This document shows, in pieces, positions 1 to 36,669 of a DNA stretch of 36,669 bases (positions within the stretch are counted from its first letter, which is position 1; every line of letters starts with the position of its first letter). This stretch comes from an uncultured Bacilli bacterium. GTDB taxonomy: Bacteria; Bacillota_I; Bacilli_A; RF39; UBA660. The notes below the pieces were generated by a model. The model had not been told where the DNA came from, searched no databases, and saw only the letters and a program-made list of their open reading frames with translations. The position numbers and the translations under genes are program-made. The stretch spans positions 1 through 36,669 of the forward strand of contig CALVIS010000010.1 of NCBI GenBank assembly GCA_944331805.1, given 5' to 3'.

Positions 1-1118
1 GCTATATCACCAGTATATACATCACTAATTTCTTTACGAGTATTAGCATGCATCTGTAAGATACGACCAATTCTTTCTTTAGAGTCTTTTGTAGAGTTAA
101 GTACATAACTACCACTAGCTAAGTGACCTGAATAAACTCTAAAGAATGTTAAACGTCCAACGAATGGATCAGTCATAACTTTAAATGCTAATGCACTAAA
201 TGGTTCACTATCACTTGGATGACGAACTTCTTCATCTCCCTTTAAGTTATGTCCCTTAATAGATGGAATATCTAATGGACTTGGTAAATAATCAATAACA
301 GCATCAAGTAATGGTTTAATACCCATATTACCTAAAGCAGTACCACACATAACTGGGAAGAACTTAGCTGCAAGACATCCTTTACGAATAGCACGTTTAA
401 TCATCTCAACTGTTACTTCTCCACCTTCAAGATATGTTTCCATCATATCGTCATCGAATTCAGCAACAGCATCAAGTAAATCAGCATGTTTCTCTTCTGC
501 TAAATCTTTTAAGTCTGCAGGAATTTCTATTTCTTTAGACTCTTCAGCTTCAGTACCATCAAACTCATAAGCTTTCATAGTAACTAAGTCAATAACACCA
601 TGGAACTCAGATTCAGCCCCAATTGGCCATTGTATAGGTTTAGCATTAACTCCTAAACGATCTTTAATAGTTTTTAAACTATATTCAAAGTTAGCTCCCA
701 TCTTATCCATTTTATTTGCAAAAATCATTCTAGGAACTTTAAATTCATCAGCTTGTCTCCAAACTGTCTCCATTTGAGGTTCAACACCAGCTTGAGCATC
801 AAGCAAAGCTACAGAACCATCTAAAACTCTTAAACTACGACTAACTTCGATAGTAAAGTCTACGTGTCCTGGAGTATCGATAATATTGTAACGATATCCT
901 TTCCAATATGCAGTAGTAGCCGCACTTGTTATGGTAATACCACGCTCTTTTTCTTGCTCCATCCAGTCCATTTGACTAGCACCTTCATGAGTCTCACCAA
1001 TCTTATGAATTTTACCAGTAAGGTATAGAATACGTTCAGTACAAGTAGTCTTACCAGCATCGATATGAGCCATAATTCCAAAGTTTCTTGTTTTTTCTAA
1101 TGACGTATCTCTTGCCAT
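1..1118 (-). CDS. fusA: Elongation factor G, N-terminal part (3' end lies outside the window)
   Basis: This is the translational GTPase that drives ribosome translocation. The reading frame starts at the ATG complement of 1116-1118 ([20 protein letters not shown]) and stays open for about 372 codons to the left edge. It covers the G domain, with the P-loop region AHIDAGKTT near residue 20, and part of domain II, ending near the motif [10 protein letters not shown]. An AGGAG-type ribosome site precedes the ATG, and the gene begins 12 nt after the rpsG stop, so it belongs to the str operon rpsL-rpsG-fusA transcribed leftward. The family call is secure. Only the missing C-terminus is unknown. 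Confidence 0.97.
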
Positions 1119-1130
1119 AATTTCTCCTTC

Positions 1131-1598
1131 CTACCAACGATAATGAGCATAAGCTTTATTAGCTTCAGCCATTCTGTGGGTATCTTCACGTTTTTTAACA
1201 GCAGCACCTGTTCCATTAGATGCATCTATTATTTCATTAGCTAAATTATCAGCCATTCCACGTCCTCCACGTTTTCTAGAAAATCCAACTAACCAACGCA
1301 AAGCTAAAGCTTCTGCTCTTGCTGGAGTAACTTCTTGAGGAACTTGATAATTAGCACCACCAACTCTTCTAGATTTAACTTCTAAAAGAGGTTTAATATT
1401 TTCCATCGCTTGATTAAAAGTCTCTAATGAATCTTTACCAGTCTTTTCTTTAACGATATTAAAAGCATCATAAACGATAGTTTGAGCAACACCTTTTTTA
1501 CCATCAAGCATAACTGTATTAATAAGTTTAGCAACAGTCTTAGACTTATATATAGGATCTGGTAAAATATCTCTTTTAACAGCACGTCTTTTACGCAT
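1131..1598 (-). CDS. rpsG: 30S ribosomal protein S7
   Basis: This primary 16S rRNA-binding protein nucleates assembly of the 30S head and contacts the E-site tRNA. It has 155 residues, the usual length. The typical N-terminus ([15 protein letters not shown]), the central [12 protein letters not shown] motif and the C-terminal [12 protein letters not shown] are all present. The gene lies 28 nt downstream of rpsL and 12 nt upstream of fusA, the standard str-operon order. A clear GGAGG ribosome site precedes the ATG at 1598. Nothing in it looks unusual. Confidence 0.98.
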
Positions 1599-1626
1599 AA
1601 TTTATCCTCCTTCCAATTATTTCATA

Positions 1627-2040
1627 CTATTTCTTAGGTTTCTTAGCACCATATTTACTACGGCCTTGTTTTCTATCTTTAACTCCTGCTGTATCTAGTG
1701 CGCCACGAATAATATGATAACGAACTCCGATTAAGTCCTTAACACGTCCACCACGAACTAATACAACACTATGCTCTTGTAAGTTGTGTCCAATACCAGG
1801 AATATAAGTATCTACTTCCTTACCATTACTTAAGCGAACACGCGCATACTTACGTAAAGCTGAGTTTGGTTTCTTAGGTGTTTTAGTACCAACACGAGTA
1901 CATACACCACGTTTTTGAGGAGATGGATTATTAGTTTGTTTTTTTCTAATTGTATTAACTCCTACTAAAAGCACTGGTGCTTTACTCTTACGAACTTTCT
2001 TTCCTCTACCTTTATGTACTAATTGATTTACTGTAGGCAT
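1627..2040 (-). CDS. rpsL: 30S ribosomal protein S12, with Ile at a normally invariant Pro
   Basis: S12 sits in the decoding centre and controls accuracy; many streptomycin-resistance changes map to it. The 137 residues contain the conserved [11 protein letters not shown] block (54-64), [18 protein letters not shown] (85-102) and [13 protein letters not shown]. The Asp that RimO modifies in other bacteria is kept (D102). The next conserved motif, normally KDLPGVRYH, reads KDLIGVRYH, with codon ATC for residue 104. In E. coli, replacements of this proline (P90) alter streptomycin response and accuracy. It is the first gene of the str operon here, with a GAAAGGAG ribosome site and a promoter at 2142-2171. 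Confidence 0.98.
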
Positions 2041-2102
2041 TGTAATTTCTCGCTCCTTTCTTTACACATATCCAGGTGTATCATATTTACTTTTAAATAA
2101 AA

Positions 2103-2119
2103 TTTTGCCCAAGGCAAAA
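2103..2119 (-). promoter_or_regulatory. Small hairpin in the str operon leader
   Basis: A perfect 7-bp inverted repeat (TTTTGCC / GGCAAAA, loop CAA) lies in the roughly 95-nt leader between the predicted start point and the rpsL ATG. In the transcript it would be followed by a U-rich stretch, so it could act as a weak attenuator or as a site for feedback by a ribosomal protein. The sequence shows only the repeat; the role is a guess. Confidence 0.35.
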
Positions 2120-2141
2120 CTAAATTTAAATCAGCAAACAT

Positions 2142-2171
2142 ACTATAACACTATATACAACTACTTGTCAA
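2142..2171 (-). promoter_or_regulatory. Promoter of the rpsL-rpsG-fusA operon
   Basis: Read on the minus strand, a perfect TTGACA -35 box (complement of 2166-2171) is followed after 18 nt by TATAGT (complement of 2142-2147). Transcription would start near 2135 and give a leader of about 95 nt before rpsL. It lies just downstream of the hairpin at 2200-2224, which separates it from upstream transcription. Confidence 0.75.
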
Positions 2172-2199
2172 TATATTTTTTAAAATTTGCCTATTATAA

Positions 2200-2224
2200 A
2201 AATGCAACTATTTTTGTTGCATTT
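2200..2224. terminator. Bidirectional-looking intrinsic terminator
   Basis: A perfect 9-bp stem (AAATGCAAC / GTTGCATTT) with a 7-nt loop has a T-rich flank on the plus side and a shorter one on the minus side. It would end leftward transcription coming from the glycosyltransferase gene before the str promoter. Confidence 0.65.
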
Positions 2225-2231
2225 ACCTTTT

Positions 2232-2342
2232 TTATTTAGTATAAACTTTAACTTTATCAGAATGATTAAAAACTATATCTTCACTACCTACAAGAGATAA
2301 AGCCCGGGTTTTAAACACTATCTTCTGAAGCTTTTTCTGTGT
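2232..2342 (-). pseudogene. Possible short gene remnant between the glycosyltransferase and str operon
   Basis: This 170-nt gap holds no full gene. One minus-strand frame runs open for 36 codons and ends with a protein-like tail, ALSLVGSEDIVFNHSDKVK, then a TAA directly before the terminator at 2200-2224. A second frame upstream (from about 2369) encodes MFIDMNEVKLLNTEKASED and stops near 2303. Together they could be one decayed gene broken by a frameshift. I do not recognise the family, and chance open frames are a real alternative. Confidence 0.2.
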
Positions 2343-2396
2343 TTAGTAATTTAACTTCATTCATATCTATAAACATCATAGGTAAAACAAAAAATC

Positions 2397-3422
2397 TCAA
2401 CAATCTAAGGGATTACTTATATCTCGTATATTAGATAACACTTTTCTTTTAACATCATCTTCATTTACAGTTCCTACAAAATCATCCAGTTCTTTAATAA
2501 AACTAAATTCTTCGCTATCTTCACCTATAGTATAAGTACCATACTTACTAATAATAAGTTTATTAAACTCATTTAAAATCTCCATTTTTTTATCATTACT
2601 AATATTCCAATTATATATTTCTCTAAGTCTATCTAAACATGAAATAATTTGTATTTTTCTAATCTCCTCTTTATAAGAATAATAAGTACCATCATTAATT
2701 GTTTGCATAGTAATACCATCACACACTTTAAAAATATCAAATATATCTTCATTAACATTTAAACAAGAAGCCATAATTCCTTTACTATTACTTCTATAGA
2801 AATAATAGTTAGATGGAATAAAACCAATTACAGATGCTTTTAAAATAGTAGGATAAACAAATGCTATATCTTCCCACTTAACAGAAGGAATAAAAGGCTC
2901 TTCATTAAATAAATCTCTTCGATATATTTTATTACAACAAGCTGGTGACTCATAACATAAAAAATCTGGATTTTTAGAAACATCAATAATTATAGGTGAA
3001 ATATTATCACAATCACTTTCAATAAAACTTTTACTACTATCTTTTTCCAAAACTCTTTGAACTCCTGTAGATACAACTTTTAAACCTTTACACATCTTTG
3101 TTAAAGCTAACATATCTCCATACATATTTCTATGAATAAAATCATCGCTATCAACAAAACCAATGTATTCACCACTAGCATATTTAAGACCAATATTTCT
3201 AGCAACAGAAACACCTTTATTTTCATCTAAATGAATATATTTAAAAATATCAGGTAACAACTCACAATATTTTTTTATTATATCTAAACTATTATCACTA
3301 GAATTATCATCTACAATAATTACTTCAAAATCCAAAACATCTTGTAAAACTAAACTATTTAAACAATCTTCAAGATAAGCTTCACTATTATAAACAGGAA
3401 CTATTATACTCAAACTCTTCAT
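2397..3422 (-). CDS. Family 2 glycosyltransferase
   Basis: The enzyme probably transfers a sugar from a nucleotide donor to a surface glycan or lipid. The GT-A fold is plain: the N-terminal SIIVPVYNSEAYLEDCL (5-21), VIIVDDNSSDNS (34-45), the NKGVSVARNIGLKYASGEY block and the metal-binding DSDD at 91-94. The protein has 341 residues; the C-terminal ~200 residues are less conserved and lack a clear membrane segment, so it looks cytosolic or membrane-associated. The gene stands alone behind its own consensus promoter (3527-3555) with a leader of about 100 nt, and ends in TGA. Acceptor and sugar cannot be told from sequence. Confidence 0.9.
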   Translation of the reverse strand: MKSLSIIVPVYNSEAYLEDCLNSLVLQDVLDFEVIIVDDNSSDNSLDIIKKYCELLPDIFKYIHLDENKGVSVARNIGLKYASGEYIGFVDSDDFIHRNMYGDMLALTKMCKGLKVVSTGVQRVLEKDSSKSFIESDCDNISPIIIDVSKNPDFLCYESPACCNKIYRRDLFNEEPFIPSVKWEDIAFVYPTILKASVIGFIPSNYYFYRSNSKGIMASCLNVNEDIFDIFKVCDGITMQTINDGTYYSYKEEIRKIQIISCLDRLREIYNWNISNDKKMEILNEFNKLIISKYGTYTIGEDSEEFSFIKELDDFVGTVNEDDVKRKVLSNIRDISNPLDC

Positions 3423-3526
3423 AAACCCACCTTATTAAAAAATGGCATCATTATTAAATTTTTCTATATTTACTAAAAAGCACTACAATTATACAAAAAA
3501 ACAATACCACTTCACATTTGAAACAT

Positions 3527-3555
3527 ATTATATATTATCATTAATATTCTGTCAA
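3527..3555 (-). promoter_or_regulatory. Perfect SigA-type promoter of the glycosyltransferase gene
   Basis: On the minus strand TTGACA (complement of 3550-3555) is separated by exactly 17 nt from TATAAT (complement of 3527-3532). Both boxes match the consensus fully. Transcription should start near 3520, leaving a leader of about 100 nt before the ATG at 3422. Confidence 0.85.
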
Positions 3556-3593
3556 TAAAACCCAATACGTTTTATAACTATTTATCTAAACCT

Positions 3594-3962
3594 TTATTTG
3601 CTTTTTTTCTTTACTACTATTCCTTCTATTATAAATACCACCTCTAAAATAGCTAAAAAAATTAACATAGATCTAAGAAAAGCATAAACAAATGAATATA
3701 ATTGAAGATATCGAATATTATCTATATTTGTAAAAAAATGTAATAATATAAGTATACCAGTAAAAACAAATGCTATTTTTTTATATTTTTCAACATAAGA
3801 GAAAATATTATTATAAACAAGATATAAAGTACCTACCAACAAAAGAACATAAGAACTGAATTCAACAATAAGCATAACCGAAGGGCCAAAGACAAATAAT
3901 ACATACCATATAACCACTATATTTATAATTAAAATCCACCTAGATTTTTCATATATATCCAT
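3594..3962 (-). CDS. Small four-helix membrane protein downstream of the DGR reverse transcriptase
   Basis: About 122 residues with four hydrophobic segments, roughly at residues 9-28, 33-51, 63-80 and 88-112 of the longer form, and a basic C-terminal tail (VVKKKSK). I do not recognise the family. Two in-frame ATGs exist at 3968 and 3962. The AGAGGG ribosome site lies only 2 nt before the first but 8 nt before the second, so I place the start at 3962. The gene begins about 30 nt after the reverse transcriptase stop on the same strand with no terminator between, so it is probably co-transcribed with the DGR. A role in the DGR is unproven. Confidence 0.7.
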   Translation of the reverse strand: MDIYEKSRWILIINIVVIWYVLFVFGPSVMLIVEFSSYVLLLVGTLYLVYNNIFSYVEKYKKIAFVFTGILILLHFFTNIDNIRYLQLYSFVYAFLRSMLIFLAILEVVFIIEGIVVKKKSK

Positions 3963-3991
3963 AATCATTACCCTCTTTCACTAATGATAAA

Positions 3992-5056
3992 CTATAATAT
4001 TCTCCCATAAGTTTCTACATAAGGTTTCTTTAAATATTCTTTAAAGATTATTTTATTATAAATATCCATTTGTAATTTATAACACTTACCATGAGAACTA
4101 TGAGCAAGCCAAGAATTCCATTCAAGTACAGTTTTATCTAAATCAAGAAGCCCTCTTTCATAAAGAACATTCCAACGTTTCACTTTTCTTTTAACCTTTT
4201 TAATACTTCTTTTCCTAAGCAATCTATAACTCCCATATATTCTAAATCCACAAAAGTCAAGTCCCATCTTATTAGGATAATATCTACTCTTATTATTAAG
4301 TTCTAAATGAAGTACTTCTCTAACATATTTAGATATATCTAAAAAAACTTTCTTTGCTTCTTCTTTAGTCTTAACAAACATAATAAAGTCATCCATAAAT
4401 CTAACATAATATTTAATTTTAAGTACCTCTTTAACATAATGATCAAGTTCATTCATATAAATATTGGCAAAGAACTGCGAAGTATAATTTCCTATAGGAA
4501 GACCAACTTCTTCACCATCATTATATATAAATTCATAAGTTAAAGCTAAGAGTTTCTCATCTTTAATAAATCTCTTCAAAATATTATATAAAACATCTTT
4601 ATCTATATTATAAAAGAATCCTTTAATATCACATTTAACAATGTAATAAGTACCATATTTATTTTTCATACATCTCATATACTCTTGAGCCCTATCAACC
4701 GCTTTATGAGTTCCTCTACCTTCTATACAAGCATAAGAATCATTAATAAATCGTGGTACAACATAGGACTTAATAAATTCATAAACATACCATTGATGAA
4801 CAATTCTATCTACATAAGGTAAAGCTCTAATAACTCTTTCTTTTGGTTCATATATTTTAAAAGTTCTATATTTACCCATTTTATAAGTACCATTTTTAAG
4901 TTTCTTATAAAGATTAACTATATTAGTCTCTAAATCTATTTCAAACTTTAAAACCTCATAAGAATTTCTCTTAGTCTTACTAGCACGTTCATGAGCATCA
5001 AATAATGCTTCAATAGTTAAATGTTTATCAAACTCATTTCTTATCGTGTGAGGCAT
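3992..5056 (-). CDS. DGR reverse transcriptase
   Basis: This is the error-prone reverse transcriptase of a diversity-generating retroelement. It copies the template-repeat RNA and misincorporates opposite adenines; the cDNA then replaces the variable repeat in the target gene. The 354 residues carry RT motif A (CDIKGFF, 142-148), the DGR-type motif LPIGNYTSQ (186-194, where group II intron RTs have a QGxxxSP motif), the catalytic RFMDDF (219-224) and motif E GLDFCGFRI (265-273). There is no maturase or endonuclease domain. It overlaps the 3' end of avd by 16 nt, suggesting coupled translation. All catalytic residues are present, so it looks active. Confidence 0.96.
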   Translation of the reverse strand: MPHTIRNEFDKHLTIEALFDAHERASKTKRNSYEVLKFEIDLETNIVNLYKKLKNGTYKMGKYRTFKIYEPKERVIRALPYVDRIVHQWYVYEFIKSYVVPRFINDSYACIEGRGTHKAVDRAQEYMRCMKNKYGTYYIVKCDIKGFFYNIDKDVLYNILKRFIKDEKLLALTYEFIYNDGEEVGLPIGNYTSQFFANIYMNELDHYVKEVLKIKYYVRFMDDFIMFVKTKEEAKKVFLDISKYVREVLHLELNNKSRYYPNKMGLDFCGFRIYGSYRLLRKRSIKKVKRKVKRWNVLYERGLLDLDKTVLEWNSWLAHSSHGKCYKLQMDIYNKIIFKEYLKKPYVETYGRIL

Positions 5057-5397
5057 GATCTAATCCAACCTCCATTAAGATTAGAAATATTAGTAAGTTT
5101 CTTACTCCAGGCAGTATAATTCTTAGAATTAATATATTTTTTCTTATGAGAAACCCTAATTAACACTTTAACTATCTTAAGATTAGCATCAAGTTCATTC
5201 AAATATGAAAGTCTTTTTTTCTTATCAAACTCCTTCTGAGCATAAATAATATCTTTAAGTCCTTCATAAGTAACATTTTTAATATCTTGAGCTAAAGAAA
5301 AACGTTCACTCTTAGGATATTTCAAAAGAATCATAAGAGTATAATAAATAAGTTCAACATACTGTTTATAAATAACTAATGCTTCTAAATCATCCAT
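5041..5397 (-). CDS. avd: DGR accessory variability determinant (Avd), four-helix bundle
   Basis: Avd forms a pentameric, positively charged four-helix bundle that binds the reverse transcriptase and template RNA and is required for mutagenic homing in the Bordetella phage DGR. This 118-residue protein has the family pattern: an early YPKSERFSLAQDI block (28-40), many Lys and Arg residues, a central LDANLKIVKVLIR helix and the C-terminal AWSKKLTNISNLNGGW. Its start lies about 160 nt 3' of TR1 with a GGAGG ribosome site (complement of 5404-5408). The gene overlaps the reverse transcriptase gene. This matches the usual TR-avd-RT neighbourhood. Confidence 0.93.
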   Translation of the reverse strand: MDDLEALVIYKQYVELIYYTLMILLKYPKSERFSLAQDIKNVTYEGLKDIIYAQKEFDKKKRLSYLNELDANLKIVKVLIRVSHKKKYINSKNYTAWSKKLTNISNLNGGWIRSCLTR

Positions 5398-5415
5398 AGT
5401 AAACCTCCAAAATAA

Positions 5416-5740
5416 TTTTCTAGTATTCGACTCCTACTAACTAGAAAACATTACTTCATTATTTTATTCGTAAAACGAAAAGGAAAAAATTCTCTATGAT
5501 ATTTGTTTTTTATTAAATAATTAATAACTTAAACTTATCTCATATTATAGTCTCCCATCACGAGGCGGAACGAGTTGTTGTTGTTAGCATTACCATTATT
5601 CCAGGTGTTGAAGTTGAAAACACCCGCATTAGTATTATTGTTGTAGTTACCGCCGCGCACCAACCATATTGGAAAAGAAAATAGGACATATAAATTTTTC
5701 CCTATTTAAAATTTATCACTAAATTATTCAAATAACAACA
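5416..5740 (-). ncRNA. DGR template RNA cassette 1 (TR1 with flanking stems)
   Basis: Read on the minus strand the cassette has, in order: a conserved 14-nt element (5727-5740), a 5' stem AAATAGG/CCTATTT (5679-5685 with 5701-5707), TR1, a long-range stem (5542-5550 with 5494-5502, one mismatch), a TTCGT/ACGAA hairpin (5467-5479) and a 9-bp hairpin TTTTCTAGT/ACTAGAAAA (5416-5448). The avd ribosome site follows directly. Cassette 2 shares the same order and much of the sequence, and cassette 3 the same stems. In the Bordetella phage DGR the region 3' of TR is needed for cDNA priming; I infer the same here. Confidence 0.7.
5556..5667 (-). repeat. Template repeat TR1
   Basis: This 112-bp repeat matches the VR at 6762-6870 and is rich in AAC/AAT codons (14 in the VR frame), the usual design of a DGR template since AAY randomises without creating stops. 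Over the 72 nt nearest avd (5556-5627) it differs from the VR at nine sites, all adenines in TR1. In the remaining part there are five more adenine changes, one T-to-G change and a 3-nt length difference. It is not part of an open gene and lacks the stop-codon hairpin that follows the VR. It is the best candidate for the current or recent donor. Confidence 0.9.
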
Positions 5741-5744
5741 AAAA

Positions 5745-6050
5745 TTTTCTAGTATTCGACTCCTACTAACTAGAAAACATTACTTCATTGTTTTATTCGT
5801 AAAACGAAAAGGAAGAAATCCTCTATGATAAATGTTTTTTACTAAATTATTAATAACTTAAACACTTCTTATATCATAGTCTCCCATCACGAGGCGGAAC
5901 GAGCCATTGTTGTTAGCATTACCATTGGTGTTGTTGTGATTGAAGTTGAAAACACCCGCATACTCCCCAGGATTAGTATTCCAGTTACCGCCGCGCAACC
6001 AAAACAAAAAAACTATTAGGACTTATAAATTTCTCCCTAAAATAATTTTA
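5745..6050 (-). ncRNA. DGR template RNA cassette 2 (TR2 with flanking stems)
   Basis: A tandem copy of cassette 1. The 33-nt hairpin at 5745-5777 is identical to the one at 5416-5448, the TTCGT/ACGAA hairpin (5796-5808) is kept, and the long-range stem is a perfect 8 bp (5823-5830 with 5872-5879). The 5' stem is TTAGG/CCTAA near 6014-6040, where cassette 1 has ATAGG/CCTAT: the outer pair has changed on both sides. No promoter of its own is obvious, and a terminator at 6053-6086 lies just upstream, so a start must lie near 6040-6050 if it is transcribed separately. Confidence 0.6.
5885..6001 (-). repeat. Template repeat TR2, longer variant
   Basis: About 117 bp, sharing the invariant 3' block that encodes SFRLVM, the AGVFNFN core and the RGG start with TR1 and the VR. 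In the VR frame it encodes nine codons between RGG and AGVF (TR1 has seven, the VR six) and one extra codon between NFN and the NGNA motif, and it lacks the Val codon before RGG. It keeps several AAC/AAT codons, so it could serve as a template. No VR in this window matches it closely; it may serve a target elsewhere or be a decayed copy. Confidence 0.75.
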
Positions 6051-6052
6051 TC

Positions 6053-6086
6053 AAAAAAACAAAACAAAAAACAAGGCATAGCCTTG
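6053..6086 (-). terminator. Intrinsic terminator after template cassette 3
   Basis: On the minus strand the stem CAAGGC/GCCTTG (6072-6077, 6081-6086) with a 3-nt loop is followed by a long T-rich run (complement of 6053-6071). It lies between cassettes 3 and 2, so the TR3 transcript would end here as a separate RNA. Confidence 0.7.
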
Positions 6087-6231
6087 CATATGAATCCTGA
6101 TTTTCGACCAAATTAACTACTAACCATCATCATATCTCAAATTTACTTATAAAAGTAGGAATTAAATCTCTATAATATTAATTTTTTATTATATACATAA
6201 TAACTTAAATTATAAATATACCATAGTCTCC

Positions 6232-6340
6232 CATCACGAGGCGGAACGAGCTATTGCTGCGAGCATTACCATTGTACCAGGCGTTAAAGTAGAAAACACC
6301 TGCAGTAGAATCATTATTATAGTCACCGCCGCGCAACAAC
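6232..6340 (-). repeat. Template repeat TR3, adenine-poor variant
   Basis: This 109-bp repeat has the same flank as TR1 and TR2 and keeps the SFRLVM block and RGG start, but several positions that are AAC or AAT in TR1 are GAC, TAC, CGC or AGC here. It therefore looks partly randomised, like a former variable repeat or a worn template. It is not in an open gene: the frame meets a TAG about 15 codons upstream with no ATG. It also lacks the VR-side hairpin, so I class it as a template-type copy. Confidence 0.6.
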
Positions 6341-6425
6341 GCAAAATCAATTGCATACCACTGATATAGGATAGCCTAAAAAAATAATAAATTAATGATT
6401 TAATCCCTATCACCAAAAGATGACA

Positions 6426-6453
6426 ATTATATTGTACAAAATTAAATTTCAAA
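6426..6453 (-). promoter_or_regulatory. Candidate promoter of template cassette 3
   Basis: A perfect TATAAT (complement of 6426-6431) is preceded after 15-16 nt by TTGAAA or TTTGAA (complement of 6447-6453). The -35 match and spacing are poor. Its position just upstream of the conserved 5' stem, and the identical 14-nt element covering the -35 in cassette 1, make it plausible. Confidence 0.4.
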
Positions 6454-6557
6454 TAACAACAGAAATAATTATTATTCTTACAATTAAGCATATTAAAATT
6501 GTACATAGTTATTTTCCTCTTTTTGTCCATTCTTATAGTATCTTTAACAAATATGTC

Positions 6558-6593
6558 AAACACGGACCTTATCAATAGATAAGGTCCGTGTTT
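6558..6593. repeat. Perfect 16-bp inverted repeat between target gene and template cassettes
   Basis: Arms 6558-6573 and 6578-6593 pair perfectly around a 4-nt loop (AATA), with a core ACGGACCTTATC. On the plus strand it runs into T residues and would be a strong terminator, but no plus-strand gene leads into it. On the minus strand only TTT follows. It may insulate the template cassettes from the target gene, or be a cruciform or recombination site. Confidence 0.6.
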
Positions 6594-6626
6594 TTTTGTA
6601 CTTCTCTACATAATTATCTCAACCAC

Positions 6627-6665
6627 AAAAATACGCCTCGGTGCTAAAAAAGAGGTCACCAAGGC
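6627..6665 (-). terminator. Intrinsic terminator of the DGR target gene
   Basis: On the minus strand the stem GCCTTGGTG/CACCGAGGC (complement of 6657-6665 and 6635-6643, one G-U pair) is followed by TATTTTTG. It lies about 80 nt after the target stop codon and is the likely end of its mRNA, separating it from the template cassettes. Confidence 0.65.
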
Positions 6666-6736
6666 TCACTATCTCGAATAATTCGACAACATTCTTTCTT
6701 TCTCTATTTTTACCATCTTATTTTGTTCTGCGATAA

Positions 6737-6762
6737 GAGTTAGCCCTTACGGGCTAGGACTC
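6737..6762 (-). promoter_or_regulatory. DGR target-site hairpin at the VR end and stop codon
   Basis: A perfect 6-bp inverted repeat TAGCCC/GGGCTA (6741-6746, 6751-6756) with a 4-nt loop holds the target stop codon in its loop. The arms extend by GAGT/ACTC (6737-6740, 6759-6762) across a 2-nt bulge. It starts exactly where VR/TR identity ends and is absent from all three TRs. In the Bordetella phage DGR a short hairpin or cruciform just downstream of VR is needed for efficient retrohoming. No T run follows, so it is not a terminator. Confidence 0.75.
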
Positions 6763-8618
6763 ATCACGAGGCGGAACGAGCTGAGGTAGTTAGCACCACC
6801 ATTACCCCAGGCGTTGAAGTTGAAAACACCCGCATCCGTATTACCGTAGCCACCGCCGCGCACCAACCATGGGTTCGTAGATGTAACCATTGTCTGATAA
6901 TCATTATACCAGCCTGCTGTCTCACTTAAGGCATGTGAATAACATACTCCTCCATTACATGCTTCACTTGCTGTACTACTTGTATATTTATTATAATATT
7001 TTGAATCTAATGTTAATGGTTCACCAAATCCACTACCACCTATAGTATCATTATAATTTCCCATTACATATTCCCAAGCACCACCTGACATATCATATAC
7101 TCCATAAATTGTTCCTGTACTACTAGCTCCTACTCCTTTTCCTGATTCTCCACTCTCATCTCTCGTATTATCATCATATCTATATTGACATCCTTGAGCT
7201 CCATTATTACTTGGTAAACCACTACTACATCCTGTTATATATTGGTTACTCTTATTTTGATATATCTCTTTATCTGCTCCTATAAAATTAACATTTCCTA
7301 ACTTTCCATATGCACTCTGTGATAAATATGCAACTGCTCCCCATTCATCATTTCTCATAGCATGTGAGTTCATACTTTGACTAAATCCATACATATTTCC
7401 TTCAGCACTCACCTTTAGTCCTACATTATAAATATTACTTACATTTATATTTCTCCAACTGCTTACATTTGGTTTTATTATCGGATCTAGTGTTGCACTA
7501 TTTGTACTGCTTTGTGTCGTATTACTTGTTTCAAACTTTCCTACCCATATTCCTGAAAGTTCTACATCTCCAAATGTAAATGCATCTGGTGTATACCAAT
7601 TCTTTGGTGCCTCAGTATTACTATATCTTGCTGTTCCTTTTTCTTTTACATCTGTTCCTATAAACTTAATATCTATTTCTCCTGGTAAAGCTCTTGTAGG
7701 TGTATCACTTAAATATACTCCTCTTTTACCATAATAATTATTTCCATCTTCACTTGTTATTGTATAAGAGTATCTTGGTATCCATACCCACATTGTCTCT
7801 ATATCATCCATATTAATTACAGTACCTACTCCTGCACTTTGATATGTTGATAATGTATCACTACTTACAGTAACAGCATTTGCCCATATTCCTCTTCCAT
7901 AGTTATACCACCCATTATCTTTATCTGTCTTTACCCAATTATAACCATCATGACGTACTGCAATCATATTACTATCCATCTTTGGCTCATTTACTTCTTC
8001 ATTATCTTGTATAAACTTATCTTCTGCTACCTGTTGTGTTGCAAATACTTTTAACTTACCTAAGAAAGCTTTTCCCATTGCATCATTTCCTGCATTTATA
8101 TTAATCCATACTCTTAATTCACAATCAACAGTTTCATTTGCATTTATTACACCATGATATATTACTGGTGAATCTGACAATGAACCCATATTATCTAAAT
8201 ATTGATAATCATTTCCTACTTTTACTTCAAATCTTACATCCTTAGAATCCAATAATTCACAAGGGCTTCCATCAGTAGTCTGACAATTATTGATTAACTC
8301 TTCATCATCTATTAATGATAATGAATAATATAAGTCTATATCACTCTTATTTACTAAAGAAAACTTATAAGGACTAGATACTTTACCCTCATCATCATAA
8401 GTAGGTATAGCATTTACTAATTGTATTCCTTCTGAAGCACTTTCATCTAATTCTAAATCAATAGTATCCACTAGTATACTTATATCTTTCTCTCCTTGTA
8501 ATGTAGTCATTAACCATGCATATGATATTCCAATAATAAGTAATAGAAGAATTATAATAATGCCAATAATAAATATCTTTTTATTATCTCTTATAATTCC
8601 ATTAATTTTATTTATCAT
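6747..8618 (-). CDS. DGR target: membrane-anchored protein with C-terminal FGE-like C-type lectin fold
   Basis: This 623-residue protein is the variable product of the DGR. Residues 1-14 are basic, 15-34 form a signal anchor or uncleaved signal peptide ending in SYAW, and a beta-rich domain (about 38-215) resembles the N-terminal part of TasA/camelysin-like surface proteins. From about 270 (MWVWIPRYSY) to the end the sequence follows the formylglycine-generating enzyme/sulfatase-modifying fold: YDMSGGAWEYVMGNY, then WLVRGG and SFRLVM. Such folds are used by many DGRs to display variable residues. The VR covers residues 584-619. Likely roles are binding host, phage or neighbour ligands outside the cell; the ligand is unknown. 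The ribosome site GGGAGG lies rather far (about 12 nt) from the ATG. Confidence 0.92.
   Translation of the reverse strand: MINKINGIIRDNKKIFIIGIIIILLLLIIGISYAWLMTTLQGEKDISILVDTIDLELDESASEGIQLVNAIPTYDDEGKVSSPYKFSLVNKSDIDLYYSLSLIDDEELINNCQTTDGSPCELLDSKDVRFEVKVGNDYQYLDNMGSLSDSPVIYHGVINANETVDCELRVWININAGNDAMGKAFLGKLKVFATQQVAEDKFIQDNEEVNEPKMDSNMIAVRHDGYNWVKTDKDNGWYNYGRGIWANAVTVSSDTLSTYQSAGVGTVINMDDIETMWVWIPRYSYTITSEDGNNYYGKRGVYLSDTPTRALPGEIDIKFIGTDVKEKGTARYSNTEAPKNWYTPDAFTFGDVELSGIWVGKFETSNTTQSSTNSATLDPIIKPNVSSWRNINVSNIYNVGLKVSAEGNMYGFSQSMNSHAMRNDEWGAVAYLSQSAYGKLGNVNFIGADKEIYQNKSNQYITGCSSGLPSNNGAQGCQYRYDDNTRDESGESGKGVGASSTGTIYGVYDMSGGAWEYVMGNYNDTIGGSGFGEPLTLDSKYYNKYTSSTASEACNGGVCYSHALSETAGWYNDYQTMVTSTNPWLVRGGGYGNTDAGVFNFNAWGNGGANYLSSFRLVMSPSP
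6762..6870 (-). repeat. Variable repeat (VR) of the DGR target gene
   Basis: This 109-bp segment encodes WLVRGG to SFRLVM at the C-terminus of the target protein. Compared with TR1, residues 590, 592, 595, 603, 605, 608, 611, 612 and 613 are replaced (now Gly, Gly, Asp, Ala, Gly, Gly, Tyr, Leu, Ser) where TR1 encodes Asn or Thr. Fixed residues (RGG, AGVFNFN, SFRLVM) have codons unchanged from TR1. The end nearest the stop (GTGATG) is the expected initiation site of mutagenic homing and directly abuts the hairpin at 6737-6762. Confidence 0.9.
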
Positions 8619-8662
8619 TTATCTTTATCAACCTCCCTATATTATCAAATTATTCTAACACC

Positions 8663-8671
8663 ATTATAACA
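8663..8671 (-). promoter_or_regulatory. Extended -10 promoter of the DGR target gene
   Basis: On the minus strand TGTTATAAT is a full extended -10 element. No good -35 box lies 16-18 nt upstream. Transcription would start near 8655, about 37 nt before the ATG at 8618. Confidence 0.55.
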
Positions 8672-8740
8672 AATTTTCTAAGATATGGAAGAAAAAAACT
8701 CAAAAAAGCCAAAAAAAATATTTACTTTGAATTTACAAAA

Positions 8741-8758
8741 AAGAGCAATTATGCTCTT
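8741..8758 (-). terminator. Intrinsic terminator of the decayed transcription unit
   Basis: A perfect 7-bp stem AAGAGCA/TGCTCTT with a 4-nt loop is followed on the minus strand by TTTTG. It sits 2 nt after the TAG of the gene remnant at 8761. Confidence 0.65.
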
Positions 8759-8760
8759 CT

Positions 8761-8853
8761 CTACATTAACATTGATATTTGTTTCTTAGAAAGACCAGTT
8801 GCCTTAATTATATCATAGTCTACAAATGATTGCAAAAAGGTAAAATTTAAAAT
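8761..8853 (-). pseudogene. 3' fragment of a decayed gene, resembling the tail of Rpn/PD-(D/E)XK transposase proteins
   Basis: This minus-strand frame of 30 codons ends in a coherent tail, DYDIIKATGLSKKQISMLM, then TAG and a terminator 2 nt later. The pattern 'I..(A/V)TGLS...I' is typical of the last residues of Rpn-family PD-(D/E)XK nuclease transposases and related proteins; that match is from memory and is weak. Upstream frames to 9000 are broken by many stops, while a ribosome-site-like AAAGGAG and a promoter (9007-9035) remain. It reads as a gene that has lost its body but kept its ends. Confidence 0.4.
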
Positions 8854-9006
8854 TCAGGAAAAATACCTCTTCAATTTAATATTTTCTCTAGACGAATTTT
8901 AAATATTCATACTAACAATTCTCTCAATTTGCAAAATTCATATAAATTTAACTTTTTTTAACCTTCTCCTTTCCCCATCTTTTATACAAGTCTCCCATCT
9001 GTTTAC

Positions 9007-9035
9007 AATGTATCATAATAGATAGATTATGTCAA
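9007..9035 (-). promoter_or_regulatory. Promoter with no intact gene downstream
   Basis: On the minus strand a perfect TTGACA (complement of 9030-9035) is followed after 17 nt by TACATT (complement of 9007-9012). The next intact gene is 380 nt away past a terminator, so it serves the decayed gene or an unrecognised small RNA of about 260 nt. Confidence 0.55.
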
Positions 9036-9058
9036 TAGAAAAAGACTATAAAAGTCTT
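9036..9058 (-). terminator. Intrinsic terminator of the nucleoside kinase gene
   Basis: On the minus strand AAGACT/AGTCTT (complement of 9053-9058 and 9042-9047) with a 5-nt loop is followed by a T run. It overlaps the last bases of the stop codon of the gene that ends at 9057. Confidence 0.6.
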
Positions 9059-10712
9059 AATCATGAAAACAACTACCACCAATAAATTCTCTAAGTATAG
9101 AATCATCTGGAATGCTTTCACTCGGAATAGGAAGAATTAATCTTAACACATTAAGAAGTCTCTTCGCTTCTTCATAATAAGTTGAATCTTCATCTACTGA
9201 ATAAAGTAAAGGTTCAACATAAGTTTTTAATACTCCTAATTCATATATTAAAGCTGTATTAATAGTAACATCCGCTTCATCTTGATAAGGGAATATATAT
9301 TTCTCTTCTCCACTTCTAACATTATTCCAAACTCTCAAAGTATCTACTACATTATAACCTCTAGTTCTATTATCCCTAATTATTCTTCTTAAAAGTCTAT
9401 TATCTGTAGTAGGAAAACGATTATGGTAATCTATATTAAGTTCTGTTAGAGCCGATAAATATATTTTAAATTTATTCTTAGCAGGTATTTCTTTTAACAC
9501 TTTAGGGTTTAAGCCATGTATTCCTTCTATTAACAAGATATCATCTTTATCTAATTTTAACTCTTTAACAAACTCTTTAACTCCTTCTTTAAAGTTATAG
9601 ATAGGAGCCATTACCTCTTTACCCTCTAATAATTCATTAATTTGTTTAGTTAATAATTTATTATCAACTGCATCAATTGTCTCATAATCTTTCTCTCCTT
9701 TTTCATTTAAAGGAGTTTTATCTCTATCTACAAAATAATCATCCATACTAATCATCTTAGGATTAAGTCCAAAGCTCTTTAAATACATACAAAGTTTAGT
9801 AGTTGTTGTCGTCTTACCACTAGAAGATGGACCAGCAAGTAATATTATTTTTTTGTCTTTTTTATTATCTACTATCTTTCTAGCCACATTTAAGAGTCTA
9901 TTACTCTGTAAAGTTTCATCTATTCTAATTAAATCGCAAATTTTACCACGACTAACAACTTCATTTAAATCTGCAATAGTTTCTATTTTCATTAATTTAG
10001 TCCAATCTCTACATTCTTTAAAGACTTTAAACATATTAGGATGATGGACATAAGTTTTAATTTGATTATGAGAATACTCTGTAGGAAACTGTAATACAAA
10101 ACCATTATCATCTACATAAGTTAATTTAAACTCTTTTAAACTAGCTGTAGAAGGAGGCATTTGTCCATAGAAGTAATTATAATAATTAGAAAGTCTATAA
10201 AGAGTAATAAATGTATTAGTATTATATTTCATTATCTTAGCTTTCGCTAAATCATTAATACTCTCAAAATAATGTATAGCAGATATTCTTTCAACACTAA
10301 CTTTAGTAATAGATAAATCCATCTCTACTAGTTTTAACATCTTTCTAGCAATTGTTTTAAGAATTGTCTCTGTTAAAGGAAAACTTGTCTTAATATAAAT
10401 TCCCTTATCTAATGAATGCATTACTACTATATTAGCTTCAAGACCAAATATCTCTTTAACTGCAACTATAAGTAAAAAAGTTAATCCTGCAATATGAGCT
10501 CTATTACCTATTTTAGAATTTAAATCATAAAAGGTTATTCCACAAGAATCATTAACAACATAACTAAGCTCTCTATATACATTATTAACACTTGCTAAAA
10601 TAATAGGAAAACGATAATCTTTTTGATACTCTTTACTAAGTTGTAATAAAGTTGTTCCAGAAGGAATAGTCTCTTCTTTACCATTAATTGTCACTTTAAC
10701 TTCTTCTATCAT
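9057..10712 (-). CDS. Nucleoside (uridine) kinase family protein with N-terminal TGS and ThrRS-like domains
   Basis: The 551-residue protein joins an N-terminal TGS-like domain (residues 1-60, VTINGKEETIPSGTTLLQL), a threonyl-tRNA-synthetase second-additional-type region (about 70-180) and a C-terminal P-loop kinase of the uridine kinase/phosphoribulokinase family. The Walker A motif GPSSSGKTTTT lies near 294-304, followed by SMDDYFVDRDKTP and the EGIHGLNP motif. The architecture is common in Bacillota and usually annotated as nucleoside kinase; the natural substrate is not established from sequence. It is a single-gene unit with its own promoter (10740-10748), divergent from clpP. Confidence 0.88.
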   Translation of the reverse strand: MIEEVKVTINGKEETIPSGTTLLQLSKEYQKDYRFPIILASVNNVYRELSYVVNDSCGITFYDLNSKIGNRAHIAGLTFLLIVAVKEIFGLEANIVVMHSLDKGIYIKTSFPLTETILKTIARKMLKLVEMDLSITKVSVERISAIHYFESINDLAKAKIMKYNTNTFITLYRLSNYYNYFYGQMPPSTASLKEFKLTYVDDNGFVLQFPTEYSHNQIKTYVHHPNMFKVFKECRDWTKLMKIETIADLNEVVSRGKICDLIRIDETLQSNRLLNVARKIVDNKKDKKIILLAGPSSSGKTTTTTKLCMYLKSFGLNPKMISMDDYFVDRDKTPLNEKGEKDYETIDAVDNKLLTKQINELLEGKEVMAPIYNFKEGVKEFVKELKLDKDDILLIEGIHGLNPKVLKEIPAKNKFKIYLSALTELNIDYHNRFPTTDNRLLRRIIRDNRTRGYNVVDTLRVWNNVRSGEEKYIFPYQDEADVTINTALIYELGVLKTYVEPLLYSVDEDSTYYEEAKRLLNVLRLILPIPSESIPDDSILREFIGGSCFHD

Positions 10713-10739
10713 TCTAACACCCTCTTAATTCTATATATG

Positions 10740-10748
10740 ATTATACCA
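10740..10748 (-). promoter_or_regulatory. Extended -10 promoter of the nucleoside kinase gene
   Basis: TGGTATAAT on the minus strand, a full extended -10 element; a weak TTAGAC lies 18 nt upstream. Transcription would begin near 10733, about 20 nt before the ATG. Confidence 0.55.
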
Positions 10749-10791
10749 AAATTAACATACAAAGTCTAATAATTTTGCCACATCTTGTAAG

Positions 10792-10797
10792 GTATAA
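10792..10797 (+). promoter_or_regulatory. Candidate -10 box of clpP
   Basis: A perfect TATAAT lies about 40 nt before the clpP start on the plus strand. No convincing -35 box or CtsR operator (GGTCAAA repeats) is visible, so heat-shock control by CtsR is not supported here. Confidence 0.45.
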
Positions 10798-10837
10798 TTT
10801 AAAGTTTATTTGGATATAGTAGAATTAGGTGATAATA

Positions 10838-11407
10838 ATGAATTTAATACCCATGATTGTTGATAAAGAAATAAATGGAGAAAGAAGTTATGATATTTTT
10901 TCTAAGTTATTAAAGAATAGAATAATTATATTAAGTGGCACTATTAATGATGAATCTGCTAATACCATCGTCGCTGAACTATTATATTTAGACTCTCTAA
11001 ATCATGAAGATATATCTCTTTATATTAATTCCCCAGGAGGCTCTGTAACAGCAGGTTTCGCTATCTATGACACGATGAATTTAATTAAAAGTGATGTCTC
11101 TACTATTTGTATGGGCTTGGCTGCATCAATGGCTGCCTTTCTGCTATCTAGTGGTAAGAAAGGTAAAAGGTATGCCCTACCTAACAGTGAAGTAATGATA
11201 CATCAACCCCTAGGAGGAGCGGAAGGTCAAGCGACAGAAATAAAGATTGCAGCAGAACATATTCTAAAGACTAAAAAAAAGCTAAATAAGATTCTAGCTT
11301 CAAATACCAATAAAAAATTAGAAAAAATAGAACAAGATACAGAAAGAGATTATTTTCTAGAAGCTAAGGAAGCTAAAGAGTATGGACTAATAGATAAGGT
11401 TCTTTAA
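10838..11407 (+). CDS. clpP: ATP-dependent Clp protease proteolytic subunit ClpP
   Basis: ClpP is the barrel-shaped serine peptidase that degrades proteins fed in by ClpC or ClpX. I start it at ATG 10838, giving 189 residues beginning [11 protein letters not shown], because the ribosome site GGTGAT lies 4 nt upstream and the family begins this way; a GTG at 10829 would overlap that site. The catalytic triad is complete: Ser97 (GLAASMAA), His122 (MIHQPLGG) and Asp171 (DTERDYF). It is one of only two plus-strand genes in the window. Its likely partner ClpC is at 33899. Its stop codon overlaps that of the opposing DUF3006 gene. Confidence 0.96.
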
Positions 11408-11655
11408 TCTACAAAGACTTTATCCATTAGTTTTTTTATTTTTTTCTTTCTCTGTTTAGTTTTCTTCTTATTAACAAAGACTTCTTTAGTATCACTATCA
11501 ATCTCTAAAACATCACCCTCTTTAACAGAAGGAAGTTTATCTATTCGATAAGTCATAACCCTGCCTTTATCAAGTTCAACTACTACTAAATTATTCTCTA
11601 TTCTATCAACAATTACTTCCATAGGTTTAACATATTCGCTAAATATAAAAAGCAC
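11404..11655 (-). CDS. DUF3006 domain protein
   Basis: A small basic protein of 72-83 residues. The DUF3006 pattern [18 protein letters not shown], then a short beta-rich stretch with EGDVLEID, is followed by a strongly basic tail ([17 protein letters not shown]). The function of the family is unknown. The start is uncertain. The ATG at 11622 gives the usual family start but has no ribosome site. The GTG at 11655 is in frame but overlaps a strong GAGGAGG, which would normally serve a start about 7 nt further on, where only ATA (Ile) is available. It ends tail to tail with clpP. Confidence 0.75.
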
Positions 11656-11688
11656 CTCCTCTCACACATAATATCTCTTTCTAAAGAC

Positions 11689-11716
11689 ACTATAACAGAA
11701 AAGAAATGCTTTGCAA
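11689..11716 (-). promoter_or_regulatory. Promoter of the DUF3006 gene
   Basis: On the minus strand TTGCAA (complement of 11711-11716), 16 nt, then TATAGT (complement of 11689-11694) with an upstream TG, forming an extended -10. The start point near 11682 leaves a leader of about 27 nt before the GTG. Confidence 0.6.
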
Positions 11717-11904
11717 AATTACGATTTTTCTAAATTCAAGACATTTTTCTTAGCAATTTTCAAAATCCCCTAGGAGAAAATACAATATCTAAGCCTAAAT
11801 TTATCTAAATATTTAAAATTACAACTTTTTCATTTTTTAGCACATAAAGTCCAATTATCTTCAAGTATTAACTTTTCATACTTACAATAAAACTGGTGAT
11901 AAAA

Positions 11905-12375
11905 GTGGTAGAAAATGGAAACAGAATGGCTATATTACGCCATAATAATGGTTTATTGCAAAAGGACATTGCAAAAATTTTAAATGTAAAAGAAAATACT
12001 TATTCTAAATGGGAAAAATGCTCTAATGATATACCTTTAGAAAAGATTAATATACTAGCTAATTATTATGATGTTAACTTAGATTATTTATTAGGTATAT
12101 CTAACAAAATAGAACATAGTGAAAAGTTAAAAATTGATTATAAAAAGATATGTGAAAGGCTATTAGAATTAAGAAAAGAAAATCACTTAACGCAAGCCAA
12201 ATTAAGTGATAAAATAGGCTTCTTTCAAACAACCTATTCTAGTTTTGAAACAGGTGTAAGGCGCCCCACTACACACAAATTACTATATATAGTAAACTTT
12301 TATAATGCTTCAATGGACTACGTTGTAGGTAGAACTGACACAAAGAAAATATATAAAAGTATTTATCTTAATTAA
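11905..12375 (+). CDS. Regulator with two XRE-type helix-turn-helix domains
   Basis: About 156 residues made of two Cro/C1 (XRE) DNA-binding domains in tandem: MAILRHNNGLLQKDIAKIL...YSKWE (near 8-45) and ERLLELRKENHLTQAKLSD...YSSFETG (near 75-120). Each is followed by the typical 'NY YD VN LDYLLG' tail (second copy: NFYNASMDYVVG). A single chain with two such domains may bind DNA as a pseudo-dimer. I place the start at GTG 11905, which sits 4 nt after GGTGAT, the same spacing as at clpP; a GTG at 11896 overlaps that site. It converges on the DUF4143 ATPase gene and shares TTAA stop bases with it. Confidence 0.85.
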   Translation: MVENGNRMAILRHNNGLLQKDIAKILNVKENTYSKWEKCSNDIPLEKINILANYYDVNLDYLLGISNKIEHSEKLKIDYKKICERLLELRKENHLTQAKLSDKIGFFQTTYSSFETGVRRPTTHKLLYIVNFYNASMDYVVGRTDTKKIYKSIYLN

Positions 12376-13646
12376 TTCTTCAAGCATCCTACAGGAATAA
12401 CATAAACATCATCATCACGTTTATAAGCATAATTACCAGTTGCAGTTAATACCATCATGAATGATGGTTTTTTCATTTTTTCAGTATCTATTTTATTTTG
12501 CATTTTAATTAAATTTTTAGCACCTTCATCAATTAGTTTATCTCCACCTAGTTTTATTTCAACAAGTCCATAAGAACCATTTCTTAAATGTATAACAGCA
12601 TCACATTCTAAAGAAGATGAATCTCTATAATGATAAACACTTCCATTTATACTTTCTGCATAAACCCTTAAATCCCTAACACATAATGTTTCAAATACCA
12701 AACCAAAAGTATTTAAATCATTAATTAAATCTTCTGGTCCTATTCCAAGACTAGCAGTTGCAATAGAAGGATCAATAAAATATCTAGTATCAGAAGTTCT
12801 TATAACAGTTTTACTTCTTAAATTAGGATTCCATGCTGGAGACTCTTCTATTACAAATATTTTTTTCAAAGCATTAATATATGAAAAAACTGTATCTGTA
12901 TCTAAAGCAAAAGAATCATTATTTATCATATCATTTTTTATTGTTTCTATTGATGCTTGGCTACCAATATTTCTAGCATAACTCCTCATTAAATTCTTTA
13001 CTCTAAGAGGATTTCTACTAACATCATCAACTCTGGATATATCAGAATTAACAATTGCATCATAATAATCAAAAGCTGAGTCTAAAGCAGTATCTTTATC
13101 TAAAAATATACTTCTTGGCCATCCTCCTCTACAACATAAATAGGCAATATCTTCAAGTGATAGATTATTTATTCCATTAACAGTGGATGGACTATTAAAT
13201 AAATCTTTAAGACTTATAGTACCAGTTGATTCTCCTGATTCATATAAAGTCATAGGTCTCATTAATAACCATGAAAACCTTCCAGTCCCAGTATGTGCGA
13301 TTTTACTTCTATCTACAGGAACAGCTGAACCAGTAAGAATAAATTGTCCTTCTTCCCCTCTATGATCTACTTCAAATCTAATTGCATCCCATAACTTTGG
13401 AGCAAGTTGCCATTCGTCAATTAACCTAGGAGTATCTCCAGTTAATAATAAAGCAGGATTGATGTCTGCAAGAGTTAAATTTTGTTCTTGATTCGCTGGA
13501 TCAGCCATATATAATACACTTTTTGAAATTTGCTCTGCTGTAGTTGTTTTCCCACACCATTTAGGTCCTTCTATCAAAACAGCACCTTTTCCTTTTAGTT
13601 TCCTTTCTAATATTTCATCAGCAATTCTACTTTTATATTTTTCCAT
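12372..13646 (-). CDS. AAA_14/DUF4143 P-loop ATPase (first copy)
   Basis: A 424-residue member of the ATPase family with N-terminal AAA_14 and C-terminal DUF4143 domains. Walker A is GPKWCGKTT (27-35), Walker B LIDEWQ (near 92) and a sensor-like LTGSAVP follows. The C-terminus carries a PD-(D/E)XK-like pattern (ECDAVIHLRNGSYGLVEIKLG). Roles proposed for the family include toxin-antitoxin or mobile-element functions; none is established. The ATG at 13646 has an AAAGGAG site 8 nt upstream, so I prefer it to an earlier in-frame start. It has a good promoter with three 23-bp repeats directly upstream and stands convergent to a double-XRE gene, an accessory-gene setting. Confidence 0.88.
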   Translation of the reverse strand: MEKYKSRIADEILERKLKGKGAVLIEGPKWCGKTTTAEQISKSVLYMADPANQEQNLTLADINPALLLTGDTPRLIDEWQLAPKLWDAIRFEVDHRGEEGQFILTGSAVPVDRSKIAHTGTGRFSWLLMRPMTLYESGESTGTISLKDLFNSPSTVNGINNLSLEDIAYLCCRGGWPRSIFLDKDTALDSAFDYYDAIVNSDISRVDDVSRNPLRVKNLMRSYARNIGSQASIETIKNDMINNDSFALDTDTVFSYINALKKIFVIEESPAWNPNLRSKTVIRTSDTRYFIDPSIATASLGIGPEDLINDLNTFGLVFETLCVRDLRVYAESINGSVYHYRDSSSLECDAVIHLRNGSYGLVEIKLGGDKLIDEGAKNLIKMQNKIDTEKMKKPSFMMVLTATGNYAYKRDDDVYVIPVGCLKN

Positions 13647-13668
13647 TTTAAGGTCTCCTTTTGAAATA

Positions 13669-13697
13669 ATTTTAACATTAAATAATACTTTTTTCAA
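13669..13697 (-). promoter_or_regulatory. Promoter of the first DUF4143 ATPase gene
   Basis: On the minus strand TTGAAA (complement of 13692-13697), 17 nt, TAAAAT (complement of 13669-13674). The triplicate repeats begin 6 bp upstream of the -35 box, the place where activators usually bind. Confidence 0.65.
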
Positions 13698-13702
13698 TAT
13701 TT

Positions 13703-13771
13703 TTCGGTAACTTGCAGACTTTTTATTCGGTAATTTGTGAGTTTTTCATTCGGTAATTTGTAAATTTAAAA
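13703..13771 (-). repeat. Three tandem 23-bp direct repeats upstream of the ATPase promoter
   Basis: Copies start at 13703, 13726 and 13749, each beginning TTCGGTAAYTTG on the plus strand and differing mostly in the last ten bases. A 23-bp period puts the sites about two helical turns apart on one DNA face. This fits an operator or iteron array for a DNA-binding protein, possibly the adjacent double-XRE regulator. The rest of the gap (13772-13916) is AT-rich with nothing I can identify. Confidence 0.8.
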
Positions 13772-13916
13772 TTAATTCTATATTAATACTTTATCTTATA
13801 AAACACTTCATATAATAAATTTCATAATGTTTCTATGTAGTAATTGTAGATAAAATCAATAAAAAAATATATAAAAGGAATTTATCAAGATAAAGCAAAT
13901 ATTAATCAAAAAAATC

Positions 13917-14801
13917 TCAGAGTTTCTTCACAAGTCCTATCCAATCCCTAACCAAATCATCATCTATTGCATAATTACCTTTATTAGCATAACCAAGATA
14001 GTGCCTATCAATATGGAAATCACTACCACCACTCTTTCTAAGTTTATGTCGATTGCAATAATCTATTAAAAAAGTAATTTCTTCTTCAGTATGTTTTCTA
14101 TGAGCACATTCAATCCCATCTATAATATTAAGAGAGACTATTTCATCTAAAGTATCTTTAATATTAGGTAAATGATAGACAAAAGGATGAGCAAAAAAAG
14201 CTAAACCGCCCGCTTGATGAATTAAAGAAGTAACATAAAAAATATCTCTTTTTCCTTTAGTTTGATCAATATAAAATGGGCTAGACGGTTCGCAAAAATG
14301 CTTACGATAAAAACTTGATCTATCTACTATATTCATAGAACTTAAAATATCTTTATTATCAGAACATTTTAAAATATCATCAACTAAAACATCATTAGCC
14401 ATATTGTTAGGACTAGTAATTTCTAAATCTTTAGAATATTTAATCCCTAATTTATCACAAATATATTTTAGTCTATCGAGAATTTCAGTTTGTCCTTCTA
14501 TTGTAGAATGAATAAAACCTTCTTTTATTATTTCACTTTGCTTCATAACATCTAAATCTAATCCATAACCTAACATATCAAATAATCTACCTTTATATAT
14601 GAATTCAAGTTCAACTCCTATAACTATCTCTCCACTATAAAGCTTTCTAACATTCATACTATTAATCTCATCATAAGCATTTATATTATTATGATCAGTT
14701 ATAGAAATAACATTAAGTCCTTTAGACTCTGCTTTCTCTAAAATTTGAACTACACCAAATTCTCCGTCTGAATTTGTCGTATGTATATGTAAATCTATCA
14801 T
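13917..14801 (-). CDS. PHP-domain metal-dependent phosphoesterase
   Basis: A 294-residue PHP (polymerase and histidinol phosphatase) protein, likely a cytosolic phosphoesterase or exonuclease of the TrpH/YciV type. The metal-binding motifs are all visible: DLHIHTTNSDGEF (3-15), SITDHNN, VGVELEF, AFFAHPFVYH and GGSDFHID. The C-terminal part is helical. It is the last gene of the operon uvrA-...-whiA and starts 21 nt after the whiA stop. It ends with TGA, which also shows that TGA is a stop codon in this organism. The exact substrate is not clear from sequence. Confidence 0.88.
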   Translation of the reverse strand: MIDLHIHTTNSDGEFGVVQILEKAESKGLNVISITDHNNINAYDEINSMNVRKLYSGEIVIGVELEFIYKGRLFDMLGYGLDLDVMKQSEIIKEGFIHSTIEGQTEILDRLKYICDKLGIKYSKDLEITSPNNMANDVLVDDILKCSDNKDILSSMNIVDRSSFYRKHFCEPSSPFYIDQTKGKRDIFYVTSLIHQAGGLAFFAHPFVYHLPNIKDTLDEIVSLNIIDGIECAHRKHTEEEITFLIDYCNRHKLRKSGGSDFHIDRHYLGYANKGNYAIDDDLVRDWIGLVKKL

Positions 14802-14822
14802 ATAAATTTCTCCATTATCTAT

Positions 14823-15734
14823 TTAATTATCTAAAAACTTAAGTGCTAACTCTTTAATCTTCCTAAATCTATGATTAAGTCCTGACTTAGTGATTTTTTT
14901 ACCAGTCTCTAAGCTGATAATCTCACTTAATTCTTTTAATGAAGCTTCTTGATATTTCTTGCGATATTCTAAAGCTTCTTTAGTCTTATCATCAAGTAAT
15001 TCTATCGCCATATTATCTTCAAGTATCTTAATATAATTTAACTGTTCCATCGCCGAATCTATTACTCTATCCATATTTGCTTGTTCACAATTATTAAGAC
15101 GATTAGTTTTATTTTTAGCATCCCTATAAACTCTTATCTCTTCATAGTAAAGTACTGCTTTACTACAACCAATTATCTTTAAAAAATCACTTATCTTATC
15201 AGCTTCTTTAATATATATCATAAATCCTTTATCACGACTTAATAATTTAGCATTAAGTGAATAAGTATTAAGAAGTTTCTGAACAAAAACAGCTTCTTCG
15301 CTTCTTTCTATTAAAAACTCCAAATGATATCTACTAGTCTTAGGGTCATTAATACTACCACTACTCAAGAAAACTCCTCTTAAATAACCTCTAACCTCAT
15401 CATCAGACTCTACTAAATAACTAGGAACAACTTCACTATCAATACAAAAAGTTTCTTTAATAAAGTCATCTCCTTCAACAATAACTAAAGCTTTAAGTTT
15501 ATTTTTACTGAAATTATTATTATCTAAAAGCTCTTCACTATAAGATATCTCTTCATAACTATCAAGTAATTCTTTTAAGTATGCTATAACAGCATCATTC
15601 TCACTACTAATAGTAATAGAATCTTTAATTATTTGATAATTATTACGAAAAAAGCCTGAGATTAAAGCTATTTTAGCAGTCTCAGTTATTTTTAATGTAG
15701 TTATTTCATTTTTTACTGTACCAGTAAAAGACAT
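14823..15734 (-). CDS. whiA: DNA-binding protein WhiA
   Basis: WhiA is found throughout Gram-positive bacteria. In Streptomyces it is a sporulation transcription factor and in Bacillus it affects chromosome segregation and division. The 303 residues have the usual layout: an N-terminal region starting SFTGTVKNEI, a degenerate LAGLIDADG-type domain (EVRGYLRGVFLSSGSINDP), and a C-terminal helix-turn-helix (LKELSEIISLETGKKITKSG). The position after yvcK and trxB is the classic Bacillota neighbourhood. The gap to yvcK is 12 nt. Confidence 0.96.
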   Translation of the reverse strand: MSFTGTVKNEITTLKITETAKIALISGFFRNNYQIIKDSITISSENDAVIAYLKELLDSYEEISYSEELLDNNNFSKNKLKALVIVEGDDFIKETFCIDSEVVPSYLVESDDEVRGYLRGVFLSSGSINDPKTSRYHLEFLIERSEEAVFVQKLLNTYSLNAKLLSRDKGFMIYIKEADKISDFLKIIGCSKAVLYYEEIRVYRDAKNKTNRLNNCEQANMDRVIDSAMEQLNYIKILEDNMAIELLDDKTKEALEYRKKYQEASLKELSEIISLETGKKITKSGLNHRFRKIKELALKFLDN

Positions 15735-15746
15735 AAGACATTCCCC

Positions 15747-16700
15747 CTATTTCATTAAGTAAGAAAAGATTAAAGAACTAAGTCTCTGACTATGATGCTT
15801 AAGAGTCCCATCAGCAATAGTAAGTAAATCTGCTTCAATAAATTCTGTATCTAACTTAGATAAAACTGGATAATCTATTTTAACTGGATCTTTTCTTTCT
15901 TTATTAGAATACCTTAAAGCCATCTCTTCACTTATTTTAGAATTAGAGGCAATAACAGCATCAAGTTTATGTTTACCTAAGTAACTATTTATAAGCTTAA
16001 CATGGTCACTTACAGTAAAGTCATCAGTCTCTCCAGGTTGTGTTACGATATTACATAAATACATAATAGGAGCTTTTGTCCTATCTAAACATTCAATAAC
16101 TTCTGTAGAAATAAGATGAGGAAATATACTAGTATAAAGACTACCCATACTAAAGATGATTAAGTCTGCTTCTCTAATAGCAGTTTTAACTTCTTCTAAC
16201 ACTTTAGGTTGTTCTTTATAAAAAAGTTTTTTTACTTTTTTCTCACTCTTAGTAATAGAAGCTTCTCCTTCTACAATACTACCATCCATCATCTCTGCCA
16301 TAAGTGTTACATTGGCATCTTCTGTTAATGGTAATACTTTATTTTTAATATCTAAAAGAGTACAAAGTTCATTAATTGATTCTTTTAAACTCCCTGTAAT
16401 ATTTAAAAGAGAAATAAGTATTAAGTTACCCAAAGCATGTCCATCCAAATCGCTCGTGGTATTAAAGCGATATTCTAACATTTTCTTAATATTATCACTA
16501 GTAGAAGATAAACTACTAAGTACTTTTCTAACATCTCCAACAGCAGGAGTATGAAACTCTTCTCTTAATTTACCTGTACTTTTCCCATCATCTGAAACAG
16601 TTATAACTGCAGTAATATCAAGTGGAAAATCTTTTAGACCTTTAAGTAAATAAGAAAGCCCTGTTCCTCCTCCAAAAACTACTACTTTTTTATTATTCAT
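15747..16700 (-). CDS. yvcK: YvcK/CofD-family protein (gluconeogenesis factor)
   Basis: YvcK binds UDP-sugars and is needed for growth on gluconeogenic carbon and for normal cell shape in B. subtilis. This 317-residue protein starts with the Rossmann motif VVVFGGGTGLSYLLKGL, followed by VITVSDDGKSTGKLRE, HALGNLIL and the Ser-rich IFSMGSLYTSIFPHL. These are the diagnostic blocks of the family. It lies 7 nt after trxB and 12 nt before whiA; rapZ, which often precedes it, is missing here. The function is inferred from the family. Confidence 0.95.
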   Translation of the reverse strand: MNNKKVVVFGGGTGLSYLLKGLKDFPLDITAVITVSDDGKSTGKLREEFHTPAVGDVRKVLSSLSSTSDNIKKMLEYRFNTTSDLDGHALGNLILISLLNITGSLKESINELCTLLDIKNKVLPLTEDANVTLMAEMMDGSIVEGEASITKSEKKVKKLFYKEQPKVLEEVKTAIREADLIIFSMGSLYTSIFPHLISTEVIECLDRTKAPIMYLCNIVTQPGETDDFTVSDHVKLINSYLGKHKLDAVIASNSKISEEMALRYSNKERKDPVKIDYPVLSKLDTEFIEADLLTIADGTLKHHSQRLSSLIFSYLMK

Positions 16701-16707
16701 TTACTAC

Positions 16708-17586
16708 TCATCTCCTTGAAATTTCTAAAGCAACTTTAGCCGCTTCTCCCATGGCAATAACTATTTGATAGTCATACTTCTCTAAAGCATCACCTACTGC
16801 ATAAATTCCATCTATAGAAGTCATTAAGTTATCATCTGTTTTAATATAACCTCTATCATCTAAAATATCTAAAGTCTCCAAAAAGTTAGAATTAGGAATC
16901 TGTCCAATATATATGAACACTCCATCAGTAATTATATTATTATCATCTTTTGTCTTAATAGTAATTCTATCATCTTTAGAAAAGCTTTCTACTTCTCCTC
17001 TTACAAAAGAAATATTATCTATTTTCTTAATCATATCTTGTAAATAAGCTTTCGCCCTAAATTGATTACGATATAAAATAGTAACAGTTGAGGCAAGCTT
17101 ACTCAAGTATATTGCCCCTTCAAAGGCTGCATCACTTGCACCCACAACAACTACATCTTTATTTTTATATAAAGCACCATCACAAACAGCACAATAACTT
17201 ATTCCTTTAGTTCTTAACTCTTCTTCACCTTTAACTCCAAGTAGTTTAGGCTTACGACCAGTAGCAATTATCACGTAATCACAGATATACTCATCTTTAC
17301 TAGTAATAACCTTTTTCTCTTTATCTATCTTAATCTCTTTAACTTCTTCATATTTAACAGGAACACCCAAATCAGTAATCTGCTTTAACATCTTTAAAGC
17401 TAAATCACTTCCACTAATAGACTCATATGATGGAAAGTTCATAATATTACCATTATCAACTATCTGTCCTCCAGGCATAGACTTTTCTAAAATTACGCAG
17501 TCTATCCCTGCTCTATTTAAGTAAAGCCCAGCAGTCATTCCTGCTACCCCACAGCCTATTATCACTACTTTATATTTATTATTCAT
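16708..17586 (-). CDS. trxB: Thioredoxin reductase-like flavoprotein
   Basis: A 292-residue FAD protein of the low-molecular-weight thioredoxin reductase family. The FAD motif GCGVAGMTAGLYLNRAG lies near the N-terminus, the redox pair is CAVC in SYCAVCDGALYK, and the C-terminal FAD block is DGIYAVGDALEK. The second nucleotide fold has GASDAAFEGA and YRNQFRAK where NADPH-dependent enzymes usually have GGGxSAxE and HRRxxxRA, so the electron donor could differ from NADPH. I start at ATG 17586, with an AAGGAGG site at good spacing. The gene follows the kinase-like gene by 14 nt. Confidence 0.92.
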   Translation of the reverse strand: MNNKYKVVIIGCGVAGMTAGLYLNRAGIDCVILEKSMPGGQIVDNGNIMNFPSYESISGSDLALKMLKQITDLGVPVKYEEVKEIKIDKEKKVITSKDEYICDYVIIATGRKPKLLGVKGEEELRTKGISYCAVCDGALYKNKDVVVVGASDAAFEGAIYLSKLASTVTILYRNQFRAKAYLQDMIKKIDNISFVRGEVESFSKDDRITIKTKDDNNIITDGVFIYIGQIPNSNFLETLDILDDRGYIKTDDNLMTSIDGIYAVGDALEKYDYQIVIAMGEAAKVALEISRR

Positions 17587-17600
17587 AAAGACCTCCTTAA

Positions 17601-18749
17601 TCAAATACTCTTACCAGAATATTTTACTTTTTCTTCATCCATATCTTCCTTAGCCTTTAGTATATTAGCATTTAAACTAGTATCTGCAACACTTTCAAGT
17701 CTTTCAGCAAATTTATTATTTACTATATCTTCCAAATATTTTTCTCTAGCACGTTCAAAATCCCATTTATCATCAAAAGCTGTTGGATCATTTATTGGAT
17801 TAGCACTATGATACTTCCATGCTGCTTTCATACCCATTGTATCTAAAGCTATTCTTATCTCATTAGCTCTAATCTGCCAAAACTTATTTTTACCTGTAGC
17901 AAGTTTTTCTAAACATTCATTAATTATTTGTTCAATATAATTATCAAATTCTCTACACTCATCATCAGTCAATGTAAGATTACCTACAACAGTACCATTT
18001 TTTTCAAAGAAATCTAAAACATCATTAGAATATGTTCTTAAAACCCATCTCCTAAATCTAGAAAAATTAGGGACAACTTTTTCCATTGCCTCAAAAGTCT
18101 TTTGTTTCATCTTATAATATAATATTGTAGATTTCTCTATCTGCTCCTTAGTAGCTATTTGACTATATATACTAACTCTAGGTATATTATAAATAAAACT
18201 TGCCATCTTGTCTAAACGAATAACATCGCATATAGAATCAGGATTAAGTGGAGTAATATCGTACCCTAGTAAATCAATAAAAGTAAAGCCAGCACCATCT
18301 TTAGAATTATCATAAAATATATTTTTCCCTTTTAATTCCAATCCCATATTAAAAAGTTCACACAAATCACTTACACATTTTTCATAAACAGTATCTGGTA
18401 CTCCAAGTAACAATTGTTGTACCTGCAATTGTTCAGCTGGCTCTTTATAATAAATATTAAAACTTGCTCCCTTTGCCTTTTCTTGAAGTACATAACATAT
18501 ATTATCTTTTTCATCAGTTACTCTTTTAATCGCCAAATGATATGGTGTATTAACTCCCATATTTCTTTTTTTATTAGCAGCTGTTGCTATTAATTCTTCA
18601 TTCTCTCTAGCAATAGCGTTAACGCTATATTTAACAGAAACTTTATATTTAACTAATACTACATTACCAAAATCAAAACATTCACTGCCACCATCACTAA
18701 CATTTTCCATTTTTGCAGATGCTTTAATATATTCATCTATATTATACAT
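17601..18749 (-). CDS. Unknown protein with a degenerate kinase-like core
   Basis: A 382-residue soluble protein, not recognised as a named family. Residues 130-164 look like a protein-kinase C-lobe: ELKGKNIFYDN aligns with the catalytic loop 'D.K..N' region, and GFTFIDLLGYD sits where DFG would be. The HRD-type aspartate is not evident. The N-terminal ~90 residues could be the N-lobe (VVLVKYKVSVKYSVNAIARE, then CYVLQEKAKG as hinge). The last ~150 residues are mostly helical. It overlaps lgt by 8 nt at its start, so it is translated with a lipoprotein gene. ATG 18749 follows GGAAGG; the upstream in-frame start lies inside lgt and is unlikely. Confidence 0.75.
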   Translation of the reverse strand: MYNIDEYIKASAKMENVSDGGSECFDFGNVVLVKYKVSVKYSVNAIARENEELIATAANKKRNMGVNTPYHLAIKRVTDEKDNICYVLQEKAKGASFNIYYKEPAEQLQVQQLLLGVPDTVYEKCVSDLCELFNMGLELKGKNIFYDNSKDGAGFTFIDLLGYDITPLNPDSICDVIRLDKMASFIYNIPRVSIYSQIATKEQIEKSTILYYKMKQKTFEAMEKVVPNFSRFRRWVLRTYSNDVLDFFEKNGTVVGNLTLTDDECREFDNYIEQIINECLEKLATGKNKFWQIRANEIRIALDTMGMKAAWKYHSANPINDPTAFDDKWDFERAREKYLEDIVNNKFAERLESVADTSLNANILKAKEDMDEEKVKYSGKSI

Positions 18750-19536
18750 AAAGACCTTCCTCTCTATACAACTTCTTATTTCTTCTAATAAAAACAAAGT
18801 AAACTCCTACGATAAACAAGACAACCGATACAAGTTGAGCCACTCTAATAGGTCCTAACATTAAACTATCTAGTCTCATCCCTTCTATTATAAATCTAAT
18901 GAATGAATACCACATCATATAAAATCCCATCAACTGTCCAGTCTTTAAGTTCTTATAAAACTTTCTAATTAATAAAAGAATTATAAAGCCAATTACATTC
19001 CAACATGACTCAAAGAAGAATGTTGGCATATAATAATCTCCATTAATATACATACCTCTAATAATAAATTCTGGTATATATAAGCTCTTTAAATAACCAT
19101 ATGATGTAACATACCCATAAGCTTCACTATTAAAGAAGTTACCCCATCTACCTATCGCTTGTCCTATAATAAGACCTACTACTAGTATATCCAAAAGTTT
19201 TAAAAGATTTAATTTATGTTTCTTACTATAATACCAAAGATATAAAAGTCCACCAAGTATCCCTCCATGAATAGCAAGACCACCATGCCATATATAAAGT
19301 ATCTCTATAGGATTAGACAAGTAATATGATAAATTAAACAACACATAATAAGCCCTTGCTCCTAAAAATGCAAAGATAATAGTATAGAAAAACATATCAA
19401 ATAGTTCATCTTTATTAACTTTTTCTTTTCTAAGCTCTAAAAAGACAAGGACTCCTCCTGCTATAACTCCTAAAAGAATAAAGATAGAGTAATAATATAT
19501 TTTTATAAAACCTAAGTCTAACAATACCCTATCCAT
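18742..19536 (-). CDS. lgt: Phosphatidylglycerol-prolipoprotein diacylglyceryl transferase
   Basis: Lgt attaches diacylglycerol to the lipobox cysteine of prelipoproteins in the membrane. About 264 residues with seven hydrophobic segments. The signature GRWGNFFNSEAYG is intact, HGGLAIHGGILGG carries the essential His region, and SFIRFIIEGMRLD matches the C-terminal block. I start at ATG 19536 (MDRVLLDLGFIKIYYYS). It overlaps the upstream yvlD stop by 8 nt and the downstream gene start by 8 nt, so all three are probably translationally coupled. Presence of lgt implies a lipoprotein set in this organism. Confidence 0.95.
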   Translation of the reverse strand: MDRVLLDLGFIKIYYYSIFILLGVIAGGVLVFLELRKEKVNKDELFDMFFYTIIFAFLGARAYYVLFNLSYYLSNPIEILYIWHGGLAIHGGILGGLLYLWYYSKKHKLNLLKLLDILVVGLIIGQAIGRWGNFFNSEAYGYVTSYGYLKSLYIPEFIIRGMYINGDYYMPTFFFESCWNVIGFIILLLIRKFYKNLKTGQLMGFYMMWYSFIRFIIEGMRLDSLMLGPIRVAQLVSVVLFIVGVYFVFIRRNKKLYREEGLYV

Positions 19537-19957
19537 GATGTTTAACCTTTCTAATAATTGGTTTAATGACAAACTCTTCTATTAAGACATTTGCCACAGA
19601 AATTAATATTGATATAGCAAGAGCAACCCATATATCCAAAAGATTAAAATATTTACCTAAAATCCAGTCTGTAAGTTTAAGAATAAATAAATTGATAAAT
19701 GGATAGAAAAGACCAAAAGTAAGAGCCGTCACTGGTATGGTAAATCTAACTAACAAGGGTTTAACAGTCTGATTTAAAATATATATTATAAATGAAGCTA
19801 ATATTGAAAAAAGAAGAGGATGATGCGGGTCAATATAAAAAGTTTTAAAAAATTTAGAAACTAAAAAGAAGACTATAGAGTAACTTGCAAAATACAAAAG
19901 CCATTCTAAAAATCTATTTAATCTGATTTTCTCTTTTGTCGTTACAATTATTTTCAT
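19529..19957 (-). CDS. YvlD/phage holin family 4 membrane protein
   Basis: A 142-residue integral membrane protein with four hydrophobic segments (about 20-38, 47-63, 78-97, 108-128) and basic ends. The TVKPLLVRFTIPVTALTFGLF...INLFILKLTDW pattern is typical of the YvlD/holin family 4 group, which sits next to lgt in many Bacillota. Its biochemical role is unknown; the 'holin' label comes from family naming and does not imply phage origin here. It lies between uvrA and lgt, overlapping lgt by 8 nt. Confidence 0.85.
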   Translation of the reverse strand: MKIIVTTKEKIRLNRFLEWLLYFASYSIVFFLVSKFFKTFYIDPHHPLLFSILASFIIYILNQTVKPLLVRFTIPVTALTFGLFYPFINLFILKLTDWILGKYFNLLDIWVALAISILISVANVLIEEFVIKPIIRKVKHHG

Positions 19958-19973
19958 AATCTCCTCCTATAAT

Positions 19974-22781
19974 TTATAACATTTTCTTTAAGAATTGTCC
20001 TGTATAAGATTCTTTAACTTTACTAACTTCTTCTGGAGTACCAGTAGCAACTACACTACCTCCTCCATCTCCTCCTTCTGGACCTAAATCAATAATATAA
20101 TCAGCACATTTAATAACATCTAGATTATGCTCTATAACAAGTACTGTATCTTTATTATCGACTATTTTCTGTAAAATTGCAAGTAACTTCTTAATATCTG
20201 CAGAGTGTAATCCTGTTGTTGGTTCATCTAAAACATACAAAGTTTTACCAGTTGGCTTTTTCTGTAACTCTTTAGCAAGTTTAACTCTCTCTGCTTCCCC
20301 TCCACTTAGTGTTGGAGCACTTTGTCCTAATTTAATGTATCCTAGTCCTACATCTTCAAGTACTTGAAGTTTATTTTTAATCTTTGGAACATTACTAAAG
20401 AATTCTAAGGCCTCACTAACTCGCATATCTAAGACATCAGCAATGTTCTTCTCTTTATAGTAAATGTTTAAAGTCTCTCTATTATACCTTGTACCATGAC
20501 AAACTTCACAAGGAACATAAACATCTGGTAAGAAATGCATCTCTATTTTCTTAACTCCATCTCCTCTACAAGCTTCACATCTACCACCTTTTACATTAAA
20601 GGAAAATCTATTCTTCTCAAAGCCATACATCTTCGCTTCTTTAGTATTAGTGAAAAGCTCTCTAATATCATCGAATACCCCTGTATATGTTGCAGGGTTA
20701 CTTCTAGGAGTTCTACCAATTGGTGACTGTGATATATCAACAAGTTTATCAATATTATTAAGTCCTAATATTTTATCATGCCTACCAGGCTTAACTTTAG
20801 ATTTATATAAAGTATTAGAAGCAGCTTTAACAAGAATCTCATTAATTAAACTACTCTTACCACTACCACTAACACCAGTTACTAGGGTGAATGTTCCAAG
20901 AGGAATTTTAACATCTATATTTTTTAAATTATTCTCTTTAGCACCTTTAATAGTTATAAACTTACCAGTACCTTTTCTTCTTGTTTTAGGTACAAGAATA
21001 CTTTCTTTACCACTTAAATAGCGTCCTGTAATACTATCATCACATTTCATTACTTCTTCAGGTGTACCTGCTGCGACAATCTTTCCTCCTCTATCTCCTG
21101 CTTCAGGACCAACATCTACTAAATAATCGGCTGCAAGCATAGTATCAGTATCATGTTCTACAACTATCAATGTATTACCTAAATCTCTCATCTCAAGTAA
21201 AGAATTAATAAGTCTATCATTATCTCTTTGATGAAGTCCTATACTAGGTTCATCAAGCACATAAAGTACCCCTGTTAAACGAGAACCTATTTGTGTGGCA
21301 AGTCTAATACGTTGTGCTTCACCACCACTTAATGTCCCTGCACTTCTTGCAAGAGTTAAATATTCAAGTCCTACATTTTTTAAGAAAGATAGACGTGATT
21401 TAATCTCTTTAAGAATAAGGTCAGCTATCTGCATTTTCTCTTCACTAAGCTTTAATTTATCAAAGAAAGTAATAAGCTCTTTAACACTCATACATGTTAC
21501 TTCATAAATATTTTTCTTACCTACTTTAACAGAAAGCACATTGTCAGCTAAACGAGCCCCTCCACAAACTTCACAAGTCTGCTCTATCATAAACTTCTCT
21601 AACCATTCTCTAATCCAACTACTTGATGTTTCCATATAACGACGTTCTAGGTTATTGATAATACCTTCATAGTAATCCGTTTGATTAGTAACATTACCAC
21701 TTTTAGATTTATAGTTAAAATGAATTAACTCATCACTTCCATAAAGGATTAAGTCTTTCTCTCTTTCTGTTAACTTTTTAAATGGTTTACTAGTACTAAT
21801 CTTATAATGCTTACACATACACTCAAGTCTTTTATAATAAATATTATCAGTATCATCACCTAAAGTAACAATCGCTCCATCCTTTAATGATTTACTCTTA
21901 TCAGGAATAACTAAATCAGGGTCTATTTTTAACTTAATACCAAGCCCTTTACATTCAGGACATGCTCCATAAGGCGCATTAAAACTAAATAGACGTGGTT
22001 CAAGTTCAGGTAATGAAAAATCACAATATGGACATGCAAAATCTTCTGAGTAAACTACTTCTTTATCGCCAAGAAAATCTACTACTACTTTACCTTTACT
22101 AAGTTTAGTTGCAACCTCCAAAGACTCAAAAAGCCTACTTCTAATACCATCTTTCAAAACAATCCTATCAACAATTACTTCAATATTAGACTTCTTATTT
22201 TTCTCTAAATTAATCTCCTCAGTTAAATCATGCATCTCTCCATTTACTCTAACCCTAACAAATCCCTGTTTTCTTAAATCATCAAGTAAATCTTTATGAG
22301 TACCTTTCTCTCCATGAACAACAGGAGCCATTATAACGAGTTTAGTTCCCATATCATGTTCCAATATTTTATTAGTCATCTCTTCAATACTTTGACTAGT
22401 TATCGGAATATTATGATTAGGACAATATGGCACTCCTACTCTTGCAAATAAAAGACGTAAGTAATCATATATTTCTGTAACCGTACCAACAGTACTACGA
22501 GGATTCTTACTAGTCGTTTTCTGGTCTATACTAATTGCAGGACTAAGACCTTCTATAGAGTCAACATCAGGCTTTTCTGTTCCCCCTAAAAACTGTCTAG
22601 CATAAGCAGATAAACTCTCTACATATCTTCTTTGTCCTTCAGCATATATCGTATCAAAAGCAAGAGAAGATTTACCACTACCACTAACACCAGTCATTAC
22701 AATTAATTTATTCTTAGGTAATTCTATAGAAACATTCTTTAAATTATTTTCTCTAGCACCTTTAACTATTATTTTATCCAC
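19974..22781 (-). CDS. uvrA: Excinuclease ABC subunit A
   Basis: UvrA is the damage-recognition ATPase of nucleotide excision repair. I start at GTG 22781, giving 935 residues beginning [16 protein letters not shown], since GGAAGTGG lies at the right spacing and the family starts this way. Two ABC modules are complete: Walker A motifs [10 protein letters not shown] near residues 31-40 and again near 640, two signature [12 protein letters not shown] / [12 protein letters not shown] motifs, and zinc-binding CPYC...CPEC, CEVC and CEAC...CEVC pairs. It is the promoter-proximal gene of the operon running to the PHP gene. uvrB is not in the window. Confidence 0.98.
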
Positions 22782-22844
22782 AAATACCACTTCCTTAAAA
22801 CGTTATATATTATAATACAAAATAATACTTTTTTCTACTACCAA

Positions 22845-22873
22845 AATATACCATAAGTATACTAATTAGTCAA
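22845..22873 (-). promoter_or_regulatory. Promoter of the uvrA operon
   Basis: On the minus strand TTGACT (complement of 22868-22873), 17 nt, TATATT (complement of 22845-22850) preceded by TGG. Transcription would start near 22838, about 57 nt before the uvrA start. No LexA-type operator is obvious. Confidence 0.65.
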
Positions 22874-22895
22874 ACAAATTTTCTATAAAAAGAAA

Positions 22896-22930
22896 ATAAT
22901 AAAAGTATAGACCAATATTTAATCTATACT
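22896..22930 (-). terminator. Intrinsic terminator of the tail-anchored protein gene
   Basis: An 8-bp stem AGTATAGA/TCTATACT (22904-22911, 22923-22930) is followed on the minus strand by a T-rich run. It begins 1 nt after the stop at 22932 and separates the RSH transcript from uvrA. Confidence 0.7.
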
Positions 22931-22931
22931 A

Positions 22932-23633
22932 TTATTTAGAACCCAATAAGAAAGCAATAATAGGTATTAATAAACTACTAGCAATTACAACGAAAGCTAA
23001 AGCATAATTAGTAACAAAAGCTGCTATATTATCTTTATTATCTTGATTAGGTAATTTCATAGGAACAATTATTTCATCATCATTACCATAATGACCGGTA
23101 CTCTTAACATAACTTCTACCCTTACTAGCTCCACCCTCTTCTTCAAGAGCCTTATTAAGTTTCGTAATCTCCTGTTTATTTTTAATTTCTAAATAATCAC
23201 ACAAATAAGTATGTCCTCCATTAACTACTATCATCTGATAATAATTAACTAAATTCTCAGGTATAAATATCTTAAATTGTGAAAAGTTCTGTTTTAAAAA
23301 GTCAGGTCTCAAATAATCTAATGTTTCAGACAAAAGCCCTATCTCTAAAAAAGCTAAATTATATATATTATTATTTATTTTATTAGTTATATCATCACCC
23401 ATTACATCAATACTTTTAAAATTAACAAAATCTCTATTATCATTAGTGACACCAACTACTATATTTTTAGGATTAAAATTAATAACATAATACCCTTTAC
23501 CATGAATATACTTCATCGTAGAATCCATTACATAAAAAAGACGTGTATACTCATCATTATTATGATAAGTCTTAGTATACTCATCTAATGTCTCTTCAAA
23601 AGGCATCCTAACTATCTCTCCCATGGGCATCAC
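22932..23633 (-). CDS. Tail-anchored pseudokinase-like protein
   Basis: About 230 residues. Residues 35-80 resemble a protein-kinase catalytic loop: YIHGKGYYVINFNPKNIVV aligns with 'H..GY.HRDLKP.NI', with Val-Ile-Asn in place of HRD, and SIDVMG stands where DFG would be, so a catalytic kinase is unlikely. The N-lobe is missing. The middle is polar and a single hydrophobic segment at about 203-230 lies at the extreme C-terminus, so the protein is tail-anchored facing the cytosol. The start is uncertain (GTG 23633, ATG 23630, ATG 23624). It follows the RSH gene by 36 nt. Function unknown. Confidence 0.7.
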   Translation of the reverse strand: MMPMGEIVRMPFEETLDEYTKTYHNNDEYTRLFYVMDSTMKYIHGKGYYVINFNPKNIVVGVTNDNRDFVNFKSIDVMGDDITNKINNNIYNLAFLEIGLLSETLDYLRPDFLKQNFSQFKIFIPENLVNYYQMIVVNGGHTYLCDYLEIKNKQEITKLNKALEEEGGASKGRSYVKSTGHYGNDDEIIVPMKLPNQDNKDNIAAFVTNYALAFVVIASSLLIPIIAFLLGSK

Positions 23634-23669
23634 TGCTTTCTATTCTTTATACTATAATTTTATAGCATT

Positions 23670-25148
23670 TTAAGAGTAATTACAAGTCCGTTTATACTCA
23701 AGAATCTTTTCCTGTGCTCTTGTTGTCTTAGCAGAATCTAGCCAATAATCTTCAGGACTACCTCCCATTATAAAAGAGACTCTATCATTATTTTTTAATT
23801 GATAATCAAGCGGTACTTCTATTCCATTAACAATAACTCTTCCTAAATTATAACCAGTATTATCACCTTCTAGAAATGCTAAATCTATAGGAGTAGAACC
23901 TAAAGGCAATTCAATAGTCTTATTATTTTTAGTCCTAACATAGACATTTTCTTTAGCAAATAACTCTTTTTTAACTTTCTCTACATACAAATCATTTCTT
24001 TCAAAGTATTCACTAAGAAAGTTAAGGTCTTTACAAAACTGTAAACTATCTCTTATCTCATCTTGTACTTCACTAAATGGTTTATTCTTAGAATAAATAT
24101 AATAAGGGAGCCCATAAGTATCAACCATATCCATCTCCTTAGTCCTAATCTGAGCCTGCACTAAACAATTATTAACATATAAAACAGTATGTAAAGACCT
24201 ATATAAATTAGTTTTAGGTCCAGCAATAAATTCTTTAAATCTTGTTGAATCAATATCATACTCTTTATGTATAACACCTAAAGCTTTATAACAATCCAAA
24301 TAATCATCAGTAACAATCTTAAGTGCAAACAAATCATGTATCGCATCTATAGTAACAATACTAGTTTCTTGACTACTTGCTTTTCTTTGTCTTTTATTTA
24401 ATTTAAGCATCTTTTTATAAGTACTATAAACTTCTTTTACTCTTAACTTAACAACACAATTAATACCATTATCTCTTAAAACTTTTTCCGTCTTATAAAC
24501 AACATAATCTAAAGTTTCTTTATTTTCATTTAAATAGTCATTTATTTTTCTTGAAGTATCTGCATATTCCAAGGGATTCAATACTTTAAAAGATAAATCT
24601 TCTAATCTTTTCTTTATCTCATACATACCAATACGATATGCCAAAGGAACATACAAATCTATTGTCTCAAGAGCATTCTCTTTTTGTTTAAACTCTGTTT
24701 TAAAACCAATAGTTTCCATATTATGTAATCTATCAGCACATTTAATAGAAATAACTCTAATATCTTCATTAATCGCTCTTAATATCTTAGCCGTATTCGC
24801 CTCTACTTTTTCACTCTTACTAGAAAAGTTAAGTCCTTTTAGTTTACTAACTCCATCAACAAGCCTTGCCACACTACTTCCAAACATAGACTCTATCTCA
24901 CTTAAAGTAATATCAGTATCCTCAATAGTATCATGTAAAAGTCCTGCTACTATTGTTTCCGTATCGTTATAAGTACAAGCAAGGATATAAGCGACATGCA
25001 AAGGATGGGTTATATAAGGCTCCCCACTCTGCCTAAACTGTCCTTCATGAAGTTTAGAAGCTAGCAAGTAAGCTCTTCTAATAACTTCTTCTCCTCCTAT
25101 ATTATTTTCTCTTACTTTAGCAAGCACATCATCAATAGTTATCATCAT
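23670..25148 (-). CDS. RelA/SpoT homolog: intact (p)ppGpp hydrolase, suspect synthetase, no ACT domain
   Basis: A bifunctional-type RSH protein of about 492 residues. The HD hydrolase domain is complete (HEGQFRQSGEPYITHPLHVA, HDTIEDT at 72-78, CADRLHNMET). The synthetase domain keeps IHDLFALKI, RFKEFIAGPK and RSLHT, but the catalytic motif normally E-x-QIRT reads QAQIRT, with Gln331 at the Glu position; changes at this Glu inactivate synthesis in Rel from Streptococcus. The His in the later 'AAHW' motif is also missing. A TGS domain follows, then only ~30 residues, so the ZFD and ACT domains of long RSHs are absent. Start at ATG 25148 or 25145, both after AAGGAG. It may act mainly as a (p)ppGpp hydrolase. 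Confidence 0.92.
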   Translation of the reverse strand: MMITIDDVLAKVRENNIGGEEVIRRAYLLASKLHEGQFRQSGEPYITHPLHVAYILACTYNDTETIVAGLLHDTIEDTDITLSEIESMFGSSVARLVDGVSKLKGLNFSSKSEKVEANTAKILRAINEDIRVISIKCADRLHNMETIGFKTEFKQKENALETIDLYVPLAYRIGMYEIKKRLEDLSFKVLNPLEYADTSRKINDYLNENKETLDYVVYKTEKVLRDNGINCVVKLRVKEVYSTYKKMLKLNKRQRKASSQETSIVTIDAIHDLFALKIVTDDYLDCYKALGVIHKEYDIDSTRFKEFIAGPKTNLYRSLHTVLYVNNCLVQAQIRTKEMDMVDTYGLPYYIYSKNKPFSEVQDEIRDSLQFCKDLNFLSEYFERNDLYVEKVKKELFAKENVYVRTKNNKTIELPLGSTPIDLAFLEGDNTGYNLGRVIVNGIEVPLDYQLKNNDRVSFIMGGSPEDYWLDSAKTTRAQEKILEYKRTCNYS

Positions 25149-25173
25149 ACCACTCCTTCCTAAATTTATATAC

Positions 25174-25198
25174 AAAAAAACGGCTTACCAAAAAAGCC
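25174..25198 (-). terminator. Intrinsic terminator after the sigma factor gene
   Basis: Stem GGCTT/AAGCC (25182-25186, 25194-25198) followed on the minus strand by GTTTTTTT. It lies about 100 nt after the sigma factor stop and only about 25 nt before the RSH start, so RSH expression would need readthrough or a promoter in the stretch just upstream. Confidence 0.6.
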
Positions 25199-25297
25199 AT
25201 TTTATATACAATGATTAAATATATCTAAAAAACCTCTCATAACACCACTACCTCTTCCAAAGATTAGAAAAATAATATCAAAAGAAGGAAGAGTTTG

Positions 25298-25867
25298 TCA
25301 ACAACTAAATTTAAGTTTTTCCCTCATCGCTTTAACAACTCTACTAATATGAGAAGAACTAACATCTAAAAGATTAGATATTTCCGAATATTTAAAGTTA
25401 TTTATTCTTAAAGTAATAATAGCAGAATCTAACTGACTTAAACTATCTAAATAGTCATCTAATTTATTATATATATCTAAACTATCTATATCATCATATG
25501 GATCTACTGCCCTAGAGTCTCTTACTTCAAAATCTAACTCTTTATATTTTAAAAGAGGTCTATTCTTTAATTTAAGTATATTTCTATACAAGAGATTAAA
25601 CCCAGATGACAAGCATACTAATAGAAAAGAATAGAACAAACTTCCTTTATTAGGGTCATAATTTCTAACAGCATTATTAAAAGCAATGATACCTTCTTCA
25701 TAAAAATCTTCCAAAGTAAACCCTGTACACTTATTATCTTTTAAATAGTTATAATATTCCAAAGCTTTATTATAGATAATAGGTTTATACTTATTAAGCA
25801 TAATATCATAAGCTACTTCATCATTATCATAAATTAAATCTAATAGTTCATAATCATTGTATTTCAT
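25298..25867 (-). CDS. Sigma-70 family factor, SigH-like
   Basis: A 189-residue sigma factor with region 2 (NKALEYYNYLKD...FTLEDFYEEGIIAFNNAVRNYDPNKG, near 30-75) and a region 4 helix-turn-helix (KYSEISNLLDVSSSHISRVVKAMREKL) at the C-terminus. Its place directly after mrnC-rlmB matches sigH in the Bacillus cysS-mrnC-rlmB-yacP-sigH cluster. SigH controls early sporulation and competence there; this genome shows no sporulation genes in the window, so the regulon may be different. It starts 5 nt after the rlmB stop and ends TGC-TGA-type with a terminator further on. Confidence 0.85.
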   Translation of the reverse strand: MKYNDYELLDLIYDNDEVAYDIMLNKYKPIIYNKALEYYNYLKDNKCTGFTLEDFYEEGIIAFNNAVRNYDPNKGSLFYSFLLVCLSSGFNLLYRNILKLKNRPLLKYKELDFEVRDSRAVDPYDDIDSLDIYNKLDDYLDSLSQLDSAIITLRINNFKYSEISNLLDVSSSHISRVVKAMREKLKFSC

Positions 25868-25872
25868 AACTC

Positions 25873-26577
25873 CTACTTTCTACTTCGGACTACCTCATAT
25901 ATCAATATACCCGCTGCCACAGATGCATTTAAACTATCTATTTTAGGACTAATAGGAATAGTAATTAAAAAGTCACAAGACTCTTTAACTAATTTACTCA
26001 TACCTTTCTCTTCATTACCAATGACAAGACAAGTCTTACCATCATAATTAACATCTCTATAGTCTTCTCCATTCATAACTGTACCATATATCCAAAAACC
26101 ATTATCTTTAAGTGTTTTAATAGTATTATTAATATTAGTAACTAAGACTATATCAATATCAAATACTGCCCCCACACTAGTCTTAACAACAGTAGAATTA
26201 ACAAGTACTTGTCTATCATTAGGAATGATAATAGCATTAAAACCTGCAGCCACTGCTGTTCTAATAATGGCCCCAAAGTTATGAGGATCAAGAATATGAT
26301 CTAAAATAAGAACTTTATCATATTCTTTTTCTATTATTTTATTTAAAGGAGTATACTGGTAGTCCTCCATATCGATGATTATACCTTGATGATTATCTTT
26401 GGTCAAATTATCAATTTCCGATTTTCGAGCCAATTTTATCTTAGATTTTGGAAATTCCCCTAGTAGATTTTGAATTTTCAAGTAATATTTCTCCTCAATT
26501 TTCAATTTTCTAACTTTTTTTAAAAGTTTTTCATCCTTAAATATTCTTTCCGCTACATTTCTTCCATATACTAACAT
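25873..26577 (-). CDS. rlmB: 23S rRNA (guanosine-2'-O)-methyltransferase, RlmB-like (SpoU family)
   Basis: A SPOUT-class methyltransferase that methylates a ribose in 23S rRNA; the exact site is inferred from the family. 234 residues with an N-terminal substrate-binding domain (1-80) and the knotted C-terminal domain, with motif 1 PHNFGAIIRTAVAAGF, motif 2 VIGNEEKGMS and motif 3 SLNASVAAGILIYEV. It overlaps mrnC by 7 nt, so the two are translationally coupled. The order cysS-(peptidase)-mrnC-rlmB-sigma is nearly that of Bacillus, with yacP absent. Confidence 0.93.
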   Translation of the reverse strand: MLVYGRNVAERIFKDEKLLKKVRKLKIEEKYYLKIQNLLGEFPKSKIKLARKSEIDNLTKDNHQGIIIDMEDYQYTPLNKIIEKEYDKVLILDHILDPHNFGAIIRTAVAAGFNAIIIPNDRQVLVNSTVVKTSVGAVFDIDIVLVTNINNTIKTLKDNGFWIYGTVMNGEDYRDVNYDGKTCLVIGNEEKGMSKLVKESCDFLITIPISPKIDSLNASVAAGILIYEVVRSRK

Positions 26578-26951
26578 AATTCCTCCACTATATAATTCAT
26601 AACTTCATCAATTCTATTTTCTTTATTCTCAAGCTTTAAATACCCAATTAAAGCCTCAAGAGCCGTTGCCTTTTTATATTCTATCACACTACATCCCTTT
26701 GGATTAGGATGACTCTTAGCATTTCTAGCTCGCCTTATAACACTAATCTCATCTTCATTAAAGAAGTCTCTATCTAACATTTTATCTAAGAAAAATGCCT
26801 GTCTTTTCGCACTAACATAATTAATAGATTCTCTTTGTAAGTCATTAACTTTCCCTATTTTTTTCTCGACTAAATACATTCTAATATATTCTTCATACAC
26901 TGCATCGCCAAGATAAGCAAGTACTAAAGAATTAACACATCTAATATCCAT
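26571..26951 (-). CDS. mrnC: Mini-ribonuclease 3
   Basis: Mini-III is a single-domain RNase III that trims 23S rRNA precursors in Bacillota. The 126-residue form starting MDIRCVNSLVLAYLGDAVYE (ATG 26951, after GAGGAG) has the RNase III signature residues in LGDAVYEEYIR and ATALEALIGYL, and lacks the dsRNA-binding domain. An upstream in-frame start at 26999 would overlap the peptidase gene and has no ribosome site. The gene overlaps rlmB by 7 nt. Confidence 0.94.
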   Translation of the reverse strand: MDIRCVNSLVLAYLGDAVYEEYIRMYLVEKKIGKVNDLQRESINYVSAKRQAFFLDKMLDRDFFNEDEISVIRRARNAKSHPNPKGCSVIEYKKATALEALIGYLKLENKENRIDEVMNYIVEELC

Positions 26952-26985
26952 AAACATCTCCTCTAAAGAAAAAAGACTATAAAGT

Positions 26986-27678
26986 CTAATCTCTATCATT
27001 ACCCATAACTATTAACACTAGTCTAAGTAAATCTAGTAATGTTGAAATAAGTGAAGCGACATAAGTCATCGCTGCTGAGTTTAACATAGAACTAGCCATA
27101 CTTCTTTCACTATTATCAACTATTTTAAGTTTACTAAGAAACATTTTACCACGCTTTGAAGCATTAAACTCAACTGGTAATGTAATAAGTTGAAATAAAA
27201 GTATTGCCACTAACAAGAATATACCTACCCATGCAAGGTTCATTGCCCCAAAAATAAGACCAATTAAAACTGCTAAATAACCAAACTTAGTACTAAAATT
27301 AACAATAGGAACTAAGAAAGATCTAAATTTCAAAAAGAAATATCCCTCTTTATCTTGAACAGCATGTCCACATTCATGAGCAGCCACACTAACACTTGCA
27401 ATAGAGTCTCCATTGTAAATATCAGTTGAAAGTCTAACTACTTTAGCCCTAGGGTCATAATGGTCAGTTAAATATCCTCTTGTCTCTACAACATAAACAT
27501 TATCAAGTCCATTACTTTTTAATATTTCTCTAGCAACTTCTGCACCTGTCATACCGCTTTTAACTTTAACTTTCTTATATCTACTATATCTTGTTCTTAA
27601 ATAGATATCTGCAACAAGAGTTATAAGAAAAGCAATTATAACAAGTCCATATCCATAATACATAAAATTAAATATCAT
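26986..27678 (-). CDS. Membrane zinc metallopeptidase, YugP-like
   Basis: A 230-residue membrane protein of the neutral zinc metallopeptidase (YugP) family. There is an N-terminal membrane segment (8-27), the zinc motif HECGH at 101-105 with the typical AAHECGHAVQ context, two further hydrophobic segments around 120-165 and a C-terminal one. Substrates of the family are unknown. It sits between cysS and mrnC, which are adjacent in Bacillus, 8 nt after the cysS stop, so it seems to be an insertion into a conserved operon rather than a separate unit. Confidence 0.88.
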   Translation of the reverse strand: MIFNFMYYGYGLVIIAFLITLVADIYLRTRYSRYKKVKVKSGMTGAEVAREILKSNGLDNVYVVETRGYLTDHYDPRAKVVRLSTDIYNGDSIASVSVAAHECGHAVQDKEGYFFLKFRSFLVPIVNFSTKFGYLAVLIGLIFGAMNLAWVGIFLLVAILLFQLITLPVEFNASKRGKMFLSKLKIVDNSERSMASSMLNSAAMTYVASLISTLLDLLRLVLIVMGNDRD

Positions 27679-27686
27679 AAAACCTC

Positions 27687-29069
27687 CTATATTTTCTCTA
27701 TAGTAGTACCATTTCTACCATCTATTAATCTAAAACCAATGCTCTCTAAATAATCACGAATTCTATCCGCTTCAGCATAATCTTTATTTTGCTTAGCAAT
27801 ATTTCTCTTTTCTATTAAACTTTTTATCTCATCATCAATATCTATTATATCATTTTTTAGTAAATCTAAACTTAAAACTTTATCAAATTCCCTAATTAAA
27901 TATTCCTTAGTCTTATTACTAGTATCAAGTTTCAATACTTCATAAAGAACTGTTAAAGCCATCGCTGTATTCATATCATCAGATAAAGCATCTTTAAACT
28001 TATCTAAATATGTCTTAACTATCGTCTCATCAAGTTCTCCTTCATCTTTAAGTAAAGATACTCTATTTTTAAGTTTCTTATAAGCATTCTCTGCCTGTCC
28101 CAAAGCTTCATAAGTAAAAAGTAATGGTTTACGATAATGAGACTCTAAACACATATAGCGATAACTTAAAGGATTAAACCCCTTATCTTCTAAAGTGCTA
28201 ACAGTAAGTATATCTCCTTTAGATTTACTCATCTTACCACTTTTATCATTTAAGTGTTCTCCATGTACCCAATAATTACACCATTTATGTCCAAGATAAG
28301 CTTCACTCTGAGCAATCTCATTAGTATGATGAGGAAAGATATTATCAACTCCTCCACAATGAATGTCAAGATGTTCTCCTAAATTTTTAATAGCAATACA
28401 AGAACACTCTATATGCCAACCAGGATAACCTACACCAAAAGGACTATCCCATTTTAACTCTTGAGAATCAAACTTAGACTTAGTAAACCATAAAACAAAG
28501 TCAGCTTGATTTTTCTTATTACTATCAAACTCAACACCTTCACGTGCCCCAACTACCATATCATCAATCTTATGATTAGTTAAAATATAGTAATCACTAA
28601 GTTTAGATGTATCAAAATAAACATTACCACCTGCTTTATAAGCATAACCTTCATCAAGTAACTTTTCTATCATCTTAATATAAGAATCTATATTACTAGT
28701 AGCAGGACTAACAATACTAGGCCACTTAATATTAAGTTTCTCTGTATCTTTCTTAAATTCATCAGTGTAAAACTTAGCGATATCTAATACTGATTTATGT
28801 TCTCTTTTCGCACTTTTAAGCATTTTATCATCACCACTATCAGAATCACTTGACAAATGCCCAACATCAGTAATATTCATACAACGCTTAACATTATAAC
28901 CTAACATATTTAAAGTTTTCTCTAACACATCTTCCATTATATAAGTCCTTAAATTACCAATATGAGCATAATGATAAACAGTAGGACCACAAGTATACAT
29001 CTTAACTTCATTCTTATCTATTGGTACGAACTCCTCTACACTTCTTGTAAGAGTATTATATAGATTCAT
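27687..29069 (-). CDS. cysS: Cysteinyl-tRNA synthetase
   Basis: A class I synthetase of 460 residues that charges tRNA-Cys. The N-terminal YTCGPTVYHYAHIGN has the zinc Cys and the HIGH-type HIGN (36-39); GWHIECSC and HCGG supply further zinc ligands; KMSKSKGD (near 275-282) is the ATP-binding loop. The C-terminal anticodon-binding helical region is complete. It is the first gene of the cysS-peptidase-mrnC-rlmB-sigma run. Confidence 0.97.
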   Translation of the reverse strand: MNLYNTLTRSVEEFVPIDKNEVKMYTCGPTVYHYAHIGNLRTYIMEDVLEKTLNMLGYNVKRCMNITDVGHLSSDSDSGDDKMLKSAKREHKSVLDIAKFYTDEFKKDTEKLNIKWPSIVSPATSNIDSYIKMIEKLLDEGYAYKAGGNVYFDTSKLSDYYILTNHKIDDMVVGAREGVEFDSNKKNQADFVLWFTKSKFDSQELKWDSPFGVGYPGWHIECSCIAIKNLGEHLDIHCGGVDNIFPHHTNEIAQSEAYLGHKWCNYWVHGEHLNDKSGKMSKSKGDILTVSTLEDKGFNPLSYRYMCLESHYRKPLLFTYEALGQAENAYKKLKNRVSLLKDEGELDETIVKTYLDKFKDALSDDMNTAMALTVLYEVLKLDTSNKTKEYLIREFDKVLSLDLLKNDIIDIDDEIKSLIEKRNIAKQNKDYAEADRIRDYLESIGFRLIDGRNGTTIEKI

Positions 29070-29099
29070 AACATCGCCTCTTTCTAATTAGTTATTTTA

Positions 29100-29858
29100 T
29101 TATATACTATTTATACCATAAGGGCTATATACTTTTTTTAGAACAACCTTATTACTATCATCTATTATTTCAAAATTACCACTTGCCATAAACCCTTTTC
29201 TCATTAGCAATTCTAAATATTTATTATTATCACTTCTATCTATCACATTTCTATGATAATTAGATAACATATCCTTAGGAACTGAAATGGCTAAAAATTC
29301 ATCTATATTATTTCTCGTAACTAATCTTCTTTTTTTATTAATCCAAATTATATCCCCTTTAGGACAACAAAACCTCGTTCCTGGAGCACAATAAATCATA
29401 TTCATTGATTTCTTTAGCTTAGACATATTGTCTAACCAAATACGAATATAGCCAGAGTTAACATTTATTTTAACCACTTGATTATTATCATCACAATTAT
29501 TAAACTCTACAGATAAATCTATATTTTTACTAAAATCATCATTTAAAATATCTGTTGCCAAAGCATTAAAATTATCAATATCAATAATTTCTAAGGTATC
29601 ATCAGAAAGATAAGAATTATTCTCTTTTCTTAAATCACTATATAAGTTTACCAAATAACAATCATCACGACTAGATGAAAAGTAATAACCTAAATCTCCA
29701 TTATTAATTTGAAAACGCAAATCCTCATTTAAAAACTTAAATCTTTGAGTATTAAGTTCTGCATATTGATTTAATTCCTGCAACTTTTTCCCAATCCTTA
29801 AATATTCATTCCTTAATCCAAAAACCACTTCACTTATCTTATAATAATCTTTACTCAT
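29100..29858 (-). CDS. Unknown protein, tandem paralog A
   Basis: A 252-residue soluble protein with no signal or membrane segment. The N-terminal ~30 residues are helical (ISEVVFGLRNEYLRIGKKLQ), followed by a mixed beta/alpha body with NNQVVKINVNSGYIRIWLDN, and near the end SNYHRNVIDRSDNNKYLELLM and FEIIDDSNKVVLKK. The next gene upstream is a clear paralog sharing all these blocks. I do not recognise a family. It lies 30 nt upstream of cysS and may be co-transcribed with it. Confidence 0.7.
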   Translation of the reverse strand: MSKDYYKISEVVFGLRNEYLRIGKKLQELNQYAELNTQRFKFLNEDLRFQINNGDLGYYFSSSRDDCYLVNLYSDLRKENNSYLSDDTLEIIDIDNFNALATDILNDDFSKNIDLSVEFNNCDDNNQVVKINVNSGYIRIWLDNMSKLKKSMNMIYCAPGTRFCCPKGDIIWINKKRRLVTRNNIDEFLAISVPKDMLSNYHRNVIDRSDNNKYLELLMRKGFMASGNFEIIDDSNKVVLKKVYSPYGINSI

Positions 29859-29914
29859 TTTATCACCTTATTAATCTATGTATATATTATTTTTCTATGT
29901 TATATGTACAACTA

Positions 29915-30634
29915 TTATTTATATAGCATTTTACTTTTTTGTAAAACATATTTATCACTTTCTTCTATAATATCAAAATTACAACTAGTACTTAAGCTTC
30001 GATTCATTACTATATCAACATTTTTATCACAATTACTACTATCTATTAACTTTCTATGATAACTAGAAAATGCACTTTTAATCACTAAAACGCCTAACAA
30101 TCTATTAACATCATGTTCTGTTAAAATACCTTTTTCTTTTTTTAAATTGATTTCATCTTTATCTGCATAATAAGACAAAACTACCGGTTTTTTCATCTTT
30201 AAAATATTTTCTAAACAGATATAAATACTTCCAGAATGAATATTTATTTTAACTACTTGATTTCTAAAAGCTAAATCAGTACGCATTGTAGATAATTCAA
30301 TATTACTACAAAATTCATCATCTAAAATATCACTTGCCACCTTATTAAATTTGTCACTATTAATAATTTCTAAAACTTTATCAGAAATAAAAACACCATT
30401 TTCTTTTTCTACATTAGAACCAAACAAAGTACTTGATACTATCCTGTTAGGACTTTTATTCTTACTTATAAAATCATAATTAATATTTCTCTTATTAAGT
30501 GAAAAATGCAAATTATCATATCGACTATCAAGCCTTGCATATTTTCTTAATTCTTGTAATTTACTTTCCATTCTTTGATATTCACTTCGTAACCCTAAAA
30601 CAACACTACTCATTTCATAAAAACTAGAATTCAT
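29915..30634 (-). CDS. Unknown protein, tandem paralog B
   Basis: A 239-residue paralog of the downstream protein. Shared blocks include 'VVLGLRSEYQRMESKLQEL' at the start, 'NQVVKINIHSGSIYICLEN' in the middle and 'SSYHRKLIDSSNCDKNVDI' and 'FDIIEESDKYVLQK' near the end, while the linking stretches differ freely. It points to an old tandem duplication with strong divergence. A single GGAGG-type site precedes the ATG. No function can be assigned. Confidence 0.7.
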   Translation of the reverse strand: MNSSFYEMSSVVLGLRSEYQRMESKLQELRKYARLDSRYDNLHFSLNKRNINYDFISKNKSPNRIVSSTLFGSNVEKENGVFISDKVLEIINSDKFNKVASDILDDEFCSNIELSTMRTDLAFRNQVVKINIHSGSIYICLENILKMKKPVVLSYYADKDEINLKKEKGILTEHDVNRLLGVLVIKSAFSSYHRKLIDSSNCDKNVDIVMNRSLSTSCNFDIIEESDKYVLQKSKMLYK

Positions 30635-30669
30635 ATTTGCCTCCTTAAATATAATTTTATTTTTATATG

Positions 30670-31014
30670 CTAATCAACATACTTATGTTGTTCACTAGTC
30701 CAAGCAGGAGTACAAGGCACACATGCCTCAAACTCTCCTTCAAAGGCATAACACTCATTTTTATCAAGTAAAATTACATCACCAGTTTTAAACTCTATTA
30801 CCTCTTCCTTATCTTTAACTTCTAAAACACCACTACCAGACATTATGTAAAGTAGTTCTTTACAAGCAGTATTAGTTTGATAACCTGCTTTAGGACTTCT
30901 ACCATTTATTTTAATAACAGCAACATTAATATCGACATCAGTCATAGGATAATCCATACCAGAATACCCATCTCCACTATAAAACTCTGCCTTTTCTTTA
31001 CTTACATAAATCAT
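30670..31014 (-). CDS. Small cupin-fold protein
   Basis: A 114-residue single cupin. The conserved pattern runs from TACKELLYIMSGSGVLEVKDKEEVIEFKTGD (about 48-78) to DKNECYAFEG (82-91). Only part of the usual metal-binding His/Glu set is present: the first motif has no HxH pair, so it may not bind metal in the normal way. A GGAGATATTT ribosome site precedes the ATG. The substrate is unknown; such small cupins include sugar isomerases and binding proteins. Confidence 0.8.
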   Translation of the reverse strand: MIYVSKEKAEFYSGDGYSGMDYPMTDVDINVAVIKINGRSPKAGYQTNTACKELLYIMSGSGVLEVKDKEEVIEFKTGDVILLDKNECYAFEGEFEACVPCTPAWTSEQHKYVD

Positions 31015-31046
31015 AATAAATATCTCCTTTGTTTTTATTTACCCAT

Positions 31047-31052
31047 ATTATA
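31047..31052 (-). promoter_or_regulatory. Candidate -10 box for the cupin gene
   Basis: A perfect TATAAT on the minus strand about 33 nt before the cupin ATG; no convincing -35 box at the right distance. Confidence 0.4.
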
Positions 31053-31077
31053 TCTTATAAATAGTGTTTTTTCTACA

Positions 31078-31132
31078 ACATAATAAATTAATTATTTTAA
31101 TACAAACATAATAAATTAATTATTTTAATACA
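31078..31132. repeat. 28-bp direct duplication at the end of the AlbA_2 gene
   Basis: Two identical 27-bp copies start at 31078 and 31106, period 28. The right copy covers the last codons and stop of the AlbA_2 gene and the left copy is a duplicate of that gene end placed after it. It looks like a recent slippage or short duplication and has no clear function. Confidence 0.85.
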
Positions 31133-32418
31133 CTCCAATAACCATTTTTATATGCTCCTTCACGTTTTAAATAACCCTTATCTTTTAACGAACGTATAAT
31201 TTTATTAATATATACCCTACTATAATTAGTTAATTTCATTAAAGTTTCAATGTTATAACTATTATTACTTTTAATTAATGATAAGATTTTAGTCTCCGCT
31301 TCATTTAAATCAGAATATTCATCTATAGATGTAACATCATTTAATAATTCTTTATTAAGTGGTATAGTTACAATAATAGTATGTTCACTTATATAAAAAG
31401 CATCTTTTCCATAATTTTTAACAATTAAAGGAATACCATGACCAGTTTGATCAATATAATCTAAATCACAAAATATCTTTAAAAGCTTTTTATTAATAGG
31501 TTTGGATACACCAGCAAAAAAGTCTTCCTTTGTTAATGATGAAGGTAATCCCCCATTAGATACAATTTCAATTCTATCATCATAAATATAAACAGCAGGA
31601 GGAATTTCTTCAGACCATTTAGTATGAACACAAGCATTAAGCCATGCTTCTCTAAAAGAACTAAAATCAAAATATTTTTCTTCTATTCTTTGTATGCCAC
31701 CAAGTTTTACTTTAGTTTCATTAATACTTTCCATATATTCCAAAACATTATTAACAGAGAGTAACAAACACTTACCACCATAATCAGTCCTTTTTAACAT
31801 TACTGATTTATCACATCCCGCAAATGTAACAACTTTAATAGATAAATCATTAGAATCAGCCAATAACTCTGCCATTAAATTATACTTACCATCATCTGTT
31901 TTTAAACCTAAATTTTCTTCAAATTTATTATTATTTATTTTAATATCATTAGATATATATAAAGCCTTTAACATTTTAAATGTCAAATCTTGATTAGATG
32001 CCACTTTTTTAATTATATAATCAGGTTCACCATCTCTATTTATTAATGCTTTAAGCATCTCTGGAGATAACTGTTTATCTTCATCAAATGACCTACTATA
32101 ATATTTACCAAAAGCAGAATATGGGACATTATCTCCCTTAGCATATACTTTAATAATTTTTTTATCTCCTATTAATTCTAATGATATATGAGGAATAATT
32201 TGAGGTTTTATTCCTTCAGAAATTTTTCTCGAAACATCTCTTAAAGTATTTTCATTTAAATCTTTCTGACCAATAACATCTCCATTATTTTTTACTCCAA
32301 AATACACTGTTCCTTCATTATGTTTGTTAAGCATCGCAGATAATGATATAACACCATCAATAAGCTCACTTGTACTTTTTTTAAATTCTATTTTTTCAGA
32401 TTCAATACCTAAATTCAT
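31120..32418 (-). CDS. AlbA_2/HATPase_c_4 ATP-binding regulator
   Basis: A 432-residue protein with an N-terminal Schlafen-type AlbA_2 domain (ESEKIEFKKSTSELIDGVISLSAML, EGTVYFGVKNNG), a HATPase_c_4 domain (FREAWLNACVHTKW...DDRIEIVSNGGLP, then DQTGHGIPLIVKNYG) and a C-terminal winged helix (ETKILSLIKSNN...YSRVYINKIIRSLKDKGYLKREG). The family is often called ATP-dependent DNA helicase-like or transcriptional regulator and is common in accessory regions. I choose ATG 32418, 8 nt after GGAGG; the longer frame starting at a TTG would include that site. A 12-bp repeat array lies just upstream. Confidence 0.88.
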   Translation of the reverse strand: MNLGIESEKIEFKKSTSELIDGVISLSAMLNKHNEGTVYFGVKNNGDVIGQKDLNENTLRDVSRKISEGIKPQIIPHISLELIGDKKIIKVYAKGDNVPYSAFGKYYSRSFDEDKQLSPEMLKALINRDGEPDYIIKKVASNQDLTFKMLKALYISNDIKINNNKFEENLGLKTDDGKYNLMAELLADSNDLSIKVVTFAGCDKSVMLKRTDYGGKCLLLSVNNVLEYMESINETKVKLGGIQRIEEKYFDFSSFREAWLNACVHTKWSEEIPPAVYIYDDRIEIVSNGGLPSSLTKEDFFAGVSKPINKKLLKIFCDLDYIDQTGHGIPLIVKNYGKDAFYISEHTIIVTIPLNKELLNDVTSIDEYSDLNEAETKILSLIKSNNSYNIETLMKLTNYSRVYINKIIRSLKDKGYLKREGAYKNGYWSVLK

Positions 32419-32450
32419 CTTTCTTTCCTCCAATTTATTGTATAATTTAA

Positions 32451-32498
32451 TATATACTTTACTATATACTTTATTATATACTTTATTATATACTTTAT
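32451..32498 (-). repeat. Four 12-bp tandem repeats in the AlbA_2 gene promoter region
   Basis: Four copies of TATATACTTTAT (the first ends in C) run from 32451 to 32498. On the minus strand each copy gives AAAGTATATAAT, a near -10 box, and a related TATACAAT lies just downstream. Changes in copy number by slippage would move or add -10-like elements, so expression could vary between cells. Confidence 0.8.
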
Positions 32499-32561
32499 CA
32501 ACACTTTGATTAAAATTTAAAAAAAATAATTATTAACAAAGTCAATACTAAACCAAATAAA

Positions 32562-32583
32562 CCTCAAGAATTTAATCTTGAGG
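32562..32583 (-). terminator. Hairpin terminator overlapping the second ATPase stop codon
   Basis: Stem CCTCAAGA/TCTTGAGG (32562-32569, 32576-32583) with the TAA stop in its loop, followed on the minus strand by TTTATTTGG. The U run is short, so termination may be partial. Confidence 0.55.
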
Positions 32584-33810
32584 CTCGCTATAATTAATAA
32601 CATTAGAAACAGGTATAATATAATTGTTTTCATCTAACTTAGTCAAAGTATCATAAAAACATATTATTCCTCCAGTACCTATTTCTTTTTTAGTTTTCTC
32701 TAACTTACTAAAATTCTTAATCATTTCTTTTTTAGGAATAGCAATCTTTTTTATCTCTAAAGGATATAACTTATTATTTTTATAAAATATTAAGTCTATT
32801 TCATTTTTCTCTTTATCACGATAATAATAAAGATTAGGAGTAATTCCTCTAGCATTATAAGCTTTAATTATTTCACTAACAATAAAAGTTTCTAAATAAT
32901 GTCCTGAACTAGAACCAAGTTGTAATTCTCTTGCACTAGTATATCCTGCTAAATAAGCAGCAAGACCTGTATCCATAAATACAATTTTAGGTAAATGAGT
33001 TATTCTTTTAAGTTCACTATTCATATAAGGCTCAAGTAAATAAACAAGACCAGAGGTTACTAAAATACTCATCCACCTAACTGCGGTTGGAACACTAATT
33101 AAAGCATCATTAGCAAGAGCCGTATAATTAAGTTGTTCTCCTGTCCTTGAAGCCACACTTACAATAAATTTTCTAAAACTAAGCTCATTACCTATCTCTG
33201 TTAGTTCTTTAACATCACGAGAAATATAAGTATCAAGATAACTACTAAAATAAATATCACGAGATAAATCTTTTTCCATATAAAGTGTAGGCATACCACC
33301 TTTAAATATTATCTCATATAATTTATTAACATCTATCTTAGGCATAGTTTTATACTCATTTAATTTAGCAGGGTCAAACAATTCCTTCTTTTCATTTTTA
33401 ACTATCTCAGAATACATAAAACTATTTAAATTAATAATACCAACACGACCAGCCAATGACTCACTAACATTTTTCATCAAATGGAATTGTTGTGAGCCTG
33501 TTAACCAGTACATTCCATTTTTATTTTCTTTATCAACATTTATTTTTATATAAGAAAATAAATTAGGAGCATACTGCACTTCATCAATAAGTAAAGGAGC
33601 AGGATGTTCTTCTAAAAATAATTTAGGATCACTCTTTGCTTGCTCACGTAAAACTTCATCATCCAAAGTTATATATTCCATATTATCAGGTTTTAAACTA
33701 AGTAAAAGTGTTGTTTTACCAACTTGTCTAGGTCCTGTAACTAACAAGACTTTAAACGTTTTATTAATATTTTCAATAATCTCTATCGCTTCTCTAGAAT
33801 ACATAAACAT
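32572..33810 (-). CDS. AAA_14/DUF4143 P-loop ATPase (second copy)
   Basis: A ~412-residue relative of the ATPase at 12372, of the more common subtype. Walker A GPRQVGKTTLL (near 25-35), Walker B LLIDEVQYAP, sensor LTGSQQFHLM, and C-terminal ETFIVSEIIKAY and EIDLIFYKNNKLYPLEIKK, a PD-(D/E)XK-like DUF4143 end. ATG 33810 has AAAGG just upstream; ATG 33804 is also possible. Its promoter (33828-33856) overlaps three 23-bp repeats that reach into the clpC stop codon. Family function is not established; the setting next to an AlbA_2 regulator suggests accessory DNA. Confidence 0.88.
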   Translation of the reverse strand: MFMYSREAIEIIENINKTFKVLLVTGPRQVGKTTLLLSLKPDNMEYITLDDEVLREQAKSDPKLFLEEHPAPLLIDEVQYAPNLFSYIKINVDKENKNGMYWLTGSQQFHLMKNVSESLAGRVGIINLNSFMYSEIVKNEKKELFDPAKLNEYKTMPKIDVNKLYEIIFKGGMPTLYMEKDLSRDIYFSSYLDTYISRDVKELTEIGNELSFRKFIVSVASRTGEQLNYTALANDALISVPTAVRWMSILVTSGLVYLLEPYMNSELKRITHLPKIVFMDTGLAAYLAGYTSARELQLGSSSGHYLETFIVSEIIKAYNARGITPNLYYYRDKEKNEIDLIFYKNNKLYPLEIKKIAIPKKEMIKNFSKLEKTKKEIGTGGIICFYDTLTKLDENNYIIPVSNVINYSEPQD

Positions 33811-33827
33811 CACTGCCTTTCAACTTA

Positions 33828-33856
33828 ATTATACAGTCAAATGTTACAAAAGTCAA
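33828..33856 (-). promoter_or_regulatory. Promoter of the second DUF4143 ATPase gene
   Basis: On the minus strand TTGACT (complement of 33851-33856), 17 nt, TATAAT (complement of 33828-33833). The -35 box is part of the first 23-bp repeat, so a protein bound there would compete with RNA polymerase. Confidence 0.75.
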
Positions 33857-33901
33857 TGCTTGTATGTTAAATTAGTCAATACCTATATATTAAATTAGTC
33901 A
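33844..33901 (-). repeat. Three 23-bp direct repeats at the second ATPase promoter
   Basis: Copies start at 33844, 33867 and 33890 (TTACAAAAGTCA, TTAAATTAGTCA, TTAAATTAGTCA on the plus strand). On the minus strand each contains a TGACT that resembles a -35 box. Period and copy number match the array before the first DUF4143 ATPase, though the sequence is unrelated. The last copy overlaps the clpC stop codon. Confidence 0.75.
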
Positions 33902-36187
33902 GACTGTTATCTCTTTCTTACCATTATACCAAGCATCAACAATAATAGGAGTAACCACTTCATCTATAACTTTATCAACTCTTCTCGCTCCAAACTTAGG
34001 ATAATTACTATCCTTAATAACTTTATCCACAATTTTTGGGGATATCTTTATCTTTAAATCTTTCTTTTTAAATCCTTCTATTAACACATTTAATCTTTTT
34101 TCCACAATTTTGTGAATAACATCACTACTCATATCATTAAAATAATAAATCTTACCTATTCTATTAACAAATTCCACACCTAAAAACTCTTCTATATCGA
34201 TATTGTTCTTACTTTCTGTAAAACCTATAGAATCATTTGAATAACCTAAATTAGTAGTCATAAAAAGAAACACATTATCAAATCTAACCTTTCTACCTCG
34301 AGAATCAGTCAAAACTCCTTCATCAAGTACTTGTAAAAATAGTTTCATTACTTCACTAGATGCTTTCTCTATCTCATCAAGTAATACCACAGAATGAGGA
34401 TGCATTCTAATTGTATCAAGAATAGTTAAATGATTATCAAAACCAACATAACCTGGAGGAGAACCAATAATCTTACTAACCGTATGAGCCTCTTTATATT
34501 CACTCATGTCAAGTCTAATAAAGTTAGACTCGCCATATAAAAGTTTGGCAAACTCTTTAACTAATAAAGTCTTACCAACACCAGTTCTACCACAGAATAA
34601 AAAAGATTCTATATGAGGCTTATCTTGAAAACCAAGTCTAACCTTCTTAACTCTATTACACAAATCAGTAATAATCTCATCTTGTCCTAAAACTGTCTTT
34701 TTCAAATTTTTATCTAAATTATTTATAATCTTTCTACTACTCTTATTAATCTCATAAACAGGTATCTTAGTCTTTAAATATATAACATCTGCAACCATCT
34801 CTTTAGTAATCTTTTTAGGCTTTCTCTTAGTCATTAAATTAAGTTCTAACTCATTCTTCTTAGTAAGTAATTCTTTCTCCTTTTCTTTATAAGTAGAAGC
34901 TAGATCAAAGTCTTGTTTAATAATCGCTTTCTTCTTATTACTTATAACTTCCTGAAGCTTTGTATTTATTTTTAAAAGTTCAGTATCATTCTTACTCTCT
35001 AAAAGTGATGCCTTAGTACAAACTTCATCTAAGATATCAATAGATTTATCAGGCTGATAATACTCATATATATAAGTATCACTAAGGTCTACTATTAAAT
35101 CTATAATATCATCACTAATACTAACAAAGTGATATGCTTCATATAAAGGCTTTAACTTTTTTAATATCTCTTTAGTCTTTTCTTTAGTAGGCTCTTCTAT
35201 CATAATAATCTGAAACCTTCTGTTTAAAGCCTTATCTTTTTCTATAAAGTTATGATATTCATAAGTAGTAGTCGCTCCAATTAACTGTATCTTTCCTCTT
35301 GCTAGAGCAGGTTTTATAATGTTAGAGGCATCAATCGCTCCTTCCGCACCACCTGCACCTACTATCGTATGTACTTCATCTATAAAGACAATAATATCAT
35401 CATTTTCTTCAAGTTCTTTTAATATTTTAGATACTCTTTCTTCAAACTCTCCTCTATATTTTGTCCCGGCCACTAAATTAGCCATAGGAAGAGATAGTAT
35501 AGTCTTCCCTTTAAGAGGCTTAGGAACATTACCATCTACTATTCTTCTAGCAAGTTCTTCTACAATAGCCGTCTTTCCAACTCCTGCTTCTCCAATAAGT
35601 AAAGGATTATTCTTACCTCTTCTACATAATATCTCTATTAGACTCTTAATCTCATCTTCACGCCCTATAACAGGGTCAACTTCATTACTTACTACTTTTT
35701 TATTAAGATTAACCGCAAAGTCTTCTACAAGTAACTTCTTATGTATCGCTTTATTACTAACTTTAGAATCTTTTGATATAGAATTGTATATCTCATCTAC
35801 ATCTATATTAAGACCAATTAAAAGTCTAATAGCAACGCCTTCACCTTCTTCAAGTATTGCCAGTAACAACTCATTAACACTAACTTCTACCTCACCTTTC
35901 TCTTTACTATTTAGTATCGCCGTTTCTATAACTCTCTTTAACAAAGGAGTATATAAAAACCACTGATTCGCTTCCTTACCAACTCCTACTATTCTTATGA
36001 GTTCACTCTTAAACACTTCGTAAGTTATATTGTAGGAAGCTAGTACTGATACTATCTCTAAATCCTTCATTGAAAGTATAGAAAGAAACAAATGCTCACT
36101 TCCAACATAAGGATGTCTTAAATTATTCATCTCTTTTTTAGCAAGTATCAAAGCTTTCTGTGCTTCTTCACTAAATCTTGAAAACAT
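33899..36187 (-). CDS. clpC: ClpC-type ATP-dependent Clp protease ATPase subunit
   Basis: A 762-residue AAA+ unfoldase that passes substrates to ClpP. An N-terminal Clp_N repeat domain (1-145), first AAA+ module with Walker A GEAGVGKT (199-206) and Walker B IVFIDEVHT, a middle region with a UVR-like segment (IIKQDFDLASTYKEKEKELL), and the second AAA+ module with Walker A GRTGVGKT (near 530) and VVLLDEIEKAS. The loop SNDSIGFTESK holds the IGF motif used to dock on ClpP, so the pair with clpP at 10838 is likely functional. Unlike in Bacillus, ctsR, mcsA and mcsB are not next to it. It has its own promoter. Confidence 0.95.
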   Translation of the reverse strand: MFSRFSEEAQKALILAKKEMNNLRHPYVGSEHLFLSILSMKDLEIVSVLASYNITYEVFKSELIRIVGVGKEANQWFLYTPLLKRVIETAILNSKEKGEVEVSVNELLLAILEEGEGVAIRLLIGLNIDVDEIYNSISKDSKVSNKAIHKKLLVEDFAVNLNKKVVSNEVDPVIGREDEIKSLIEILCRRGKNNPLLIGEAGVGKTAIVEELARRIVDGNVPKPLKGKTILSLPMANLVAGTKYRGEFEERVSKILKELEENDDIIVFIDEVHTIVGAGGAEGAIDASNIIKPALARGKIQLIGATTTYEYHNFIEKDKALNRRFQIIMIEEPTKEKTKEILKKLKPLYEAYHFVSISDDIIDLIVDLSDTYIYEYYQPDKSIDILDEVCTKASLLESKNDTELLKINTKLQEVISNKKKAIIKQDFDLASTYKEKEKELLTKKNELELNLMTKRKPKKITKEMVADVIYLKTKIPVYEINKSSRKIINNLDKNLKKTVLGQDEIITDLCNRVKKVRLGFQDKPHIESFLFCGRTGVGKTLLVKEFAKLLYGESNFIRLDMSEYKEAHTVSKIIGSPPGYVGFDNHLTILDTIRMHPHSVVLLDEIEKASSEVMKLFLQVLDEGVLTDSRGRKVRFDNVFLFMTTNLGYSNDSIGFTESKNNIDIEEFLGVEFVNRIGKIYYFNDMSSDVIHKIVEKRLNVLIEGFKKKDLKIKISPKIVDKVIKDSNYPKFGARRVDKVIDEVVTPIIVDAWYNGKKEITV

Positions 36188-36210
36188 AAAATTCCTCCAA
36201 TCTAATAATA

Positions 36211-36240
36211 TTGTAAAGATTTTTACTTAATCTAATCAAG
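36211..36240 (-). promoter_or_regulatory. Promoter of clpC
   Basis: On the minus strand TTGATT (complement of 36235-36240), 18 nt, TACAAT (complement of 36211-36216), about 24 nt before the ATG, with GGAGG close to the start. No CtsR-like direct repeat (GGTCAAA) is seen. Confidence 0.6.
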
Positions 36241-36262
36241 AAATAGAAACCCCAAAAAAATG

Positions 36263-36286
36263 ACAAAAAAAAGACCCCTAAGGGTC
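36263..36286 (-). terminator. Intrinsic terminator of the YfcC-like transporter gene
   Basis: Stem GACCC/GGGTC (36273-36277, 36282-36286) with a 4-nt loop, followed on the minus strand by eight Ts. It separates the transporter transcript from clpC. Confidence 0.8.
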
Positions 36287-36294
36287 AATATTTA

Positions 36295-36669
36295 CTAAAT
36301 TATTAGTAATAACACTGTAAATACTATAAATGCTAATACAAGTAATGCTACTAATAACTTCCAAATATACTTAAACCAATCTTTATAAGAAGTATTAGTA
36401 TAAGCAAGTGTAACCATAAGTGGAATACTAGTAGGTGCTACTAAAGTAACAATACCATATAAGCTCTGGAATATTACAGCAATAAGTTGATAATTATTAG
36501 TATCAGTAACCACACTTACAAAATATGGTAATACACTATAAAATGCATAAAGTGGATCTCCGTTAAAGATACTAGAAATAACTACAACTAAACCAGTAGT
36601 AAAGATATTAAATCCTTTAGTTAATCCTAAAATAAATTTATAGATAACTAATTGATATGGATCATAAGT
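36295..36669 (-). CDS. YfcC-family (C4-dicarboxylate/amino acid type) transporter, C-terminal part
   Basis: The frame is open from the right edge to the TAA at 36295, 124 codons, so the gene starts outside the window; an internal ATG near 36513 is not the start. Residues show three to four hydrophobic segments, a GFNIFTTGLVVVISSIF stretch, the family-like turn LVAPTSIPLMVTLAYTNTSYKDWFKY, and a hydrophobic C-terminal helix. This resembles the end of YfcC/DcuC-type carriers. The family call is from pattern memory and the substrate is unknown. Confidence 0.7.
   Translation of the reverse strand, partial: TYDPYQLVIYKFILGLTKGFNIFTTGLVVVISSIFNGDPLYAFYSVLPYFVSVVTDTNNYQLIAVIFQSLYGIVTLVAPTSIPLMVTLAYTNTSYKDWFKYIWKLLVALLVLAFIVFTVLLLII

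Follow-up and report, generated by a model that had tools for sequence, protein, structure and literature searches.

A diversity-generating retroelement with a tandem array of template units, very likely a template bank, in uncultured Bacilli

The usual picture of a diversity-generating retroelement (DGR) is of a single template that randomises a single scaffold. The locus described here lies in a 36,669-nucleotide stretch of DNA from an uncultured Bacilli bacterium (hereafter the window, meaning the whole stretch analysed) and carries three template-repeat (TR) units beside a single reverse transcriptase (RT). In the absence of transcription or population data, a DGR with a tandem bank of template units is very likely the best explanation of this arrangement. 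The array itself, its spacer RNAs, the conservation of reading frame, the assignment of variable repeats (VRs) to units and the divergence of VRs between near-identical loci are backed by sequence. The independent transcription of units, the choice of the cell among them and a recognition role for the target protein are inferred.

On the - strand of the window, the order is the target gene with its VR, TR3, TR2, TR1, avd and RT, and the individual elements are as follows.

3992-5056, - strand: DGR-type reverse transcriptase, 354 aa; RVT_1 1.3e-17, phrog_1423 3.9e-113
5041-5397, - strand: avd, accessory variability determinant; bAvd PF22296 3.7e-22, phrog_3206 9.7e-27
5408-5554, - strand: spacer RNA of unit 1, by covariance model; Rfam RT-14 29.4 bits, below gathering
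5556-5657, - strand: TR1 core, 102 nt; adjoins avd, closest template of the window's VR
5710-5738, - strand: promoter-like element of unit 1, TTGTTA-N17-TAAATT, 7 nt before GGGA
5737-5883, - strand: spacer RNA of unit 2, by covariance model; full-length Rfam RT-14 alignment at 34.0 bits, short of the gathering cut-off
5885-5995, - strand: TR2 core, 111 nt; another backbone, 9 nt longer
6071-6087, - strand: intrinsic-terminator-like stem after unit 3; analogous stems follow the first unit in relatives (alignment)
6088-6230, - strand: spacer RNA of unit 3, class 2, divergent; model R1, 52.2 bits, E 5.4e-7
6232-6333, - strand: TR3 core, 102 nt; first unit in transcription order
6532-6559, - strand: possible array promoter, TTGACA-N16-TATAAG, spotted by eye
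6558-6593, strand unassigned: 16-pair terminator-like stem separating the target gene from the array, flanked on either side by T runs
6741-6756, - strand: hairpin TAGCCC GTAA GGGCTA after the VR, stop codon in the loop
6762-6870, - strand: VR, the fourth copy of the TR core, in the target gene
6747-8618, - strand: target gene, ORF of 623 aa; membrane anchor at the N-terminus, VR in the C-terminal domain

The RT ORF contains the motif IGNYTSQ, which is generally known as a mark of DGR-type enzymes. Its best sequence match in the PDB is 8ub7 (E 1.9e-45), with group II RTs far weaker, and no relatives of it were found in the viral contigs searched. Avd reaches 80.5 bits against NF033474 (cut-off 80), and a sequence search against the PDB returned no significant match for it. 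The hairpin that follows the VR, a feature whose role is known from the target hairpin of BPP-1 (PMC3240598), has an equivalent in 9/9 array-adjacent VRs. A DGR-type RT, Avd, an adenine-specific TR/VR pair, and a VR at the 3' end of the target with its hairpin are thus all present, and by every testable feature except the fold of the target the locus is a member of the DGR kind, with A-to-N cDNA synthesis and homing inferred from sequence alone. The C-type-lectin fold is only weakly indicated: the FGE-sulfatase (C-type-lectin-like) match of the C-terminal part (E 0.0074) is below the cut-off, and the AlphaFold model, which rests on an alignment of only seven sequences, has a pLDDT of 37. The possible array promoter was missed by an automated scan, whose rule requires a final T. 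A second, unrelated DGR was observed elsewhere in the same genome (L042, G000:C17, 5255-9170), with the usual single TR (~7081-7175), one VR (~6800-6895), TR/VR differences of the adenine type, an avd-like ORF and an RT ~30-39% identical to that of the window.

A repeat search places head-to-tail direct repeats at 5411, 5740 and 6087, spaced by 329 and 347, a set far above chance. Over 187 nt, copy 2 shares 91% and copy 3 66% identity with copy 1, and the core recurs a fourth time at 6762, within the target gene. The spacer covariance model, trained on a set that included window spacers 1 and 2 and not spacer 3, finds exactly three copies in the window. The original prediction of three tandem TR repeats lying head to tail upstream of avd therefore held in the repeat search, the cores and the covariance model alike. 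The cores share both ends, and the TR3 spacer belongs to a divergent second class. The claim that the copies differ in adenine positions was borne out in part: the cores also differ in their middle backbone, length and Asn-codon content, and differences solely at adenines can be rejected. The locus does not have the usual layout of one TR per RT, with three TR units in the window and up to 26 in a relative.

The comparison set comprised nine RT-bearing loci of the same genus, from records named Ca. Onthousia, uncultured Bacilli or Tenericutes, all of them MAG contigs; the taxonomic placement of the window is itself inferred from relatives. Tandem units are found in 9/9 of these loci, from at least two to 26. 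Each array-adjacent VR was aligned to all units, and the counts and donors are listed below (unit number/units in array).

G025: 3 units; donor 3/3, zero non-A changes
G015: 6 units; donor 2/6, zero non-A changes
G012: 5 units; donor 3/5, zero non-A changes
G014: 25 units by motif, 26 by RNA model, within ~9 kb; donor 19/25 (motif count), zero non-A changes
G002: 5 units and one unlinked; donor 2/5, one non-A change
G009: 6 units; donor 6/6, one non-A change
G028: 5 units; VR an unmutated copy of the null unit described below, 0/13 A changed
G032: 11 units; VR a null-unit copy, 1/9 A changed (A>G), no other substitution, one extra T in a T run
G004: at least 2 units (contig end)

The donor unit varies among species: for 8/9 array-adjacent VRs, one unit fits with no more than one non-A change, and the next-best unit of the same genome shows at least 7, often with gaps. 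Pooled over six gap-free VR-donor pairs, 68/165 adenines are changed against 2/459 other bases (Fisher p 3e-42), the spectrum being A>G 52, A>T 14 and A>C 2. The loci of G028 and G009 are especially telling, being identical over 500/500 nt upstream of the VR and 296/301 downstream and sharing three identical TR units. Despite this, the VR of G028 comes from the null unit and that of G009 from the avd-proximal unit. Different array units have thus served as VR donors, as the sequences show; switching in living populations has not been shown.

Some further elements were noted in these genomes. One TR-spacer pair of the longest array (G014) was detected solely via its RNA. In G002, a complete TR-plus-spacer unit (G002:C9, L107 1528-1788, - strand) lies remote from any array or RT there as an unlinked template, and an ATPase-like ORF of 442 aa sits between two array units (L062 1542-2870). 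In G009, the DGR RT is split inside its YMDD motif by an insert (L065 6667-8585) that encodes a group II-intron-like RT ORF (7180-8496). Remote VR-like sites are numerous in the genus (L101-L106, L108-L118, L120-L124, L128-L135). A genome frequently holds several, many of the sites lie close to the end of a contig, and most match no assembled unit of their own genome; for a site in G008 (C5), the match is a unit from a different species (G002), from which it departs by 18 A changes and one further change. The remote VRs of G009 match no unit of G009, which implies either loss of templates or additional sources.

Outside the genus but within the family, where RTs are ~50-66% identical, ~20 loci show just one TR/VR pair, with no more than one spacer RNA. 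Set against nine array-bearing loci within the genus, this makes the array look like an innovation of this genus, which is likely rather than settled given an incomplete outgroup survey in which several contigs end near the RT.

The VR of the window itself aligns best to TR1, with 14/32 A changed, one non-A change (T>G) and a 3-nt gap (one codon missing). As the alignment to TR1 is the best and yet imperfect, the donor was TR1-like, perhaps a variant since lost. The locus of G025 is 99% identical to that of the window over 6.4 kb, and the differences fall at 18/109 positions of the VR and 33/6287 of everything else, with one SNP across the array-avd-RT stretch; by this comparison, the VR evolves fast. 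The TR 3' motif occurs in only four copies in the genome of the window (1.37 Mb, 108 contigs, 68.7% complete), namely the three TRs and the VR. A remote VR using TR2 or TR3 was sought in this genome and rejected, none being found at that completeness. A paralogue on G000:C6 was likewise rejected as a second VR of the array, its 3' end lacking the TR motif.

Ordinary units appear to be kept intact: 65/65 (60 distinct) have a length that is a multiple of 3 and no in-frame stop, where shuffles predict 14% open. Each has its own spacer of ~145 nt with invariant blocks. Three spacer helices are backed by compensatory changes, with 97% of cells paired and 6 pairs changed on both sides; 0/500 shuffles scored as high, and slid controls reached at most 59% paired. 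The structure tested was one named by hand, and RNAalifold on all 190-nt spacers gave only a weak consensus on an alignment that extended past the RNA. The RNA model is home-made, its E-values are rough, and the training units match by construction. Against Rfam RT-14 (RF02921), relatives score up to 43.4 and 46.1 bits with full-length alignments, short of the gathering threshold of 48.1 bits, and the spacer is RT-14-like without being filed as a member. RT-14 alignments to DGR spacers after TRs were observed at 5412-5505 and 5741-5879 of the window and at 7767-7905 of L151, a one-TR relative, and it is possible that RT-14 is a DGR template-spacer RNA. The spacer of BPP-1 adopts a fold that brings in RT-Avd, and it also provides the adenine used for priming (PMC12875486). 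Since every unit here has a spacer of its own, each is by this analogy likely a self-sufficient template. A promoter-like TTG-N16-18-TA...T lies upstream in 45/51 ordinary units that have a GGGA landmark before the TR (~9 expected), mostly 5-8 nt from it. The control was a simple mononucleotide shuffle of AT-rich DNA, and the element before the TR2 of the window overlaps a terminator tail and is doubtful. Independent transcription of the units is inferred from these elements, without transcription data.

The original prediction also held that a single VR, or several elsewhere, could be rewritten from different templates. The relatives, including G028 and G009, support this for one VR, with only a TR1-like template linked in the window; the further VRs elsewhere were not found in its genome, within the completeness given. 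The prediction would have been refuted by RNA data showing TR1 alone transcribed, with the extra units decaying and no VR derived from them. Decay of the extra units is not seen, given the 65 open and in-frame units, and VRs of relatives derive from many array positions, while none from the TR2 or TR3 of the window was found.

The first array position of seven relatives holds a different element, here called the null unit, with an A-poor core (7-13 A in 92-96 nt) that always contains in-frame stops, followed by a spacer of the second class and then a terminator-like stem. Its middle is recognisably related across species, its 3' flank matches that of the VR ~10 nt further than ordinary TRs in 5/7, and a hairpin stands at the hairpin position of the VR in 4/7. 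The target frame of two genomes out of nine, G028 and G032, stays open until it reaches the null copy in the VR, stops there and leaves the target truncated. In the window and G025, the slot holds TR3, an open core with a class-2 spacer. TR3 differs from TR1 by 17 mismatches, 11 at TR1 adenines and 1 at TR3 adenines (p 0.006); with 11 adenines lost and one gained, as expected of a mutagenised copy, TR3 resembles an adenine-mutagenised copy of TR1 written into the slot, and it is possible, though inferred, that template slots may be rewritten. Adenine loss is seen in many units. Because 32/213 non-AAY codons have a purine third base, a general archiving of VRs into TR slots remains a mere possibility, of which TR3 is the best case.

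In the proposed mechanism, a unit would consist of a TR core, then its own structured spacer RNA and usually its own promoter-like element. RT and Avd would reverse-transcribe a single unit's RNA with errors at adenines, and the resulting cDNA would take the place of the VR in the target gene by homing at the 3' end, which is conserved, together with the hairpin. As units differ in backbone and length, homing would swap the scaffold in addition to randomising codons, and over time any unit may act as donor.

Within the window, what speaks against such a bank is that TR1 alone is tied to the VR, and imperfectly. This fits passive tandem duplication, with one active unit per genome and the rest decaying copies, as do the several units of G014 that are short of many adenines or have an altered 3' end and the pair there found through RNA only. 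However, the intact frames of all ordinary units despite strongly different backbones, the retention in every unit of a spacer RNA with compensatory changes, the donors at many array positions and the difference in donor between sister loci make this very unlikely. Plain homologous recombination (gene conversion) between array and VR, with reverse transcription merely occasional, would account for the unmutated null copy in G028, yet all six coding VRs show strongly adenine-specific changes against their donors, so RT copying was involved there, and the null copy of G032 carries one A>G and no other substitution; gene conversion is thus unlikely as a general account. An assembly artefact, with repeats collapsed or chimeric, deserves consideration since all loci are MAG contigs and several are broken beside repeats. 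It was rejected and is all but excluded, as arrays with different units recur across several independent MAG projects and the units common to G028 and G009 are identical.

As an addition to the template bank, the null unit could be a programmed OFF template whose core, once copied into the VR, silences the target; retention of the 3' end and hairpin would make this reversible. The evidence for this inference is finely balanced. Its constant first position and A-poor, stop-containing core in seven relatives, the VRs copied from it in two genomes with the target open up to there, and the extended flank match speak in favour. On the other hand, only two OFF states are seen and none among remote VRs, the null unit is absent from the lineage of the window, where an open core occupies the slot, the seven null units, being mutually homologous, do not count as independent cases, and four carry the hairpin as the VR does, which would also suit an acceptor slot. 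The rival reading takes the first unit for such an acceptor or for a relic. A bolder reading, which we consider less likely than not, is that the bank unites phase and antigenic variation: up to 26 separately expressed templates would be available for the cell to choose from, a dedicated A-poor OFF template would write a stop, and the bank itself would be rewritable, as TR3 in the first slot bears the signature of adenine loss, with variants archivable as new templates.

The template bank shares much with known systems. Like the window, the BPP-1 DGR (PMC3240598, PMC12875486) has RT and Avd, adenine-specific TR-to-VR change, a structured spacer after the TR and a VR followed by a hairpin whose loop has 4 nt; it has one TR, whereas the present arrays hold 3 to 26 units, every one of them has a spacer RNA to itself, and relatives add a null unit. 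More than one TR per DGR has also been reported by MetaCSST (PMC6642488), for example in Stenotrophomonas SKA14 with two TRs and six VRs, and the survey implies more than one in 55/271 multi-VR DGRs. The sections of that paper bearing on multi-TR DGRs, however, describe no tandem TR-plus-spacer array, per-unit promoters, null template or single VR traced to alternative TRs. In Treponema denticola (PMC4891356), several TR types per species and CLec-type targets are found as here, but there the types are divided among strains, and a DGR has a single one along with many VRs, unlike the array. In silent-cassette antigenic variation, such as pilS/pilE of Neisseria, an expressed site is rewritten from alternative donors, possibly with an OFF donor. 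Only the logic is alike, for transfer here is marked at adenines by mutagenic reverse transcription and the donors have their own RNA elements. A tandem TR array was not found in the open-access literature searched (subscription papers and preprints were outside the search), and within that scope the number of templates, the unit architecture and the null unit are likely new.

Surveys that assume one TR per RT would overlook template choice. Dozens of units beside one RT provide natural replicates for studying what RT and Avd require of a template RNA, RT-14, a candidate RT-associated RNA family, may be linked to the DGR spacer, and the apparent OFF template opens DGR control to direct testing. 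With a bank of self-contained templates, one element could alter both scaffold and residues. Since the VRs of different species trace to different templates, it seems that the cell can exchange, randomise and perhaps even turn off a part of a protein.
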